Shown: positions 1 through 64,000 of the stretch, in pieces
Layout of the letters: every line of letters starts with the position of its first letter
How positions within the stretch are numbered: position 1 is the stretch's first letter
Assembly (NCBI GenBank): GCA_947472765.1
Contig: CANJCM010000014.1
Coordinates: forward strand, 1-64,000
Length of the DNA: 64,000 nt
Direction of reading: 5' to 3'
Source of the DNA: Opitutia bacterium
GTDB lineage: Bacteria; Verrucomicrobiota; Verrucomicrobiia; Opitutales; Opitutaceae
Program-made: the position numbers and the translations under genes
The notes under the pieces: generated by a model
Told to the model about the DNA's origin: nothing
Database searches by the model: none
What the model saw: only the letters and a program-made list of their open reading frames with translations

Positions 1-82
1 TCCCGGCGCCATGCGCAGCGGGCTCAGCCACCGCGAGCACAGGCTCCGATTTCGCTGCGGCACTGCGATGAATCTTGGCCAC
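1..82 (-). CDS. Possible 5' end of a gene leaving the window (partial)
   Basis: An open frame on the minus strand starts at a GTG (82-80) and runs to the window edge without a stop. It encodes about 27 residues beginning VAKIHRSAAAKSEPV, rich in alanine. It lies about 50 bases downstream of the stop of the TPR membrane protein and on the same strand, so it could be the next gene of an operon. No clear ribosome-binding site is seen and no family can be recognised from so few residues. Confidence 0.25.
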   Translation of the reverse strand, partial: MAKIHRSAAAKSEPVLAVAEPAAHGAG

Positions 83-135
83 GTCGTCCCGATTTCAAGG
101 GCACCCAAGGGAATGCCAACCGTGAACTCTCCCGC

Positions 136-2121
136 TCATCTCGTTCCGGCGGCCTGCCGTGCGCGCAGCAGCAGCGCGCGAGCCTCCGCATCGCCCGGGC
201 GCAATCGAATCACTTCGGCGAACTGCACCACCGCGTCGGCCGGCCGGCCAGACCGGAGCAGGGACTGGCCCCAGTTGAAGTGAATATTCGCGTCGCCCGG
301 TCGCAGCCGTGCCGCCGCCTCAAAGTGCGGCAGGCTCTCGGTCTGCCGGCTGGCGATGACCAGGGCATTGGCCAGATCCAAATGAACATCCGGTGAGTCC
401 GGTTGCAGCTGCGCGGCGCGCACGAGAACTGGAATCGCGTCGACCGTCTGGCCGGAAAGCAGCAGCGCCCAGCCCAGCAGGGCGACATTCCGGGGGTGGT
501 CCGGCGCAATTTGCGCGGCACGCCGGAAATGCTCCAGGGCCTCCGGCACCCGACTCATTTGGGCGAGTGCCTCGCCCCAGTTTCGCTCCGCTTCTGCGTC
601 GCTGGACCGAAGCTTTACGGCCTCCGCGAAGTAACCCAGCGCCTCAGCGGGTTTCCCCGTCTGGAGCAGCGCGAGGCCCAGGTTGGCCTGCGCCTCCTGG
701 TATTTCGGATCGAGGCTCAGCGCGGCCGTATAGTGCGGGATGGCTTCGGAGGTGCGACCAAGGCGGGCCAGAGCATTGCCCAGATTCGTCCGCGCCCGGG
801 CATTGGCGGGCCATTTTGCCACCGTGTCGGACCAAATCGAAAGCGGGCTCGCATAGGCCTGGTTGCGGACGGTGGTCATGACGATGAAGACCAGCGCGGC
901 GCCGATCGCCACGGCGAGGCCCCGTCGTCCCTGCCATCGGAAAAGACCGATCACGAGCAGCACGACCAATCCAGCGAGCGGAAGATACATCCGGTGTTCC
1001 GCGATGGTCTGCGTGGTCAGCGGCACGACGCTCGAACTCGGTCCCAGAATGAGGAAGAACCACGCCCCGACAATTCCCCAACCCCGGCGCTGCATCACCG
1101 CCCAGATCGTCGCGCCCGCCAGGCCCACCAGGAACAGTGCCTGGGGCAGGACGGCACTGAGGTGACGCTCGACCGAATATCCGTAGTCGACCACCAACGG
1201 CGACGGCCAGACGGCCAGCTTGAGGTAGAGCACGATGGCGCGACATTGCGTCAGCAGGTATTCCCACGAGCTCACGCCCAGCCCGAATCCCACGGTGCCG
1301 GTGCGCTGTGAACTGCCGGAGATGAGAATTATCAGCAGCAACCAGCTCGAGAACAGGAGACCGTAAAACCGCGCGCGCGCGCGGCACGCGTCACGAAAGC
1401 TTCCGGCCACGAACATCCGATCGAAAAGCAGCACGAGCAGCGGAGCCGTGGCCATGACCTCCTTGCTGAGCACGCCGAGAAAACACGAGGCGATTGCGGC
1501 GACCCGCCACCGCGGACGACTGTCCTCCCCGACACTGCGAATAAAACAGTAGAGGGTCAGCAGGTAGAAGAGCCCGACGAGAAGCTCGTTCCGCTGGATC
1601 ACGCAATTGACAGACTCGGTCAGCAACGGGTGGACCGACCAGAGCAACGCCGCCGTGAACGCGATCCCAGTGGCGTTGCTGCTCATGGCCCCGGCCGTTG
1701 GTCCGCCACCGAGGCTGCGGCCGAAACCCGGCAGAATCAGAGTGCGCCGGACAACGCCGAACAACGCCAGGCTCGCCAGAACGTGAACGAGAAAATTCAC
1801 GACGTGATAGCCGGTGACGTCGAGCTGACCCGCCGCGTAGTTGAGACCCAACGTGAAATTAACCAGCGGCCGCCCGGTCGCGCCGGATGCATCCACCGGC
1901 GGAAAGAACCACTGCCCCGGGTGGCGCAGCGAGAGATTGCGCTCAACCCCCGGCAGATCGTCGAAGAAAAGCGGGATGGAAAAGCTGTTGTGATAGGCCA
2001 CCAGCGCCGCTCCCACGATCAACGCACCGGCCACGGCGAGTTGAAAACGAGGAGTACGAGGCAAAGCGGGCGGCGATGAGACGGAACTCACGTTAAAAAC
2101 GCGTCTGAAACCTCCGCGCAC
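136..2121 (-). CDS. Multispanning membrane protein with C-terminal TPR repeats (TMTC-like layout)
   Basis: A 661-residue protein. The N-terminal two thirds (about residues 28-430) are strongly hydrophobic, with many predicted membrane spans and extracytoplasmic loops such as FFDDLPGVERN. The last ~220 residues are a run of tetratricopeptide repeats with the usual A-x-x-N/W-x-G-x-A-L pattern (for example NLGNALARLGRTSEAI and NLGLALLQTGKPAEAL). This layout is known from TMTC-type and bacterial O-glycosyltransferase-like proteins, so a lipid-linked sugar transferase role is possible, but no catalytic residue is assigned here. The longest frame starts at GTG 2121; a start inside the next ~10 codons (GTG, VSSVSS) is equally possible. 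Function is inferred only at the level of architecture. Confidence 0.85.
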   Translation of the reverse strand: MRGGFRRVFNVSSVSSPPALPRTPRFQLAVAGALIVGAALVAYHNSFSIPLFFDDLPGVERNLSLRHPGQWFFPPVDASGATGRPLVNFTLGLNYAAGQLDVTGYHVVNFLVHVLASLALFGVVRRTLILPGFGRSLGGGPTAGAMSSNATGIAFTAALLWSVHPLLTESVNCVIQRNELLVGLFYLLTLYCFIRSVGEDSRPRWRVAAIASCFLGVLSKEVMATAPLLVLLFDRMFVAGSFRDACRARARFYGLLFSSWLLLIILISGSSQRTGTVGFGLGVSSWEYLLTQCRAIVLYLKLAVWPSPLVVDYGYSVERHLSAVLPQALFLVGLAGATIWAVMQRRGWGIVGAWFFLILGPSSSVVPLTTQTIAEHRMYLPLAGLVVLLVIGLFRWQGRRGLAVAIGAALVFIVMTTVRNQAYASPLSIWSDTVAKWPANARARTNLGNALARLGRTSEAIPHYTAALSLDPKYQEAQANLGLALLQTGKPAEALGYFAEAVKLRSSDAEAERNWGEALAQMSRVPEALEHFRRAAQIAPDHPRNVALLGWALLLSGQTVDAIPVLVRAAQLQPDSPDVHLDLANALVIASRQTESLPHFEAAARLRPGDANIHFNWGQSLLRSGRPADAVVQFAEVIRLRPGDAEARALLLRARQAAGTR

Positions 2122-2186
2122 CGCAAGCGGTTTTGACCGCTGAACGGTCGACGGCGGGACGCACGTTCATCGTACAGGTAATAAAA

Positions 2187-2213
2187 AGCCCGTGGGCTTT
2201 TGGCCCACGGGCT
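2187..2213 (-). terminator. Rho-independent terminator of the TonB receptor gene
   Basis: A perfect 11-bp stem (arms 2187-2197 and 2203-2213, AGCCCGTGGGC) with a 5-nt loop. On the minus strand it is followed directly by TTTTTATT. It starts 28 bases after the receptor stop codon. This is the cleanest intrinsic terminator in the window. Confidence 0.9.
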
Positions 2214-2240
2214 CGCAGTAAGAGACTCTGCGGCAGAAAC

Positions 2241-5200
2241 TCAGAATTCCATCCGGGCCGTCAACGTGAAGCTGCGCGGATTCAGATAGGAGAAGTTTCC
2301 GGGAACCGATTTGCGCGAGGGATCGGACGTGATCGCCTCCGGGCCGTCGTTCGGCACGAAGTTCGTGCCGTTCGTATTCTGACCGCCCGTGCTGGTGAAG
2401 CCGTAAATCGGGCTGTCGCGACCGTTCAAGTTCTCGATCGAGAGATCGAAAGTCACACTCTTCGGCATGAACTTCCGCGCCTCCTTCAGGCGAACGGTAT
2501 ACGAGAGCGTACCCGTCACCGAGGTATAACCCGGCGCCTTCACCCATTCGAAGGCGCTGGTGTTTTCCTTCGTGCCGGTCTTGCCGTAGACGCCGCCGCC
2601 GAGATAGGGCACGGTCGCATTCGGATTGGCCGGATCGCGGCCGGTGTCGCTGCCGCGGCTGCCGACGAATTGCGGGCCGCGCATCTGGACGCCGAGACCG
2701 GCACGCAGCCCGGCCAGTTTGCCCTGACGGAAACGATAGTCCGTCGCGAAGTTCGCCGTCCACGGCACGTTTTGGAGCACCGCATTCAGCTTGTCCGGCC
2801 GGGAGCGCGCCAGCGGCTGCACGTTGTTGACCAGATTATTCCACGCATCCGCCGCGGCCTGAGCGCGCTCGAGATTGATCTTCGTGGGGTCATTGAACTC
2901 CGCCTTAATCGAAGCCTGCTGATTCGCCGGGTTGATGCCGATGCCGCCATCCTCGAGAATCTGTCGGACCACGGCATCCGAGGCATCGAAGAACTGCACC
3001 ACGTCCTGGCCCTGGTTCTTGGTTCGGGCTTCGTTCGTGCCGAAGTTCGCGGTGAGGCGCCAGTTCTGCGCCAGATTGGCCGTCATTTCGAGTTCGATGC
3101 CGTACGTGTCGTTCGTCGCGGTCGACACGATGTTGTTCGTCGGCGTCCGCTTGAAATCGCGGTGATTCCGGTCGAGGAATGAAGAGCCGATCGGGGGAAG
3201 GTCACCAATGGAGTTGTACGCGGCGATGACGCCACCCTCGATGTTGACCGTGGCTCCGTCCTGATACGTGTGATACCACCCGGCACTGAAGGCCAGCCGG
3301 TTGCCCGGCAGGGTGATGCGGATACCGGCATCCTGCCCGTGCGAGATCGTGGCCGGGACAATGTTGCCATAGATGTCCTGGGCCGCCGAACCAAAGGTCC
3401 ACGCCGTGCTCTGGTTGCCGTAGACTCCCAGCCACTTCGTCACATTGACGACGACACCGGTCGTCCCGGTGTTGATGTTGGCGAACGAGTCGGGCGAATT
3501 GTAGTCATCCTTGAACCGGTCGTTGGCGTACTGCGGCAGCGGAATTTCCGTGCCTTGGATCAGCTGACGCGGACGAACATCCGCCGGAATGGCGGGACCG
3601 GTCACGACCCCCGCCGCATTCTTCGGCGAGTACGATAGACTGAAGAAGTCCGGCGGGGTGGCCGGGCGGAGCAGCAGGCTCGTTCCGTCCCAGCCCGCGG
3701 GATAGCTGCCCGGATTACCGACACGGAATTGTGAGAGATGAACAAAGTCGCGGCGGAAAGCGCCGATCAGGACGAGCCGATTCTTGAACAAGTCGAAGTT
3801 GCCGGCGGCCTGGATGTACTTGTTCTTCCGGATCGAATCCTGGACGTTGGTTTCGCGACGGGCATCCCAAATCCACGTCGGCTTCACGATCTCGCGCCGG
3901 CCATTCTGCGGATCAACCACGGTGACGGGACGGCCATACTGGCCTTCGCTCCAGGCGGGGTTCTTAATGCGGGAACTGTCATCTGAGTAGTACCGGTTCC
4001 ACGCGAAGAATTCGTTCAAATCACTGCCGGTCTGGGCTACCATGGCGCGGGCATCAGGCGCGAGCCAGGTCAACGGCAGCAGCAACAAGCTCGAACGGCT
4101 GACGGCGAAGTCGTTGCTCAGCGCACCCATGAATCCCACCTGCAGGCGACCGATCCGGGTGTCCTTCAGATACGCGGCCTGAAAGCGGACACTGTCCGCG
4201 TCACGGTTGCGCAGCTGCTTGTAATGGCCCTGATCGTGGTAGGTGTGGAGGAACCACGGATTCGCCGTGCCGTCCGGGAGGGTCCGGTGCGTATCGACGT
4301 AGAACTCCGGTCCACCACGGCGTTGGGCAGTGTCGCCCTTGCCGCGAACGCGGTTGGCGTCGCCGGCAAGTTCCAGGAAGACCCCTTCAAAGGGCGTCGA
4401 GGTGAAGTAGAGCGCGGCGTCGCGGGTGGTCTGGCCATTGACCGGGAACTGGTGCTTGGGGTCATCCCACATCCAGGTCTCTTCGCGACTCGGGACCCAG
4501 AAGTACGGAGACGCGGCATAAGCGCCGCCAAAGCGATTAGCGATCGGCAGGCCGTCGAGACCATCAATCATCGCCTGCGAGCGCACGCTCCAGCCAACCG
4601 TGACGATCGGCTTGCCCATGTAATAATTCGGGGCGGTGTTGTTCTGGGCCATGCCCGTGGTGCGCAGCGTATTCGTGAAGTTGTAGGTCAGCCCATTGTA
4701 CGACGGGTGCGAGACGAAGCGCTGCGGCGAGCGGGCAAGACCCGCCTGCGCAAGTTGCGCTGCAGTCAGCGAACCGGGGCCCGTCAGGGGCTGACCGGTA
4801 TTGTAGGTTTTGCCGTCCCACGCCGATACGAGGTCGCGGTACTGGTACGTAGCCGTGTCCTTGTAGACGCGCAGGTATTCGAATTCACCACGGATGGTGA
4901 ACTTCGGAGTCAGCTTGTAAGTCGCCGCGAAATGCGCGCCCTGCTTGTCTTCCCAGAGGCGCTGCCGCCAGTCATCCTTGGTCGACCAGAGCAGGTTGGT
5001 CCGGAGGGCCGCCTTGTCATTCAGCGGCCGGTTGAGATCCATGGTGATCCGGTATTTATCATAGCTACCGACCTGCATCCGGACCTCTGTGATCGAGCGG
5101 TTGGTAATTGCCTGCTTGGTTCCGGTATTCTGCGTGCCGCCGGCGCCGCCCGAACCGAAGAGCACGGAGTTCGCGCCGCGGGCAAAGTCGATGCGATCGA

Positions 5201-5645
5201 GATTGAAGCTATCCGCTACCGAGGGGTACGCGAAATAGTTGCGCGTCGCGGCATTCACGTTGATGCCGCGAATGCGAAGCTGGCCGGTCTCGTTTCCGCC
5301 GTAACCGGCGTTGGTGTTGTCACCCGCCGTGTAGGTCGAATTGGTCGACCAGTTGCCGGCGTCGACCGCACTCGTGATGTTGAACGCGTCGAGAAATTCC
5401 TTGGTAATGACCGAGAACGCCACCGGCGTGTCCTTCAACGCGGTCTGAATGCGACCGCCCGCGAGGGAGCTGCTGGCGACGAAGCCGACATCGGTGTCGG
5501 CGCTGACGTTGAACGGATCGAGCTTAACGGCCTCGGTCGAGTTGCCGCTGGGCGCCGGTGCGGTCTGACTGTACGAGGGGGCAACGCCGAGGCTCAGGAG
5601 AGCGACCGCGGTCAGGAGTGCTGATTGGCTTGGTTTATATTTCAT
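2241..5645 (-). CDS. TonB-dependent outer-membrane receptor
   Basis: A 1134-residue protein from the ATG at 5645. That start gives a normal Sec signal peptide (MKYKPSQSALLTAVALLSLG, cleavage near APSYSQ); the open frame continues 68 codons upstream but those lack protein-like character. After the signal comes AVKLDPFNVSADTD, a segment typical of PVC-group receptors and a likely TonB-box region. Next is a plug domain (TPVAFSVITKEFLDAF, QLRIRGINVN, LDRIDFARGANSVLFG) and a long 22-strand-type barrel ending in FTLTARMEF. The terminal phenylalanine is the usual outer-membrane insertion signal. It should import a large ligand, probably a glycan or siderophore; the substrate cannot be read. It is a single gene with its own terminator and a dyad upstream (5812-5839). 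Confidence 0.95.
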   Translation of the reverse strand: MKYKPSQSALLTAVALLSLGVAPSYSQTAPAPSGNSTEAVKLDPFNVSADTDVGFVASSSLAGGRIQTALKDTPVAFSVITKEFLDAFNITSAVDAGNWSTNSTYTAGDNTNAGYGGNETGQLRIRGINVNAATRNYFAYPSVADSFNLDRIDFARGANSVLFGSGGAGGTQNTGTKQAITNRSITEVRMQVGSYDKYRITMDLNRPLNDKAALRTNLLWSTKDDWRQRLWEDKQGAHFAATYKLTPKFTIRGEFEYLRVYKDTATYQYRDLVSAWDGKTYNTGQPLTGPGSLTAAQLAQAGLARSPQRFVSHPSYNGLTYNFTNTLRTTGMAQNNTAPNYYMGKPIVTVGWSVRSQAMIDGLDGLPIANRFGGAYAASPYFWVPSREETWMWDDPKHQFPVNGQTTRDAALYFTSTPFEGVFLELAGDANRVRGKGDTAQRRGGPEFYVDTHRTLPDGTANPWFLHTYHDQGHYKQLRNRDADSVRFQAAYLKDTRIGRLQVGFMGALSNDFAVSRSSLLLLPLTWLAPDARAMVAQTGSDLNEFFAWNRYYSDDSSRIKNPAWSEGQYGRPVTVVDPQNGRREIVKPTWIWDARRETNVQDSIRKNKYIQAAGNFDLFKNRLVLIGAFRRDFVHLSQFRVGNPGSYPAGWDGTSLLLRPATPPDFFSLSYSPKNAAGVVTGPAIPADVRPRQLIQGTEIPLPQYANDRFKDDYNSPDSFANINTGTTGVVVNVTKWLGVYGNQSTAWTFGSAAQDIYGNIVPATISHGQDAGIRITLPGNRLAFSAGWYHTYQDGATVNIEGGVIAAYNSIGDLPPIGSSFLDRNHRDFKRTPTNNIVSTATNDTYGIELEMTANLAQNWRLTANFGTNEARTKNQGQDVVQFFDASDAVVRQILEDGGIGINPANQQASIKAEFNDPTKINLERAQAAADAWNNLVNNVQPLARSRPDKLNAVLQNVPWTANFATDYRFRQGKLAGLRAGLGVQMRGPQFVGSRGSDTGRDPANPNATVPYLGGGVYGKTGTKENTSAFEWVKAPGYTSVTGTLSYTVRLKEARKFMPKSVTFDLSIENLNGRDSPIYGFTSTGGQNTNGTNFVPNDGPEAITSDPSRKSVPGNFSYLNPRSFTLTARMEF

Positions 5646-5811
5646 ACTAACCGGTGTACGAGACGATGTTCTTGGTGGGAACAGGTGCCGGATCAGGTAA
5701 AGATCCGATTTGAACAAGCGACCAGTCCACGCGGGGGACCTGACACCAGGCTTCAGGGGCGAGCGGGCCGGCCTCTCGGCTGCTAACTGCGCTCTGGGGA
5801 GAGGCGCATGT

Positions 5812-5839
5812 CCTTGGAAAAGTACCAAGGTTTTTCCAA
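5812..5839. promoter_or_regulatory. Overlapping dyads upstream of the TonB receptor gene
   Basis: CCTTGG (5812-5817) is mirrored by CCAAGG (5825-5830), and TTGGAAAA (5814-5821) is mirrored by TTTTCCAA (5832-5839). The nested symmetry lies about 170 bases upstream of the receptor start and 87 bases downstream of the decarboxylase stop. It may be an operator for the receptor or a weak terminator. The rest of 5646-5925 shows no gene. Confidence 0.35.
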
Positions 5840-5925
5840 TCGACGCCAACTTCTGTCAACCGCATTCCCGGTTGCGGCGGGTGATTTGCCTCTGGCGACG
5901 ATGTTGTTCGTCCGAAACCGCGCGG

Positions 5926-7314
5926 TCAACGAGCCGACCCGGCGACCCGGATCATCGCCTGCAGACTCTGCTCCACGTCGGCGTCCGTCGTGGCCCACGA
6001 GGAAACGCTGATCCGCATCGCGGTGCGCCCCTGCCAGACGGTGATGCCCGCCCAGCACGTGCCTTCGGCTTGAATCGCCTCGATGACCCGGCGGGTCTGT
6101 TCCGGCGAACCGAAGGACACGAGGACCTGATTCAGCACGACTTCGTTGAGAATTTCATATCCGGCGGCGGCGAGCCCCTCGGCGAAGCGCCGGGCCTGCG
6201 CGCAATTCCGCTCGATCATTTCCGCCACCCCCGCGCGGCCCAAGGTGCGCAACGCGGCCCACACGTCCACGCCGCGGGCGCGACGCGAGAGCTCGGGGGT
6301 GAAGTCCCCCGGATTCCGCTGCTCGTTCTGCGTCGGCAGGTATTCCGCCGTGATCGCCATCGCCGCCTTCAGCGCGTGGGGATCGCGCACAAACGCGAGG
6401 CCGCAGTCGTAGGGAACGTTCAGCCATTTGTGCGCATCCGTGGCCCACGAATCGGCCTGACCAATTCCGCTCACCAATGGCGCCCGTGAGGGTGCAGCCG
6501 CCGCCCAGAGTCCGAAGGCGCCATCGACATGGATCCACGCTCCGGTGCCGCGCAGACGCTCGCAGATCGCGCCGATCGGATCGAAGGAGCCGGTGTTCAC
6601 GTTGCCCGCCTGCAGACACACAATCGTCGGACCTGCCACGGCGGGAAACGCGTCGAGCTTGATCCTCCCCTGCCCGTCCACCGGGACCGCCACCACCCGG
6701 CTGCGGCCGAGGCCGAGCAGTCCCAGCGACTTCGTCACGGACGGGTGAGATTCCGCGCTGACGATCACGGTCACAGGCGGCGCGCCAAACAATCCGTTTG
6801 CTTCCACGTTCCAACCCACGCGGGCCAGCACGGCATGCCGCGCGGCCGCCAGCGCCGTGAAATTCGCCACCGTGGCCCCGGTCACGAAGCCCGCGCCGCA
6901 CTCCCGCGGAAGCCCGAGAAGCTCGAGCAGCCAGCGGAGCGCGACCTGTTCGAGCTGAGCGGTCCCGGGCGTGGGCCGGTAAAGTCCGGTGTTCTGGTCC
7001 CACGCGGTGGCGAGCCAGCTGCTTGCCACTGTCACCGGGATCGAGCCGCCGATGACGAAACCAAAGAACCGCCGGCCCGCCATCGCCGTCGTGGCGGGCG
7101 AACCGACTTCGTCCAGCAAGCGCAGCGTTTCGCCCGCACTGCCTGGCTCGGCGGGCAGCGGCTCGTCGAAACGCGTGAGGGCGGCGACCGCGGCGGGCGA
7201 CGGCGCCACAGCTCGCGCGTCCAAGCCCTCGAGGTAGCGGACGGCCCGGCTGGCGGCGTCGTGGAGCAGTTCCTTCATCGCCGCGGATGTATTCGACCGT
7301 GAGTCGTCGCTCAA
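5926..7314 (-). CDS. PLP-dependent decarboxylase, aromatic-amino-acid/glutamate type (group II)
   Basis: A 462-residue fold-type I enzyme. The PLP-binding lysine is in TDAHKWLN (Lys296). The aspartate pairing with the pyridine nitrogen is in HVDGAFG (Asp264), and the ring-stacking histidine is in SAESH (His190). Length and motif order match group II decarboxylases; the family also includes some aldehyde synthases and lyases, so the substrate is open. The frame starts at TTG 7314 and overlaps the stop of the upstream gene in a TTGA arrangement, suggesting translational coupling. An ATG at 7278 (MKELLHDAAS) is an alternative start. There is no signal peptide, so it is cytoplasmic. Confidence 0.9.
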   Translation of the reverse strand: MSDDSRSNTSAAMKELLHDAASRAVRYLEGLDARAVAPSPAAVAALTRFDEPLPAEPGSAGETLRLLDEVGSPATTAMAGRRFFGFVIGGSIPVTVASSWLATAWDQNTGLYRPTPGTAQLEQVALRWLLELLGLPRECGAGFVTGATVANFTALAAARHAVLARVGWNVEANGLFGAPPVTVIVSAESHPSVTKSLGLLGLGRSRVVAVPVDGQGRIKLDAFPAVAGPTIVCLQAGNVNTGSFDPIGAICERLRGTGAWIHVDGAFGLWAAAAPSRAPLVSGIGQADSWATDAHKWLNVPYDCGLAFVRDPHALKAAMAITAEYLPTQNEQRNPGDFTPELSRRARGVDVWAALRTLGRAGVAEMIERNCAQARRFAEGLAAAGYEILNEVVLNQVLVSFGSPEQTRRVIEAIQAEGTCWAGITVWQGRTAMRISVSSWATTDADVEQSLQAMIRVAGSAR

Positions 7315-9866
7315 TTTTCCTTCTGCGCGACGATCTTGTCGAGTTCCTCGTCCGTATAGGGCGTACCGCGAATGATCACCGCGCGCCGCATTTCGCCCAC
7401 GAGCGCCGGAGTCACCGGGTTCGCCTCATGTCCCCAGTTGCGGCGGAGAAACGTCAGCACCGCCGCCAGGTCACCATCGGCCATCATCTCGAGGGCTGGC
7501 ATCGGCGTCGGAAAGTGTCCCGTCTTTCCCTTCAGCACGATCCGGGCAAGCGCCCGTTCGTCGCCCAACACCCACTTCGAGTTCACAAGCGGCAGGGACA
7601 GACCGTTGAGACCCTGGCCATTGGGCTGGTGGCACGCGGAGCAAACCATGGTGTAGACCGTGCGGCCGTGTTCAAAGAGTTCCTTCTCATCCGCCGTCAG
7701 CTGACGCGCGCCGCCCGGATGTTTCTCCGGCCAGTCAAAACGGGCGAGGAGATCCCCGGCCGCTTTCGCCACCTGCGCGTCGCTGCTCTTGGACGCCATT
7801 TCCAGGCCCTTGGGGAAGGCCGGGAGCTTCCGGATGCTGGCACCCCGCATGCCGGTCAACATCGCCATCCGCTGCCATTTCGGCTGCGTGTCCTGCGTGA
7901 GGAACTGAAAGAGGCGCTCGACGCGGTCGGCCTTGCCCTCCTGCAGCACCGTCGCCGACAGATGTTCGAAGACGCTGGCATAACCAGGCTTCACTTCGCG
8001 CCAGTCGGCGGAACCGGCGAGGCGCTCGAGGAAAGTGAGTTCACTGCCGGTGAGACTGCTGAGCACGGCCGGAACCACGAACGGTGTGTTCGCATCGGCC
8101 AGAAGCAGGGACGCGAGCGCGGCCTCTCGCGTCGCAGCCGGTGCTTCACCCAGCGAAAACGCGACCTGCCAGCGCACTTCGCGCGAGGGATCGCGGACCT
8201 TGGCGGCGACCTTGTCCACCAGACTGCGATTGCCTGAGTTCAACAACGGCTCGCTCAGGCGAATGGCCGCGGCGCGCAGCTTCGGTGCCTGATCGTCCAT
8301 CACGTTGGTCAACGTTTCCTGATCGAGGCCGTCCAAACCTTCGAGGATCCACAACGCCTGCAGCCGCGTCGGCACGGTCGCCGTGGGCGACAGCGCCTGG
8401 CGCCGCAGCGCGGGTGAGACCGACTTGTCGCCCCGCTCGACGAGCATCCGCCGCGCGGTATCACGCCACCAGCCGTTCGGATTCGTGAGCTGCGCGACGA
8501 GTTGCTCCGGGGTCGCCTTGGAGAGGCTCGGCGCCGGCCCCGGTGGCTTCGACTCGTGGACGATCCGGTAGATGCGGCCGAAGCGCGTGCCCTTGTCGAG
8601 GCCGCGCTCGATGATCTGCTTCCGCAGGTAACTCGTCATGAACTGGCGGTGCTGCAAAATGCCGCGGTACAGATCGACGACGTAGAGCGTGCCGTCCGGG
8701 GCGGTGTAGAGATTGACGGGCCGGAACCGCTCGTCCGTCGAGCCCAGGAACTCCTGCTGCTGGTCGGCGTAGGCGTTGCGGCCGCTGATGATTCCGTCCT
8801 GCTCGGTCAGGATGGAACGGCGGATGACATGCGCCGACGGCTCGGTGGAAAAATAATTGCCGTAGAATTCCGCGGGGAAGTTGTCGCCCCGGTAGATGAC
8901 CGGGCCGCAGGCCGCGGTGAAATCCTTCAACGTGCCGTTCTTCCGCAGCTGGCCTTCCCAGTAGCCGCGGTTGACGCCCGCGGTCACGCGGATCGGCCAG
9001 AGTTCCTGGTTCGCGTCGACCAGATGATTCACGCCGCTATCGCGATTCTCCTGGCGGGCGTTCGTCAGATTCAGGTTCGGGTTGCGCGCGTGGTAGTGCA
9101 GCGCGACCAAATCCGAGCGCAGGTAATCCGAGTTCGAGTTCGTGAACGTGCGGCCGTAGTCGTCCATCGACTGGCCCCACTGACCGCGCGACACGACGGG
9201 TGACGAAATCCACTTGCCGTCCTTGAGCCGGAAACGGCGACCGTAGGAACTCGAGACGAGCCAGTTATCCATGCCCCAGAGGATCGCGTTGCCGCCGCCT
9301 TCGGGATTGGTTTCGCGAACCGAATAGTCGTCGGTGACCATCGTCTTTTCGTCGGCCTTGCCGTCGCCGTTGGTGTCCCGCGTGTACCAGAGGTAGGGCG
9401 GCTCCGCGACGAGCACGCCATGCTCGAGCACTTTCACGAGTCGCGGGAGATGGAGCCCGTCCATGTAGACGGTGCTCTTGTCCATCTTGCCGTCCTTGTT
9501 CGTGTCCTCGAGGACCACGATCCGGTTGATCGGCTCGATCTCACCCTTGCCGTCGGCATCGGGCATGTAGCTTCGCATCTCGACGACCCAGATGCGGCCA
9601 TCGGGGTCGATGTCGATCGCGACCGGCTCCTCGACGAGAGGCTCGCTCGCGACTAGCTCGATGCGGAAACCGGGCTGGAGCCGGAAGGACTTGAGAGCGT
9701 CCTCGGGCTTCAACACCGGCGCGGCCGGAATATTCCATTCCTTGGGCGGCGGAGCCTGAACCTGACCCTTGGAGTCGCGCTGGTCGCCCATCTGCGCGAG
9801 GAGCGAACCGGCCGCGGCCGGCAGCAAGGCAAGGGCTAGGAAGGTGCGGAGAGGATGCGAGGACAT
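7311..9866 (-). CDS. PVC-type heme-binding CxxCH dehydrogenase (membrane-bound dehydrogenase domain)
   Basis: An 851-residue exported protein. It has a Sec signal (FLALALLPAAAGSLLAQ), then a beta-propeller of the glucose/sorbosone-dehydrogenase type carrying the PVC signature region (FRLQPGFRIELVASEPLVEEP, DIDPDGRIWVVEMRSYMPDA). A HEAT-like helical part follows around residues 430-660. A class I cytochrome c domain near residue 740 has a single CSACH heme site and a distal methionine region (PTPMPALE). Such proteins are expanded in planctomycetes and verrucomicrobia and are thought to oxidise sugars or related alcohols in the periplasm; the substrate is unknown. The next gene downstream overlaps its stop by four bases. 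Confidence 0.93.
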   Translation of the reverse strand: MSSHPLRTFLALALLPAAAGSLLAQMGDQRDSKGQVQAPPPKEWNIPAAPVLKPEDALKSFRLQPGFRIELVASEPLVEEPVAIDIDPDGRIWVVEMRSYMPDADGKGEIEPINRIVVLEDTNKDGKMDKSTVYMDGLHLPRLVKVLEHGVLVAEPPYLWYTRDTNGDGKADEKTMVTDDYSVRETNPEGGGNAILWGMDNWLVSSSYGRRFRLKDGKWISSPVVSRGQWGQSMDDYGRTFTNSNSDYLRSDLVALHYHARNPNLNLTNARQENRDSGVNHLVDANQELWPIRVTAGVNRGYWEGQLRKNGTLKDFTAACGPVIYRGDNFPAEFYGNYFSTEPSAHVIRRSILTEQDGIISGRNAYADQQQEFLGSTDERFRPVNLYTAPDGTLYVVDLYRGILQHRQFMTSYLRKQIIERGLDKGTRFGRIYRIVHESKPPGPAPSLSKATPEQLVAQLTNPNGWWRDTARRMLVERGDKSVSPALRRQALSPTATVPTRLQALWILEGLDGLDQETLTNVMDDQAPKLRAAAIRLSEPLLNSGNRSLVDKVAAKVRDPSREVRWQVAFSLGEAPAATREAALASLLLADANTPFVVPAVLSSLTGSELTFLERLAGSADWREVKPGYASVFEHLSATVLQEGKADRVERLFQFLTQDTQPKWQRMAMLTGMRGASIRKLPAFPKGLEMASKSSDAQVAKAAGDLLARFDWPEKHPGGARQLTADEKELFEHGRTVYTMVCSACHQPNGQGLNGLSLPLVNSKWVLGDERALARIVLKGKTGHFPTPMPALEMMADGDLAAVLTFLRRNWGHEANPVTPALVGEMRRAVIIRGTPYTDEELDKIVAQKEN

Positions 9867-10224
9867 GGGAGGAAAAGGTTATGAAACTCGAAACGCATGC
9901 AAGCGAGGCGTGGGATTTTCGATTTTGGAATCTCGATTTTCGATTTCGGACGGGCCACCCGAGCTACCCACCCCACCCGTTGGGCACCCCCTCTCCAACC
10001 CGGTCCAGGCAGTGAAAACAACCACAGATGGACACAAATGGACACGGATTCAGAGGCCGCTTGCAGTTCAGGGCCGTTGGAAATCACGCCCGCCGCTCGC
10101 TGCAGCCGATCTTGCTCATCGCTTCCGGCTCAACCTCGCGAAGCCGGCGGCAGCGGCAGCCGTGTGCTCCGGAGCGACCTAGCTGCGGTAAATCGAAAAT
10201 CGAGAATCCAAAATCCAAAATCTC
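9867..10224. other. Intergenic region with short A/T-rich repeats, no gene
   Basis: This 358-base gap holds an R3-type tract at about 9914-9949 (T-rich on the plus strand), a tandem-like stretch of ATGGACAC units at about 10026-10050, and a second R3 tract at 10190-10220. Frames across it have no protein-like composition, and no promoter stands out. Confidence 0.6.
10190..10224 (-). repeat. R3 repeat abutting the menB stop codon
   Basis: On the minus strand the menB stop TAG is followed at once by GAGATTTTGGATTTTGG and then CTCGATTTTCGATTT. Similar tracts lie at 9914-9949, 42868-42917, 50376-50407 and 59880-59913. Confidence 0.7.
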
Positions 10225-11058
10225 CTAGGGCAGCCAGGGATATTTCCGCGCGTCGGGTTTTCGCTTCTCGCGCTGGGCGGTCATGAAGTGCTTCGCCTCG
10301 TCGCTCATATAATAGAGCAGCGTGGCATTGCCCGCGAGTTCCTGGATGCCCGCCTGGCCGTCGAGTTCGGCGTTGAACGCGCTCTTCAGCAACCGAATCG
10401 CCAGCGGGCTCTTCTCCATGATCTCGTGCGCCCACTTCACGCCCTCCGCCTCGAGCTGGGCGACGGGCACGACGGTATTGACGAGTCCCATGTCGAGCGC
10501 CTCCTGGGCGCCGTATTGCCGGCAGAGAAACCAGATCTCGCGGGCCTTCTTCTGGCCGACGACCCGCGCAAGGTAACTCGAACCAAAGCCACCGTCGAAA
10601 CTTCCCATGCGCGGCCCGACCTGGCCGAAGATCGCGTTGTCCGCCGCAATCGTGAGGTCGCACACCACATGAAGGACATGGCCGCCGCCGATCGCATAGC
10701 CGGCGACGAGCGCGATCACGACCTTCGGCATCGAGCGAATCAGCTTCTGCAGATCGAGGACGTTGAGCCGCGGCACGCCCGCTTCGTCCACGTAGCCCGC
10801 ATGGCCGCGCACACTTTGATCACCTCCCGCGCAGAAGGCATACTTGCCGTCGGTGTGCGGGCCCGCGCCAATGAGGAGCACCACCCCAATGGCGGGATCT
10901 TCACGTGCGTCGCTGAACGCATCGAACATCTCCGCGACCGTCCGCGGGCGAAACGCATTGCGCTTCTCGGGACGGTTGATCGTCACCTTCGCGACGCCGC
11001 CCGCCTTGTGATAGAGGATGTCCGTGTAGGTCTTCGCGACCGTCCAATCGGGGATCAT
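10225..11058 (-). CDS. menB: 1,4-dihydroxy-2-naphthoyl-CoA synthase
   Basis: A 277-residue crotonase-fold enzyme of menaquinone synthesis. It closes the ring of o-succinylbenzoyl-CoA in the cytoplasm. MenB signatures are all present: [14 protein letters not shown]-type N-terminus, [43 protein letters not shown], and the typical C-terminus [17 protein letters not shown]...WLP. The start was set at ATG 11058 ([13 protein letters not shown]), which gives the normal family length; the frame is open 12 codons further, to a GTG. No other men gene is in the window. A T-rich R3 repeat begins directly at its stop codon. Confidence 0.97.
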
Positions 11059-11115
11059 TCCGCCAACCTGAAATGAATTTCCGCGCTTGTCCACCGGCCA
11101 GCGGGACGCCCGTCT

Positions 11116-11442
11116 TCAGCCGGAGCGATGCAGCCAAATGTAGCCGGCGCCCCTCGACTAGCTCAGAGCCTTTATTTTAAGCGAACGGCAGGCCGTGAGC
11201 CTGTCGAAGGGCTCGCCGCCGGGCCGTTTCTTGAATGAAGGACAAAGGCCTGCGACGAGCGGCAGTTGCTAAACTGATTGGTGAACGTTCAGTTCGACGA
11301 AAGGCAGCCGTGGACGGTGGGGGCACCGTCCCTCCATGGATTGCTCTTGGAGAGGAGGGCGAACTGAAGTCTGAACGATCCGCCTACCCTGGAGGGCGGG
11401 TGCCCACACCCGCCGCTTTCGCTCCACGGCATCGTTCCGGCT
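11116..11442. mobile_element. R1 inverted-repeat element, copy a
   Basis: Ends are AGCCGGAGCGATGCAG on the left and its near-mirror CGGCATCGTTCCGGCT on the right (11427-11442). Inside are a GGACGGTG/CACCGTCC hairpin (11312-11331), the CCCTCCATGG arm and a GGCGGGTG/CACCCGCC hairpin. The right end touches the TGA stop of the TIGR03067 gene. No transposase is encoded, so it resembles a MITE or a large REP-like unit. Confidence 0.7.
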
Positions 11443-11814
11443 TCAGCGCGGGGTGCGGCGGTAAGTGGCGAGGTAGTGCGGGGCCCCGGAAACGGCCTTG
11501 AAGGCCGTCGGCACGGAGCCGTCGAGCCCGTAACAGACGCGGAGCCGGTCGCCCTTCTGCTGGTAGATGGCGCGGATCGTGCGGCCGGCATTGGGACCCT
11601 CGGTGCTCTCCAATACAATCATCCCTCCGACCTCGCTCTCCGCTTTCGCAAAGGAACCACGGTCCGAGACCTGGCCGTCGAACCACACGCTGTAGGTTCC
11701 CGCGGTGATCTCGAGGGTGGTCTTCGTCGTGACGAGTTCCGGCGCCTGCTCGCCTTCGAACTCGGCCCGGAGCAGCTGCCACACGCCGTGGATAGGTTCG
11801 TCTGGATTGCTCAT
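11443..11814 (-). CDS. TIGR03067-domain protein
   Basis: A 123-residue protein, MSNPDEPIHGVWQLLRAEFEG at the start, then alternating beta strands (LEITAGTYSVWFDG, GRTIRAIYQQKGDRLRVCYG) and HYLATYRRTPR at the end. The G-x-W-x-L-x-x-A-E-x-x-G opening and the I-Y-x-x-x-G-D-x-L-x-V-C-Y pattern are the hallmarks of the TIGR03067 family, common in planctomycetes and verrucomicrobia and of unknown function. There is no signal peptide. Its stop codon TGA lies at the very edge of R1 copy a, whose inverted end reads TGAAGCCGG. Confidence 0.85.
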   Translation of the reverse strand: MSNPDEPIHGVWQLLRAEFEGEQAPELVTTKTTLEITAGTYSVWFDGQVSDRGSFAKAESEVGGMIVLESTEGPNAGRTIRAIYQQKGDRLRVCYGLDGSVPTAFKAVSGAPHYLATYRRTPR

Positions 11815-11990
11815 TCCGTCCGAGAAAAAAACAACACCTGACCGGAGAGCAAATCCTCCCGGTGCCGCCCTTTTGGATGAAAGATTCAGTTGAACCGAAA
11901 AAACGCGAAATCTCGCGGAGGTTTGAAGTCACTGGCTGTTTTAGCCCGCGGCGTGAGAGCCGGTGTGAAAGCACAAAGATACGCCCCTTC
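11815..11990. other. Upstream region of the TIGR03067 gene, no gene seen
   Basis: About 175 bases without a convincing reading frame. It separates the minus-strand TIGR03067 gene from the R4 element and the plus-strand MFS gene, so it must carry the promoter of the former. No confident -35/-10 pair was found. Confidence 0.4.
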
Positions 11991-12116
11991 TGTCATTCTG
12001 AGCGCAGCGAAGAATCCACTGCCCTGACGCAGAATCGCTGATGGATTCTTCGCTGCGCTCAGAATCACACGGTCTTGACCTTGCGCATGAATTCTTCGCT
12101 TCGCTCAGAATGACAA
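11991..12116. repeat. R4 inverted-repeat element
   Basis: A perfect 24-bp inverted repeat (11995-12018 and 12042-12065, ATTCTGAGCGCAGCGAAGAA...) is followed by a third, inverted, diverged copy of the same motif (GAATTCTTCGCTTCGCTCAG, 12089-12108) ending in AATGACA. The whole unit is bounded by TGTCATTCTGAG and its mirror. The GTCATTCTGAGC...GAAGAATC motif is, to my knowledge, a common intergenic repeat in many bacterial phyla. Confidence 0.8.
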
Positions 12117-12184
12117 AGGTCCCTCCCCTCGCGGGCAGGGCGACGTGGAACGGCGGTTGAGGGTTCCTCCGCAATGGTGCTGGC

Positions 12185-13498
12185 ATGCGTCGGTGCGGCC
12201 TGATTCGGTCGCGGGCGGTGAATGCGCTTCATGCGACCCCCGTTCCCGCCGTTGATCCCGCTGGATCCCGCCCACCCTCGCGTCTGCGCTGGGTGATGAT
12301 CGGTTTCGCGTTCGCGGCGACTGTCATCAACTACCTTGATCGCCAGGCGCTCTCGGTCGTGGGACCGATGTTGCGCGAGAACTTCGGGATGTCCAACGAG
12401 GCCTTCGGCTACGTCATCTCGGCCTTCATGCTGGCCTACACGATTTCGAACGGGCTGTCGGGACCGATGATCGACCGCCTCGGCACGAGGCTAGGCTATG
12501 CGATCTGCATGGCCGTGTGGTCGACCGCCGGCATGCTCCACGCCCTGGCCACGGGTGCCTGGTCGCTCGCCGGCTTTCGCTTCCTTCTCGGCATGGGCGA
12601 AGCGGGCAACTGGCCGGCCGCGATCAAGGTGGTCTCCGAGTGGTTCCCCGCCAGCGAGCGGGCGCTGGCTTGCGGCATCTTCAACAGCGGCGCGGCGATC
12701 GGCGCCATCATCGCCCCGCCGTTGATGGCTTGGCTGGCGCTGACCTTTGGCTGGCAGTCCGCTTTCGTGATTGTCGGGCTCACGGGCTACTTGTGGCTCG
12801 TGGGTTGGTGGTTTGTCTACCGTACGCCAGCCCACGTGCAGGCGGAGGTGGCCGCTCCGCCTCCGCCCGCCCTTAAGCTTCTCCGTACGCGCTTCGTCGC
12901 CGTGCTCACGTTGTCCAAGGTGTTTCTCGATCCCGCGTGGTACTTCTACATTTTCTGGTTCCCGCAATACCTCCGCTCGGTCCACGGCTTCGACCTGGCG
13001 AAGATCGGCCTGACCGCATGGATTCCTTTCGTCACGGCCGACCTCGGCAATCTCGTCGGGGGCTGGTTGACCGGACACCTGCTTCGCCGCGGCTGGCCCT
13101 CGAATCGAGCCCGCAAAACCGTCACCGCAATCTTCGCGCTGCTGATGACCGCCGGCATCCCCGCTGCCTTTGTGTCGAACGTGTGGCTGGCCATCGCCCT
13201 CGTGTCAGTCGCGACCTTCGGCTACACGGGCTACAACACCAACACGCTCGCCTTTCCGGCCGATGTCTTCCCGAAGAACATGGTCGGTTCGATCTGGGGC
13301 CTCGCCAGCATGGGCGCGGGTTTCGGCGGCATGGTGGCCAATTCGCTCAGCGGCCGGCTCATCGATCAATACGGCTACGTCCCGGTCTTCGTCGGCGCCG
13401 GCGTGCTCCCACTGATCGCTCTGAGCCTGATCCTCTTCGCCCTCGGGCCGCTGGCGCCACACCCGGATTTCAAGGCTCAGGCGGACAAGCCGGCGTAA
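12185..13498 (+). CDS. MFS transporter, hexuronate (ExuT/ACS) type
   Basis: A 437-residue inner-membrane carrier with twelve hydrophobic segments. The first membrane segment reads MIGFAFAATVINYLDRQALS, with the N-Y-x-D-R motif of the anion:cation symporter subfamily. It continues with RLGTRLGYAICMAVWS, FRFLLGMGEAGNWPAAIKVVSEWFP and a cytoplasmic loop between TM6 and TM7. The GMGEAGNWPAAIK segment is close to known hexuronate/glucarate carriers, so glucuronate or galacturonate uptake is likely. This fits with the mannonate dehydratase gene 6.3 kb away. The first ~30 residues are not conserved; GTG 12218 is an alternative start. Confidence 0.9.
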   Translation: MRRCGLIRSRAVNALHATPVPAVDPAGSRPPSRLRWVMIGFAFAATVINYLDRQALSVVGPMLRENFGMSNEAFGYVISAFMLAYTISNGLSGPMIDRLGTRLGYAICMAVWSTAGMLHALATGAWSLAGFRFLLGMGEAGNWPAAIKVVSEWFPASERALACGIFNSGAAIGAIIAPPLMAWLALTFGWQSAFVIVGLTGYLWLVGWWFVYRTPAHVQAEVAAPPPPALKLLRTRFVAVLTLSKVFLDPAWYFYIFWFPQYLRSVHGFDLAKIGLTAWIPFVTADLGNLVGGWLTGHLLRRGWPSNRARKTVTAIFALLMTAGIPAAFVSNVWLAIALVSVATFGYTGYNTNTLAFPADVFPKNMVGSIWGLASMGAGFGGMVANSLSGRLIDQYGYVPVFVGAGVLPLIALSLILFALGPLAPHPDFKAQADKPA

Positions 13499-13536
13499 AC
13501 GGCGGACGGGCGCAAAACACCCCGCCCTGACGGGCA

Positions 13537-13818
13537 CCCCTCTCAAGCCGGAACGATGCAGTTAAATGTAGGGCCGGCGCTCGCCGCCGGGCCGCTGCGT
13601 GAATGAAACCCGTGGCCCGGCGAGTAGCGCCGGCCCTACACCAAACGGTGAACGCCTCGTCCGACGTAAGGAGATCGTGGACGGTGGGGACACCGTCCCT
13701 CCATGGAGTGCTCTTTGAGAGGAGAGCGAACGGAAATCTAAACGATCCGCCTACCATGGAGGGCGGGTGCCCACACCCGTCGATTTCGTTCTACTGCATC
13801 GTTCCGGCTCAAGAGGGG
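13537..13818. mobile_element. R1 inverted-repeat element, copy b (most complete)
   Basis: A perfect 17-bp terminal inverted repeat, AGCCGGAACGATGCAGT (13546-13562 and 13793-13809), extends outward to 26 bp with two mismatches. Inside is a second inverted pair GTAGGGCCGGCGC (13568-13580, 13627-13639), then the GGACGGTG hairpin, the CCCTCCATGG/CCATGGAGGG pair and the GGCGGGTG hairpin. It encodes no protein. Confidence 0.85.
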
Positions 13819-13966
13819 ATGTCGTCACGAATGTACTCGAAGGAAGGCTGGACGAAGGTCCCCTCTAGAGTGCCGGGCGAAGCGACACTCACACCGGATC
13901 TCGCGATGCGCATAGGCGCTCGCGAAACCCTTCCTGAATGGGTGGCGCGAAGCGACGGGGGGTGTC

Positions 13967-13990
13967 GGGATTTCCGCTCGCGGAAATCCC
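13967..13990 (-). terminator. Hairpin directly after the phosphohexomutase stop codon
   Basis: An 11-bp perfect stem (13967-13977 and 13980-13990, GGGATTTCCGC) with a 2-nt loop overlaps the first base of the TAG stop on the minus strand. No U-run follows, so it may be a repeat rather than an intrinsic terminator. The stretch 13819-13966 has no gene. Confidence 0.45.
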
Positions 13991-15939
13991 TATCCTTCCG
14001 CGCGCGCCTTCGCGTCGGTTTCGATCAACTTGCTGAGCGCGTCGAGTGTCGCCTTCACGCGCGCCTTCACGGCGGGCAGTTCAGACGCCGATCCCACGCG
14101 CTCGCTGGCAAAGAGGTAGAACTTCATCTTCGGCTCCGTGCCGCTCCCGCGCGCCGCGAAACTGTAGCCGTTGGCGAGTGTGACGATGTAGAGATCCTGT
14201 TTCGGAATCTCCTCACCGTCCGCATCGCGAAACGTCTCGCGCCCGAAGTCCTGAAACTGGGTCACCCGCACATCGCCGAAGGCCGACGGCGGCTGGCTGC
14301 GGTACGAATCGAGGATCCGCTTGATCTTCGCGTTCCCGCTCGCGCCCTCGTAGTAGATATTGATCACGCCCTCGAGGTAGAAGCCGTAGCGCAGGTAAAT
14401 CTCATCGAGATATTCCGGCACGGTCAGCCCGCGGCTCTTCACCGCGGCGCAGAGCTCGGCGAACATAAGACAGGCTGAGTTGCCGTCCTTGTCGCGGAGC
14501 AGATCGTTCGGCAGGTAACCGTAACTCTCCTCGCAGCCGAACGCGTAGAAGGTGCTGTGCTCGAGCAGGAGCCGCGCCCGGTCGGCGAACGGCGTCCCAT
14601 CATAGTCGAAGCCGGGCCCGAGCTTCGCCTGCAGTATGTTCTCATAGCCGCGCATCTTGGCGGCGATCCACTTGAAGCCGGTCAGGGTGTTGATGACCTT
14701 CACGCCGTGGCCGGTGCCGATCGCGTCCTGCAGCCGGGTCGTGACGAAGGTCTTAACGATGCACGCCCGGGGTGAACCGGCGGCGGGAATCCAACCCAGC
14801 TCCTTGAACTTCGTCAGCCGGTACTCGGCGAGCAATGCGCCGATCTGGTTGCCCGTGAGCAGTTCCATCTTTCCCTCGCGATTGCGCACCGCACAGCCCA
14901 TCCGATCGGCATCGGGATCGGTCGCGAGCACAACGTCGCAACCCTTCGCCTCCGCGAGCGCGACCGCGCGGGCGAGTGCTTCCGCATTTTCCGGATTCGG
15001 CGACTTCACGGTCGGAAAGCGGCCATCCAACTCGAGCTGCTCCGGGACGGGCTCGACGATGCAGCCGGCGCGCGCCAGCAAAGGAATCGAGTGCACCGCA
15101 CCGGTGCCGTGGATGTTGGTGAAGGCCACCTTGACCTGCGCGCTCCGGAGAATCGCGGGATCCAGCGCCGCCTTCGCCGCGACGGCGAGGTAGGCTTCGT
15201 CAGCTTCGCGCCCGAGCGTCGTCACGCCGTCGAGCCGCGGGGTGAGAAAGCGGCCGATCTCCGCGAGCGGCACGGCATTCACTTCCTGGACAATCCCGCG
15301 GTCATGCGGCGGCACCACCTGGGCGCCGTCGTCAAAGTACGCCTTGAAGCCATTGTCGTGGGGCGGATTGTGGCTCGCGGTGACCACCACGCCGGCGTGG
15401 GCGTGGAGCCAGCGAACCGAGAAGCTGAGCTGCGGGGTCGGCCGCGGGCCGGCGAACAGAAATGCGTCACCGCCGAGCTGCGTCCAGGTGGAGACGGCGA
15501 GCTCCGAGAAGTGCCGCGAGAAGTGCCGCACATCATGGGCGATCACGAGCTTCGGGCGAACCGAGCCACCCCGCGTCGCGAGGTACTTCTTCGTGTAGCG
15601 AAACAGGCCGATGACCGCGCGAATGAGCGTGAAGTCATTCAGCAGATTGCTGCCGATGGCCGCGTGCGCTGGCGAACCGGCGGCGTCGATCTGGCCGGTC
15701 TCGGCCGCCGCGGCGGTGACCCCGACGGTACGGCCGCGCATGCCGCCCGTACCGAATTCGAGGAAGCGATAAAACCGATCATTCAGTTCGCCCCACGCCT
15801 GGCGCGTCACCAGTTCATCGATGCTGGCCTCGGCCCACCCCGGAAGTGTCGCCGCGAGGAACGCCTGCAGATTTTCGACGGTGCTGGGGAGCAGTGAGCC
15901 GGAATGGCCGGCGGCGGAGATGCGATCAAGGAGGGTCAT
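13990..15939 (-). CDS. Phosphohexomutase (phosphoglucomutase/phosphomannomutase family)
   Basis: A 649-residue alpha-D-phosphohexomutase. The phosphoserine loop is TASHNPPHDNG (near residue 187), the Mg-binding loop is ATDPDADRMG (near residue 338), the sugar-binding loop is CEESYG, and the phosphate-binding loop is RGSGTEPKMKFY near the C-terminus. It interconverts hexose 1- and 6-phosphates. ATG 15939 (MTLLDRISAAG) was chosen; the frame is open 73 codons upstream, but that part overlaps the pyrophosphorylase gene and is a frame shadow. It follows the UDPGP gene by 88 bases on the same strand, so the two probably make UDP-sugars together. Confidence 0.95.
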   Translation of the reverse strand: MTLLDRISAAGHSGSLLPSTVENLQAFLAATLPGWAEASIDELVTRQAWGELNDRFYRFLEFGTGGMRGRTVGVTAAAAETGQIDAAGSPAHAAIGSNLLNDFTLIRAVIGLFRYTKKYLATRGGSVRPKLVIAHDVRHFSRHFSELAVSTWTQLGGDAFLFAGPRPTPQLSFSVRWLHAHAGVVVTASHNPPHDNGFKAYFDDGAQVVPPHDRGIVQEVNAVPLAEIGRFLTPRLDGVTTLGREADEAYLAVAAKAALDPAILRSAQVKVAFTNIHGTGAVHSIPLLARAGCIVEPVPEQLELDGRFPTVKSPNPENAEALARAVALAEAKGCDVVLATDPDADRMGCAVRNREGKMELLTGNQIGALLAEYRLTKFKELGWIPAAGSPRACIVKTFVTTRLQDAIGTGHGVKVINTLTGFKWIAAKMRGYENILQAKLGPGFDYDGTPFADRARLLLEHSTFYAFGCEESYGYLPNDLLRDKDGNSACLMFAELCAAVKSRGLTVPEYLDEIYLRYGFYLEGVINIYYEGASGNAKIKRILDSYRSQPPSAFGDVRVTQFQDFGRETFRDADGEEIPKQDLYIVTLANGYSFAARGSGTEPKMKFYLFASERVGSASELPAVKARVKATLDALSKLIETDAKARAEG

Positions 15940-16027
15940 GCAGAAGGAAAGAGGGACACCGGGGGCCGTGGCGGCGAAGGCCGGCGTCAGCCGGAGTCTT
16001 CGGCGGAAACCGTCATTCGAACCGGTC

Positions 16028-17464
16028 CTAGACCAGATCCAGTCCGTCACGGATGACGGGCCGGGGCGACAATTTTTTCCACGCGTCCGCAAACGAATCC
16101 TCGTCGTAGCCAAACCGCGGGGACACCTCGACATTGATGTCCGGCAGACCCGTGGCATCGACGTTCACCGTGGCACCGTTGGCGCGCAGCCAGCGGGCAA
16201 ACTGCCGCCTTTGATCATCGCGGCAGGTCTGGGGCGAATCGAGACCCTCGCCGTTCTTCACCGGGGAGAAGTCATCCTGGCGCAGCGTCTCGATCAGCAC
16301 GGGATTGCGCGCAAAAGGGAGCGCATCGAAGACGAACATCTCGAACTTCACTCCATTGGCCTTCGCCGGCTTCACCTCGGTCCCGGCGGCATCGACCGTC
16401 GGAATCTTTTTGTCGGCCCGGTGAAACGGCAGTGCGGCCGCCCCACCCGCCTCGGCCGCGCGGGCCATCCGGCGGACGAAATCCCGATCAAGGATGTGCA
16501 CCGCGATGCTGCCGCCGCGGTAACGCAACGTGCCGTCGGGCTCCTGTTGGCGCTGCAAATCCATCGGGAGATCGGAGTACTCGATCACCAGCGTGCGACC
16601 GTGCTGCACGCAGAAGTGGCCGACCTTCTCCTCGGCGTACGCCTTCAGCACCAGTTTGCTGGACATCTCGGACTGCCGCAGCACGTGCCAGCCGATGAAC
16701 GCCGGGTCGATGCAGCGCACAAGGGGATTATCGACCTGGAAATAGCTGAGGGTGTCGATGCCCTCGCGTTGCATCAGATCGAGCGCGCCGCTGCGCTCAA
16801 GCGCGCGCAGTGAACCGCCGTGGCCATCCGGCGACAACGCGATCGCGGCTTTCCCCTCGAGCAGGATCCGCCCGGCGAAATCGACGGCGGGCATCCGGCC
16901 CTGGCGAAAGAAATGCACGCGCGCCGCCTCGAGCCCGAAGAACTGGTGCGCCGCGAAGAACTCCTCGGTCGCCACATGATTCGCATGACTGGTCATGATG
17001 AACCAGTGCAGCGGCTTTCCGTAGCGCACGCCCGCAGCCTGGATTTTTTCCGCGAAGACCTGGAACAGCGGCTTCGCGTGAATGGGCGTGATCGGAAAGG
17101 TCCCCTTTGGCCCATCGTAGCCCAGTCGCGTGCCCTGGCCGCCGGCGACCGTGAAGGCCGCGACCCGTCCGGCCCGCAGGGCCGCTTCGCCCGCCGCTTT
17201 GGCGCGGGTCCACGCCGCGGAATCGCCGCCGTGCTCGGGCCGCTTTTCGTACGGCGCCGGCGCAAGCCCCGCCAGATCGAGCCCGGCCGCGCCCTTGTCC
17301 GCGACGAGCGTTCGGTAGAGCTGCTCAACCTCGGCGAGATCGATCTCCGCCGCCTCCGCCAGCAATCGCGCGCGCTCGTCCGCCCCGAGCTGGTCGTAGA
17401 AGGCGAAGACCTGGCCCTGGCCGGCGCGTTGGAAGGAGGCGATCAAATCGGTGGAGTTCGTCAC
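16028..17464 (-). CDS. UTP-dependent sugar-1-phosphate uridylyltransferase (UDPGP type 1 family)
   Basis: A 478-residue nucleotidyltransferase. The nucleotide-binding loop is AGGQGTRLGYDGPKGTFPI (GGQGTRLG at 108-115). Further family blocks include FIMTSHANH, FFRQGRMPAVD, LSPDGHGGS, YFQVDNPLVRCIDP and VKFEMFVFDALPF. The pattern is that of eukaryote-like UDP-N-acetylglucosamine/UDP-glucose pyrophosphorylases (E-like G-x-x-H-Y motif absent), so GlcNAc-1-P, Glc-1-P or both could be substrates. It is cytoplasmic. Together with the phosphohexomutase downstream it forms a two-gene UDP-sugar unit, feeding cell-envelope or storage polysaccharide. Confidence 0.93.
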   Translation of the reverse strand: MTNSTDLIASFQRAGQGQVFAFYDQLGADERARLLAEAAEIDLAEVEQLYRTLVADKGAAGLDLAGLAPAPYEKRPEHGGDSAAWTRAKAAGEAALRAGRVAAFTVAGGQGTRLGYDGPKGTFPITPIHAKPLFQVFAEKIQAAGVRYGKPLHWFIMTSHANHVATEEFFAAHQFFGLEAARVHFFRQGRMPAVDFAGRILLEGKAAIALSPDGHGGSLRALERSGALDLMQREGIDTLSYFQVDNPLVRCIDPAFIGWHVLRQSEMSSKLVLKAYAEEKVGHFCVQHGRTLVIEYSDLPMDLQRQQEPDGTLRYRGGSIAVHILDRDFVRRMARAAEAGGAAALPFHRADKKIPTVDAAGTEVKPAKANGVKFEMFVFDALPFARNPVLIETLRQDDFSPVKNGEGLDSPQTCRDDQRRQFARWLRANGATVNVDATGLPDINVEVSPRFGYDEDSFADAWKKLSPRPVIRDGLDLV

Positions 17465-17505
17465 GATGGGATTTGGTCAGGTGCGGCGCGGGAGGCTTCG
17501 GGTGG

Positions 17506-17808
17506 TCAGTCCTCGAAGCGGAAAATGGTCTCTCCCGGGCGGGCGTAGCTCATCCGTTTCCGAATGACCTTCTCGACAAAGTCGCGATCCGTCCGGAGCC
17601 GCTCCAGAATGCGTTCCTGCTCGTGCAACCGCGCCTCGGCCTCCGCCAGCCGCCCGCGAATCTCGGTTTCCGTGTGCTTGAGCTGCCGATACTGGGCCCG
17701 GGCCTCGAACAGCAGGACGCCTGCGCCCAATCCGAGCGCCGCGAACAGGACGACATAGAGAACGGTGATAAGACGATGCGAATTCACTCCCGCAGCCGCG
17801 ATCAACAT
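17506..17808 (-). CDS. Septum formation initiator family protein (FtsB/DivIC-like)
   Basis: A 100-residue protein with one N-terminal membrane span (LITVLYVVLFAALGLGAGVLLF), a following leucine/charged coiled coil (QYRQLKHTETEIRGRLAEAEARLHEQERILERL) and the short C-terminal block VEKVIRKRMSYARPGETIF. That block is characteristic of FtsB/DivIC (V-E-x-x-A-R-x-x-L-x-x-x-x-P-G-E). It would act at the division septum. It is upstream of the UDPGP gene on the same strand, 41 bases away, and divergent from the GspA-like gene. Confidence 0.88.
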   Translation of the reverse strand: MLIAAAGVNSHRLITVLYVVLFAALGLGAGVLLFEARAQYRQLKHTETEIRGRLAEAEARLHEQERILERLRTDRDFVEKVIRKRMSYARPGETIFRFED

Positions 17809-17916
17809 GGTCCCGGGAAAGGGAGTAAAGGAGATTTAAGAATCCGGGCCGGGAAGCGCGGTCCGCCCGCTTTTGGCGTGCGTTCCCCAGCGCGCACAGC
17901 CACCTTCACTTTCCAC

Positions 17917-18732
17917 ATGTATCAGAGCTTTTATGGGTTTCGGGAGATGCCGTTTAACATCACCCCGGACCCGCGATTTCTGTTCCTCAGCGCGACCCAT
18001 CAGGAGGCCCTGCAGCATTTGAAATATGGCGTGCGGGAGAAGAAAGGCTTCATCGTCCTCGTGGGCGAGGTCGGCTGCGGGAAGACCACGCTCTGTCGCC
18101 GCTTCCTCGACGATCTCGATCCGGCGCACTTCGACACCGCCCTGATCCTCAATCCGCGCGTCACCGAGACGCAGATGCTGAAGGCCATCCTGACCGAACT
18201 TGGCGAGACGAAGATTGCCCGCAGTCAAAACGACCTCGTCGCCCAGGTGAACCGCGTGCTGCTCGAGCGGATCGAGAAGGGCCGCGACATCGTGCTCATC
18301 ATCGACGAGGCCCAGAATCTGAAATTCGAGGTGCTCGAGCAGATCCGTCTCCTCTCGAATCTCGAGACCGACCGGCAAAAGCTCCTCCAGATCGTCCTGA
18401 TGGGCCAGCCGGAGCTGAAGGACGTCCTCGCCCGCGATGAACTGCGCCAGCTCCGCCAGCGAATCCTGGTCCACTACGAATTGCACCCGCTCTCAAGCAC
18501 CGACGTCACCCAATATGTCCAGCACCGGCTCTCGCTGGCGGGCGGCAACGGGCGACCGGCGTTCACCCGGTGGGCCCTGCGCGCCCTGCACCGCGCCAGC
18601 GGCGGAATTCCGCGGGTCGTGAACAACCTGTGTGACAAGGCCCTGCTTTCCGCGTTCATCCGCGAGTCCGATGAGGTCAACTATTGGGACATCCGCCGGG
18701 CGGCCCGTGACATGCGCAACCTCACCAACTGA
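17917..18732 (+). CDS. ExeA/GspA-like AAA ATPase
   Basis: A 271-residue AAA ATPase. It opens with MYQSFYGFREMPFNITPDPR, the family start, then has Walker A GEVGCGKTT (50-58), Walker B VLIIDEAQN (126-134), sensor-like QIVLMGQPEL, RQRI arginine and the helical lid with GGIPRVVNNLCDKAL. Such ATPases assist assembly of type II secretion or pilus machinery with a GspB partner, which is indeed the next gene. Unlike Aeromonas ExeA it ends after the AAA lid and lacks the membrane span and peptidoglycan-binding C-terminus. The frame is open upstream to 17473, but ATG 17917 gives the conserved N-terminus. Confidence 0.93.
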   Translation: MYQSFYGFREMPFNITPDPRFLFLSATHQEALQHLKYGVREKKGFIVLVGEVGCGKTTLCRRFLDDLDPAHFDTALILNPRVTETQMLKAILTELGETKIARSQNDLVAQVNRVLLERIEKGRDIVLIIDEAQNLKFEVLEQIRLLSNLETDRQKLLQIVLMGQPELKDVLARDELRQLRQRILVHYELHPLSSTDVTQYVQHRLSLAGGNGRPAFTRWALRALHRASGGIPRVVNNLCDKALLSAFIRESDEVNYWDIRRAARDMRNLTN

Positions 18733-18792
18733 GATGCCGAATCGAATCCGGAAACCTGAGTCGAAGTTTTTCCTGTCCGCGTCCTTGAAGCG

Positions 18793-19563
18793 ATGAGCCT
18801 GATCAACGAAGCCCTGAAGAAGGCCCAGCGTTCGCGCGGCGGTTCGCCTGACAGCGACGCCCTGGCCGTCGGGGAGATGTTGGTGGCCAAGCGCCGCCCG
18901 CCGACGAGCGCGAGGATGATTCTGCTCTACGCCACCGGCGGACTTGCGGCATTCGTGCTCTGCGTGGTCGGTGCCGTTTACTACCTCAACCGGCCCGCTC
19001 CACGCCCGCCCACGCCGGCCCCCGCCCCCCGCCCGGTCGCCAAGGCCGATCCCGCCGATGCTCCGGCCGTGAACGCTCCCGGCACCGCCGCCGGCACCGC
19101 GACGACACCAGCGGCGCCGGCCGCGATTCCCGCCGCCAAATCGACTGCGACCGCTGCCGTCGCGGTGCCGGCCCCCGCTCCGACGCCAGTCGTGGAGGAG
19201 ATCGCCGTCACCCCCACTCCGACGCCCGCTCCCGCGGCGCCGTCTCCCGCCGATCTCGCCGCCCGGCCCGCAGCCCCGCTTGCCCCGCTCCCGGACGCGA
19301 TCGCGAATGCGCCCGCCGTCGCCGCGCCCACGCCTGCGGTCGCGGCCAAGGCCGACGAGCGCGTGCAGCTGTACCTTGAAACCCTGCGCATCACCGCCGT
19401 CCGCGCGCTCGGTGGCAGCGACAGTCGCGTCATGATGAACGATCGCGTCTATCGCGTGAATGACATCGTCGAGAGAAACCTCGTCCTGCGACTCACGAAG
19501 GTGGAGGCCAACCAGCTGACGTTCACCGACGTCAACGGCGCCACGTACGTGAAGTACTTTTGA
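18793..19563 (+). CDS. GspB-like general secretion pathway protein
   Basis: A 256-residue protein starting MSLINEALKKAQRSR, the recognisable GspB N-terminal motif. It has one membrane span (about 42-65) and a long Ala/Pro-rich spacer (about 66-190). The C-terminal domain reads VQLYLETLRITAVRALGGSDSRVMMNDRVYRVNDIVERNLVLRLTKVEANQLTFTD, matching the GspB periplasmic domain. It probably pairs with the ATPase 60 bases upstream to support assembly of a secretin or pilus in the envelope. No secretin or pseudopilin cluster is adjacent. Confidence 0.88.
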   Translation: MSLINEALKKAQRSRGGSPDSDALAVGEMLVAKRRPPTSARMILLYATGGLAAFVLCVVGAVYYLNRPAPRPPTPAPAPRPVAKADPADAPAVNAPGTAAGTATTPAAPAAIPAAKSTATAAVAVPAPAPTPVVEEIAVTPTPTPAPAAPSPADLAARPAAPLAPLPDAIANAPAVAAPTPAVAAKADERVQLYLETLRITAVRALGGSDSRVMMNDRVYRVNDIVERNLVLRLTKVEANQLTFTDVNGATYVKYF

Positions 19564-19568
19564 GCGGC

Positions 19569-19592
19569 GGCGGCGCGTTCGAACGCGCCGCC
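19569..19592. repeat. 24-bp perfect palindrome after the gspB-like gene
   Basis: GGCGGCGCGTTC (19569-19580) is followed at once by its exact mirror (19581-19592), five bases after the stop codon. It can form a strong stem on either strand and may help terminate transcription, although there is no U-run. Confidence 0.6.
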
Positions 19593-19596
19593 TGAG

Positions 19597-19808
19597 GGGA
19601 GAGCTATCTGGAGGGCCGGTGTCCCCACCGGCCACTTCAGCTCAAAGGAGATTCGCACGCGCTCGTTCACGTAATCGTTCTCGAGACAGCCCGACGGACG
19701 AGAGAACGAGAACGATTACGAGGAAGAGAACGATGACCGAAGGGCGTTCGGGAATTTCAGGCCGAATCAATGGCGGGTGAGGCACTCGCCCTCCATGGGC
19801 GAGCTCTG
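19597..19808. repeat. R1-related inverted element between convergent genes
   Basis: Each end carries an R1-type right-half motif in opposite orientation: GAGGGCCGGTG..CACCGGCC near 19611-19634 and, mirrored, GGCGGGTGAGGCACTCGCC..CCATGG near 19772-19797. The middle has a perfect 14-bp inverted repeat CGTAATCGTTCTCG (19670-19683 and 19707-19720). The right end abuts the TGA stop of uxuA. No gene lies here. Confidence 0.6.
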
Positions 19809-21020
19809 TCACGCCGACGCAGCGAGAACACTGGACAGTCCCACCTGCACGCCCCGGAGCTCCGCGAGACCGCGGAGGCGTCCAATCAGCGAATAGCCCG
19901 GGCACGCCGGGGCCGGTCGCTTGAAATCATCGAGCATCATGTGCCCGTGATCGGGACGCAGCGTCAGTTGCCAGTCCGCGCGCTTCGTCTTGAGCCGGGT
20001 CGCCTGCACTTCGAGCAGCGCCCGCACCACCGCCGGCATGTCCATGCTGCCCTCGAGGTGATTCGCCTCGAAGAACACGCCGCCGGCTTCGTGCTGCACG
20101 CTGCGCAGGTGGACCGCGTTGATGCGTTCACCGAGCCGCCGCACAATTCCCGGGAGATCGTTGTCGGAACGCGCCCCGAGCGAACCGGTGCAGTAGCACA
20201 GCCCGTTCGCGGGACTCGGCACCATTCGCACAATCTCCGCCAAATCCGCCTCCGTGGAAACGACGCGCGGCAGGCCGAAAACGGAAAACGGCGGGTCGTC
20301 GGGATGCACGGCGAGCCGGACGCCCGCCGCCTCGGCCGTCGGAACCACGGCCTCGAGGAAGAGGCGGAGATGCTCCCGCAAACGCGCCGCCTCGATCCCG
20401 GCGTAGGCCGCGAGCCGCGTGCGCAGACCGTCGAGGGTAAGGCCCAGCCGCACCCCTGGAAACAGATCGAGGGTTTGCGCGATGAAGGCGTCGCGGGCGG
20501 ACGCCGGCTGCGCGGACCAGTACGCTCGCGCCGCCGCCTGCTGGGCCGGAGTAAAATCGCGCTCGGCACCCGGCCTCCCCAACGCCAGCAAATCGAAAGC
20601 GGCAATCTTGACGGGGTCGTAGAGCAGCGCCTCGGCTCCGTCCGGCAGCCGGTGATGCAGATCCGTGCGGACCCAGTCCATGCCGGGCATGAAATTGTAG
20701 ATCACGACGGTGACGCCCGCGGCGCCGAGCCGTTGCAAGGTCAAGCGATAGTTCGCGAGGTGAGTTTCGAAATCTCCCGTGCGCGTCTTGATCGATTCGT
20801 GCACCGGCACCGATTCCACCACCGACCAACGCAGGCCGGAGTGCGCGATCTCGTCCCGGCGCGCGACGATGGCCTCGCTCGTCCACGCTTCGCCGTAAGG
20901 CACATCGTGCAGCGAGGAAAAAACCTCGGTCGCACCGGTCTGCCGAATCTCTGACAGCGTCACGGAGTCCGTCGGTCCGAACCAGCGCATGCCCTCAGCC
21001 ATCAGATTTCGCACGGACAT
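19809..21020 (-). CDS. uxuA: Mannonate dehydratase
   Basis: A 403-residue enzyme that dehydrates D-mannonate to 2-keto-3-deoxygluconate in the glucuronate pathway. UxuA features are clear: MRWFGPTDSVTLSEIRQTGATEVFSSLH at the N-terminus, VESVPVHESIKTR, YNFMPGMDWVRTDL, LAVHPDDPPFSVFGLPRVVS, LCYCTGSLGARSDND, and the C-terminal LRPDHGHMMLDD. Start ATG 21020 (MSVRNLMAEG) is favoured; ATG 21002 is possible, and the frame's upstream extension has no similarity. The gene is divergent from alaS. The hexuronate-type carrier at 12185 likely supplies its pathway; no uxaC, uxuB or kdgK is seen nearby. Confidence 0.96.
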   Translation of the reverse strand: MSVRNLMAEGMRWFGPTDSVTLSEIRQTGATEVFSSLHDVPYGEAWTSEAIVARRDEIAHSGLRWSVVESVPVHESIKTRTGDFETHLANYRLTLQRLGAAGVTVVIYNFMPGMDWVRTDLHHRLPDGAEALLYDPVKIAAFDLLALGRPGAERDFTPAQQAAARAYWSAQPASARDAFIAQTLDLFPGVRLGLTLDGLRTRLAAYAGIEAARLREHLRLFLEAVVPTAEAAGVRLAVHPDDPPFSVFGLPRVVSTEADLAEIVRMVPSPANGLCYCTGSLGARSDNDLPGIVRRLGERINAVHLRSVQHEAGGVFFEANHLEGSMDMPAVVRALLEVQATRLKTKRADWQLTLRPDHGHMMLDDFKRPAPACPGYSLIGRLRGLAELRGVQVGLSSVLAASA

Positions 21021-21218
21021 CAGCCCTACGCGGCCGGGTCGCCGGGACAAGTCCGATCCCGGGGTCCCAATGCCAGGGCTCGGACTTGCTCCGATTCGGT
21101 CCGGGCGCCGGACGTGCGCGCACGATGGGAAATCACGTCTTGCTAAGGGGTCCGCCGGCCTCTGTGTTCTGGCCTTCACGCTCGCCGCCGGCATCGCGTC
21201 GACCCGGGCGTCTGCGCC

Positions 21219-23933
21219 ATGACATCCGCCGAAATCCGCCAGAGCTTCCTCGATTTCTTTGCCGCTCAGGGACACACGATTGTCCCGTCGTCATCGCTGC
21301 TGCCCGACTCTCCCGGCCTGCTGTTTACCAATGCCGGCATGAACCAGTTCGTGCCGATCTTCCTCGGCGACCGCGCTCCCGATGTCAGCAAATGGGCCGG
21401 GGCCCGCGCCTCCCGCGACACCCGCGCCGCCGACACGCAGAAGTGCATCCGGGCCGGAGGGAAGCACAACGACCTCGAGGATGTCGGCTTCGACACCTAT
21501 CACCACACCCTCTTCGAGATGCTCGGCAACTGGTCCTTCGGCGATTACTTCAAGAAGGATTCCCTGACCTGGGGCTGGGAACTTATCACCAAGGTTTGGG
21601 GCATCCCGCCGAAGCGGCTGTTCGCCACAGTTTACGCGCCGGATAAGTCGAAGGGCGATCCCTCCGAATTCGATCAGGAAGCCTACGACATTTGGGCCGG
21701 CATCTTCCGCAAGGAGGGCCTCGATCCCGCGGTCCACATCGTCCACGGCAACAAGAAGGACAATTTCTGGATGATGGGTGATACCGGCCCCTGCGGCCCG
21801 TGTTCCGAGATTCACTTCAACCTGCTCCCGAGCGACGAGGAATCGGCGGGCCGGAAGCTCGTCAACTCGAGCAGCCCGCGCTGCATCGAGATCTGGAATC
21901 ACGTCTTCATCCAGTTCAACGCGAACGCGGACGGCACCTTCTCGCCGCTCGCCGCGAAGCACGTCGACACCGGCATGGGCTTCGAGCGCGTCGCGGGCAT
22001 TTATGCGACGACCGGCGGGTTCAAGGACTTCAGCCGCGAGCCGTCCAACTACAACGCGGACGTCTTCGAGCCGCTGCTGACGAAAATCGCCGCGCTCTCC
22101 GGCAAACAATATCAGGCCACCGTCCCGACAAAGCGCGAAGGCCTGAGCGACCAGGAAAAGACCGACGTCGCGTTTCGCGTCCTCGCCGATCACGCCCGCT
22201 GCGTTTCCTGCGCGATCGCCGACGGCATCCTGCCCGGCAACGAAGGCCGCAATTACGTCATCCGCCGGATTCTCCGCCGCGGAATTCTTTACGGGAAGAA
22301 GCTCGGCCTCGCGACCGGCTTCTTCGAACAGCTCGTCGCCCCGGTCGTCGATTCGCTCGGCACCGTGTTCCCAGAATTGAAGCAGCAGCAGGACATCGTT
22401 CGACGCGTGATTCGGAGTGAAGAGGAAAGCTTCGGGCGGACACTCGACAAAGGGCTGCAGCAGTTCGAATTCGCACTCGGATCACAGTCCGACTCCAAGG
22501 TTGTCAGTGGTGAACTCGCGTTCCAGCTCTACGACACCTACGGCTTCCCGCTGGATATGACCCAACTCCTCGCCACGGAGCGGGGACTAACAGTCGATAC
22601 CCTGGGATTTGAACAGGAAATGGATAGGCAGCGCGCCCGAGGGCGCGCTGCCCAGAAGAAGGAAATCATTGTCGCCGCCACGGAAGGCGAGGCCGCGACC
22701 GATCAAACCCCGACGGTTTTCACCGGCTATGGACAGGTCAGTGGTCACGGGCGCCTGATTAACGTGGTTCGCTCCGGCAAGGACACCTACCTGGTGTTCG
22801 ACCAGACCCCGTTCTACGGCGAAATGGGAGGACAGGCCGGTGATTCCGGCACCGCGCTGATCGATGGCACGCTCGTCGCCATCACCGACACGGTGAAGGA
22901 CAAGTCCAGCCGCCACCTGCACCGGGTCGCCGAATTCAATTCTCAGATCTCGGATCTGAAATCGTCCACCGCGACCCTCTCGGTGGACACCATTCGGCGA
23001 CGCGCGATTTCGCGTCACCACTCGGCGGCGCACTTGATTCACTGGGCGCTCCGCAAGGTCCTCGGCACGCACGTCCGCCAGGCCGGCACGTCGAAGACGC
23101 CGGATCGGATGCGTTTCGACTTCTCCCACTACGAGGCCGTGACGCATGCGCAGCTCCTCGAAATCGAACGGCTCGTCAACGAGCGCGTGATCGACAACGC
23201 GAAGGTTGATTCGTACGAGACCGAGTTCGACAAGAAGCCGGCCGACACCCTCGCCTTCTTCGGCGACAAATACGGCCGCGTTGTCCGCGTCGTCGACATC
23301 GGCGGCTACAGCCGCGAGCTCTGTGGCGGCACCCACGTCGCGACCACCGGCGAAATGGGCCTGATCAAGATCGTGGCCGAGATGGCGATTGCCGCCGGCA
23401 CCCGCCGCATCGAAGCCGTCGCCGGCAGCGCGGCCTATGAATTTGTCGTCCACCGCGAAGCGGCGCTCGCCGCCGTGAACGCACGGCTCAACGCCGGTCC
23501 GCAGGACGTCGCGCAGAAGGTCGAGGCCTTGCTCACGCACCAGAAGGAACTCGAGCGCCGGCTGAAGGCGTACGAACAAAAGGCGGCCGCCGGACTCGCC
23601 GATGAACTCGCCGCGAAAGCCGGCCGCAAGGGCGACCTCGCCTGGGTGGCGGCGGTGGTGACGGCCGACACCCCGGAGGCGCTGCGCTCGTTGGGCTCTC
23701 AAGTCCTCCCGAAGATCGGCGAGGGCGTCGTGATCCTCGGCGCGGCGTTTGGTGACAAGGCATCGGTCGCAGCGTACTGCTCGCCGGGTGCGATCAAGGC
23801 CGGGTATCAAGCCGGCAAGCTCGTCAACGAACTCTCGCAGCAGCTCGGCGGCAGAGGCGGCGGCAAACCCGACTTCGCCATGGGCGGCGGCAAGGAAGTC
23901 GGCAAACTCGCTGAAGTCATCGCCCGGGCCTGA
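21219..23933 (+). CDS. alaS: Alanyl-tRNA synthetase
   Basis: A 904-residue class II synthetase with the full architecture. The catalytic domain has RQSFLDFFAAQGH, PSSSLLPDSPGLLFTNAGMNQF, NDLEDVG, GDTGPCGPCSEIHF and DTGMGFERV. The tRNA-binding helices include NYVIRRILRRGILYGK. The editing domain has HHSAAHL and CGGTHVATTGEMG, and a C-terminal DHHA1 domain ends GGRGGGKPDFAMGGGK. It charges tRNA-Ala and clears Ser/Gly-tRNA-Ala. Two oddities lie in the middle: a 12-bp GC hairpin in the codons for QRARGRAA (22627-22652), and a repeat-like segment encoding FNSQISDLKSS (22932-22965). Length is slightly above the E. coli enzyme. Confidence 0.98.
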   Translation: MTSAEIRQSFLDFFAAQGHTIVPSSSLLPDSPGLLFTNAGMNQFVPIFLGDRAPDVSKWAGARASRDTRAADTQKCIRAGGKHNDLEDVGFDTYHHTLFEMLGNWSFGDYFKKDSLTWGWELITKVWGIPPKRLFATVYAPDKSKGDPSEFDQEAYDIWAGIFRKEGLDPAVHIVHGNKKDNFWMMGDTGPCGPCSEIHFNLLPSDEESAGRKLVNSSSPRCIEIWNHVFIQFNANADGTFSPLAAKHVDTGMGFERVAGIYATTGGFKDFSREPSNYNADVFEPLLTKIAALSGKQYQATVPTKREGLSDQEKTDVAFRVLADHARCVSCAIADGILPGNEGRNYVIRRILRRGILYGKKLGLATGFFEQLVAPVVDSLGTVFPELKQQQDIVRRVIRSEEESFGRTLDKGLQQFEFALGSQSDSKVVSGELAFQLYDTYGFPLDMTQLLATERGLTVDTLGFEQEMDRQRARGRAAQKKEIIVAATEGEAATDQTPTVFTGYGQVSGHGRLINVVRSGKDTYLVFDQTPFYGEMGGQAGDSGTALIDGTLVAITDTVKDKSSRHLHRVAEFNSQISDLKSSTATLSVDTIRRRAISRHHSAAHLIHWALRKVLGTHVRQAGTSKTPDRMRFDFSHYEAVTHAQLLEIERLVNERVIDNAKVDSYETEFDKKPADTLAFFGDKYGRVVRVVDIGGYSRELCGGTHVATTGEMGLIKIVAEMAIAAGTRRIEAVAGSAAYEFVVHREAALAAVNARLNAGPQDVAQKVEALLTHQKELERRLKAYEQKAAAGLADELAAKAGRKGDLAWVAAVVTADTPEALRSLGSQVLPKIGEGVVILGAAFGDKASVAAYCSPGAIKAGYQAGKLVNELSQQLGGRGGGKPDFAMGGGKEVGKLAEVIARA

Positions 23934-23940
23934 AGTGGCG

Positions 23941-24060
23941 ATGGACGGTGGGCGCACCGTCCCTCCATGGATTGCTCTTGGAGACGAGAGCGAACGGAAG
24001 TCTGAACGATCCGCCTACCATGGAGGGCGGGTGCCCACACCTGCCGATTTCGGCTACTGC
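23941..24060. mobile_element. R1 element, copy c (truncated core)
   Basis: Only the core is present: GGACGGTG hairpin, CCCTCCATGG/CCATGGAGGG pair, GGCGGGTG hairpin and the flank CGATTTCGGCTACTGC. Its outer terminal repeats are missing. It starts a few bases after the alaS stop, and its CTACTGC end supplies the last codon and TAG stop of the convergent amidohydrolase gene. Confidence 0.75.
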
Positions 24061-25241
24061 CAATTCATCAACTTCCGCGCGTTGCCACGGTACAATTTTT
24101 CCAGCGCGGGATCGGACAACTCGAGGCCGTAGTACCGCCACCACACGCGGCCCGGCATGTACTCGTCAGCACTCTCGAAGAGCCGCCACCACGCCTGATA
24201 CATCCGCTGCGCGCGGCCCATGTCGGTGCCGAACAGCACCCGATCCGCATACTTGGTGAGAAACTTCACCGCGGCTCGCGGCGTGCGACCCACCTCGTAA
24301 TCGCGGGCTGAGATGTCGAGGTAAAGATTCGGCAGCCGGTCCAGCACCCGGCCGAGCGCCGCGAGGTCGTTGCCCTGATTGCCGAGATGGCACGCGATAA
24401 ATGTCGTCCGTGGATGCCGCGCCACCGCGCGGTCCCGGATCGCGAGCAGTTCCTCGTACGAGGGCACATCCTGGTTCAGTTGGTTGAAATGCTGATAGGC
24501 CGGCGTGCGCTCCTGGAAGACATCGAGCGGCGTCCAATTCGACGGATGATCGCTGACGTGTACGTTCACCGGCAGCTTCAAGTCGGCACATTTCTCGAAG
24601 AACAGGTCGAGACGCGGATCGTCGGGATGCAGCCGCCGATCGCGCGGTGCCCGCACGGCGCCATAACCCCAGCCCTTGTCCGAAAGTTCGCCCACACCCC
24701 GCGCACCCTTGCGGTAGCAGCGCTCCAGCTCCGCCGCCGCGCGCGCCGGATATTCCGGGTGATCGAGGTCCGTGCCGAGCACGCCGCAGTAGAGCTGAAA
24801 GCGGCCGGGGAAACTCTTGAGGTAGAGATCGGCGAGCCGATCAAAGGCCTCGCCCGTGGCACTGGTGAGCACGACGGAAATCTCGATGCCGACTTCGTCC
24901 ATCGTCTTCACCCACTCGGCCACCTCCGCCGGCGTCCGCGCGTTGTTCGCATGCGAGTGGACGTCGATGGCCGGAAACTTCGCCCGCGGCACCACTGTCT
25001 CCGGCGCCACCACCGACGAACGCGGCGCGTAGTCGCGCAGGAGAATCGCATCCATCGGACCCGGCGTCGGATCCACCCCCGGGCCGCCCCACGCCCCGTA
25101 GCGCATTTCGTTCCACGCCGGGTCCTCGTCCCAGCGGCCACCGTTGGCGGGCTTCGCCGGAGTGGCGGCAGGCGATTGGGCGAACGCGGGCGCGACGAAA
25201 ACTCCGAACGCGGCCAGGGAAAGCAAAACGGGGAAGCGCAT
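24054..25241 (-). CDS. Exported amidohydrolase family protein (COG2159 type)
   Basis: A 395-residue TIM-barrel hydrolase with a Sec signal (LSLAAFGVFVAPAFA). The metal-site motif is FPAIDVHSHANN, with later histidines in NVHVSDHP and FIACHLGNQGND, and the final aspartate in LFGTDMGRAQ. These match amidohydrolase-2 enzymes such as decarboxylases and lactonases. The substrate is unknown, but export into the periplasm and the sugar-oxidising neighbours suggest a carbohydrate or aromatic acid. The last codon and stop (WQ-TAG) come from repeat R1 copy c, so the native C-terminus may have been slightly altered. Confidence 0.9.
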   Translation of the reverse strand: MRFPVLLSLAAFGVFVAPAFAQSPAATPAKPANGGRWDEDPAWNEMRYGAWGGPGVDPTPGPMDAILLRDYAPRSSVVAPETVVPRAKFPAIDVHSHANNARTPAEVAEWVKTMDEVGIEISVVLTSATGEAFDRLADLYLKSFPGRFQLYCGVLGTDLDHPEYPARAAAELERCYRKGARGVGELSDKGWGYGAVRAPRDRRLHPDDPRLDLFFEKCADLKLPVNVHVSDHPSNWTPLDVFQERTPAYQHFNQLNQDVPSYEELLAIRDRAVARHPRTTFIACHLGNQGNDLAALGRVLDRLPNLYLDISARDYEVGRTPRAAVKFLTKYADRVLFGTDMGRAQRMYQAWWRLFESADEYMPGRVWWRYYGLELSDPALEKLYRGNARKLMNWQ

Positions 25242-25295
25242 GAGGGGGTGAGTTGGAGGTTCCCAAGCTGGGCAGGTTTGGTCTAAAACGCATCC

Positions 25296-26633
25296 ATGAA
25301 CTTACCCCAGTCGCGCCGGGACTTTCTGCGCACTTCCGCCAGCGCCGCGGCCGCCGTCGGCGTCGCCGCCACCCTCGCCCCGCTTTCCACCCTCGCCGCC
25401 GAACCGAACCGCAAGCTCAGGCTCGCCATGGTCGGCACCGGTCATCGTGGCACCGGCATGTGGGGCACGCCGGTCGTCCGCGACTACTCCGATCGCGTGG
25501 AGTTCGTCGGTCTCTGTGACATCAACCCGAAGCGGGCAAAGTACGCGCAGTCGATCCTGGGCGCGGGCATTCCCACGTTCACGGATTTCGACGCGATGAT
25601 TAAGACGACGAAGCCCGACAAGGTCATCGTCACCACGGTCGACGCGTTTCACGCCCACTACGTGAAGCGCGCGATGGAACTCGGTTGTGATGTCCTCTGC
25701 GAAAAGCCTCTCTGCACCGAGGCCGAGCAGGCGCGCTCGATCATCGACGTCTCCCGGAGCACCGGCCGGCACCTTGATGTCACGTTCAACGCCCGCTACG
25801 GCAACAGTGCGGCGAAGACCAAGGAACTGCTGCTCGCCGGTGAGATCGGCGAACTCTACTCCGTCGACTACGCCGAGTTCCTCGATCTGTCGCACGGCGC
25901 CGACTACTACCGCCGCTGGCACGCGTTCAAGAGCAACTCCGGCACCCTGCTCTGCCACAAGGCGAGCCACCATTTCGATCAACTCAACTGGTGGATCGGC
26001 GCCGACCCGATCGAAGTGAGCGCGATGGGACGTCTCAACAAGTACGGCCGCAACGGCGCATTCCGACACGCGAACTGCCGCGTCTGCACCTTCAAGGACA
26101 AGTGCGAGTTCTACTGGGACATCACCAAGAACCAGCGGCTGGTGAATCTCTATGTGAACTGCGAGTCCGAGGACGGCTATTACCGCGACGGCTGTGTCTA
26201 TCGCAGCTCGATCGACATCTACGATCGGATGAGCGCGCAGTTCCAGTACGACAACCACGTCCAGGTGTCCTACACGCTCGACGCCACCGTTCCGTATGAG
26301 GGCCAGCACATCGTCTTCACCGGCAGCAAGGGCCGCATCGAGGTCCGCAACTTTCAGGCCCAGCCCTGGCAGACGCCGCACGACGCGGAGATCCGGCTGA
26401 CCCGCAACTTCAAGGACTCGGTCGTTTTCCCGATCAAGGACGCCGAGACCGAACACGGTGGCGCCGACGTGCGGATTCGCGACATGGTCTTCAAGGGCAA
26501 CCTCCCTGATCCACTCGGTCAAAGGGCGGGGCTGCGGGCCGGCATCATGAGTTCGCTCATGGGCATCTCGTCCTACACGAGCATCGAGACCGGCGGCAAA
26601 GTGAAGCTGCGCGATCTGGTCACCATCGCGTAG
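25296..26633 (+). CDS. Tat-exported Gfo/Idh/MocA oxidoreductase
   Basis: A 445-residue protein with a twin-arginine signal (SRRDFLRTSASAAAAVGVAATLA) and a Rossmann NAD(P) site (LAMVGTGHRGTGM). The family motif CEKPLCTE holds the catalytic-type lysine, and a C-terminal alpha/beta domain follows. A cysteine cluster, CRVCTFKDKC, sits near residue 265 in the insert typical of a secreted subgroup and may bind metal. Exported members are abundant in PVC bacteria and act on sugars or glycosides, keeping their cofactor bound during Tat export. It is divergent from the amidohydrolase with 54 bases between starts. Confidence 0.93.
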   Translation: MNLPQSRRDFLRTSASAAAAVGVAATLAPLSTLAAEPNRKLRLAMVGTGHRGTGMWGTPVVRDYSDRVEFVGLCDINPKRAKYAQSILGAGIPTFTDFDAMIKTTKPDKVIVTTVDAFHAHYVKRAMELGCDVLCEKPLCTEAEQARSIIDVSRSTGRHLDVTFNARYGNSAAKTKELLLAGEIGELYSVDYAEFLDLSHGADYYRRWHAFKSNSGTLLCHKASHHFDQLNWWIGADPIEVSAMGRLNKYGRNGAFRHANCRVCTFKDKCEFYWDITKNQRLVNLYVNCESEDGYYRDGCVYRSSIDIYDRMSAQFQYDNHVQVSYTLDATVPYEGQHIVFTGSKGRIEVRNFQAQPWQTPHDAEIRLTRNFKDSVVFPIKDAETEHGGADVRIRDMVFKGNLPDPLGQRAGLRAGIMSSLMGISSYTSIETGGKVKLRDLVTIA

Positions 26634-26696
26634 TCCCAGCGCCCGAAAAATGCAGCCGATGGTTGAAATCTGAAGGTCGACTCCAACAGTTGGCGC

Positions 26697-26948
26697 ATGG
26701 ATCTCGCCACCATCATCGAGGAGATTTCGGCCCGCGCGGACGACTTTCTTGCCGGTGCCACCAACCGCGCCCAGGCGCGGGCCGGCATCGAGGAACTGCT
26801 GACGATGGATTACTCGTTCCTCAGTCCTTCCGATCGCGCGATGGTGATTGCGGGGGTCATGCTCATTCTCGAGGACGAGGATTTTTTCGGGACCGAGTTC
26901 GTCGGAGATCCGTTCAGCGATTCGGACGAACCGGATGAGTCGCCCTGA
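26697..26948 (+). CDS. Small acidic hypothetical protein
   Basis: 83 residues, MDLATIIEEISARADDFLAG at the start, largely helical, with a very acidic tail (ILEDEDFFGTEFVGDPFSDSDEPDESP). No signal peptide or membrane span. The composition and codon use look like a real cytoplasmic protein. It follows the Gfo/Idh gene by 63 bases on the same strand. I do not recognise the family. Confidence 0.6.
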   Translation: MDLATIIEEISARADDFLAGATNRAQARAGIEELLTMDYSFLSPSDRAMVIAGVMLILEDEDFFGTEFVGDPFSDSDEPDESP

Positions 26949-27039
26949 GCGACGCGAGTTGGACGTCGCACCGATCTCCGACCGGTGAACGACTTTCCGC
27001 GCTGGAATTTCGCGAAGCGCCAAGGCGCATCGTCACTCT

Positions 27040-27085
27040 AAACGTATCTCTTGATGGAGGGCGGGTGTCCTCAACCGCCGGGTTT
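27040..27085. repeat. R1 right-half fragment at the broken end of a methyltransferase
   Basis: TTGATGGAGGGCGGGTGTCC followed by TCAACCGCC matches the R1 right half (CCATGGAGGGCGGGTGCCCA). Read on the minus strand it follows directly on the methyltransferase's Gly-Gly codons and contributes the TGA stop. Confidence 0.65.
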
Positions 27086-27550
27086 GATCACCCGGTGTAG
27101 TTCCTCGAGCGCGCGCCCTGAATGCAGGACGTGCTCGAGCGTTTCGACCGAAACCGCCTGATCGAACGTCGCGTCCGGGAACGTCAATTGCTCCACGTTC
27201 ATCTTCTCGAACCGCAGATTCGGCGCGGCCCGGTTACCGTCCGGGAAGGCGTTGCCGGCAATGTCGACGGCGACGATGGAGCGACAAAGCGGTGCGACCT
27301 GCACCGCGAGGCGGCCGTTGCCGCAACCCGCGTCGAGAATCACCTCGTGCCCCGCCGGCCGCAGGAAGCGAAGTGCGGCGCGGTGGCGCTCCTGATGGTA
27401 GAGCGCGCTGATGTTGACGCCAAAGCGAACGCAGCCGGCCTCGTAGCCGCCCTGCCGGTATTTGTCCTCGTAGTAGCGCTCGACGGCCGCGTTGTCCGCA
27501 AACTGCAGCCGGCCGCGGCCGAGGATTCCGCTGAGCTGGGTGCGCTTCAT
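27071..27550 (-). pseudogene. Class I SAM methyltransferase, truncated at the 3' end by a repeat
   Basis: 159 residues. It contains motif I (ILDAGCGNGRLAVQVA), the acidic end of strand 2 (IVAVDIAG), motif IV region (TFDQAVSVETLEHV) and motif V (LEELHRVIKPGG). It stops exactly after KPGG, where intact methyltransferases go on for 60-100 residues to finish the sheet. The stop codon is formed at the junction with R1-like sequence. The upstream part (VERYYEDKYRQGGYEAG, ISALYHQERH) looks like an intact N-terminal helix set. Loss of strands 6 and 7 should destroy folding unless a shortened form persists. Confidence 0.75.
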
Positions 27551-27583
27551 CCGACGGGGCCGCCGTCGGGGCGACCGTCCAGG

Positions 27584-27862
27584 TTAGAGCCCCGCGAACG
27601 GATTCGCGCGCTTCTCGGCCTCGACAGCGTCCTTGTAGCGCTGGGCGGAGACTCTCACCTGGGTAATCTGCGCCGCGGTCGGACGAAACTCCTCAATCTG
27701 GTCGCTGGCCGGCTCGATCCGGCCGCCGTGCGCGTACTGGACGACCCAATGTCCGGGCGAATTCGCCGGCGAGACGATCTGCCCCCAGCGATTGTGGTCA
27801 CGCTTTTCGCGCACGAACGCACCCACGGGGAAACGGAAATGCCACATCGGATCATTGCTCAT
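27584..27862 (-). CDS. Small hypothetical protein, SH3-like appearance
   Basis: 92 residues, MSNDPMWHFRFPVGAFVREK, then short strands (WGQIVSPANSPGHWVVQYAHGGRIEPASDQIEEFRP) that resemble a small beta barrel of the SH3/KOW kind, followed by a C-terminal helix (RVSAQRYKDAVEAEKRANPF). No signal peptide. It lies 33 bases upstream of the truncated methyltransferase on the same strand. No named family is recognised. Confidence 0.6.
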   Translation of the reverse strand: MSNDPMWHFRFPVGAFVREKRDHNRWGQIVSPANSPGHWVVQYAHGGRIEPASDQIEEFRPTAAQITQVRVSAQRYKDAVEAEKRANPFAGL

Positions 27863-27955
27863 GGTAGGGTAAAAGTTGCGCCGACTCGGCGGAGAAAGAC
27901 AAATTTAGAAACCAAAACGGTACGCGCAAGACTCGTTGCGGCGGGCCCCGCGATT

Positions 27956-28549
27956 TCAGCGCGACGGCGCCCACGTCGAGGGGCCGACTTCGGAAACCGG
28001 GATGTTGCCGCGGAACGGGCCAGGCACCGGTTCGTAGCGCAGCACCGTCTTGATCACCGTCTCCGAGGTGAAGTAGCCCACGATCGCGAGTTCCTTGATT
28101 TGGAGAAAGAACGATTTCTCCTCGTCGGCCGAGGCCTCGGCCACCGCCGTGAGCACGCGGTCGCGCAACGGGATCGACAGCCGGCCGTAGCCGAGTTGGT
28201 ACGACGCGAGGCTCGCCGACTCGGTCAACTCGAGTCCGTTCACGAAGCGCTCCCGCTCCTCCAGGGTCATGTACTCGCCGTACATCAGATCGACGAAAGT
28301 GAGCACACCGACATCGAGCGCGCCCGGCGTGTCCGTCCGCGGCAGGATCCGATCCACAATCGCACCCGCCACATCGAGCTGGCGCGGCGAGAGGTAACGC
28401 GAGTTCCGGCCCGACGCGGGCGTCTGGGCCTGCAGCGCGCCGGCCAAAATCGAAGGCGACAACGCGATCCCGAACAGCACGGCGGCCCGCTGGATCGCTT
28501 CGCGGCGCGTAAGCAGTCGCGGCGCCGGGGAATCAGAAGAGGAGTTCAT
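27956..28549 (-). CDS. Gluconate 2-dehydrogenase subunit 3 family protein
   Basis: 197 residues with a Tat-like leader (LTRREAIQRAAVLFGIALSPSILAGALQAQ). The body has the subunit-3 pattern: YLSPRQLDVAGAIVDRILPRTDTPGALDVGVLTFVDLMYGEYM, then helices and IVGYFTSETVIKTVLRYEPVPG. In known enzymes this small protein partners a GMC flavoprotein and assists its Tat export and assembly. The GMC gene is directly upstream, with only 13 bases between the coding regions, which makes the pairing very likely. Confidence 0.92.
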   Translation of the reverse strand: MNSSSDSPAPRLLTRREAIQRAAVLFGIALSPSILAGALQAQTPASGRNSRYLSPRQLDVAGAIVDRILPRTDTPGALDVGVLTFVDLMYGEYMTLEERERFVNGLELTESASLASYQLGYGRLSIPLRDRVLTAVAEASADEEKSFFLQIKELAIVGYFTSETVIKTVLRYEPVPGPFRGNIPVSEVGPSTWAPSR

Positions 28550-28562
28550 GGGCGTCCGCGGT

Positions 28563-30269
28563 TCAGAGATTGGTCTTCTTCATTTCGCTGACAGCGTGAT
28601 CGCACGCCCGGGCCGTCAGCGCCATGTAGGTCAGCGAGGGATTCACACACGAGGCCGAGGTCATGCATGAACCGTCCGTCACGAAGACATTCGGCGCGGC
28701 GTGCACCTGGTTCCATTCGTTGAGCACGGAAGTCTTCGGGTCGCGCCCCATCCGCGCCGTGCCCATCTCATGGATGCAGAGCCCGGGCGCGCTGCCGTCA
28801 TCGAACGGTGTGACATTCTTCAGGCCGGCCGCCTCGAGCATTTCGACCGCGGACGCCTTCATGTCCTTCCGCATCGCAAGTTCGTTTTCCTTCCACTCGC
28901 AATCGAAGGTGACCGTCGGCTGTCCCCATCGGTCCGTCTGGCCGGGGGTCAGGTAGAGACGATTCGAGTGATACGGCAGGCACTCGCCCCACGAGCCGAT
29001 GCCCATCCGCCAGGGACCGGGCGCAATCAGGTCGGCCTTCAGCCGGCTGCCGAAATAATTCAGCTCCTTGATCGGACGCGTCCAGTCGCTGCGACTCGCG
29101 CTCCCCTGATATCCAAAGCCGCGGAGGTAGTCCTTGCGCTGCGTCTCCTTCGTGAGATTCCGGAATCGCGGAATGTAGATGCCGTTCGGCCGCTGCCCGC
29201 GGTAATAACGATCCCCGAACTCGTCCGACCGGCCCGTGGCGCCAACCTTGAAGTGGTGATCCATCAGGTTGTGCCCGAGTTCACCGCTGTCGTTGCCGAA
29301 CCCCTGCGGAAAACGTTCCGAGGTGGAGTTGAGCAGGATCGCAGTGGAGGCGACGGTTGAGGCGCAGACAATAATAATCCGCGCCCGAAACTCGATCGTC
29401 TCGTTCGTCTGCGTGTCCACGACCCGGACGCCGGTCGCGCGCTTCGCATCGGCGTCGTGCAGGAGCGTACTGACGATTGAGAAGGGACGCAGGGTCAGGT
29501 TCCCGGTCGCCGCGGCCGCCGGCAATGTGGAGGCGTTGCTGCTGAAGTAGGCGCCATAGGGACACCCGCGGATGCAGCGATTGCGCGACTGGCAGGTCCC
29601 GCGACCTGCGAGCGGCTCGGTCAGGTTGGCCACGCGCCCGATGATCATCGCGCGGCCGTTCAATTTCGCCTTCAGCCGGTCGCGCACCTGCTCCTCGAGG
29701 CAGTTCATGTCCATGGGCGGCTGGAATTTTCCATCCGGCAACTGCGGCAAGCCGTCCGCGCGGCCGCTGATGCCCGCGAACTGCTCGACGTAATCGTACC
29801 ACGGCGCGATCTCGCGATAGCGAACCGGCCAGTCCACCGCGATGCCCTCGCGCGCGTTCGCCTCAAAATCCAAATCGCTCCAGCGATACGACTGGCGCCC
29901 CCAGAGCAGCGACCGGCCACCCACATGGTAGCCGCGCATCCAGTCGAAGCGCTTGTCCTCGGCGTAGGGATGATCGAGGTCGTTCACGAACCAGTGCGCC
30001 GACGACGGCGCGGTGGTGTAGCCGGTGCGGCTCTGCTTTTCCTGCTTCGCCCGCTCGTTGTTGGAAATCTTCGTGCGACCCTCGAAGTCCCACGGCTCCA
30101 TGAAGGCGGTCGGATAATCGCCGTGTTTCACGTCGCGCCCACGTTCGAGCACGAGGGTCTTCAGACCCTTTTCGCAGAGCTCCTTCGCGGCCCAGCCTCC
30201 GCTGATGCCAGACCCAATGACGATTGCGTCGTAGGTGTTCGCCGCGGGGACGAAGGAAGGGGCAGCCAT
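28563..30269 (-). CDS. GMC-family FAD oxidoreductase
   Basis: 568 residues from ATG 30269. The FAD Rossmann motif is AIVIGSGISGGWAAKEL near the N-terminus. Other features are GGRSLLWGRQSYRW, CQSRNRCIRGCPYGA (cysteine-rich loop seen in gluconate-dehydrogenase-like large subunits), and the C-terminal flavin region MGTARMGRDP...VFVTDGSCMTSASCVNPSLTYMALTARA. It likely oxidises a sugar or sugar acid in the periplasm and passes electrons to a cytochrome. It lacks its own signal, which agrees with co-export with the downstream subunit 3. The frame extends 12 codons upstream. Confidence 0.94.
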   Translation of the reverse strand: MAAPSFVPAANTYDAIVIGSGISGGWAAKELCEKGLKTLVLERGRDVKHGDYPTAFMEPWDFEGRTKISNNERAKQEKQSRTGYTTAPSSAHWFVNDLDHPYAEDKRFDWMRGYHVGGRSLLWGRQSYRWSDLDFEANAREGIAVDWPVRYREIAPWYDYVEQFAGISGRADGLPQLPDGKFQPPMDMNCLEEQVRDRLKAKLNGRAMIIGRVANLTEPLAGRGTCQSRNRCIRGCPYGAYFSSNASTLPAAAATGNLTLRPFSIVSTLLHDADAKRATGVRVVDTQTNETIEFRARIIIVCASTVASTAILLNSTSERFPQGFGNDSGELGHNLMDHHFKVGATGRSDEFGDRYYRGQRPNGIYIPRFRNLTKETQRKDYLRGFGYQGSASRSDWTRPIKELNYFGSRLKADLIAPGPWRMGIGSWGECLPYHSNRLYLTPGQTDRWGQPTVTFDCEWKENELAMRKDMKASAVEMLEAAGLKNVTPFDDGSAPGLCIHEMGTARMGRDPKTSVLNEWNQVHAAPNVFVTDGSCMTSASCVNPSLTYMALTARACDHAVSEMKKTNL

Positions 30270-30337
30270 GAAAAATCGTGTGCGGACGCCGGGAGCGTTG
30301 GCCAACTCAAAAACTTCCGCGGAGGCTGCCGCGCAAC

Positions 30338-31135
30338 TTAGTCCCGCGCCACAGCCCAGCGGATCCCGTTCAGCAGGAGCCGTTGAAATTCCGGGGTCGG
30401 AAAGTCCGACGGGTGCCCCATCGACGTGTAGAAGACGCGGCTCTTGCCCGCCTTACGCGTCCACGCGATCGGTTCGGTCTTGCCGGGAATCGTCCCGGTC
30501 AGCAGCACGCGCGCCGAGGCATCGAGCAAGGGCGCGACATGATAAACATTGCCCTTGCTGTGCCAGGCAGCCGGCACGCCCTCGAGGATCGAATGTCCGG
30601 CAACGCCTGGAGCAGTGGCGACATCGGTGCCGACCGGGCCGGGCCCGTACCCGCGGTTTTCACAACCAAGGATGTCGGCGACGAACTCCGGCCAGGCCTC
30701 GAATCCCGCCGCGATCGGCTCGCGCGGGGCGAAGGCGTGATTCGCGGTGCGGATGCCCACGAGGGGCTTGCCGGCGGCGAGGTAACTCTTGAGCGCGCCC
30801 ATCTGCGCCGGAGGCAAAGCGAGGCGCCGCGCGAAGAGCACGACGAGGTCCGTCCGACCGAGGGCGTCAACCAGTCCGGCAAACGAAAACGCCGTCCGCG
30901 GCCCCTCGCCCTTGATTACCGTGACCTCGAAGCCGTGCTTCGTCCGCAGCGTCTCTGCGAAAATCGGAATCGTGCGGTGCGCCTCGTAATTGTCGGGATC
31001 CTCGCTGATCAAAAAGAGCACCCGCGGCGCCGCGACTGCCGCCTGGAGGCGTTGGCCAAGGCTTCCGGCCAGGCCGGCGAACACAAGAACCAGCAGGGCG
31101 AATCGATTCCAAACGCGGAGGGGTGCAACGTTCAT
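30338..31135 (-). CDS. ThuA-domain protein, exported
   Basis: 265 residues with a signal sequence (FALLVLVFAGLAGSLGQRLQA). The ThuA fold is a class I glutamine-amidotransferase-like domain: VLFLISEDPDNYEAHRTIP, DLVVLFARRLALPPAQ, LKSYLAAGKPLVGIRTANHAF, and the end RVFYTSMGHPSDF...LLLNGIRWAV. ThuA proteins accompany trehalose or sugar-oxidation genes and are of uncertain activity. It is upstream of the GMC gene on the same strand, 68 bases away, so the three genes may form one unit. Confidence 0.93.
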   Translation of the reverse strand: MNVAPLRVWNRFALLVLVFAGLAGSLGQRLQAAVAAPRVLFLISEDPDNYEAHRTIPIFAETLRTKHGFEVTVIKGEGPRTAFSFAGLVDALGRTDLVVLFARRLALPPAQMGALKSYLAAGKPLVGIRTANHAFAPREPIAAGFEAWPEFVADILGCENRGYGPGPVGTDVATAPGVAGHSILEGVPAAWHSKGNVYHVAPLLDASARVLLTGTIPGKTEPIAWTRKAGKSRVFYTSMGHPSDFPTPEFQRLLLNGIRWAVARD

Positions 31136-31388
31136 GTCTCATCGTGTAGCGCGGCGCGGGGGCGCGATCCACGGGAAAATGTGGGCGACGTTTCGAAACG
31201 CCCGCCGGACCGGGCTGAACTTCGGGCGGGAAATTCTCCTCGCTCTCGCGGGGGCCGCGGAACCGTATTGGAAGGCGATCGCGGCTTGTCTATCGCGGAA
31301 ATTTTCCAAGATTAAACCAGCCCGCGCCTGGCCTGCTTTGTCGAAGGAAAGGTTTCCCATCCCGCGCCCGGCTTCGCTCTCCCATCCC

Positions 31389-32327
31389 ATGCTCCACCGC
31401 CCCCTGTTTCTCGTCTGCGCCTTGATCAGCGCGCTTGCCCTGCCGGTCCCGACCGCCCTCGCCCAAGCCGGCGGGAACGTCGACATGAAGCTCGCGTTCT
31501 CGTTTTCCGATGTGCCCACCGCCGACGGGAAGCTCTATTCGGGCAAGGAGCGGACGGACATGATCATCGCGGCCCTGAAGAAGGGTCACATCGACGAGGC
31601 CGCCTTTTACGTGAACGCAACCCGGCTCTCGCAGCCAGGCGCGACGGAACGCGTCCAGGCCTACGCGGCCGCCGGCCATCGCCTCGGCCTGTACGTTCCC
31701 GTGGCCCCTTCGGAAGGCGCGGCGTTCATCCAGGCCTTCAAGGACGGACATGCGGCGGTCTCGAAGCTCCCGAATTTCTTTCCGTCCGTCCGTTATCCGG
31801 AACCCAAGGACCCGAAGCAGGACGTGATTCCCGCCGAGGTCCAGGCGGCCCTCACGCAGGCCGGTTACACCATCGGTTACCATACCGTGAGCGCCTCGGA
31901 CGCCCGGATGAACGAGATACTCGCCCGGGGCATCGAGGAGAAGAAGCCCACGAACTGGAGCTACCTCCGCGACGTTTACCTCCGTCTCCACCACGAGTCG
32001 TTCACCTTCTTCAAGCAACTGGGTGACACCGTGACCAACAATCGCGCGGAGGCCCACATCCTGCTGCTGCACGAGAACGACCTCGTCGCGAAACACATGC
32101 TGGAACTCATCGTGCAGTGCCGTCGGATGGGCATCGAGACCCTCAACGTTTCCACCGCCTTGAAGGACCCGGTGGCGCAGATGATGCCGAAACAAAGCCC
32201 CCAAGCCCGCCTCGCCGGTCTCGCCCTCGACCGCCAGGGCGCGAGGGCGCTCGTGCCGGAGCGTGCTACCGACGAAGGCATGGATAAGATGGTCGAGTTC
32301 TTTAACGTCTTTAACGGGAAGAAGTGA
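31389..32327 (+). CDS. Polysaccharide-deacetylase-like protein with degenerate active site
   Basis: 312 residues with a Sec signal (LFLVCALISALALPVPTALAQ). The fold follows the NodB layout: strand with MKLAFSFSDVP, helix IIAALKKGHIDEAAFYVNATRL, then ERVQAYAAAGHRLGLYVP, and a C-terminal EAHILLLHENDLVAKHMLELIVQCRRMGIETL. The usual metal triad is not complete. The first-motif double aspartate is FSD here, and the H-x-x-x-H motif that should follow GH is replaced by GHRLGLYV. Catalysis as a deacetylase is therefore doubtful; a binding or altered hydrolase role is possible. It precedes the DUF1552 gene on the same strand. Confidence 0.75.
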   Translation: MLHRPLFLVCALISALALPVPTALAQAGGNVDMKLAFSFSDVPTADGKLYSGKERTDMIIAALKKGHIDEAAFYVNATRLSQPGATERVQAYAAAGHRLGLYVPVAPSEGAAFIQAFKDGHAAVSKLPNFFPSVRYPEPKDPKQDVIPAEVQAALTQAGYTIGYHTVSASDARMNEILARGIEEKKPTNWSYLRDVYLRLHHESFTFFKQLGDTVTNNRAEAHILLLHENDLVAKHMLELIVQCRRMGIETLNVSTALKDPVAQMMPKQSPQARLAGLALDRQGARALVPERATDEGMDKMVEFFNVFNGKK

Positions 32328-32453
32328 CTTCGGACCTCGGAACGCACGCCGCGCTCGGATTCGGGGGATTTCTGCTCCCGGATCACCGCTCAATCGCCCG
32401 CAGCCGAGTCGAAACACCCGCCCAATTTTCCCCGGAAATTCTGGAAGTAGTAC

Positions 32454-32482
32454 TTCACAGAGTTAAATTTCACCGCTAGGAT
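32454..32482 (+). promoter_or_regulatory. Predicted sigma-70-type promoter for the DUF1552 gene
   Basis: TTCACA (32454-32459) and TAGGAT (32477-32482) are separated by 17 bases. They lie about 60 bases upstream of the ATG at 32544, which has an AAGGA-type site at a usable distance. The match to consensus is moderate. Confidence 0.4.
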
Positions 32483-32543
32483 ATTGGAACCCGTTACCCT
32501 ACCCCGACCGAGTCGATTTTTTAAGCGAAGGAAACCCAATCAA

Positions 32544-33914
32544 ATGATCATGAAGCCATCTCCCCTGCAGCTCCAAGGACCCTACATCTCGACGCGTCAG
32601 CCGCTTTCCCGCCGGACATTCCTTCGTGGCGCGGGTGTCGCGATGGCCCTCCCGTTCCTCGACACGATGCTGCCGACGTTCGCGCGTGGCGCGACGAGTT
32701 CGTCACCGCTGGCCCCGAACGCGAATCCCCGCCGCTTTTTCGCGATCAACAACAACCTCGGTTTCGCAATGGGCGCGACAGCCCAGCGGTTCTTCCCGTC
32801 CGCCACCGGCCGGAACTACCCGCTCTCCCCGTACCTCAAGGTCGTTGAAGAGCACCGCAACGACTTCACCGTGTTCAGCGGCGTGTCCTACCCGAACGTC
32901 GACGGCGGCCATCCGGCCGACATCTGTTTCGTCACCGGTGCCCCGCACCCGGGCAGCGGCTCGTTCCGCAACACGATCTCGGTCGACCAGTTGATTGCCG
33001 AGCGCATTGGCACCCTCACTCGCTTCCCGTCCCTGACGCTGGCGGTGAACACGAACAACCGCAGTCTCTCGTGCACCGGCACGGGCGTCGCGATTCCGCC
33101 GGAGACCAGCGCCGCCGCAGTTTTCAAGCAGCTCTTCGTGCAGGGTTCGGAGGCCGAAGTCGCCGCGACGATCACCCGGCTCGAAAACGGCCGGAGCGTG
33201 CTCGACGCCGTCGCCACGCAGGCCAAGGGCCTGCAGCGCGACCTTCCCGTCCGTGACCGCGAGCGCCTCGATCAATACTTCACGAGCGTCCGCGATCTCG
33301 AGAGCCGCCTCAAGGAGTCCGAGGGCTGGGAGCGCAAGCCGAAGCCGGTCGTGAACACGGCCCCGATCGTCGACCCGACCAGCGCCGCGAATTTCTTCGG
33401 CAAGGTGAAGTCGATGTATGACCTCGCCAAGATCGCCTTCGAGACCGACTCCACCCGGGCGGTCACGCTCATGCTGAACAGCTCCTCGACGCCGATCGTC
33501 GAAGGCATCACCGATGCCTCGATCACCGAGGACTACCACAATCTCTCCCACCACGGTAAGTCCGAGGAGAAGCTCGCGCAGCTCCGGGCGCTCGACATGC
33601 AGCACATGAAGATGCTGAACCACCTCTACAGCGGCCTGAAGAGCGTGAAGGAAGATCAGGACACGCTCCTCGACCGCACGATGGTTTACTTCGGTTCGAA
33701 CTTCGGCGACGCCAACCAGCACGTCTGCTTCAACATGCCGGTGCTGCTCGCCGGCGGCGGCTTCAAGCATGGCCAGCACATCGGTTTCGATCGCGAGCCG
33801 ACGCTGAACTATCCGCTCACCAACCTGCTCCTCTCGATGATTCATCGGATGGGCATCGACGTGGACAAGTTCTCGTCCTCCACCGGCACAATGCGCGGTC
33901 TGGAGATGACCTGA
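32544..33914 (+). CDS. DUF1552-domain protein, Tat-exported
   Basis: 456 residues starting MIMKPSPLQLQ, with a twin-arginine leader (LSRRTFLRGAGVAMALPFLD). The body carries the DUF1552 landmarks: FFAINNNLGF near the mature start, FSGVSYPNVDGGHPADICFVTGAPHPGSG, SVDQLIAERIG, DRERLDQYFTSVRDLESRL, ITEDYHNLSHHGKSEEKL, RTMVYFGSNFGDANQH and VLLAGGGFKHGQH. It resembles sulfatase-like DUF1501 proteins in layout. Function is unknown, but it is almost always coupled to a DUF1592 cytochrome protein, as here 107 bases downstream. ATG 32544 was chosen for the clean leader and nearby purine-rich site. Confidence 0.93.
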   Translation: MIMKPSPLQLQGPYISTRQPLSRRTFLRGAGVAMALPFLDTMLPTFARGATSSSPLAPNANPRRFFAINNNLGFAMGATAQRFFPSATGRNYPLSPYLKVVEEHRNDFTVFSGVSYPNVDGGHPADICFVTGAPHPGSGSFRNTISVDQLIAERIGTLTRFPSLTLAVNTNNRSLSCTGTGVAIPPETSAAAVFKQLFVQGSEAEVAATITRLENGRSVLDAVATQAKGLQRDLPVRDRERLDQYFTSVRDLESRLKESEGWERKPKPVVNTAPIVDPTSAANFFGKVKSMYDLAKIAFETDSTRAVTLMLNSSSTPIVEGITDASITEDYHNLSHHGKSEEKLAQLRALDMQHMKMLNHLYSGLKSVKEDQDTLLDRTMVYFGSNFGDANQHVCFNMPVLLAGGGFKHGQHIGFDREPTLNYPLTNLLLSMIHRMGIDVDKFSSSTGTMRGLEMT

Positions 33915-33960
33915 GATGGCTCGGGTTCCTCACTCCCTCACACCTGACGGGCTTTAAAGC

Positions 33961-34003
33961 AGCCGCGCCGGCGATTTTCGCCGGGCGCGGCTCTCCTCTT
34001 TTT
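33961..34003 (+). terminator. Intrinsic terminator between the DUF1552 and DUF1592 genes
   Basis: AGCCGCGCC (33961-33969) pairs with GGCGCGGCT (33984-33992), with an inner GGCGA/TCGCC stem and one bulged base. A pyrimidine tract ending in TTTTT follows. It sits only about 20 bases before the next ATG, so it probably attenuates rather than fully separates the pair. Confidence 0.75.
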
Positions 34004-34021
34004 CGCAGTTACACTTCGCCT

Positions 34022-36778
34022 ATGAAAACGTTCATTTCCCCCGGCGCCCGGACCGCTTTCACCGTAGCCGGCCTCGTCGCCCTCGCGGCGGGTCCCGTGC
34101 GTGCCGCCGCCAGTTTCCCCGCCGACGAAGTCGCCGCGTTCACTGACCGCCATTGCTCGAGCTGTCACAACGACGTCGACAAGGAGGGCGGCCTCGACCT
34201 GACCTCGGTCACGTATTCGCCCGAGAACGGCGATAACTTCAACTTGTGGGTGAAGGTCCACGACCGCGTCCAGACGGGCGAGATGCCCCCGAAGGAGAAG
34301 AAGCGGCCGGCCGCCGACGAGATGAAGAGCTTCGTGAACGGCATCGCGTCGTCGCTCATCGTCTCGGAAAAGGAACGCATCGCCATCGAGGGCCGAACGA
34401 TGCGGCGCCGGCTGAACCGGAGCGAATACGAGAGCGTGATCCGCGATATCTTCCAGGCTCCGTGGCTGCAGGTGCAGAGCCAGCTCCCGGAGGACGGCGA
34501 AGCGTACAACTTCAACAAGGTCAGCCGGGGCCTCGATGTCTCCTACGTGCACATGCAGCGCTACATGTCGGCCGCCGATGCCGCGATGCGTCAGCTCATG
34601 GCCGTGAAGTTGGACCAGCCGCCCACGACCAAGAAGCGCTACTATGCCCGCGAAGAAGGCGGTATGACGCAGTGGCTGCCGAACGTGAACAGTAACGCGG
34701 GCGGCCCGGAGCGGATGAAAGCCCCGATCCTCGGCTACAAGGCGCAGCCCGACGTCCGCCAGTACTACGCGCCGCCCACGGTCGGGGAAAGCGACCCCGC
34801 CACGCGTGAACTCGAGGCGAGCGGCTGGATTTCAAGCAACTACGTCACCGGGTTTTCCTCACGCTGGTCCAATTTCCGCGCCCCGGTCGCCGGCCGCTAT
34901 AACATCAAATTTAGCGGCTTCACCTTCTGGGCCGGTCCGTTCGGCTACACCACGAAGTTCGCCAACGGCCGTGACATGACCGGCACTCCGAACAAGCGCC
35001 AGTTCTTCTCCGCCAACTACGACGACATTACCGAGGGCCGCCGCTCCGAGTACGTCACGATTTATACCCACAGTGGTCCGAGCAACCGCCGTCTTGGTGG
35101 CATCGATCTTCATCCCAAGGTCGAGGTGCAGGACTTGGGCGACGTTTACCTCCTTCCCAACGAAGGCATCGTGACCGATGCCTCCCGGTTCTTCCGCTCT
35201 CGTCCGACCGGCTTCCAGGGCGGCTACACCAATCCCCTTGCCCAACGCGACGGCGCTCCCGGCGTGGCTTTCCGCTGGATGGAAATTGAAGGACCGCTGT
35301 ACGACGATTCCACCACCGCCGGCTACAAGCTGCTGTTCGGCGATCTGCCGCTCAAGCGCGTGCCCGAGAGCACGGTCACCGTTGAACTCGTCAACGGCAG
35401 CCGCGCCGGTGCCGGCCGCCGGATGGGTGGCGGCGAATACGGACGCGGCGGCGGCACCCCTCGCGCCGTTCCCGTCGAAGTGGAATCGGCGAACCCCGAG
35501 CAGGATGCCGAGCGCCTCCTCCGGAATTTCATGGCCCGCGCCTACCGCCGGCCCGTGCAGGAATCCGACGTCCAGCTCTTCCTCGGCGTGATCAAGGAAC
35601 GCCTCAAGGCGAAGATCGGTTTCGCGGGTGCGATGCTCGTCGGTTACACCGCCGTTCTCGCCTCGCCGAATTTTGTCTTTGTCGACGAGAACCAGGGGCG
35701 GCTCGACGATTATGCGCTGGCCACCCGCCTCGCGCTCTTCCTCTGGAACTCCGAGCCGGATGCCGCCCTCCGCGGCCTCGCGGCCAAGGGTGAGCTCCAT
35801 CGCCCGGAGGTTTTGAAGGCCCAGACCGAGCGCATGCTGGCCGACGCCAAGTCGGAACGTTTCGTCTCCGCTTTCCTCGACTACTGGCTTGAGATTCGCC
35901 GCATCGAGGAAACCACGCCGTCGACGTCGCTCTATAACGATTACTACCTCGATGAGGCCCTCAGCGAGGCGGCCGTCTCCGAGTCGCGGTTGCTCTTCAC
36001 CGAGCTGCTCCAGCACAACCTGCCGGCGCGCAACATCGTCCACTCCGACTTCACCTTCCTCAACGAGCGCCTCGCCGCCCACTACAGGATTCCGGGCGTC
36101 GACGGCATTCAGATGCGGCGTGTTGCCCTTCCCTCCGACAGCGTCCGGGGCGGTTTCATGACCCAGGCCAGTGTGCTCAAGGTCACCGCGAACGGCACGA
36201 CGACGTCGCCCGTAATTCGCGGAAAGTGGATCATGAGCCGGATCGTCGGCTTCGAGATTCCGCTGCCCCCGGCCGCCGTTCCGGCAGTCGAACCCGACAT
36301 TCGCGGTGCCGTCACCATCCGCCAGCAACTCGACAAGCACCGCGCCGACGAGAGCTGCGCGATGTGCCACCGCAAGATCGACCCGCCGGGTTTCGCGCTC
36401 GAGAACTTCGACGTCATGGGCGCCTGGCGCGAGCGGTACCGCGCCGCGGCCATCAATCACGAGCCAGAACACGGCTTCGGGAAGAATGGCTGGCCGTTTG
36501 CTTTTCACTACGCGCTGCCGGTCGATGCCAGCGGCCAGATGGCGGATGGCCGGGAGTTCCGCGACATCCGTGACTTCAAGCAGCTTCTGCTGAAGGACGA
36601 GGCCCAGATCGCCCGTAACATCACGAAGCAGCTCGCCGTTTACGCGACCGGCGCCCCGGTGCGGTTCGCCGATCGTGAACGCGTCGAACAGATTATTGCC
36701 GCCGCCAAGTCGGACCAATACGGCGTCCGCAGCATCGTCCACCAGCTCATCCAAAGTGAGCTGTTCCTGAGCAAGTAA
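34022..36778 (+). CDS. DUF1592/DUF1588/DUF1587/DUF1585 planctomycete-type cytochrome protein
   Basis: 918 residues with a Sec signal (TAFTVAGLVALAAGPVRAAA). An N-terminal cytochrome-like site CSSCH (near residue 42) is followed by KEGGLDLTSV and the WVKVHDRVQTGEMPP block. The DUF1587 segment is RRRLNRSEYESVIRDIF. A carbohydrate-binding-like beta domain comes next, then DUF1592 (YALATRLALFLWNSEPDAALR), DUF1588 (RRVALPSDSVRGGFMTQASVLKVTANGT) and DUF1585 at the end. A second heme site CAMCHRKIDPPG lies near 778. A Gly/Arg-rich stretch near 465-480 marks a flexible linker. Family function is not established; a role in polymer oxidation together with the DUF1552 partner is inferred. Confidence 0.94.
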   Translation: MKTFISPGARTAFTVAGLVALAAGPVRAAASFPADEVAAFTDRHCSSCHNDVDKEGGLDLTSVTYSPENGDNFNLWVKVHDRVQTGEMPPKEKKRPAADEMKSFVNGIASSLIVSEKERIAIEGRTMRRRLNRSEYESVIRDIFQAPWLQVQSQLPEDGEAYNFNKVSRGLDVSYVHMQRYMSAADAAMRQLMAVKLDQPPTTKKRYYAREEGGMTQWLPNVNSNAGGPERMKAPILGYKAQPDVRQYYAPPTVGESDPATRELEASGWISSNYVTGFSSRWSNFRAPVAGRYNIKFSGFTFWAGPFGYTTKFANGRDMTGTPNKRQFFSANYDDITEGRRSEYVTIYTHSGPSNRRLGGIDLHPKVEVQDLGDVYLLPNEGIVTDASRFFRSRPTGFQGGYTNPLAQRDGAPGVAFRWMEIEGPLYDDSTTAGYKLLFGDLPLKRVPESTVTVELVNGSRAGAGRRMGGGEYGRGGGTPRAVPVEVESANPEQDAERLLRNFMARAYRRPVQESDVQLFLGVIKERLKAKIGFAGAMLVGYTAVLASPNFVFVDENQGRLDDYALATRLALFLWNSEPDAALRGLAAKGELHRPEVLKAQTERMLADAKSERFVSAFLDYWLEIRRIEETTPSTSLYNDYYLDEALSEAAVSESRLLFTELLQHNLPARNIVHSDFTFLNERLAAHYRIPGVDGIQMRRVALPSDSVRGGFMTQASVLKVTANGTTTSPVIRGKWIMSRIVGFEIPLPPAAVPAVEPDIRGAVTIRQQLDKHRADESCAMCHRKIDPPGFALENFDVMGAWRERYRAAAINHEPEHGFGKNGWPFAFHYALPVDASGQMADGREFRDIRDFKQLLLKDEAQIARNITKQLAVYATGAPVRFADRERVEQIIAAAKSDQYGVRSIVHQLIQSELFLSK

Positions 36779-36814
36779 TCTCGAGCCGCCGGCATCGCCG
36801 GCGTCGTTTAGCAG

Positions 36815-36851
36815 AAGGGCGCGGATCAAAGTCCGCGCCCTTCCGTTTTTT
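36815..36851 (+). terminator. Intrinsic terminator after the DUF1592 gene
   Basis: Perfect 11-bp stem AAGGGCGCGGA (36815-36825 and 36832-36842), 6-nt loop, then CCG and six T residues (36846-36851). It also lies 15 bases downstream of the end of the convergent TPP-enzyme gene. Confidence 0.9.
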
Positions 36852-36865
36852 CGGCCCAGACGCCG

Positions 36866-39241
36866 CTACCGCGCCCGCTCGACCCGCGTCACGGCGGCGC
36901 GGCAGACCTCGGCAATCTGTCGCGCGTCGAGGCCATACTCCCGGTAGAGATCCGTGCGGCTCCCGGACTGGCCGAATCGGGTCACGCCGAGGGGATAGGT
37001 CTTTGATCCCAGCGCCCCGCCGACCCAGGCCAGGGCGTGGGGATGATCATCACAAATCGTCACCACCGGCGCCGCGCGTTCGGTCGGCGGGACCAATGAC
37101 TCGAGGTGACTTTCCCCGGCGCGATGACCGAGCCGCGCGGCGTGAAAATCGCGGTACAGCGGACCGGGCCCGGTGACGTTGATGACGTTCACAAAAATGC
37201 CCTCGGCCCGCAGGTGATGGCGGGCCGTCAGTGCCTCGGGCACCACCACGCCCACGGCGAAAACGTTGATCACGTTGCGCACGGGATCATAGCCCGGTTC
37301 CGCGCTCGAATCCGCGAGCCGGTAGCCGCCGCGGATCACCTGCCGGCGCCAGGCCTCCGCCACCGCCGCATCGGCGGGCTCCGGCAACAAGGCCTGATCA
37401 ATCCCCCGGGTGCTGAGCCGGAGATACGCCGAGCTCCGGCGTTCCACCATCTGCTCGAGCGCATGCAGAAAAATCACTTCGAGTTCGCGCCCAAAGCACG
37501 GCTCGTAGGCGTCGAGCTCCGGCATCTCGGTGCCGATGGACTGGCTGCCCAGCGATTGATGGGCCCCGCCCTCCGGGGCCAGCGTGATTCCTGACGGCGT
37601 TCCGACGACGATGAACCGGGCCCCGGCATAGGTGCCGTAAAAGAACGCGTCGAGCCCGCGGCGCACGAACGGATCGTAGAGCGTGCCCACCGGCAGCGTG
37701 AGTTCGCCAAACAGCTCGTGCGTGAGTCCGAACTGCCCCAGCGCCATGAAGAGGTTGTTCTCGGAGATCCCGAGCTCGACGTGCTGGCCTTCCGGTGACG
37801 TCCGCCATTTCAGCGCCGCCTCACCCGACTCCGGCGGCAGGAACTCCTCGGTCGCTTCGCGCTGCCAGACTCCCTGCTTGTTGATCCAGCCCCCGAGGTT
37901 AGTGGAACTCGCGACATCCGGGCTGACTGTCACCATGCGCCGCGCCAGCGCCGGACATTCACGGGCCACGGCGGTCAGGATGTTGCCGAACGTCTGCTGC
38001 GTCGAACGGACCCCGGAGTGGACGCACCCGACCGAAACCGGAATCGACAGCGCCGCACTGCTCTCGCGCGGCGGCCGCGACTGGCGCCGCAGCCGGCCCG
38101 CCGCTTCCGCGCACAGTTCCGCCCCCGGCGTTCCCGGCGCAAAACCCGCCCATTCCCCGCCCGTGGCAATGCCGAGCCGGCTCTGGAATTCCGCCATCTG
38201 CGCGGGCGTCAGCAGCACGGAGTGATTCTGCGGGTGCCCCACGCTCGGGAGTCCCCAGCCCTTCAACGTGTACGCGAACATCACGTGCGGGCCGGGCTTC
38301 GCCTTCACCTCCGCCAGCGCCGCCTGCAGCGCGGGAAAGTCGTGTCCGCCGAGATTGCCGATCAACTGCTCGAGTTCCGGATCACTCCAATGACCGAGCA
38401 GTCGCGCCAGCTCGCGCGGAAACCGGCTCTTGCGGGGCAGCCACTCGCGCAGTCCCGCACCGGGCAGCCGCAGCAGGCGCTGGTACGCGGTGTTCGAAAG
38501 CTCATCCAGGCAGCCGCGCAGGAGTTCGCCATTCGGTTCCGCGAACGCCGCCTGCAACCGGCCGCCGTACTTCACGTCGATCACATTCCAGCCGTTCGCC
38601 GCAAACATCTCGCGCCAGCAGCGCACGCGGATTCCGGGAATGACCCGGTCGAGGCTCTGCCGGTTCAAATCCACTATCCACAGCACGCGTTCCAATCCCT
38701 GCAGCGCGGGCTCCGCCACCGCTTCCCACACGGAGCCTTCATCGAGTTCCGCGTCGCCCACCAGGCTCACGAAACGCGGCGGGGATTCGCTGTCCGCCGT
38801 GAAGCGATGCGTGCGCAAATAGTCGTGGGCGAGGGCGGCGAAATTCGGGGCGATCGAACCGAGCCCGACCGAACCCGTGGAGAAATCCACCGGATCCGGA
38901 TCCTTCGTCCGGCTGGGATATGCCTGCAGCCCGTGCAGTTCCCGCAGGGTTTTCAGGTAGCGGACGTCGAGGCGTCCGAGCAGGTACTGGATGGCGTGAA
39001 ACACCGGCGAGGCGTGCGGCTTGATCGAGACCTTGTCCCCCGCCTGCAGGAAATCGAAATAAAGCGCCGTGAGGATCGTCACGACCGACGCGCTCGAAGC
39101 TTGATGGCCGCCGACCTTGATGCCGTCCGGATTCGGGCGGACGTGATTCGCGTGATGCACAATCTGCGTCGCGAGCCACAGAACCTTCTGCTCGACCGCC
39201 TTCAATCGTTCCAACCGGGTTTCCGTCAACGAATCGATCAT
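36866..39241 (-). CDS. TPP-dependent transketolase / homodimeric PDH-E1-type enzyme
   Basis: 791 residues. The thiamine-binding motif is LVGDAELDEGS...VDLNRQS (G-D-x-E...N). The N-terminal domain has GGHQASSASVVTILTALYFDF and KPHASPVFHAIQYLLGRL, a pattern shared by AceE-type E1 and transketolases. A pyrimidine-binding domain follows (LGISENNLFMALGQFGL, DPFVRRGLDAFFYGTYAGARFIVVGTPSGITLAPEGGAHQS), then a C-terminal transketolase-like domain. GTEMPEL after the histidine block favours a pyruvate- or 2-oxoacid-type substrate over pentose phosphates. No E2 or E3 gene is adjacent, so its role as a complex subunit is unproven. Confidence 0.85.
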   Translation of the reverse strand: MIDSLTETRLERLKAVEQKVLWLATQIVHHANHVRPNPDGIKVGGHQASSASVVTILTALYFDFLQAGDKVSIKPHASPVFHAIQYLLGRLDVRYLKTLRELHGLQAYPSRTKDPDPVDFSTGSVGLGSIAPNFAALAHDYLRTHRFTADSESPPRFVSLVGDAELDEGSVWEAVAEPALQGLERVLWIVDLNRQSLDRVIPGIRVRCWREMFAANGWNVIDVKYGGRLQAAFAEPNGELLRGCLDELSNTAYQRLLRLPGAGLREWLPRKSRFPRELARLLGHWSDPELEQLIGNLGGHDFPALQAALAEVKAKPGPHVMFAYTLKGWGLPSVGHPQNHSVLLTPAQMAEFQSRLGIATGGEWAGFAPGTPGAELCAEAAGRLRRQSRPPRESSAALSIPVSVGCVHSGVRSTQQTFGNILTAVARECPALARRMVTVSPDVASSTNLGGWINKQGVWQREATEEFLPPESGEAALKWRTSPEGQHVELGISENNLFMALGQFGLTHELFGELTLPVGTLYDPFVRRGLDAFFYGTYAGARFIVVGTPSGITLAPEGGAHQSLGSQSIGTEMPELDAYEPCFGRELEVIFLHALEQMVERRSSAYLRLSTRGIDQALLPEPADAAVAEAWRRQVIRGGYRLADSSAEPGYDPVRNVINVFAVGVVVPEALTARHHLRAEGIFVNVINVTGPGPLYRDFHAARLGHRAGESHLESLVPPTERAAPVVTICDDHPHALAWVGGALGSKTYPLGVTRFGQSGSRTDLYREYGLDARQIAEVCRAAVTRVERAR

Positions 39242-39322
39242 GGGAATATCGGGGCTGATTTACCGTCATCCTAACCGAATCCCCCCCGCGCCGGCAATCG
39301 GGCAAACTCCCCTCCTCGAACC

Positions 39323-39628
39323 ATGCCGCCCCGTCCTTGTCCATGTGGCATGGCCGACGAGACCAAAGCATCCAGGAAATCCCTCCCGCCGCGCACACCG
39401 CCTCCCGGTCAGGGGGGCCTCGCCAGCGAAGCCCGACCCGGAATCGGCGCACGCGGCCCGGGACCGAAGCCGAAGCGATCCAAGACCCTCTCCACCCCGC
39501 ACGATCACGAACCACTGGGGCGGGACGCCCCGTTGATTCCCCGGGAGCCGCAGGAGCAGGCCCCCGATTCACGGGCGCACGAACTCGAGCGTGACACCGG
39601 CGTTTCCGGTCATTCCGGCGGGACCTGA
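39323..39628 (+). CDS. Possible small Pro-rich hypothetical protein
   Basis: 101 residues, MPPRPCPCGMADETKASRKS, then low-complexity Pro/Gly/Arg sequence and a charged tail (REPQEQAPDSRAHELERD). The N-terminal cysteines could be a fragment of a zinc motif. The codon pattern is compatible with coding, but the composition also suits a chance frame in GC-rich DNA. It fills most of the 457-base gap between the TPP-enzyme gene and the methyltransferase, on the same strand as the latter. No family recognised. Confidence 0.35.
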   Translation: MPPRPCPCGMADETKASRKSLPPRTPPPGQGGLASEARPGIGARGPGPKPKRSKTLSTPHDHEPLGRDAPLIPREPQEQAPDSRAHELERDTGVSGHSGGT

Positions 39629-39698
39629 GCGGACGGCTTGGCCCGTCCGCCGCGTTCAGCGTCGCCCCCGGGCCGGGGGGCGCGGTAGGGATTCGGGC

Positions 39699-40499
39699 AT
39701 GGATTCCCGCGCCGGCGAAAAACTTCGCGCCCTCTTTTCCTCCGCGGGTGGCGTTCATTCGATCTTCGGGCCGAAGGTCGCCGACTACGTCGCCTCGCGG
39801 CCGGATTACCCCGCCGCGTTGCTGGCGGAATTGCAGCGGCGCTGTCCCACCCCGGGCCGCGTGGTTGATGTGGGTGCAGGGACCGGATTACTCACGCAGG
39901 GACTCCTCCGCGTTGGTTACGATGTGGTCGCCGTCGAACCGAACGCCGACATGCGCCGGGCCTGTGACCACCTGCTCGGAGGTCTTCCAACCTATCGCAG
40001 TTTCGCCGGCAGTGCGGAATCAATCCCCCTGCCCGATCACTCCGTGCAACTTGTGACCGCCGCGCAGGCCTTCCATTGGTTCGACCTCGAGCGATCGCGC
40101 CGGGAGTGCCGGCGCGTGCTCACGGCCGACGGCCTCGTCGCCCTGATCTGGAATGAGCGGCTGGCGACAGATCCGTTGCAGCGCGCCCTCGACGCCGTCC
40201 TCGGCCGGTTTGGCGGCGAAAAGTGGCAGTTGCTCGGTATTCAGGAACAGCGCGCCGGCGTGGAGCAGTTTTTCGGAGCTCACCCCGAAAGCCTGACCTG
40301 GCCGCATGCCCATGCGCTCGACCGGGAGGGACTGCGCGCGCTGGTCTTTTCCCGCTCTTATATTCCGGCCCGCGACACGCCGGCCGGTGCCGATGTGACC
40401 GCCGCGGTGGACGAGGTCTTCGATCGCTTTTGCGACGCCGGCCAGAACTCCGTCCAGGTTCGCTACGAGACCATCCTGCTCATCGGCCGGATCGCTTAG
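39699..40499 (+). CDS. Class I SAM-dependent methyltransferase
   Basis: 266 residues. Motif I is VVDVGAGTGLLTQGLL, the acidic residue of motif II is VVAVEPNADMR, motif IV is VQLVTAAQAFHWFDLERS, and motif V is CRRVLTADGLVALIWNER. FGPKVADYVASRPDYPAALLAEL at the start and the AFHWFD block match the UbiE/MT11-type family in which R-P-x-Y-P precedes motif I. The substrate is unknown. ATG 39699 was chosen because the frame upstream is low complexity. It converges on rpoZ, with 23 bases between stops. Confidence 0.9.
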   Translation: MDSRAGEKLRALFSSAGGVHSIFGPKVADYVASRPDYPAALLAELQRRCPTPGRVVDVGAGTGLLTQGLLRVGYDVVAVEPNADMRRACDHLLGGLPTYRSFAGSAESIPLPDHSVQLVTAAQAFHWFDLERSRRECRRVLTADGLVALIWNERLATDPLQRALDAVLGRFGGEKWQLLGIQEQRAGVEQFFGAHPESLTWPHAHALDREGLRALVFSRSYIPARDTPAGADVTAAVDEVFDRFCDAGQNSVQVRYETILLIGRIA

Positions 40500-40522
40500 G
40501 CGACGCCGGCGCGACGGAAAAC

Positions 40523-40759
40523 TTAGTCGCGACGAGAGCCGTGGTTCTTCGCGAGGTCCTCGACGGTGGCGAGCTCGTAGGTGATCTTGCCCTCGGCGAC
40601 TTCACGCAGCGCGGTGTCCTCGAGCGAAAGTTTTTCCAGCGACTCGACCAGGGGACGATTGCCACGCCGCAATTGTTTCACCCGACGGGAAATGACGTTC
40701 ACCAAAATGGTGGGGTCATCGATGACAAGCAGCGCGCTCTGGAGGTAATCGTTTCGCAT
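40523..40759 (-). CDS. rpoZ: RNA polymerase omega subunit
   Basis: 78 residues from ATG 40759 (MRNDYLQSALLVIDDPTILVN). The family features are V-I-S-R-R-V-K-Q-L (contact with the beta' subunit), then a short helix and the conserved A-L-R-E-V-A-E-G-K-I-T-Y-E block. The match to Opitutaceae-type omega is good, where the usual MARVTVEDC opening is diverged. It helps fold and hold beta'. The frame continues upstream to 40939 without similarity, so the later ATG is the start. Confidence 0.85.
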   Translation of the reverse strand: MRNDYLQSALLVIDDPTILVNVISRRVKQLRRGNRPLVESLEKLSLEDTALREVAEGKITYELATVEDLAKNHGSRRD

Positions 40760-41059
40760 AGGTGACCCACCGTGTTCTCGGCGGATAGATGATTCTAGGA
40801 ACGCCTTCGCCAAAGCACGACGCCCATTTCCGGGTACATCGGCCGAAGCAGGCAACCCGCTGGCGGGCCATCCGCTTCGGAGGTTCTTAGCCCCCTCCTC
40901 ACCTCCCATTCCCGAACCAACCCACGCTTTCCACGTCACGTATTACGTTACAAAGGGCGAAGCGGCGCCCCGCCCTGCATCCACCGGGATGGGTGGTCAT
41001 CCATCAGATGACGACCGAAGCGGAGCGGCCGCGGAAGCCCGGCCCGGATCTGGACGCGA
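40760..41059. other. Upstream region of rpoZ, no gene
   Basis: A 300-base stretch with only low-quality frames. It holds a small dyad GTCATCcatcaGATGAC (about 40997-41013), which shares the GTCATC word with the ends of the R2 element starting at 41060. No clear promoter was found. Confidence 0.4.
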
Positions 41060-41208
41060 TGTCATTCAATGCCTGGATTCCAAGGTTGATTGGCTCGGCG
41101 TGGCCCTGTCCGTGAGGACAGGGATTTCTCGATCGCTCGGCATGAGGCGTCCCGCTGCTTACGCAGCGGGCTACGAGGCCAACTTCGGAATTCAGATAAT
41201 GGATGACA
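41060..41208. mobile_element. R2 inverted-repeat element, copy 1
   Basis: Ends are TGTCATTCAATGCCTGGATT on the left and, mirrored, TGTCATCCATTATCTGAATT on the right, both continuing CC(A/G)A(A/G)G. Inside are two hairpins: CCCTGTCCGTGAGGACAGGG and CCCGCTGCTTACGCAGCGGG. 149 bp, no coding capacity. Confidence 0.8.
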
Positions 41209-41269
41209 AAATCGTGCCCAGAGGCGCGCGCGGTTGTCCCATCCTGCGGGAGCCGGCTGAGCCGGTCCT

Positions 41270-42331
41270 TCAGTTTGTCCTCTGCCTTGCCGCCGTCTCT
41301 CCTCTCAGCCGCAGCGCGACCTGCACGAGGAGAATCAGGGCCGGCACTTCGATGAGCGGCCCCACCACCGCGGCGAACGCCACGCCGGAGTTGAGCCCGA
41401 AAACCCCGATCGCGACCGCGATCGCGAGCTCGAAATTATTTCCCGCCGAGGTGAACGCGAGCGTGGCCGACCGCGGATAGTCCGCGCCGAGCTTCTGCGC
41501 CATGAAGAAGCTCACGAAGAACATCACCGCGAAATAGATCACCAGCGGGACCGCGATGCGCACGACGTCGAGCGGAAGCCGCACGATCGACTCACCCTTG
41601 AACGTGAACATCATCACAATCGTGAAGAGCAACGCGCCGAGCGTCAGGGGTGAGATCCGCGGCACGAACTTGCCTTCATACCATTCCTCGCCCTTCCACC
41701 GTACCAGCACGACGCGACTCAGCGCTCCGGCGGCGAACGGGATCCCGAGATAAGTCATCACGCTCCGGAAGACATCGCCCATCGCGATGTCCACCACCCG
41801 CTCCTCGAGCCCAAAGTACGGCGGCAACACCGTCAGATACAGCCACGCGAACGCCGCATAGCTCACAATCTGGGCCACGCTGTTCAACGCCACCAGGCCC
41901 GCGGCATACTCGCGACTGCCGCCGGCGAGATCATTCCACACCAGCACCATCGCGATGCAGCGGGCGATGCCGACGAGGATCAGTCCCGCCATGTAATCCG
42001 GATGGTCGCGCAGGAGGGTCACCGCCAGCAGGAACATCAACAGCGGTCCGACGATCCAGTTCTGGATCAGCGAGAGACTGAGCACCCGGGTGTCGGCGAA
42101 GACCTTGGGCAGTTCGCGGTACCTCACCTTTGCGAGCGGCGGGTACATCATTAGGATGAGACCAAAAGCGATCGGAAGATTCGTCGTGCCGACCGTGAAC
42201 GGCGCGAAGAACGCCTCGGGATCCCGGATGACGAAATGACCCAGCGCCACTCCGACGGCCATGGCCGCGAAGATCCAGACCGTAAGATAGCGATCGAGAA
42301 ACGACAGGTGCCTGGCGATGCCGTCAGCCAT
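41270..42331 (-). CDS. acr3: ACR3-type arsenite efflux transporter
   Basis: 353 residues with ten membrane spans. ACR3 signatures are present: [16 protein letters not shown], the cysteine-containing [32 protein letters not shown], and the C-terminal [44 protein letters not shown]. The cysteine in GIARCIAMV is the residue needed for arsenite transport in the family. It is the last gene of the ars operon, three bases after the DUF6428 stop, so translation is probably coupled. Confidence 0.97.
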
Positions 42332-42334
42332 GGG

Positions 42335-42841
42335 CTAGCAGCATCCACCCTTGGCGCCCGTGCCCGCGGGAAGGCAGAGTTCCTTCGCCAAACAGTCCGT
42401 ATGCTTCGAACCGAGCTGGAGCACGAACCGGCCGGGCTCCTGCCGGATCTCCGCCAGCACGAGCTGCACGACGTTGCAGGTCTCATACTCCAACTCGACC
42501 GGCAGATCCTCCGCCCCAAGAATTGGCCCGGCGTGCGCGAAAGCCTTGAGCAGCTTGCCCGCCGTGATCCGGTGGTCGGTGTCCTCGCCCACCCACGTCT
42601 GCAGCAAACAGGTCACCACGCGGCGAATCGTGCCGCCGCAGTCGACGAAGTCGCGCTGGACGCGTCCGATCTCCGTCACATGAAAGTTCGCCTCAATCGG
42701 CTCACCGTCCGTCCACAGCACCGTGATCGGCAGCTCCGGCGCCGCCGCCAGCGCGCTCTTCAACGCGGAAATCTTGAGGCCCATTGCGGCCGCGGGCGCC
42801 GTCGTTTCGGTGGCACAGCCACAGGATGATTGAGTGCTCAT
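42335..42841 (-). CDS. DUF6428-type protein of the arsenic operon
   Basis: 168 residues. It starts MSTQSSCGCATETT, has a central alpha/beta body (LKISALKSALAAAPELPITVLWTDGEPIEANFHVTEIG) and ends CLPAGTGAKGGCC. Cys pairs at both termini (CGC and GCC) look able to bind a soft metal or arsenite. Proteins with this layout recur in ars operons of several phyla; the function is not known to me. The gene sits between arsC and acr3, with a 76-base gap upstream that carries an R3-like repeat and a 3-base gap downstream. Confidence 0.85.
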   Translation of the reverse strand: MSTQSSCGCATETTAPAAAMGLKISALKSALAAAPELPITVLWTDGEPIEANFHVTEIGRVQRDFVDCGGTIRRVVTCLLQTWVGEDTDHRITAGKLLKAFAHAGPILGAEDLPVELEYETCNVVQLVLAEIRQEPGRFVLQLGSKHTDCLAKELCLPAGTGAKGGCC

Positions 42842-42917
42842 AAAATTTTCGGGGTTGGGTCAAAGATCCAAAATCGAGTTACCGAGCGAAGCGACATCCA
42901 CATCCAAAATCCAAAAT
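42842..42917 (-). repeat. R3 repeat between arsC and the DUF6428 gene
   Basis: On the minus strand the arsC stop TGA runs straight into ATTTTGGATTTTGG and, further on, CTCGATTTTGGATC. It interrupts an otherwise tight operon. Confidence 0.65.
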
Positions 42918-43364
42918 TCACCGCGCCTGCCGCTGATCCTTCCGCCCTTCGGCGTACGCCGTGAAGGTCTGGCCGATTTCGTCCCGCACGCGCCGGAAAA
43001 CCGCGAGTTTCTCCTCGTCGGTCCCCACCGCATGCGCCGGGTCGTCGAAGGGCCAGTGATGCCGGTTCACCTGTCCCGGGAACACCGGACACGCCTGATC
43101 GGCATTGCCGCACACCGTGATCACCGTCTCCACGGGCTGAGTCAGAAACTCGTTCATGTGCTTCGAGGTGTGCGCCGAGAGATCGATGCCGATCTCCCGC
43201 ATCACCTGAATCGCCAGCGGATGAACGTAACCGGCCGGCTTCGAGCCCGCACTTGCGACGTTCAGGAAGTCGCCGGCGACGGAGCGGAGGATGCCCTCCG
43301 CAAGGTGACTCCGGCACGAGTTGCCGGTGCAGAGAATGAGGACGGTGGGTTTGGAGGCAGTCAT
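42918..43364 (-). CDS. arsC: Arsenate reductase, LMW protein-tyrosine-phosphatase type
   Basis: 148 residues from ATG 43364. The catalytic loop is [16 protein letters not shown] (C-x5-R), the late cysteines include [14 protein letters not shown], and the acid loop is [10 protein letters not shown]. This is the thioredoxin-coupled ArsC type, which reduces arsenate to arsenite for export by ACR3. The gene starts two bases after the arsR stop, so the two are translated together. The extended frame to 43472 overlaps arsR and is a shadow. Confidence 0.96.
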
Positions 43365-43366
43365 GT

Positions 43367-43717
43367 TCACTTCGGGGCGCAGCCGCATTCCTCGACCGCG
43401 GGGGCCAATTTCTTGAGGCGTGCCAGATCCTGACGAAACGCCGGCTCTTCGGCCGCGCAGTCCTGCAGGCAAGCGAGGTTCGCGGCGAGTTCGCGCGACG
43501 GCTTTTCCGGCAGCGAATAGACCATCCAGTTGCCCCGGCGCGTCACGGTGACGAGACCGCGGGTGCGCAGATACGCGAGGTGCTTGGAAATCTTCACCTG
43601 CGGTTCACGCAGCACGGACTGAAAGTGACACACGCAGAGCGGTCCCTGCGTCAGGAGGTGCAACAGCCGCAACCGGGTCCGGTCGCACAGGCACTCGTAG
43701 ATTTGCACCAGCTCCAT
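43367..43717 (-). CDS. arsR: ArsR-family transcriptional repressor
   Basis: 116 residues. A winged-helix domain reads [69 protein letters not shown]. The metal-sensing candidate is C-V-C in the LCVCHF helix (ELCVCDL in classic ArsR), with further cysteines at [11 protein letters not shown] and EECGCAPK. It should repress the ars operon and release on arsenite binding. It is the first gene of arsR-arsC-DUF6428-acr3. Confidence 0.95.
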
Positions 43718-43760
43718 GCGGTGACCATGGACCGCAGACTATATTCCGCAAGAGGTATTT
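43718..43760 (-). promoter_or_regulatory. Putative promoter/operator of the ars operon
   Basis: The 40 bases before arsR contain an imperfect dyad ATTCC..GGTAT around 43742-43758 and an A/T-rich patch (TATTTAGTTTTTT). It is the expected place for ArsR binding, but the symmetry is weak. Confidence 0.3.
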
Positions 43761-43775
43761 AGTTTTTTCGGGGAT

Positions 43776-43812
43776 CGGGGAGATCGTCGTCTCACCGTTC
43801 CCGATCTCCCCG
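43776..43812. repeat. 11-bp inverted repeat between arsR and the GNAT gene
   Basis: CGGGGAGATCG (43776-43786) is mirrored exactly at 43802-43812, with a 15-base spacer. It lies downstream of the minus-strand GNAT gene and upstream of arsR, and could be a transcription stop. The rest of 43813-43922 has no gene. Confidence 0.5.
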
Positions 43813-43922
43813 GCCTTCCTGTTCGATAGGCTCGAACTCGGATTTTCCCTCGGTTTACCTCCTGTTCAAATGGATTGGATAACCGAGGCGAACCGGGAGC
43901 CGCCGCAGCTACCCGTGACCAG

Positions 43923-44348
43923 CTAAGGCATGATCTCCAGCGTGAGATTGTAATCGCGGTAGCCCACGCTGCGCCAGAAGGCGACGCCGCCGGGGTTGTG
44001 ACAGAGCACGTCGACCGTGAGCCGCACGCCGCGGGGCCAGATTTGCTGCTTGAGGATTGCGACCGCACCGCGACCGATGCCCAGGCGACGGCGATCACGG
44101 CGCACGAAAAACTGGCGGACGTGAATCAGCTCCGGCTCCTGCTTGAAGACGGCGTGGCAGACCGGTTCGTCGCCCGCCGAGAAAACGATGGCGCGATACT
44201 CGCCCGTCCGCAGCCAGTTTCGCATCCGCTCTGCGAGCTGCTCGACGTTCATCGGATTGCGGTGCTGCTCGTCGCGGATCAGCTGAAGATTCCAATCCGC
44301 GAGCAAGCCGACGTCGGCATCCGTCGCTTCGTGCCAGGTGAGGTTCAT
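43923..44348 (-). CDS. GNAT-family acetyltransferase
   Basis: 141 residues. N-terminal strand/helix WHEATDADVGLLADWN, then AIVFSAGDEPVCHAVFKQEPELIHVRQFFVRRDRRRLGIGRGAVAIL. The acetyl-CoA site is R-R-x-L-G-I-G-R-G (Q/R-x-x-G-x-G/A pattern), and the end is CHNPGGVAFWRSVGYRDYNLTLE. The substrate is unknown. It is monocistronic on the minus strand, 205 bases from arsR. Confidence 0.9.
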   Translation of the reverse strand: MNLTWHEATDADVGLLADWNLQLIRDEQHRNPMNVEQLAERMRNWLRTGEYRAIVFSAGDEPVCHAVFKQEPELIHVRQFFVRRDRRRLGIGRGAVAILKQQIWPRGVRLTVDVLCHNPGGVAFWRSVGYRDYNLTLEIMP

Positions 44349-44447
44349 TGGTTGGGGAGGTTGGCGAATAATCGGACGTCAATTCATGGAGCCTGAAGCC
44401 ACGAATCCAGGAGTCAGAGGCTCTTCGACATTCACTCGGTGTGATCT

Positions 44448-44493
44448 GTGCACTCCGTGGTCAAACTCCGGAGCCTTGGACCACAGAGTGCAC
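44448..44493. repeat. Inverted repeat with 15-bp arms, one mismatch
   Basis: GTGCACTCCGTGGTC (44448-44462) and its mirror at 44479-44493 (GACCACAGAGTGCAC). It lies in the 195-base gap between the GNAT gene start and the end of the cytochrome/sugar-dehydrogenase gene. The ACCACAGAGTGCAC wording resembles other intergenic repeats at 10026 and 52100. Confidence 0.6.
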
Positions 44494-44543
44494 GGATTGC
44501 ACGGAATCGACCAAGGCTCGGGTTTCGACCGAACACCCGGAAA

Positions 44544-45938
44544 CTACTTCGCCGGCGTGAGCCGCAGGACCTGATCGGGCTCGTTGAGCAAAATGTAGAT
44601 CGCTCCTTCGGGTCCGGTCTTGATGTCCCGCACGCGGCCGTAGCCCTTCATGAAGATCTCCTCCTCGGCCACTTTCTCGCCGTCGAGTTTCAGCCGCTTG
44701 ATCTCCTGAAACACCAGCGCGCCGACGAACGCCTGATTTTTCCACTTCGGAAACAGGTCACCGGTGTAGAACTCCATCGCACTCAGCGCGGGCGACGGCT
44801 TCCAGTATTTCACCGGCTGCTCCATGCCTTCCTTTTCGGTCAGGTTGGTGATGGGTTTGCCGTCGTAGTCGATCCCGTAGGAGATCACCGGCCAGCCATA
44901 ATTGCGGCCCAGCCTGAGAATATTCAGTTCATCGCCGCCCATCGGGCCATGCTCGGTGCCCCAGATTTGCCCGGTCACCGGGTGCTGGGCGATCCCCTGC
45001 ACGTTGCGGTTCCCGATCGTGAAGATCGCCTGGAGCGCGTCGGCGCGGCCGGCGTAGGGATTGTCCTTCGGAATCGAGCCGTCGCGGTTGATCCGGTAGG
45101 TCTTCCCGGCGGGCTTGTTGAGTTTCTGCACGTCGTCGTTCTCCCGGATGTCGCCGATCGTGAAGTAGAGCTGGCCCGCCTTATCGAAGAGCATCCGGCA
45201 GCCCCAGCGGCCGCGATTGATGAAGTACAAATCGTCCGGGACATTGAACAGCAGCTCCTGCTGCACCCAGCGGTAGTCGATCACCCGGCCGCGGATGATC
45301 CGCGTCATCGCCGGCCGCTCGTCGGTGCGGCCGCTGTTCCCGAGCGGATGAACGTAGCCGATGTAAATCCAGCCGTTGAGCGCATAGTCCGGGTCGATCG
45401 CGAGATCCAGCATGCCGCCGGTCCCGTACTGGACCGTCTCGGGCAGTCCGAGGATCGGCTCCGGATCGAGTTTGCCGTCCACGAGCCAGCGCAGGCCGCC
45501 GCGCTGTTCGGTGATCAGCGCGCGGTGCGCATCGACAAACTCGATGCCCCACGGCGACGAACGAAACCCGGTCTCGACCAACCGCTCGATGTGGACGGTG
45601 TAATCGGCGAGCTTGAGCGTGTCCGGTTTCGCCGCGGGCGCGGCAGGCATGGCATCGCGACTGGCGATGATGTAGTCGACGAGCCCCTCGATCTGTTGGG
45701 CGGAAAGCACTTTCCCCCACGGGATCATTTCCTTGCCCGCGATGCCGTAGGTGACGGTGCGGACCATCTCGGCCTTCGATCCGCCGTAGAGCCAGTCGCG
45801 CTTGCGGAGCGGGCTGTACTGGGCGGCGCCCTGCATCTGGGCGCCGTGACAGGCGGCGCAACTGGTCTGGTAGAGTTCGGCGGCGGTCTGCGCGGCGGCG
45901 CTCGCCGTCAGGAGGAGAAAAAGCAAAGCGGCTTTCAT
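44544..45938 (-). CDS. Cytochrome c / PQQ-type sugar dehydrogenase fusion
   Basis: 464 residues from ATG 45938 with a signal peptide (MKAALLFLLLTASAAAQ). A small N-terminal cytochrome c domain has CAACH near residue 28 and the axial-type segment EMIPWGKVLSAQQI. The C-terminal propeller matches soluble aldose sugar dehydrogenases: SPWGIEFVDAHRALITEQRGG, GMLDLAIDPDYALNGWIYIGY, RWGCRMLFDKAGQLYFTIGD, GNRNVQGIAQHP, GTEHGPMGGDELNIL and NYGWPVISYGIDYDG. It likely oxidises aldoses in the periplasm and hands electrons to its own heme. Most relatives have the heme domain at the other end or as a separate protein. Confidence 0.93.
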   Translation of the reverse strand: MKAALLFLLLTASAAAQTAAELYQTSCAACHGAQMQGAAQYSPLRKRDWLYGGSKAEMVRTVTYGIAGKEMIPWGKVLSAQQIEGLVDYIIASRDAMPAAPAAKPDTLKLADYTVHIERLVETGFRSSPWGIEFVDAHRALITEQRGGLRWLVDGKLDPEPILGLPETVQYGTGGMLDLAIDPDYALNGWIYIGYVHPLGNSGRTDERPAMTRIIRGRVIDYRWVQQELLFNVPDDLYFINRGRWGCRMLFDKAGQLYFTIGDIRENDDVQKLNKPAGKTYRINRDGSIPKDNPYAGRADALQAIFTIGNRNVQGIAQHPVTGQIWGTEHGPMGGDELNILRLGRNYGWPVISYGIDYDGKPITNLTEKEGMEQPVKYWKPSPALSAMEFYTGDLFPKWKNQAFVGALVFQEIKRLKLDGEKVAEEEIFMKGYGRVRDIKTGPEGAIYILLNEPDQVLRLTPAK

Positions 45939-46128
45939 GGGGTGCGCCACGCTTCGCGCGGAACCAGTCGCGCTCAATGCAAATTTAGCCAGACGCGGGG
46001 CCGGCCCGGTGGCACGGCACTGCCGACGACCGCTCCGGTCCGTAGCGATGCGCCCGCGCTCCAGCCCGCAACCGAAAGGCAGGATCCTGCCTCAGGCGCA
46101 CCGCCGTCGCCGCCAAACTTCCCACCTC

Positions 46129-46614
46129 ATGAAACTCAACTCCGCCAACCGCGGTTTCACCCTGATCGAGCTCATGATCGTGGTGTTGATTATATCCACC
46201 CTGACGATGCTGGGGTGGACCGCGGTGCAACGGATCAATTTGCGGTCGCGGACATCGGCTTATCAGAACGACTGCCGGGTGTTTGCCACGGCGTTCACCC
46301 AGTATGCGCAGGAAGCGGGAATTTTTCCGGCCGATGGCGGGCCCCACTTTGTTCCTCCCGTCATGGCGCCCTATCTCAGCAAAACCCGGTGGATGCGGGT
46401 GACGCCGTTCGGTGGCTATTACGATTGGAACAACATTGATTCGTGGGACGCCTACCCGGCCAGATTGCGGGCGTCCATTGCCGTCGCCGGGAGCACGATG
46501 ACGCTTTCGCAACTCCAACAGGTCGATCGCTGGATCGACGACGGCAACATCGCCACCGGCAACTTCCGCGTCATGGCCGCCGGGGCCACGGTGCTCTACG
46601 TGATCGAACCCTGA
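46129..46614 (+). CDS. Type IV pilin-like / prepilin-peptidase-processed protein
   Basis: 161 residues from ATG 46129. The leader ANRG-FTLIELMIVVLIISTLTMLGW has the prepilin cleavage site (Gly-Phe) with glutamate at +5 and a hydrophobic helix. The globular part (SAYQNDCRVFATAFTQYAQEAGIFPADG...DWNNIDSWDAYPARLR) resembles verrucomicrobial type II secretion/pseudopilin proteins. It is a lone gene; the GspA/GspB-like pair is 26 kb away and could belong to the same machinery. Confidence 0.9.
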   Translation: MKLNSANRGFTLIELMIVVLIISTLTMLGWTAVQRINLRSRTSAYQNDCRVFATAFTQYAQEAGIFPADGGPHFVPPVMAPYLSKTRWMRVTPFGGYYDWNNIDSWDAYPARLRASIAVAGSTMTLSQLQQVDRWIDDGNIATGNFRVMAAGATVLYVIEP

Positions 46615-46624
46615 ACCCTGTCTC

Positions 46625-46798
46625 ATGCTCACTTTCTCTTCGAAAAACCTCAGCGAGGACTGCACGCAGGTCGCCCCCGGCGGCGAAGTGCGAAGCGTCA
46701 AAATTGAAGCGACGGCCGCCTTGCTCCGGTTGTCGAACGGCTCAGGGCCATTCACCGCGGGCCTCGGTATGCGGGGCGTTGCCGGCCGCAGGCCATGA
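46625..46798 (+). CDS. Possible small hypothetical protein after the pilin gene
   Basis: A 57-codon frame starts at ATG 46625, ten bases after the pilin stop: MLTFSSKNLSEDCTQVAPGG at the start and GMRGVAGRRP at the end. The last codons lie in a short direct repeat GGCCGCAGGCCATGAG that recurs at 46853. The C-terminus may thus be repeat-derived. No family is recognised. Confidence 0.3.
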   Translation: MLTFSSKNLSEDCTQVAPGGEVRSVKIEATAALLRLSNGSGPFTAGLGMRGVAGRRP

Positions 46799-46884
46799 GT
46801 CCTTCGACGCGGGCCGTTGGCCCTTGCTCAGGACTATCAGCCCTATCTTTGGCCGCAGGCCATGAGCAAGCGAAGCGCGTCGAA

Positions 46885-46958
46885 TGGCTGCCCGACATGG
46901 ATTCGAACCATGACTAGGCGAGTCAAAGTCGCCTGTGCTACCATTACACCATCAGGCA
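46885..46958 (-). tRNA. trnQ: tRNA-Gln (anticodon TTG), CCA encoded
   Basis: A complete 74-base cloverleaf on the minus strand. The acceptor stem is TGCCTGA/TCGGGCA with one G-T pair, followed by G and an encoded CCA. The D-arm includes GGTGTAATGGTAGCAC, the anticodon stem GGCGA/TCGCC holds the loop CTTTGAC (anticodon TTG), and the T-arm is CATGGTTCGAATCCATG. The TTG anticodon reads CAA and, by wobble, CAG glutamine codons. A 3' terminator is not obvious; no other tRNA is adjacent. Confidence 0.95.
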
Positions 46959-47269
46959 AGAAAGTGCGGAAGGGACACGGTGCGGCGTGCGGAAGGCCGG
47001 TCAAGATTCGTTTCAGACTGCGTGGGACGGAAAAAAGGAGGCATACTAGGATTCGGAATCTCTCCCTCGGCGAGTCTCAATCGAGCGCGCTCGCCGTCGT
47101 GGGACGGCCACGTTTGAGCGGGCCGGTTGCGAAAGCGTGTTCGACTGCTCTCGCGCACCTTCCGTCGTGCAGAGCGGAAAATCGCTGAAATATCCCGAAT
47201 CCTGGCATCACCCCTCGTCTTCCACATCTGGCGCGGAATGGGAGGGCCGCCGATCAGCCGAGCCGGTGC
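46959..47269. other. Intergenic region upstream of tRNA-Gln, no gene seen
   Basis: About 310 bases with no protein-like frame. It should contain the tRNA promoter, but I could not place a convincing -35/-10 pair. Confidence 0.4.
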
Positions 47270-47448
47270 GATCCGCAGATGACGGAAGATTTCGAGCCGA
47301 TGGGACGAGCCGCGGACGGCAGAGGACGGAGGGCGGAGGACAGACAACGGACTACAGACCGCGCATCGGAACTTGGGATGGCCTTGGATTGGCTTCTGTG
47401 CGCCGGTTTGGGCAGTTATCTGCAGGCATCTTCAGTCATCTGCGGATC
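47270..47448. mobile_element. Inverted-repeat element with 21-bp ends
   Basis: GATCCGCAGATGACGGAAGA (plus one base, 47270-47290) is mirrored at 47428-47448 with one mismatch. The 137-base interior contains a GGAC/GGAG-rich tract (GAGGACGGAGGGCGGAGGAC) and no gene. The size and the long ends suggest a MITE. Confidence 0.65.
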
Positions 47449-47521
47449 CCCCACCCTGCTCGTACCTGGGCCCGATGGCCCGTGACTCGGTTTTCCCCGG
47501 CTGAACTCGATTTCCTGCCGG

Positions 47522-49447
47522 CTACTTTCCCCCGAAGCCGGCCCGCCAGTTGCCCACCATCTCGCTGGTGCGAAGAGCCCGGTCGTAGATCCGGACCTCA
47601 CGCATCTCCCCGCGAAACCGGAGAGCGACTGTGACTCGATCGGTAGCGGCAATCGTGCGCAGCTCGGGCGGAAAGCGGGCCCAGCCGAACTGGCGGCGAT
47701 CGCCGCCGTCGTTGAGTTTCCCGTCGACGACGAAGGAAATGATCTTGGGTCCGCCATCCACGATGATGCCGAAGTGCTGCCACTCGCCGACCTTGAGCAG
47801 GCCGGGATCGCAGTCCCACGAAATCTCGCCGAGGCCAAAGTCGCGCACGTCGCTGGAGAAGCTGCTCGTCGAGGAAGGCCCGAGCGCGCCGCGCAGCGAG
47901 ACTTGCACCGTGCCGCGGTCCGTCGTGCCCACCGAGAAGCCATTGCCGTTCTCATCGCGCGCCTCGATCAGCGTCTGGCCGCCCTCCGTCGAATTCAGCT
48001 TCACGGCGAATTCGACGGTGAAGCCTCCGCCTTCCTTCTCCTTCGTCGAGCCGAGATCCGGCAGGCGCGGCAACTTCAGCTGCCGTGCGCTCCGATCGAT
48101 GTCGGGCCCGCCGTCCACGACCAGTCCGTGGCGCGTGACGGTCCTGACCGTACGCTGATTCCAGAGCATCTCAAGGAATTCCGCCGGCACCTCGTGCACC
48201 CGCGCGATCGTCTTCTGCGTTTCGGTGATGAAGTAGCGCCCGGCGTCCGCCACGAAATCCGGATAACTCATGCGCACGCTCCAGTCGTCGTCGTAGAGGA
48301 GGATCTCCGGTTCCGACCAGGCGATCTCCTTGCCGGCGGGAGTGTCCACCTCGTGTCCAGCCGCGAGCCAGGCGGGATTGCGCTGGTTGGCGTAGGTGAA
48401 GCCACCGTGATTGTGGAACCAGTAGAGGTAGCGGCCATCGCCGGCGTTCCAAACGAAGTTGGCCGCGCGGGTGTGCTTCACCTTTCGCGCCCCCGGGCCG
48501 TAGGTCATGAATTCCGGCTTGGTCCACGTATGACCGCGGTCGCGCGAATACGCCTGGCCCGGATGATCCGTTTCGGTGCGATAGACGGTGAAGAGACTGC
48601 CGTCGGACAGTGCGACGATGCTGTGCTCCTCGGCAATCTCACCGGCCGGCGCGCGCAGGCCGACGTCGCCATCGGGCAGCGTTTCCCAGCGGATCTTCGT
48701 GGGATCGCGCTCCGTCAGCAGGTTGTCGCTGCGCAGGAAATTTCCCTCTGACTTCGTCATGAAGGTCGGGCCGAAATTGCCGACCTTGTGCAGGGTTACG
48801 TAGGCGGCGCCCTGATGAATCAGCGGACGGCCGACATGCCAGAAGAAACGCACCTTGCCGCCGTAGATGTTCGCGCGGTCGACCGCCGTTTCCCGGACGG
48901 GAATCTCGTAGCGCTCCTTTGACCAGGTCTTCCCGTGGTCGTCGCTATACTTGAACACGAAGTAGCCCAGCGTATCGACGCGCTTCTCCATGATGCCATC
49001 GGTCCGCTTCACCGCGCGCAGGTTGTCCTGGTTGTAATTGTAGAAGACGTAGAGCCGTCCGGCGGGCGTCTTCAGCATCGTGACGTAGGAGGACTCGGGC
49101 GGACCGGCCGGTTCGATCGCGATCAACGGCGACCACGTGCGACCGAAGTCGGTGCTCCGCGTCGCGACAATGTGCTGGCTGGTGGCGCCCTCGTGGCCGT
49201 CGGACGTGGTGATGACGCAGACCCACGCTCCGTCGTCGGCCTTCACGATGTACGGCTGATCCGCGTAATCTTCGTCTGGAATCGTCCAGCCGCTGACGAT
49301 GTTGCGCCAGTTCGCGGGAATTCCGGAGTTGGGCTGGCCCGTGGGCGACGCGGCGAACGCCAGGTGCTGGCTCCAGAGCAATAGAATTGAAACGACCGCG
49401 ACGAGCAGTCGCGGGATAAACGAGACGGTCCTGGGGGATGGCATCAT
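47522..49447 (-). CDS. Sialidase-like (BNR) protein with C-terminal LamG-like domain
   Basis: 641 residues from ATG 49447, with a signal peptide (IPRLLVAVVSILLLWSQHLAFA). The N-terminal propeller has Asp-box-like repeats (STDFGRTWSPL, SDDHGKTWSKE, SRDRGHTWTKP), typical of exo-sialidase-fold glycosidases. The last ~170 residues form a concanavalin/LamG-type jelly roll (GGFTVEFAVKLNSTEGGQTLIEARDENGNGF, VGEWQHFGIIVDGG, MREVRIYDRALRTSEMV). It probably binds or cleaves an extracellular glycan. True sialidase activity is not shown: the arginine triad is not obvious. Confidence 0.88.
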   Translation of the reverse strand: MMPSPRTVSFIPRLLVAVVSILLLWSQHLAFAASPTGQPNSGIPANWRNIVSGWTIPDEDYADQPYIVKADDGAWVCVITTSDGHEGATSQHIVATRSTDFGRTWSPLIAIEPAGPPESSYVTMLKTPAGRLYVFYNYNQDNLRAVKRTDGIMEKRVDTLGYFVFKYSDDHGKTWSKERYEIPVRETAVDRANIYGGKVRFFWHVGRPLIHQGAAYVTLHKVGNFGPTFMTKSEGNFLRSDNLLTERDPTKIRWETLPDGDVGLRAPAGEIAEEHSIVALSDGSLFTVYRTETDHPGQAYSRDRGHTWTKPEFMTYGPGARKVKHTRAANFVWNAGDGRYLYWFHNHGGFTYANQRNPAWLAAGHEVDTPAGKEIAWSEPEILLYDDDWSVRMSYPDFVADAGRYFITETQKTIARVHEVPAEFLEMLWNQRTVRTVTRHGLVVDGGPDIDRSARQLKLPRLPDLGSTKEKEGGGFTVEFAVKLNSTEGGQTLIEARDENGNGFSVGTTDRGTVQVSLRGALGPSSTSSFSSDVRDFGLGEISWDCDPGLLKVGEWQHFGIIVDGGPKIISFVVDGKLNDGGDRRQFGWARFPPELRTIAATDRVTVALRFRGEMREVRIYDRALRTSEMVGNWRAGFGGK

Positions 49448-49577
49448 GGGGTATGCGAGAGACGGGACGAAACTGGAGAACGATCGTACGATGCACGAGG
49501 GAAACATCCTCGCGCGTAAATCGCCCGGTGGAAGATGAGTGGCAAACCCCGCCCCGGCCATTTCATCGTCGTGCGGC

Positions 49578-50288
49578 ATGAACCTTCCGTCCGTCAGCCT
49601 TCCCGCCGGTTATCCGCGCATCCGGGTGGTGGAGACTTTCGATGAGTGGCTGGCCGCACCATTCTCTGACGGCATCAACGCGGTCTGCTGGCCGCGTGAA
49701 CTCAGCGGTGATTTTGCGGAGGTCGTGCGGCAGCTCGGCAGTATCGACGGCATCGCGCCGCTCAGCGCGGATCGGCTGCGCTCGCTGCCGCTGACCGCCG
49801 CGGGACGCGAAGCCGTGGAGGTGATGCTCGCCGACGAAGCCCGGCTGCGGGCCGCGGGGCTCGCGCCCGAGCTGAACGCCATCTCCGCCTATCCGCAGGA
49901 CGAGGAAGAGCCGCAGGCCCCGACGCACGTCTACTCTTTTCACGCCGACAGCGCGCCGATCGCGGCGGAAACGATCCTCTGCACCTATGCGGGCGCGCCG
50001 TCGGAAGGGTTGCGCAACGACGAGGCGCGGTGGCGGATCGACGACCCGGAAATTCGCGCCGACCTTCTGCGCCGGTTCGGCGGCGCGGATGACGACGATT
50101 TCCGCGCCCATCTGGCCGAGACGTGTCAGGACCTCCACTACGTCCCACTGGCTGGAGCCAGGCCTTTCAGCTTCGGCCTGGGCCATCTCTGGCGGATTGC
50201 GGTTCAATCCCCCGATTGCCCGGTGCCGCCCTGCATCCACCGCGCCCCGAAGGAACGCGGGGCTGGCCGGCTGCTGCTGATCGCGTGA
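49578..50288 (+). CDS. DUF1826-like protein
   Basis: 236 residues from ATG 49578. Blocks resemble DUF1826 in order: an early I-N-A-V-C-W-P-R (N-x-A-x-W-x-R in the family), a central FHADSAPIAAETILCTYAGAPSEGL (F-H-x-D...T-Y-x-G-x-x-S-E-W), and a final CIHRAPKERGAGRLLLIA (H-R-S-P...R-L-L-L). The conserved H-x-D and distal H/R are what iron/2-oxoglutarate-type folds use, but that is inference. No signal peptide. The assignment is by pattern only, and the protein is divergent. Confidence 0.6.
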   Translation: MNLPSVSLPAGYPRIRVVETFDEWLAAPFSDGINAVCWPRELSGDFAEVVRQLGSIDGIAPLSADRLRSLPLTAAGREAVEVMLADEARLRAAGLAPELNAISAYPQDEEEPQAPTHVYSFHADSAPIAAETILCTYAGAPSEGLRNDEARWRIDDPEIRADLLRRFGGADDDDFRAHLAETCQDLHYVPLAGARPFSFGLGHLWRIAVQSPDCPVPPCIHRAPKERGAGRLLLIA

Positions 50289-50311
50289 GGAGTCTCTCGA
50301 GGCCCGGAGGG

Positions 50312-50410
50312 GGTTGGCCGCAAAAAGGCATAGCGCGGCGGATTCCTTCGCGGCCAGCCCACGCGCCCGCCGAAATCGAAAATCGAGAATTCAAAATCGA
50401 AAATCCTTTG
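50312..50410. repeat. Inverted repeat and R3 tract upstream of the PAS gene
   Basis: GGTTGGCCGC (50312-50321) is nearly mirrored at 50350-50359, followed by an R3 tract (AAATCGAAAATCGAGAATTC and more, 50376-50407). The open frame of the next gene runs through it, but the translated NRKSRIQNRKS is repeat-derived and not part of the protein. Confidence 0.55.
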
Positions 50411-50445
50411 ACTGCCCGGGCGTCGATTCTACCTGTTCACGCGTG

Positions 50446-51009
50446 ATGCTGGCGGACGTACTCCAGGACCGGGCTTCGCTCTATGTGTCTGGCGCCATGA
50501 CGGCGCCGGAGCGGGAGAACTTTGAACTCGTGCTCGAGTTTCACACCGAACTGCGCGCGCTCGTCGCCGGACTCCAGGACACCGCCGCCGTCGCGATCCG
50601 GGCGACGGTCCCGGCCATTCTTCCTCCCGCAACGCTGAAGGAACGCCTCTTTGCCGCCCTGGCGCCGCAGGCCAAGCCGGAAGCCGAGCCCATGGTCGTG
50701 ACGAATTCTGCGGGAACGGTGCAATGGATCAACCCGGCCTTCACCGCGCTCTGTGGTTACACGCTCGCCGAGCTCCGCGGACGCAAACCCGGTGCGCTGC
50801 TGCAAGGACCCCAGACCGATCGCGCCGCCGTGGATCGGATTCGCACGGCCCTGCACGATCTACGCCCCTGCCGGGAGGAACTCCTCAATTATCACAAGGA
50901 CGGCAGCCCGTATCGGGTCGACGTGCGGATCACCCCGATCCTCGACGATGAACGGCAGCCACTCTGGTTCGTGGCGCAGGAGCGAAAGCTGGCGGACGTC
51001 GCGGCTTGA
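50446..51009 (+). CDS. Anti-sigma-like N-terminus fused to a Cys-less LOV-type PAS domain
   Basis: 187 residues from ATG 50446 (GTG 50443 is possible). Residues 1-75 (LADVLQDRASLYVSGAMTAPERENFE, then ELRALVAGLQDTAAVAI...LPPATLKERLFAAL) follow the pattern of the cytoplasmic helical part of zinc-less anti-sigma factors. Residues 82-178 are a PAS domain of the LOV type: NPAFTALCGYTLAELRGR, LLQGPQTDRAAVDRI, ELLNYHKDGSPYRVDVRITPI and WFVAQERK. The adduct-forming cysteine before LQGP is absent (glycine at that position), while the flavin-contact Asn and Gln are kept. It is probably a soluble sensor; there is no membrane span and no sigma gene nearby. Confidence 0.8.
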   Translation: MLADVLQDRASLYVSGAMTAPERENFELVLEFHTELRALVAGLQDTAAVAIRATVPAILPPATLKERLFAALAPQAKPEAEPMVVTNSAGTVQWINPAFTALCGYTLAELRGRKPGALLQGPQTDRAAVDRIRTALHDLRPCREELLNYHKDGSPYRVDVRITPILDDERQPLWFVAQERKLADVAA

Positions 51010-51104
51010 AGCGTGGCGCCGCGTCTCTGACCGGCGCGGTTCGATGGGTCGCTGCATTCGGTTCGACGCGGTGACTTTTTAACGCAGAGGGCGCGGAGGT
51101 TAAG

Positions 51105-51229
51105 GGAGGGCGCAGAGTTCGACTGAGTGATTGAGGTGGCACGGGTCTCCCGACCCGTGGGATGCATCCTGGGCGGGCTTTCACGGGTCAGGAGACCCGT
51201 GCCACTCCAACTCCAGCTCTGCGCCCTCC
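51105..51229. mobile_element. Inverted-repeat element between convergent genes
   Basis: Outer arms GGAGGGCGCAGAG (51105-51117) and an exact mirror (51217-51229). Inner arms of 24 bp (51136-51159 and 51182-51205, GTGGCACGGGTCTCC...) match with one mismatch, and each inner arm is itself a hairpin. No coding capacity. Confidence 0.75.
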
Positions 51230-51235
51230 GCCGTC

Positions 51236-51904
51236 CTACAAGTCGACGCTCTTCACCTCAGCCGTCCGTGACTGCTCCGCTCGCTTCCGGGCTTTCTCGA
51301 CGCCGAGGGCGTCGAGACCGAGCGCGTTGGCCACGGCCGGTACCGTGCCGACGCCGCAGAAGGGATCGAAGATCAATTTCGCCCCAACCTGGTCACGTGC
51401 GAACCGGACCGCATGCGCGGCGGCCCGGATGCCCATCGCGCGAATCCACAAGCTTCGGCCGGGATCCGTGATGATGTCCGGAATCGGCAGCACGTCGGGG
51501 CACTTCATCGCCCGCGAGACGGCGATGAAATGCGTATAGCCGGGCCGGCCACCCGTGAGCGTTCCCGGCGGACGGCGGCAGACCAGCTTGTGAAACAGCA
51601 CCTGTGCCCCCGCCTCCTCCGCCGCGGAAATCACCAGCGCGCCCTTGTCGATCCAGCGGCCGCCTTCCTTGATGTCAGATTGAAAGAACACGGCGGCGCT
51701 GGTTTCCGGCACCGCCTCCACCACGAGGCGCACGGCGCGGAGAAACCATTCACGCCAGTCGGGGAGCGCGAGTCCCACCTCCGACACATCGGGCAGCGAG
51801 GTCACGGCGCAGGCTCCCTCGATCCGGCCGCGTTCCTCCATCCACGCGATCGCGTCGGCGCAAATGATTTCGCGGGCCGGCGGGGCGGGAGGTGATGAGG
51901 ACAT
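51236..51904 (-). CDS. Beta-class SAM methyltransferase (DNA-methylase-like)
   Basis: 222 residues from ATG 51904. A catalytic-like motif IV (GACAVTSLPDVSEVG) precedes motif I (LIFDPFCGVGTVPAVANALGLDALGVEK), the permuted beta-class order of N4/N6 DNA methyltransferases. SLPD replaces the usual D-P-P-Y, so a DNA adenine/cytosine target is doubtful and an RNA or small-molecule target is possible. Middle blocks include AAVFFQSDIKEGGRWIDKGALV and RRPPGTLTGGRPGYTHFIAVS. It is an orphan gene without a restriction partner. The frame upstream of 51904 is repeat-like. Confidence 0.75.
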   Translation of the reverse strand: MSSSPPAPPAREIICADAIAWMEERGRIEGACAVTSLPDVSEVGLALPDWREWFLRAVRLVVEAVPETSAAVFFQSDIKEGGRWIDKGALVISAAEEAGAQVLFHKLVCRRPPGTLTGGRPGYTHFIAVSRAMKCPDVLPIPDIITDPGRSLWIRAMGIRAAAHAVRFARDQVGAKLIFDPFCGVGTVPAVANALGLDALGVEKARKRAEQSRTAEVKSVDL

Positions 51905-52292
51905 CGCCCGCACACTCAACCGCCCGGCGCGGACGGGCAACACCGGGACGCGGCTCGGCCGGCGTCGTTTTTGAGCCGGAAGCCAGGAATTCAGGAAACG
52001 AGCGTTCGGAGCACGGGCTGGGTTAAAGCGCAGCGTTCTCGGTGGTGAAGCACAGGCAGGCAAAGGGAGAATGCTTGGGTCCGGAGCCCTGGCTATCCCT
52101 CTGCGACCTCCGTTCACCTCTGTGTCCTCTGTGTTAAAAATCCGGCGTGAAATCTGCATCGAGCTTCCACTCGCTCACGCTCGTGGCCACGGAGCAACGC
52201 GTCGGTGTTCATCGGTGGTTCAATCCCGCGGCGTTCGCCGACCCGCGGAATACCTTGTCGCCGACACCCGTGCCCTGCGAATCTGCGGGGCC
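51905..52292. other. Intergenic region with short repeats, no gene
   Basis: About 390 bases. It carries CCTCTGTGTCCTCTGTGTTA-like wording at 52110-52135 and GTGTTCATCGGTGGTTCAAT at 52206, similar to ACCACAGA/TGGACAC tracts at 10026 and 44480. The frame of trmO runs through it but without protein-like sequence. Confidence 0.5.
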
Positions 52293-53117
52293 TTGGAACC
52301 CTCGCTGACGCTCCACCCGATTGGTTTCCTGCGCACGACGCAGCAGGTGAAATTTCAGGCCGGCCACCAACCCGTCGCGGCCGCCGCGGAGCGCAACGAA
52401 CTCGAACTGCTGCCCGGCCACCACTATGAGCAGGCCCTGCAGGATCTCGCGGGCTTCGAGCGCGTGTGGCTCCTCTCGTGGTTTCATCGCAACACGAACT
52501 GGCGTCCGCTCGTGCTTCCACCGCGCGGCCCATCGCGGCGCCGGGGCGTTTTTGCCACGCGTTCGCCGCACCGGCCGAATGCGCTCGGTCTCACGGCCGT
52601 ACCGCTGCTGGGCGTCGAGGGCCACCGGCTGATTCTTGGTCCGTGCGATCTTGTGGATGGCACGCCGATCTTCGACGTGAAGCCATACATCCCGGCCTTC
52701 GACGCCTTTCCCGGATCCCGCGCCGGCTGGATCGACGAACTGGATGCCGAGCTGCAGACGCCACCTCGCTTCACGGTCGTCCACGAGGAGATCGCGCTCG
52801 GGCAGGCGCAATGGCTGCGCGAAACGTGGCACATCGATTTCACCCCCCGGATGAACGAACTCCTCGCGCGCGACCCGGCTCCGCACCGGACCCGGCGAAT
52901 CCGCCGTGTGAATGCGATCGAGTTCGAAATCGCCTGCGGAGCCTGGCGGGGGATTTTCACCGTCAGCGGTGAAACGGTGACGGTGCGCGCCCTCGATTCC
53001 GCATTTCCGATGCGCTTTCTTCAGCGGGAAGGCTACGAAGCCGTCCCTGACCGCGAAGCCCAACTCGACTTCCTCGCGCGCTGGCCGCGACCAAACATGA
53101 CAAAGGGTGCGCAATAA
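52293..53117 (+). CDS. trmO: tRNA N6-methyltransferase for t6A37
   Basis: 274 residues if translation starts at TTG 52293 (LEPSLTLHPIGFLRTT). The TsaA/TrmO beta-barrel is clear: HPIGFLRTTQQVKFQAGHQP, YEQALQDLAGFERVWLLSWFH, GVFATRSPHRPNALGLTAVPLL (R-S-P-x-R-P-N motif) and DVKPYIPAFDAF. It methylates N6-threonylcarbamoyladenosine at tRNA position 37 using SAM. The C-terminal part (IRRVNAIEFEIACGAWRG...) is the extra domain of longer members. No ATG or GTG lies near the conserved start, so TTG is preferred; the upstream frame crosses repeats. Confidence 0.9.
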   Translation: MEPSLTLHPIGFLRTTQQVKFQAGHQPVAAAAERNELELLPGHHYEQALQDLAGFERVWLLSWFHRNTNWRPLVLPPRGPSRRRGVFATRSPHRPNALGLTAVPLLGVEGHRLILGPCDLVDGTPIFDVKPYIPAFDAFPGSRAGWIDELDAELQTPPRFTVVHEEIALGQAQWLRETWHIDFTPRMNELLARDPAPHRTRRIRRVNAIEFEIACGAWRGIFTVSGETVTVRALDSAFPMRFLQREGYEAVPDREAQLDFLARWPRPNMTKGAQ

Positions 53118-53159
53118 CTCGGCTCGCCTCCGTCCTTCCGAGGCGCATCCTCTCTTCCG

Positions 53160-54257
53160 ATGAACGCGCCAGTGGCGATGCAGACCTTGTTGATCATCGA
53201 TGACGATGAACCGCTGCTTCAGGTCTTCCAGCGAGCGCTGCAGTGGGCCGGTTACAACGTCCTCCTCGCCACCAACGGCCGCGACGGGCTGGACCTCGCG
53301 CACCGCAACCTGCCGGACCTGATTCTCACCGACATCAACATGCCGGGCCTGGAGGGCACCGAGGTGCTCGCCGCCCTGCGCGCCGATCCCGAACTCGGCA
53401 ACCGCCAGATTGTCCTCATGACCGGGAGCGCCGCCGTCACCCCGCGCCGAGGCATGCAGATGGGGGCGGACGATTTCCTCGTGAAGCCGTTCACGGTGCA
53501 GGAATTGCTCGCCTGCGTCGAAGCCCGGCTCCGTCGTGCCCGCGTCCACTGGCGCGTCGACGATGCAATTGTGTCCGAGCTGCGCTCGAGCCTGCGGTCG
53601 ACGCTGCCACACGAGTTCTTCACGCCGCTCGCCGGCATGCTCGGACTCGTGGAGGTGCTGCGCGGTGACGTCGCCAAACTGTCGCCGGCCGAGATGACCG
53701 ACGTCCTCGATGAGATCGATCGCTCGGGGTGGCGGCTGCATCGCACCCTGAAGAACTATCTTTTCGTCCTGGATCTCGAGGCGGAGAAGAAGCCGCTCGA
53801 GCTCACCGCGCCCCCGTTGTCGGCCGAGAGCGTCCAGGCCGCCATCAACAGCGGCATCGAGGCCGCCATGAAACGGCAGCGGCGTACATCCGATCTGGTG
53901 ACCCGCCTCGCCTCCGTCCCGGTGCGCGTCCGCGGCGCTGACTTGGTCGCGATGGTCGAGGAACTCGTGGACAACGCCTGCAGTTTCTCGCGCCGTGGGA
54001 CGCCGATTCAGGTGACGCTCGATGACACCGGTCAGTTGACCGTCACCGACCACGGTCGCGGCCTGACTCCGGCGCAGATCGAGCAGATCGGCGCCTTTCA
54101 CCAGTTCGACCGAAAGAAGTTCGAACAACAGGGACTCGGCTTGGGACTGTTCATCGTGCGCAAACTCGCGGAGCGCACGGGCGCGGAGTTCCAAATCGAA
54201 AGCCGCCCCGGCGAGGGCACGACGGCGAACGTCGAATTGCCGGCGGCTGCGAGTTGA
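53160..54257 (+). CDS. Response regulator / histidine kinase hybrid (REC-HisKA-HATPase)
   Basis: 365 residues, soluble. A receiver domain (residues 8-125) has the acidic pocket IIDDDEPLL, phospho-acceptor Asp58 in LTDINMPG and Lys109 in VKPF. The dimerisation region follows with His151 in TLPHEFFTPLAG. The ATPase domain has the N-box VEELVDNACSFSRRG, DHGRGLTP and GLGLGLFIVRKLAE. A receiver at the N-terminus before the kinase core suggests a phosphorelay intermediate with an external input kinase. It is 42 bases after trmO on the same strand; the output partner is not visible. Confidence 0.94.
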   Translation: MNAPVAMQTLLIIDDDEPLLQVFQRALQWAGYNVLLATNGRDGLDLAHRNLPDLILTDINMPGLEGTEVLAALRADPELGNRQIVLMTGSAAVTPRRGMQMGADDFLVKPFTVQELLACVEARLRRARVHWRVDDAIVSELRSSLRSTLPHEFFTPLAGMLGLVEVLRGDVAKLSPAEMTDVLDEIDRSGWRLHRTLKNYLFVLDLEAEKKPLELTAPPLSAESVQAAINSGIEAAMKRQRRTSDLVTRLASVPVRVRGADLVAMVEELVDNACSFSRRGTPIQVTLDDTGQLTVTDHGRGLTPAQIEQIGAFHQFDRKKFEQQGLGLGLFIVRKLAERTGAEFQIESRPGEGTTANVELPAAAS

Positions 54258-54295
54258 GCGTCAGGCCGGGTCCCCGCGAACACCCCCCGCCTTCC

Positions 54296-54620
54296 GGTCA
54301 TCCCTCTCCAAGAAGGGAGCTTTGAATCGGATTTCGTGATGCAGCCGCGGAACCAATGACCGTCAGGTCGCGGTCACGATTCTCAAAGCGGCCCGTCGGC
54401 GAGCGACGGCCCTACACCGATCAGTGGACCTTCCGTCGCACGTTAGGCAGCCTTGGACGGTGGGGGCACCGTCCCTCCATGGAATGCTCCTCCCGAAGAG
54501 AGCCTACGGAAGTTCGAACGATCCGCCACCATGGAGGGCGGGTGCCCACACCCGCCGATTTCGTTCCAATGCCTCGTTCCGGCTCGAGAGCGGCACCCCT
54601 CAGGGTGGGGTGTGTTGGCG
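54296..54620. mobile_element. R1 element, copy d
   Basis: Core hairpins GGACGGTG/CACCGTCC (54457-54476) and GGCGGGTG/CACCCGCC, with the CCCTCCATGG/CCATGGAGGG pair, all intact. The inner CGACGGCCCTACACC arm lies at 54403, and decayed ends resemble GATGCAG on the left (54335) and TGCCTCGTTCCGGCTC on the right (54579). It fills most of the gap between the kinase and the aldolase-like gene. Confidence 0.65.
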
Positions 54621-54712
54621 TTGCACCGGGCGGCGCAAATTCTTCCCGCCGGCCGACACCCGCCGCCGCCCGTTCGCAAATCACGAAGCGAAGACCGAAG
54701 ACTCCCCTGGGC

Positions 54713-55858
54713 TCAGTAGAACGCGCCACGCCCCGTGACCGGCCAGATGTCCTCGACCCGATCGCCGCGGTAGCAGACGAGCCAGTCGTAGAGATTCACG
54801 GTCGGGTCGCAGTGTCCTGGGATGAGTTTGATTTTTTGCCCAAGCGAGACGCTGGCCGACTCGGCGAGCGTCAACACGCCGTGTTCGTCCGCGGCCTTGG
54901 TGTAGACGACACCGGGCAACCCGTGCACGAGCGGCAGACCCGAATCGACGCTGTGGGCCTTGAGCCCGATATCGACCACCGCGCGAGTCGGCACGGTATG
55001 ACTCATCACGGTCGCGAACAGGAAGAGGCTGTGCTCGAAGTCACGGATCGGCTGCCCGTCCGGGCCGAGATTCTTCCCGTAGTCCACATCCATGAAAATA
55101 TACGAGCCCGGCTGGAGCTCACCGTACACGCGACTCGCCGCCTCATGCAGATAAGTCCCGGTGCCCGCGCCGGTGATCAGCGGCGCCTTGAGCCCGGCCG
55201 CTTCGAGCAACCACTGGGTTGATTCCAATTTCGCAACCGCCTGGGCGATCGCCTGCGCGCGATCGGCGGGACTGCGCAAATGCTGTGCCGCACCGTGGTA
55301 GGCCTGAAGTCCGGCGAAGAGGAGCGGAGCGGCGATCTGGCGCGCGAGTTCGACCACGGCCGGACCGGGTTCCACCCCGCAGCGGTTGGCGCCCACATTG
55401 ACTTCGACGTAGACATCGAGCGTCACGCCGGCGTGTTCCGCGGCGCGGCGGAGATCCGACAGATTGCCGGCATCATCGACGCACACCCCGATGCGGGCGT
55501 CGCGGGCCAGTCCGACCAGGCGTTCGAGTTTGCGGGGGCCGACGACTTCGTTGGCGACCAGCACGTCCTTGATGCCACTGCGGACGAAGGCCTCGGCCTC
55601 ACTGACCTTCTGGCAGCAGACGCCGACGGCGCCGCGGGCGATCTGCCGGCGCGCGATTTCGGGGCACTTGTGCGACTTCGCATGCGGCCGGACCCGGATC
55701 GTCTTCCCGGCGAGTGACGCCGCCATGCGATCGAGATTCCGCTCGAAGGCATCGAGGTCGAGCAGCAAGGCGGGAGTATCAACCTCCGCGAGCGGCATCC
55801 CGATCGTGGCGGGCGCGGGCAGCGGACGAGGAAAAGAGGAAGCCGGAGCGACAGACAT
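54713..55858 (-). CDS. D-threonine aldolase / D-serine dehydratase-like PLP enzyme
   Basis: 381 residues, fold-type III alanine-racemase-like barrel. The PLP lysine is in VRPHAKSHKCPE, the start is PLAEVDTPALLLDLDAFERN, and YVEVNVGANRCGVEPG, LQAYHGAAQH and ITGAGTGTYLHEA are phosphate-loop blocks. The metal site of this family is PGHCDPTVNLYDW near the C-terminus (His-x-Cys). These D-TA enzymes cleave or dehydrate D-hydroxy amino acids. No signal peptide. The gene stands alone, with R1 copy d downstream. Confidence 0.93.
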   Translation of the reverse strand: MSVAPASSFPRPLPAPATIGMPLAEVDTPALLLDLDAFERNLDRMAASLAGKTIRVRPHAKSHKCPEIARRQIARGAVGVCCQKVSEAEAFVRSGIKDVLVANEVVGPRKLERLVGLARDARIGVCVDDAGNLSDLRRAAEHAGVTLDVYVEVNVGANRCGVEPGPAVVELARQIAAPLLFAGLQAYHGAAQHLRSPADRAQAIAQAVAKLESTQWLLEAAGLKAPLITGAGTGTYLHEAASRVYGELQPGSYIFMDVDYGKNLGPDGQPIRDFEHSLFLFATVMSHTVPTRAVVDIGLKAHSVDSGLPLVHGLPGVVYTKAADEHGVLTLAESASVSLGQKIKLIPGHCDPTVNLYDWLVCYRGDRVEDIWPVTGRGAFY

Positions 55859-55933
55859 GGTGGGGCGAGCTTGAGCACGAAACGAACGCTACGCCAAGAC
55901 GACAACCATCAGCTCCCCTGTGATGCCGTTGAG

Positions 55934-55958
55934 TTTGTCATCTGTTAAATGACAAACA
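55934..55958. promoter_or_regulatory. Short dyad upstream of the amidohydrolase region
   Basis: TTTGTCA (55935-55941) and TGACAAA (about 55950-55956) form an exact mirror around CTGTTAAA. It lies about 75 bases upstream of the D-threonine-aldolase-like start and about 35 bases before the R2 copy. It may be an operator or a remnant R2 end. Confidence 0.35.
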
Positions 55959-55988
55959 AATCGGTCCACGAGCGGCGGCTGTCTGGGA

Positions 55989-56138
55989 TGTCATCTGATA
56001 CTTGGATTCCGAAGTCGGCATCGTAGCCCGCTGCGTGAGCAGCGGGACGGCTTTAGGCGAAGAGATCACGAAGTCCCTGTCCTCACGGACAGGGCCACGC
56101 CAATCCGTTCAACTTCGGAATTCAGGTGATAGATGACA
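55989..56138. mobile_element. R2 inverted-repeat element, copy 2 (inverted orientation)
   Basis: 150 bp. Ends TGTCATCTGATACTTGGATT and, mirrored, TGTCATCTATCACCTGAATT, both continuing CCGAAGT; 22 of 27 end positions match. Inside, the two hairpins occur in the opposite order to copy 1 (CCCGCTGCGTGAGCAGCGGG then CCCTGTCCTCACGGACAGGG). Confidence 0.85.
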
Positions 56139-56217
56139 AAAAACACGACCGAGCGTCCCGATCGCAGTCTTGCGGGGCCTCGGAAGATTGGTTCGCTCGC
56201 GCCATCGCTCCCGCCCC

Positions 56218-57501
56218 ATGCGCCTCCCCCACATCTGTCTCGCCGTTCTCGCCTGTGCCACCCTGACGTCGTTCGCTCAGACAGCGAGTGCGCCCAAGGT
56301 CTTCACCGGCGCCCGCATCATCACCGGGACCGCCCGGCCACCAATCGAGAATGGCGTCGTCGTCGTGCGCGCGGGCCGGATCGAGGCCGTCGGCCCCGCG
56401 GCCGACGTGCGCATTCCCGCGGGTGCCGAGCAAATCGCCCTCGCCGGCCGCACGATCATTCCCGGATTGATCAACGCCCACGGCCATGTTGGCAGCACGC
56501 TCGGGCTCAAGTCCGGCCCGGAGGTGAACACCGAGGAGAATGTTTCCCGCCAGCTCGCGCTCTATGCCCGCTATGGCGTGACGACCGTGGCGAGTCTCGG
56601 CGACGACGGCCCGGCGGGGTTTCGCCTGCGGGATGAACAGGCCCGACCCACGCTCAACCGGGCGCGCCTCTTCGTCGCCGGCCCTGTCCTCACCGCGAAC
56701 ACCCCGGAGGAGGCACGCCTCCGGGTCGGTGAAATCGCGGCGCTCAAGGCCAACTTCGTGAAAATCCGCGTCGACGATAATCTCGGCACGACGCCGAAGA
56801 TGCCGCCCGAAGTTTATCGCGCGGTGATCGAGGAAGCCCACCGCCGCTCACTCCCGGTGGCGGTGCATCTCTATTATCTCGAGGATGCCCGCGACCTCCT
56901 GCGCCACGGCGCGGACTTTATTGCCCACAGTATTCGCGACCGCGAAGTCGACGCGGACTTCATCGCTCTGATCAAGTCCAAGGGCGTGGCCGTCTGTCCC
57001 ACGCTGACCCGCGAGGTCTCGGCGTACGTCTACGAAAGCACGCCGGCATTTTTCCAGGATCCATTTTTCCGCGGGGAGGCCGATCCCGCCGTGCTGCGCG
57101 AACTCGAGAACCCGACCCGGCAGCGCGCGCTCCAGACGAATCCGCGCGCGCAGGCCTACAAGCCGGCGCTGAAAATGGCCCAGCGGAACCTGAAGAAGCT
57201 GCTGGATGCCGGCGTGCCGATTGCATTCGGCACGGACAGCGGCCCTCCCGGTCGCTTCCAGGGCTATTTCGAGCACATGGAGATCGACTTGATGGCCGAG
57301 GCCGGACTCTCGCCGATTGAGATCATCCATTCCGCGACCGCCAGCGCCGCCGCGAGCCTCAAGCTACCCGACGTGGGCACGCTCGAGTCGGGCAAATGGG
57401 CGGACTTCGTCGTCCTCAACGCGAATCCGCTCGAGGATATCCGGCATCTTCACGGCATCCAATCCGTGTGGATCGCCGGCAACCGCGTGCCCGGCCGCTA
57501 A
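56218..57501 (+). CDS. Exported amidohydrolase, imidazolonepropionase-like
   Basis: 427 residues from ATG 56218 with a signal peptide (LPHICLAVLACATLTSFAQ). It has the urease-superfamily layout: N-terminal beta sandwich (FTGARIITGTARPPIENGVVVVRAGRIEAVGP), metal motif IIPGLINAHGHVGS, FVKIRVDDN (candidate carbamylated lysine), LPVAVHLYYLEDA, GADFIAHSI, and AFGTDSGPPG. The sandwich closes at the end (SGKWADFVVLNANPLEDI). The substrate is unknown; prolidase- or lactonase-type activity is common among exported members. The next gene follows 7 bases later, so they form an operon. Confidence 0.92.
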   Translation: MRLPHICLAVLACATLTSFAQTASAPKVFTGARIITGTARPPIENGVVVVRAGRIEAVGPAADVRIPAGAEQIALAGRTIIPGLINAHGHVGSTLGLKSGPEVNTEENVSRQLALYARYGVTTVASLGDDGPAGFRLRDEQARPTLNRARLFVAGPVLTANTPEEARLRVGEIAALKANFVKIRVDDNLGTTPKMPPEVYRAVIEEAHRRSLPVAVHLYYLEDARDLLRHGADFIAHSIRDREVDADFIALIKSKGVAVCPTLTREVSAYVYESTPAFFQDPFFRGEADPAVLRELENPTRQRALQTNPRAQAYKPALKMAQRNLKKLLDAGVPIAFGTDSGPPGRFQGYFEHMEIDLMAEAGLSPIEIIHSATASAAASLKLPDVGTLESGKWADFVVLNANPLEDIRHLHGIQSVWIAGNRVPGR

Positions 57502-57508
57502 ATTCTCC

Positions 57509-58648
57509 ATGCCCCTCCCACTCCAAACCATTCTCGGCCAGCCTTCGTGGTCGTTTCATTCCAGCCACGTGGCCGCCGCGCTTACGCGTCAGGGCGGCCA
57601 GCTCGGCCCGATCACTTTCCGACTCGGACGAAAGGAAATCTCGCCCATGTCGGTCGCGCCGTGGGCCGAGGAAAAGCAGCCGAAGGATCTCCCCCGGATG
57701 CTGCAGTCGCTGCGCGGCGACTTCTTCTGCGCGCCCTTCGGTGGCAACGCGACGGAGTGGCGCGGTGAAAAGCATCCGCCGCACGGCGAGACCGCGAACG
57801 CGAACTGGACGCTCAAGGGCATCCACTCCGACGATGGCGCTGTCACCCTGCACGCCACGCTCGCCACGAAGATCCGTCGCGGCCGCGTCGACAAGCTCGT
57901 CACGCTAATCGACGGCCAGACCGCGGTGTACCAGCGGCACGTGCTGAGCGGCATGACGGGCCCGCTGAATCTCGGACATCACGCGATGCTCCACTTCCCC
58001 GCCCCGGCTGGCAGCGGAGCGATCAGCACGAGCGCGTTTATTCACGGTCAGGTTTTTCCCGGCACCTTCGAGGCGCCGGAGAATCGCGGGTACCAATCGC
58101 TGAAGCCCGGAGCGACGTTTCGGTCCCTCGACCGCGTACCGCTGATCGCCGGCGGAACCGCGGATCTGACGAGCTATCCGGCCCGGCTCGGTTACGAGGA
58201 CCTGGTCATGATGACCGCGGATCCCAAGCTGCCGTTCGCATGGACGGCGGTGACCTTCGCCGCGCAAAAGTATGTCTGGTTCGCGCTGCGTGACCCGCGC
58301 CAACTCCGGCAGACGATCTTCTGGATCTCGAACGGCGGCCGCCATTACGCCCCGTGGAGCAGCCGGCATACGGCGGTGATGGGCCTCGAGGACGTGACCA
58401 GTTATTTCCACGGCGGCCTCGCCGAGTCGGTGTCCGCGAATCCGCTGAGCCGTCGTGGTATTCCCACCTCGTTCCGCATGAACCCCAAGGTTCCGACGGA
58501 CATCCGCTACATCATGGCCGTCGCCGCCATCCCCGCGGGCTTCGATCGCGTGAAGGACATTCGTCCAACGAAAGACGGCGTGGAGCTGGTTGCCGCGAGC
58601 GGACGCAGCGCGCGCTGTGCCTTGAATCTCACCTACCTCGCCACTTGA
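57509..58648 (+). CDS. Uncharacterised beta-sandwich protein, mutarotase-like
   Basis: 379 residues from ATG 57509, without a signal peptide. Blocks such as WSFHSSHVAAALTRQGGQLGPITFRLG, GDFFCAPFGGN, LVTLIDGQTAVYQRHVLSGMTGPLNLGHHAMLHFP and PFAWTAVTFAAQKYVWFALRDPRQL look like a galactose-mutarotase supersandwich. The histidine pair in NLGHHAML and the early ...FCAPFGG are where such enzymes hold sugar ligands. I do not know a named family with certainty. It lies between the amidohydrolase and the SUMF1 gene on the same strand. Confidence 0.75.
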   Translation: MPLPLQTILGQPSWSFHSSHVAAALTRQGGQLGPITFRLGRKEISPMSVAPWAEEKQPKDLPRMLQSLRGDFFCAPFGGNATEWRGEKHPPHGETANANWTLKGIHSDDGAVTLHATLATKIRRGRVDKLVTLIDGQTAVYQRHVLSGMTGPLNLGHHAMLHFPAPAGSGAISTSAFIHGQVFPGTFEAPENRGYQSLKPGATFRSLDRVPLIAGGTADLTSYPARLGYEDLVMMTADPKLPFAWTAVTFAAQKYVWFALRDPRQLRQTIFWISNGGRHYAPWSSRHTAVMGLEDVTSYFHGGLAESVSANPLSRRGIPTSFRMNPKVPTDIRYIMAVAAIPAGFDRVKDIRPTKDGVELVAASGRSARCALNLTYLAT

Positions 58649-58707
58649 AGCGGGCGCACGAATCCTCCCCTGCCCGCGCCAAATCTTCCCCAACCCCTGC
58701 CATCCCG

Positions 58708-59688
58708 ATGTCCCTCCCTTCCTCCTTCTCGCGGCTCGCGCTCCTCTTCGCAGCGAGTCTGGCCTGCAGTCTTGCGGCCGCCGAATCCCGCACGGTGCCC
58801 GGCGTGAATCTCACGCTCGTCAAGGTGGCACGCGGCACGTTCACGATGGGCGATCCGCCCGCCGCGAACGGCAACATCGGCGACGCCGGACCGCAGACCA
58901 AGGTCACCCTCACGCAGGACTTCTGGCTCGGTGCGACCGAGGTGACCGTCGCGCAATGGCGGCATTTCACGAACGCCACCGGTTATATCACCGACGCCGA
59001 GCGCAGCGGCGAAGGCATCTGGATCTCGACCCTCGAGGCCAAGCCGGACCCGAGTTACTACGGCAGCCAGAAACGCGAGAAGCGCGTCAAGGTGGCCGGC
59101 ACGAGCTGGCGCAATCCAGGTTTTGCCTCGAGCGACAGTCATCCGGTCGTCGGCATCAGTTGGAACGACGCCCAGCAATTCTGCCGCTGGCTCACCGAGC
59201 GCGAGGAAAGCGGCGGCCGCGTGCCAGCCGGCTATGTTTACCGGCTGCCGACCGAGGCCCAATGGGAGTACGCCGCAACCACGGCCGGCGCGCCGGATCC
59301 CGCGAACCCGGACGAATATTCCTGGTATCGCGTTAACAGCGGTGGTGCGCCGCATCCTGTCGGCACGAAGAAGCCAAACGCCTGGGGATTTTTCGACATG
59401 CAGGGCAATGCCTGGGAGTGGGTCTTCGACTGGTACGGCCACTATCCCGGCGGTGAAGTCACGGACTATCAGGGCCCCGCTTCCGCCAACGCCCGCGAGA
59501 TCATCCGTCCGCACCGCGAACGGCGCGGTGGTTGGGCGAATGACCCCGAAGGTCACGGCATCAGCACGACGAATCGCTGGAGCAGCTGGGGCCAGGACGA
59601 ATGCAACTGGGTCGGCTTCCGCGTGGCGCTCAGCACCGTGCCGCCCGCCGCCGCCCCGACTCCCCCGCCTGCCACGAAGGCACGCTAA
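58708..59688 (+). CDS. SUMF1/formylglycine-generating-enzyme-like protein, exported
   Basis: 326 residues from ATG 58708 with a signal peptide (LALLFAASLACSLAAAE). The FGE-sulfatase fold is clear: VKVARGTFTMGDP, DFWLGATEVTVAQWRHFTNATGY, HPVVGISWNDAQQFCRWLTERE, YRLPTEAQWEYAATTAG, FFDMQGNAWEWVFDWYG and the end NWVGFRVAL. The copper-binding cysteine pair of true FGE near the C-terminus is not evident, so sulfatase activation is doubtful. Such exported proteins are common in verrucomicrobia and may bind or modify other substrates. Pro/Ala-rich tail. Confidence 0.92.
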   Translation: MSLPSSFSRLALLFAASLACSLAAAESRTVPGVNLTLVKVARGTFTMGDPPAANGNIGDAGPQTKVTLTQDFWLGATEVTVAQWRHFTNATGYITDAERSGEGIWISTLEAKPDPSYYGSQKREKRVKVAGTSWRNPGFASSDSHPVVGISWNDAQQFCRWLTEREESGGRVPAGYVYRLPTEAQWEYAATTAGAPDPANPDEYSWYRVNSGGAPHPVGTKKPNAWGFFDMQGNAWEWVFDWYGHYPGGEVTDYQGPASANAREIIRPHRERRGGWANDPEGHGISTTNRWSSWGQDECNWVGFRVALSTVPPAAAPTPPPATKAR

Positions 59689-59724
59689 AAAGCATCGCTA
59701 CGGGCCGATCCAAGGCGGCCTTTA

Positions 59725-59913
59725 ATGTAGGGCCGGCGCTCGCCGCCGGGCCTTTCCGCAAACGCCGGAGGGCGCGCACGAGGCGCGCCCCTACGAAGCG
59801 AACGTTCGACCTCGACCATCGTAGGGGCGGGGCTCGTCCACGCCCATCCGATGGAATCGATCCGGCGGCGCCCCGCCCGAATCGAAAATCGAGAATCCAA
59901 AATCGAAAATCCG
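59725..59913. repeat. Composite repeats after the SUMF1 gene
   Basis: An R1-like arm GTAGGGCCGGCGCTCGCCGC (about 59728-59747) is followed by a CGCCCCTACG/CGTAGGGGCG inverted pair. An R3 tract (AATCGAAAATCGAGAATCC and more, 59880-59911) ends three bases before the stop of the convergent oxidoreductase. No gene. Confidence 0.65.
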
Positions 59914-59914
59914 A

Positions 59915-60910
59915 TCAGCCGCTGATCTGCAGCCACGTCCCCGCACGGGCACTCGCGAGCACGGCCTCGACGACCCGCATGTTGGCCACGCCATCCTCGA
60001 GCGGCGTCGGCACGGGCGTATTGTCGAGAATCGCCCGGGCGAACACGTCACCCTGCAAGGTGTACTGATCGCAGACCTCGAAAACGATCTCGGTGGTCGT
60101 GGTCCCGCGCTGGTGCCAGAGGCGGCAGGGTTTGTCCGGCGGCGCGTTGACCGGAATCTCGATCTCAATCCGGCCCTCGGTGCCAAAAATGTTCACGCGC
60201 TGGTAGGGCGACAGCTGCGTGGCGCAGGTGAAGGAGGCGGATCCGCGGCCGAAATCGAGCAGGCCCGACGCGATCCGATCCGTGCCGAAATTCGGATCGA
60301 AGTCGGCCATCGCCACCACGCGCTTCGGTTCCGCCGCGAAGAGCCAGCGGGCGAAGGACACGCAGTAGCAGCCGATGTCCATCATGCCGCCACCGCCGAT
60401 GGCGGCGTTGTTGCGAATATTCTTCGGGTCGACGTTCCAGTAGGAGAAATGCGCGTGGAGGCTTTTCAGCTCGCCGATCGCACCCTCGCGCACGAGCTGC
60501 TGCGTCTTCACCCACTGCGGGTGATGGCGGTACATGAACGCCTCCATCACCTTGAGCCGCGGGAAGCGCCTGGTCGCGTCGAGCAGGTCCTGCCCCTCGC
60601 GCGCTGTGAGGCCAAGCGGCTTCTCGACGAGGACGTGCTTGCCGGCCTCGAGCGCCTTGATCGACCAGGCAACGTGCAGGTGATTCGGCACGGGGATGTA
60701 GACCGCATCGATCGCGGGGTCGGCCAGCAGCGCCTCATACGAACCATGCACCCGCGGAATCCCGAGCTGGCGGGCGACTTCGCGCGCCTTCGCCTCGTCG
60801 CGCGAGCCGATGGCATCGATCGTGCCGAGCGTGCCGCGCAGCATCGCCGGGATGACTTTGACCACGCCAATCTTCGCCGTACTCAGGATGCCCCAACGGA
60901 TTTTTTTCAT
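59915..60910 (-). CDS. Gfo/Idh/MocA-family oxidoreductase, cytoplasmic
   Basis: 331 residues from ATG 60910 (MKKIRWGILSTAKIG, the NAD(P) Rossmann motif). The catalytic lysine is in VLVEKPLGLTAREG. The substrate domain has VMEAFMYRHHPQW and GGGGMMDIGCYCVSFARWLF, where D-x-G-x-Y contains the tyrosine/aspartate region of the trans-dihydrodiol/xylose-dehydrogenase subgroup. No leader peptide, unlike the Tat-exported relative at 25296. The substrate is likely a sugar. A second in-frame ATG (60919) lies three codons upstream. Confidence 0.93.
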   Translation of the reverse strand: MKKIRWGILSTAKIGVVKVIPAMLRGTLGTIDAIGSRDEAKAREVARQLGIPRVHGSYEALLADPAIDAVYIPVPNHLHVAWSIKALEAGKHVLVEKPLGLTAREGQDLLDATRRFPRLKVMEAFMYRHHPQWVKTQQLVREGAIGELKSLHAHFSYWNVDPKNIRNNAAIGGGGMMDIGCYCVSFARWLFAAEPKRVVAMADFDPNFGTDRIASGLLDFGRGSASFTCATQLSPYQRVNIFGTEGRIEIEIPVNAPPDKPCRLWHQRGTTTTEIVFEVCDQYTLQGDVFARAILDNTPVPTPLEDGVANMRVVEAVLASARAGTWLQISG

Positions 60911-60957
60911 GAGGCCCACAGTTGAAACGAATCCCGCCGGGCCCGGCCAGCAATTAG

Positions 60958-61092
60958 CTGAATTCCGAAGTCAGATGGTTCGGTGTGGCCCTGTCCGTGA
61001 GGACAGGGACTGCTTCATTGCTCGCTCAAAGTCATCCCGCTGCTCACGCAGCGGGCCACCAAGCCAACTTCGGAATCCGAGAATTTCATGAC
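60958..61092. mobile_element. R2 inverted-repeat element, copy 3
   Basis: Inner ends CTGAATTCCGAAGT (left) and ACTTCGGAATCCGAG (right) match the other copies; the left outer TGTCATC part is lost, the right keeps TCATGAC. Hairpins CCCTGTCCGTGAGGACAGGG and CCCGCTGCTCACGCAGCGGG are intact. It lies 13 bases beyond the engB stop and upstream of the oxidoreductase. Confidence 0.75.
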
Positions 61093-61105
61093 CGGCGCCA
61101 GCGAC

Positions 61106-61717
61106 TCAGCCTACCGTGCGATTGCTCTTGGCGAGCACCCCGGCGACGTAGGTGAGAATGTCGGTCCGGCCGGCCCGCGTCGTCGAGGAGCTGACCAGCG
61201 AATCCGGAAAGTCCGCCCGCCAGAGACTCACGGTGGCACGAAACGCCGCGATGGAGGCCTGGTTCCGTGTCGCGGATTGCTTGTCCGCCTTGGTGAAGAT
61301 CAGCGCATACGGCACCTGGCAACCCTCGAGCCACCGGAGAAACTCGAGATCGATCGCCTGCGGGGGCAGGCGGATGTCGATCAGCACGAACACGCAGCGC
61401 AGGTTGCGCCGGTTGGCGAGGAAGTCGGCCACGGCTTCGTTGAACTCGGCCCGCCGCTGCTTCCCGACGGAAGCGTAACCGTAGCCCGGGAGATCGACGA
61501 GGGACCACGCGCCGTTGATCAGAAAGAAATTAATCAGCTTCGTCTTACCCGGCGTATCCGAGACCTTCGCGAGATCGCGCCGCTCGGTCAGCAGATTGAT
61601 CAGCGAGGATTTCCCGACGTTGGAGCGGCCGATGAAGGCGAACTCCGGCAGCGCCCACTTCGGGCAGGAACGCAGATCAGGGGCGCTCACTTCAAAGGCA
61701 GCGGATTTGATTTTCAT
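61106..61717 (-). CDS. engB: Ribosome biogenesis GTPase (YihA/YsxC family)
   Basis: 203 residues. GTPase motifs: G1 FIGRSNVGKSSLIN, G2 region DTPGKTKLINFF (T for G2), G3 DLPGYGYA, G4 FTKADK (T-K-x-D), G5 region VSSSTRAG. It assists large-subunit assembly and is usually essential. ATG 61717 (MKIKSAAFEVSAPD). It follows the YkgJ-like gene by 37 bases on the same strand. Confidence 0.97.
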   Translation of the reverse strand: MKIKSAAFEVSAPDLRSCPKWALPEFAFIGRSNVGKSSLINLLTERRDLAKVSDTPGKTKLINFFLINGAWSLVDLPGYGYASVGKQRRAEFNEAVADFLANRRNLRCVFVLIDIRLPPQAIDLEFLRWLEGCQVPYALIFTKADKQSATRNQASIAAFRATVSLWRADFPDSLVSSSTTRAGRTDILTYVAGVLAKSNRTVG

Positions 61718-61754
61718 GGGCAGCAGGAAGAACGGCGAAAAGGGAAAAAGTGAC

Positions 61755-62048
61755 TCAGGCGATGGGCTTCAGGTCCGCGCGACGGCCAAACACGATCTGC
61801 CGGCAGAGTGATTCGCCCCGGGTGAAATCGCGACAGACCTGGGGGCGCCGATCGTAAATCGTGCACAGCCGCGTCTCGGGATCGAGGGCCATGCACGCGC
61901 CGTCTCCCTGCTGGTCCAGACAGCGCACGCCGGAGTGCTCGACCACGAGCTCCTCGGGCACGTCGTCCCCCGGCGCGAGTTCCACGAGCAGGTGGCAACA
62001 CTTGCCGCAACCGGCACAGGCCGGGAAATTTTCAGGGAGATCGGACAT
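61755..62048 (-). CDS. YkgJ-family cysteine-cluster protein
   Basis: 97 residues from ATG 62048. The cysteine pattern C-x2-C-x2-C-C (CAGCGKCC) is followed by C-L-D...GACMAL...RLCTIYDRRPQVCRDFTRGESLC, as in the YkgJ/UPF0153 zinc- or iron-cluster proteins. Its role is unknown. It is upstream of engB and probably cotranscribed. The frame extends 14 codons upstream. Confidence 0.9.
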   Translation of the reverse strand: MSDLPENFPACAGCGKCCHLLVELAPGDDVPEELVVEHSGVRCLDQQGDGACMALDPETRLCTIYDRRPQVCRDFTRGESLCRQIVFGRRADLKPIA

Positions 62049-62242
62049 GCGCGAGAGATCAGCGAAGCACAGATTCAATGAACTAACCACTCATTCACTC
62101 TCTTGGGGCACGAATCGAAGCCGTTGGGGATGATCGTGCCAGATTAGCGAAGATTAGTAGTTAACCCCGGGTTGATTTCTTCGCGGGATGAAGCAAACGT
62201 GGAATCACCCCTGCCGCCCTTTCCAGGACGGCCCTGCCCCCA

Positions 62243-64000
62243 ATGACTTCCTCCCCCCCTGGCTGCCGCCGTGTTGCGCTCCGTCGCTTTGTGTTCCTCG
62301 GGCTGATTGCGGTGTTGGCCAACGCCGGCCGCGCGCAAGAACCCACGGTCGGAGCCACCGCCGCACTCGCGGTCCTCGAGGCCCATTGCGTGCAGTGCCA
62401 TGGCGGCGAGAAGACCAAGGGCGGCCTCGACCTCACGACCCGCGACGATCTGATGTTGGGCGGCGAAACCGGACCGGCCATCGTCGCCAATCGTCCCGAG
62501 GAGAGTCTCCTCTACCGGATGGTGACGCATGAAGAAGAGCCGGGCATGCCGCACAAGGAGGACAAGCTCCCCGACGCCGAGATTGCAAAGATTGCGGCGT
62601 GGATTCGCGCGGGCGTTCCCTACGAACGGACGCTGCAGGCGGCCCCCGCCAAGACGACCCGGCCGGAGTTCATGATTACCGCGGCGGACCGCGCGCACTG
62701 GGCGTTCCAACCGGTCCAGCGAGTCGCACCTCGGACGGTCAAGGATCGTGGATGGGCCAGAACGCCGATCGACTCCTTCATCCTCGCCCGGCTCGAAAGC
62801 CAGGGACTGCGCCCCGCGGCCGCCGCCTCGCGGGAGACGCTCATCCGGCGCGTGACGTTCGATCTGATCGGATTGCCGCCCACGCCGGCGGAGATCGATG
62901 CTTTCACCCGCGACGAATCGCCCGACGCCTACGACAAGCTGGTCGATCGCCTGCTGGCTTCGCCGCACTACGGGGAACGCTGGGGGCGACACTGGCTCGA
63001 CCTCGCGCGTTTTGCCGAGAGCGACGGCTACGAGTTCGATACGGTGCGGACGCAGGCGTGGCGTTACCGGGATTACGTCGTGCGGGCGTTCAACTCCGAC
63101 AAGCCCTACGATCGTTTCATTCGCGAACAGCTCGCGGGCGATCAGCTCTATCCCAACGAACCGGAGGCGCAGATCGCGACCGGGTTCAATCTGCTCGGAC
63201 CGGACATGACCGACTCGTCGGACGTAATCCAGCGCCGCCGCAACATTCTGAACGACATGACCGACACGGCCTCGCTGGCCTTTCTCGGGATGACGATGGG
63301 GTGCGCGCGCTGCCACGATCACAAGTTCGAGCCGATTTCGCACCGGGACTACTACAGCCTGCAGGCGTTCTTCGCCTCCGCGGAATTCCATTCGGAACTC
63401 CCCGTGGCCACGCCGGAGGAAAAGGCCCGCCACAAGGAGGCGATGGCGATCTATCTCGATCTGACGAAGGACCTGCAGGACCAAATCAAGACTCTCGAAG
63501 GCCCGTACCGGAAGAAGGTCTACGATCGCAAATTCAGCCGCATCTCCGTCGAGGCCCAGGAGGCGCACCAGCTGCCGCCGGCGCAGCGCACGAAGGAGCA
63601 GCAGGATCTCGTGCAGGGTACGGCCAATCTGATCGCCGTTAAGGACCCCGAAGTGGTTGCGGCCATGTCCAAGGAGGACAAGGCCCGCCACGCCGAACTC
63701 CTCGCCAAGCTGGCCCCGATTCCGCGGCCCACGCTGCCCGCGGCCCAGGCGCTCACCGAAGGCGAGCCGGTGCAGTCGCACGTCCTCATCCGCGGCGACT
63801 ACGCCTCCCCCGGCGAGGAAGTCGCCGCCGCTTTCCCGGAGATTCTGGGCGACGAGCGTCCCGCCGCCGGATCGCGCGCTGCCCTCGCCAACTGGCTGGC
63901 GAGTCCGACGCATCCGCTGACCGCCCGGGTGATGGTCAACCGGATCTGGCAGCATCACTTCGGCCGGGCGCTGGTCCCGAGCGCGAGCGACTTCGGCACG
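62243..64000 (+). CDS. Planctomycete-type cytochrome protein with DUF1549/DUF1553 (PSD1), cut by the window end
   Basis: An open frame from ATG 62243 runs to the right edge (586 codons, no stop). It has a signal peptide (FVFLGLIAVLANAGRAQ), an N-terminal CVQCHGGEKTKGGLDL heme-type site (Cys49-Cys52-His53), VANRPEESLLYRMV, MPHKEDKLPDAEIAKIAAWIRAG (PSCyt1), and a DUF1549 region beginning PIDSFILARLESQGL and including LIRRVTFDLIGLPPTPAEIDAF, YGERWGRHWLDLARFAESDGYEFD and GMTMGCARCHDHKFEPI. The DUF1553 part begins near residue 520 (LANWLASPTHPLTARVMVNRIWQHHFG). The partner is usually a DUF1501 gene, which would lie outside the window. Confidence 0.95.
   Translation, partial: MTSSPPGCRRVALRRFVFLGLIAVLANAGRAQEPTVGATAALAVLEAHCVQCHGGEKTKGGLDLTTRDDLMLGGETGPAIVANRPEESLLYRMVTHEEEPGMPHKEDKLPDAEIAKIAAWIRAGVPYERTLQAAPAKTTRPEFMITAADRAHWAFQPVQRVAPRTVKDRGWARTPIDSFILARLESQGLRPAAAASRETLIRRVTFDLIGLPPTPAEIDAFTRDESPDAYDKLVDRLLASPHYGERWGRHWLDLARFAESDGYEFDTVRTQAWRYRDYVVRAFNSDKPYDRFIREQLAGDQLYPNEPEAQIATGFNLLGPDMTDSSDVIQRRRNILNDMTDTASLAFLGMTMGCARCHDHKFEPISHRDYYSLQAFFASAEFHSELPVATPEEKARHKEAMAIYLDLTKDLQDQIKTLEGPYRKKVYDRKFSRISVEAQEAHQLPPAQRTKEQQDLVQGTANLIAVKDPEVVAAMSKEDKARHAELLAKLAPIPRPTLPAAQALTEGEPVQSHVLIRGDYASPGEEVAAAFPEILGDERPAAGSRAALANWLASPTHPLTARVMVNRIWQHHFGRALVPSASDFGT

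Follow-up and report, generated by a model that had tools for sequence, protein, structure and literature searches.

What might a small soluble protein with an anti-sigma-like domain at one end and a sensor domain at the other control, when no sigma gene lies next to its own, and to what would it respond? The question is posed by the gene at 50446..51009 (+) of the window (the whole stretch of 64,000 nt that was analysed). Its 187 aa product combines an anti-sigma-like domain with a PAS domain, and its relatives align with it at full length, most of them from the same start, which bears out the open reading frame. The full-length protein was found in 18 of the 95 genomes searched, its own included, and the proteins of the 17 other full-length carriers are 50-67% identical to that of the window. 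The full-length carriers with names comprise Opitutae, Opitutaceae, Opitutus and Cephaloticoccus assemblies, with a single one under the label Chthoniobacter, and make an Opitutaceae-like bacterium the likely source of the window; some of the genomes compared are incomplete assemblies. A profile search of a phylum sample found the family in 7 of 387 genomes, every one of them in the window's own taxonomic family group (f1). The dN/dS ratio of the gene is 0.05-0.10 (eight members measured). This low ratio and the spread over genomes at full length exclude a chance ORF, and the gene is a member of a conserved family, of which 27 distinct members were aligned.

The original prediction was right that no sigma gene adjoins the window gene. 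None of the 24 neighbourhoods first examined, some of which end at contig ends, has a sigma gene directly adjacent to the family gene, and two (L040 and L072) hold another sigma at a distance. Neighbours are conserved only inside two related sets of loci (L060/61/63/66/67/68 and L039/41/42/74) and in scattered pairs, in a comparison that left out the family ORF of L065. Within the window, the upstream gene (49539-50288) gave a sub-threshold match to DUF1826 (E 0.003), the downstream gene (51239-52159) a sub-threshold match to N6_N4 DNA methylase, and 53160-54257 encodes a response regulator receiver followed by HisKA and HATPase in one protein. At L040:7460-9025, near the family gene, one open frame encodes an ECF-type sigma (Sigma70_r2, r4_2) together with an HDOD domain; the own-genome relative (G000:C2) is a frame of 233 codons, too short for such a fusion. 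The G000:C2 ECF was rejected as a partner of the family, since genomes that carry the family and genomes that do not alike have it.

The N-terminal domain (residues 1-78; 50446..50679, +) was assigned as class I anti-sigma-like from NCBIfam NF052375, AlphaFold2 and Foldseek. When the whole protein was searched, the NCBIfam anti-sigma model NF052375 matched residues 12-102 with E 4.3e-9; residues 1-78 alone gave E 1.2e-8, and all 19 family N-termini scanned matched the model. The score of the window protein, 35 bits, is under the curated cut-off of 100 bits, and Pfam assigned no family to its N-terminus. AlphaFold2 predicted helices 4-15, 20-32, 34-54 and 64-75 for residues 1-78 (pLDDT 80.8, pTM 0.56), which fits the class I layout of a three-helix bundle, a flexible linker and a fourth helix as described in PMC7406223. 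Foldseek against the PDB returned anti-sigma factors at all of ranks 1-17 (RslA, RskA, RsiW, ChrR, MucA; E 0.14-3.3). VIA gave Z 6.5 for RslA (3.2 Å over 55), Z 6.2 for RskA (3.4 Å over 70) and Z 6.4 for RsiW, but the last at 9.3 Å over 70; the first unrelated chain scored Z 3.6. VIA Z values of this size are modest for helical bundles, and the fold alone would not decide. A PDB profile search with the N-terminus ranked RslA and RskA first, at E values of 0.03 and 0.2 that are not significant. The domain is read as anti-sigma from the modest fold matches, the profile and the paralogues (below) together. All three agree with the earlier claim of a likeness to zinc-less anti-sigma factors: an Hx3Cx2C zinc motif is absent, and residues 1-78 contain no cysteine.

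A domain of this descent might have ceased to inhibit and serve as a sigma decoy or activator, or merely as a helix bundle for dimerisation. RskA can also activate SigK via the same N-terminal region according to PMC7509140, yet the same source reports that the N-terminal part of RskA alone suffices to inhibit SigK, and the N-terminal 75 residues of the family are strongly constrained (dN/dS 0.11, six genomes). We regard a loss of inhibition as very unlikely.

The nearest paralogue of the window protein points to a sigma elsewhere in the genome. Contig G000:C27 encodes an ECF with Sigma70_r2 and r4 that matches the SigK subfamily (E 3.7e-44, second in the list and under that model's cut-off), and its gene is overlapped by an anti-sigma gene whose product has RskA_C and a hydrophobic segment. 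This RskA-like protein and the window protein align without a gap from Met1, have Y13, R23 and F26 in common and are nearest paralogues; both resemble the ECF19 anti-sigma consensus printed in PMC7406223. RskA itself, the membrane anti-sigma of SigK / ECF19, has a zinc-less N-terminal anti-sigma domain like that of the family. Unlike RskA, the family protein has no transmembrane helix and no RskA_C, carries a PAS domain and is encoded outside the operon of the sigma; after the N-terminal domain of the window protein Pfam found only PAS-type families. Judged by its sequence, the protein is a class I anti-sigma-like domain of ECF19 type set on a PAS domain.

NF052375 alone cannot pick the partner, since it also matches own-genome contigs with other ECFs (C102, C29 and C3). 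A profile of the family N-terminus, for which 98 candidates were scored in some of 57 genomes, found 34 places among them, namely 15 family genes and 19 others. Every one of the 19 others, including that at G000:C27, adjoins a SigK-like ECF gene as its anti-sigma; in G080 and G033 the ECF beside the match is more distant (E 8e-34 and 6e-33). For the sigma partner that the original prediction found missing, the relatives, if not the window, point to a SigK-like ECF. Among 16 ECF neighbourhoods of the own genome, only C27 clearly matches the family N-terminus (E 3.6e-8; next 0.05). These two results speak against an anti-sigma for another sigma of the same genome, for which the co-occurrence with the SigK-like ECF described below would reflect lifestyle. 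Such an alternative could draw on the number of sigmas in the own genome, where sigma region 2 gave 18 matches and 16 remain once the C27 ECF and RpoD, the best match, are set aside, and on the two neighbourhoods with a distant sigma. It could also draw on a specificity position in helix 1, where L18 of RskA faces L177 of SigK (PMC7406223). At the L18 place the family has S in 14, A in 10, T in 2 and V in 1 of 27 members, unlike the ECF19 type; Leu is retained in the anti-sigma paired with the ECF in the own genome. This is a point against full equivalence with RskA. Set against the 19 of 19 adjoining genes, the genome-wide comparison, a control ECF that does not track the family, shared promoters and an adjacency in one genome (all below), a different sigma partner seems to us quite unlikely.

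The SigK-like ECF accompanies the family across genomes. Within f1 it is present (E <= 1e-50) in 22/22 carriers vs 20/56 non-carriers, the latter having no family match at E <= 1e-12 in the profile search (Fisher p 5e-8, with kinship ignored). The same holds inside single genera, with the ECF in 14/14 carriers vs 9/13 non-carriers of g1, 1/1 vs 1/3 of g70 and 1/1 vs 0/2 of g72. Five further carriers, reached via named loci, all have the ECF (E 1.3e-77 to 2.6e-47), which is present in all 27 carriers, in one of them at E 2.6e-47. In the set of 57 genomes, 15/15 carriers and 9/22 f1 non-carriers have the SigK-like ECF, whereas the control ECF is found in 13/15 and 17/22 respectively.

A second link is a promoter. 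The pattern GCATC-N17-CGTA occurs upstream of 32/45 SigK-like ECF genes, typically as TGCATCCCC...CGTATGA. These 32 sites, out of 45 ECF upstreams that were scanned, were made into a PWM with a threshold of >= 10; random windows drawn from the 64,000-nt window only set the 99% level at 7.4. Sites that reach the threshold precede 9 of 26 family genes (G051, which has no upstream DNA on its contig, was left out), in G006, G008, G009, G014, G019, G021, G060, G354 and the Chthoniobacter-labelled genome. The controls gave 0/26 for reverse strands, 4/1560 for shuffles (60 per sequence) and 0/216 for other genes of the same neighbourhoods. The nine positive upstreams represent about four lineages, and the G354 site is weak (10.6) and overlaps a TTTGAC box. 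Since the window gene has no ECF-type site (PWM -7.0) and 17 of the 26 members lie below the threshold, it is these lineages, to which the window does not belong, that carry the promoter link. Ahead of the window gene we find instead a candidate promoter of housekeeping type, TTTGAC...CTAC, at 50407..50432 (+), 39 bases before the start codon. TTGAC lies 33-43 bases before the start codon in 19/26 members and is kept across genera, and from this position the family transcript may be nearly leaderless.

The shared site, in the form TGCATCC-N16-CGTAT, would be the ECF's own promoter, as expected for an autoregulated ECF. In G008 and G019 this exact pattern occurs once per assembly and ends 105-109 bases before the family gene. 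Over 30 genomes it gave 26 matches, 14 before the ECF and 2 before a family gene; a reversed control pattern gave one. Two genomes without the ECF (G005 and G018) also contain the exact pattern, and the matches in G000:C1 and G018 look like coding coincidences. We drew no wider sigma regulon from the 10 other matches, one of which lies before an RpoD-like sigma. At L241 (G023:C49:518453-518480) a copy of the exact pattern stops 78 bases short of a gene that encodes an N-terminus like that of L077, the RpoD-like sigma of the window's own genome; this would be a possible sigma cascade.

The membrane anti-sigma beside the ECF differs between carriers and non-carriers. In 20/20 non-carriers examined it has 270-370 aa and a hydrophobic segment. 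A form of 80-92 aa without the hydrophobic segment is found in 8/22 carriers (G006, G008, G009, G011, G014, G019, G021 and G026) vs 0/20 non-carriers; four further carriers have a full-length anti-sigma beside the ECF. In the family tree a single branch may set the eight genomes apart, with weak support (49/43), and the shortening represents one or two events, not eight. The ECF operon of the same eight genomes lacks a site of its own (best PWM -5.3 to 3.4 over 600 bases), and in six of them, all but G011 and G026, the site precedes the PAS gene. Within the six-genome clade dN/dS is 0.28 for the shortened anti-sigma, 0.10 for the PAS protein (0.11 for its N-terminal 75 residues) and 0.04 for the ECF; the shortened protein is under weaker constraint than either of the others.

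The Chthoniobacter-labelled genome supplies the one adjacency. Its second anti-sigma-PAS gene (L251 2066-2641, -; 191 aa) adjoins the SigK-like ECF gene, convergent and 4 bases away. An RskA-like gene was sought beside the ECF, and over the 5.7 kb of this contig that the analysis covered, and none was found; past the second copy the contig ends. The ECF lacks a site of its own there (-2.4), the first copy has a site 71 bases upstream, and the 119 bases of upstream DNA of the second copy score 8.9, above the 99% level of random windows (7.4) and below the threshold of 10.

Domains, N-terminal kinship, co-occurrence, promoter sharing, truncation and one adjacency were all computed directly. From this evidence we consider the protein to be, with good probability, a soluble one-piece anti-sigma for a SigK-like (ECF19-like) sigma with a PAS domain as input. 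The N-terminal four-helix domain, acting like other class I anti-sigma domains, would most likely bind the SigK-like sigma of the same genome (G000:C27) and so deny it access to RNA polymerase. The C-terminal PAS domain would sense an intracellular signal, and a change in it would loosen or tighten the grip on the sigma; binding, inhibition and release by the PAS signal are what we infer. Through the PAS protein, a sigma that is usually paired with a membrane RskA-like anti-sigma would gain an input from the cytoplasm. Some lineages have a membrane partner that has lost its sensor, or have none beside the sigma, and where the PAS gene stands under what appears to be the sigma's own promoter, a negative feedback loop may result.

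As to the signal, the original prediction proposed a LOV-type domain that lacks the photoactive cysteine and could respond to light or redox through flavin. The domain itself is clear: residues 83-181 (50692..50988, +) are a LOV-like PAS domain by Pfam PF13426, phmmer to LOV chains and Foldseek. Pfam covers residues 81-173 (PF13426 E 2.3e-14, PF00989 E 1.3e-12), the nearest solved sequences of the C-terminus in phmmer are LOV domains, and by Foldseek the PAS fold is nearest to LOV domains as well (E 1e-11). The protein has all three motifs named earlier, NPAF, LQGPQTD and NYxKDG. If residues are counted backwards from LQG, Gly116 (50791..50793, +; G in 21 and S in 6 of 27 members) occupies the adduct place, in agreement with the proposed replacement of the cysteine by glycine. 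The adduct loop is one residue longer than in LOV, and another placement of the gap puts Pro115 there, which is still not Cys.

Only some of the remaining LOV residues follow. The window protein keeps 4 of 9 LOV-defining residues listed in PMC4682037, the equivalents of G59, L65, Q66 and N94; those of N61, R63, F64, N104 and Q123 are all changed, and the equivalent of C62 is Gly116. The N104 place has V in 21 and A in 6 of 27 members, and the Q123 place, Glu179 in the window protein, has E in 26 and G in 1. The screen for Cys-less LOV domains published in PMC4682037 asked for at least 9 of 10 conserved residues, and natural Gln-less LOV domains, as far as PMC9098866 describes them, largely lack charged residues at the Gln place. 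Light or flavin sensing is therefore not supported. As tested on its sequence, the PAS domain appears LOV-like in fold and outside the LOV photoreceptor family. BAT-LOV is Cys-less and LOV-like (PMC4682037), and YtvA (LOV-STAS) ties a LOV/PAS fold to sigma control (PMC10949197); the family protein differs from YtvA and from the Cys-less LOV domains in how few of the listed residues it keeps, and from YtvA also in its effector, which in YtvA is a STAS (anti-sigma antagonist) domain and not an anti-sigma domain. Of the original prediction, the soluble one-piece sensor stands as the best reading, with an anti-sigma-like domain on a PAS domain and no membrane part; its specific LOV, flavin and light input is not supported, given the lost residues and the charged Glu at the active-site Gln place in 26/27 members.

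A PAS domain that binds flavin and switches by flavin radical chemistry in response to light or redox would be compatible with an anti-sigma for the SigK-like sigma. The LOV fold favours it, as do Q120, R133 and N148, flavin-contact equivalents that are invariant in 27/27 members (located by applying one fixed offset, counted from LQG, to the FMN contacts listed in PMC4335406), and Cys-less LOV domains are reported in PMC4682037 to be able to signal by photoreduction. Against these stand the changed equivalents of N61, C62, R63, F64, N104 and Q123 and the Glu at a place where charge is largely missing from natural Gln-less LOV domains (PMC9098866), and we think this input unlikely.

The PAS domain also contains two cysteines that the original prediction did not mention, C103 (50752..50754, +) and C142 (50869..50871, +). 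Both are invariant in 27/27 members and are present in a 28th, as H150 is invariant in the 27. A thiol- or metal-based redox sensor that uses C103, C142 and possibly H150 is a tentative proposal for the input. Neither place has Cys in the nine non-family PAS rows of the alignment. The two cysteines are the best lead that we have; the H150 place, in contrast, is also His in 2 of these 9 rows.

Among the literature matches listed, none describes a protein like this one, in which an anti-sigma domain is fused to a PAS or LOV domain, and a text search of a review of non-canonical ECF factors did not return the term PAS domain. Anti-sigma factors are named in passing among LOV effectors in PMC4335406. 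Soluble anti-sigma factors are common: the survey in PMC7406223 puts them at ~35% of class I domains, ~72% of those with a zinc motif. The same source shows that anti-sigma domains which are both soluble and zinc-less are already known, and PMC8999054 describes conformational sensors among soluble anti-sigmas as carrying a zinc anti-sigma domain. ChrR, the soluble partner of Rhodobacter RpoE/ECF11, offers a model of how the family protein might work: it too has an N-terminal anti-sigma domain and a C-terminal domain that is needed for release (PMC6852236), and VIA gave Z 4.5 (4.2 Å over 73). The two differ in their parts, a zinc anti-sigma domain and a cupin-like domain in ChrR, no zinc motif and a PAS domain in the family.

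The distribution of sites and partners suggests a history, which we put forward as an even wager. Control of the sigma would have moved from the membrane to the cytoplasm on at least two occasions. The PAS protein would have begun as an extra brake under a housekeeping promoter and then acquired the promoter of the sigma, and the membrane anti-sigma would have lost its sensor (in six, perhaps eight, genomes) or vanished from its place beside the sigma (in the Chthoniobacter-labelled genome). The signal to which this sigma responds would then now come from inside the cell. If the assignment of the window protein is true, ECF sigmas would have one more kind of input module, a PAS sensor joined to a zinc-less anti-sigma domain, and at 187 aa the protein is small enough for biochemistry and for engineered switches. 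The family, from extra brake and shared promoter to truncated partner and replacement, may then serve as a natural series on how a sigma changes its signal.
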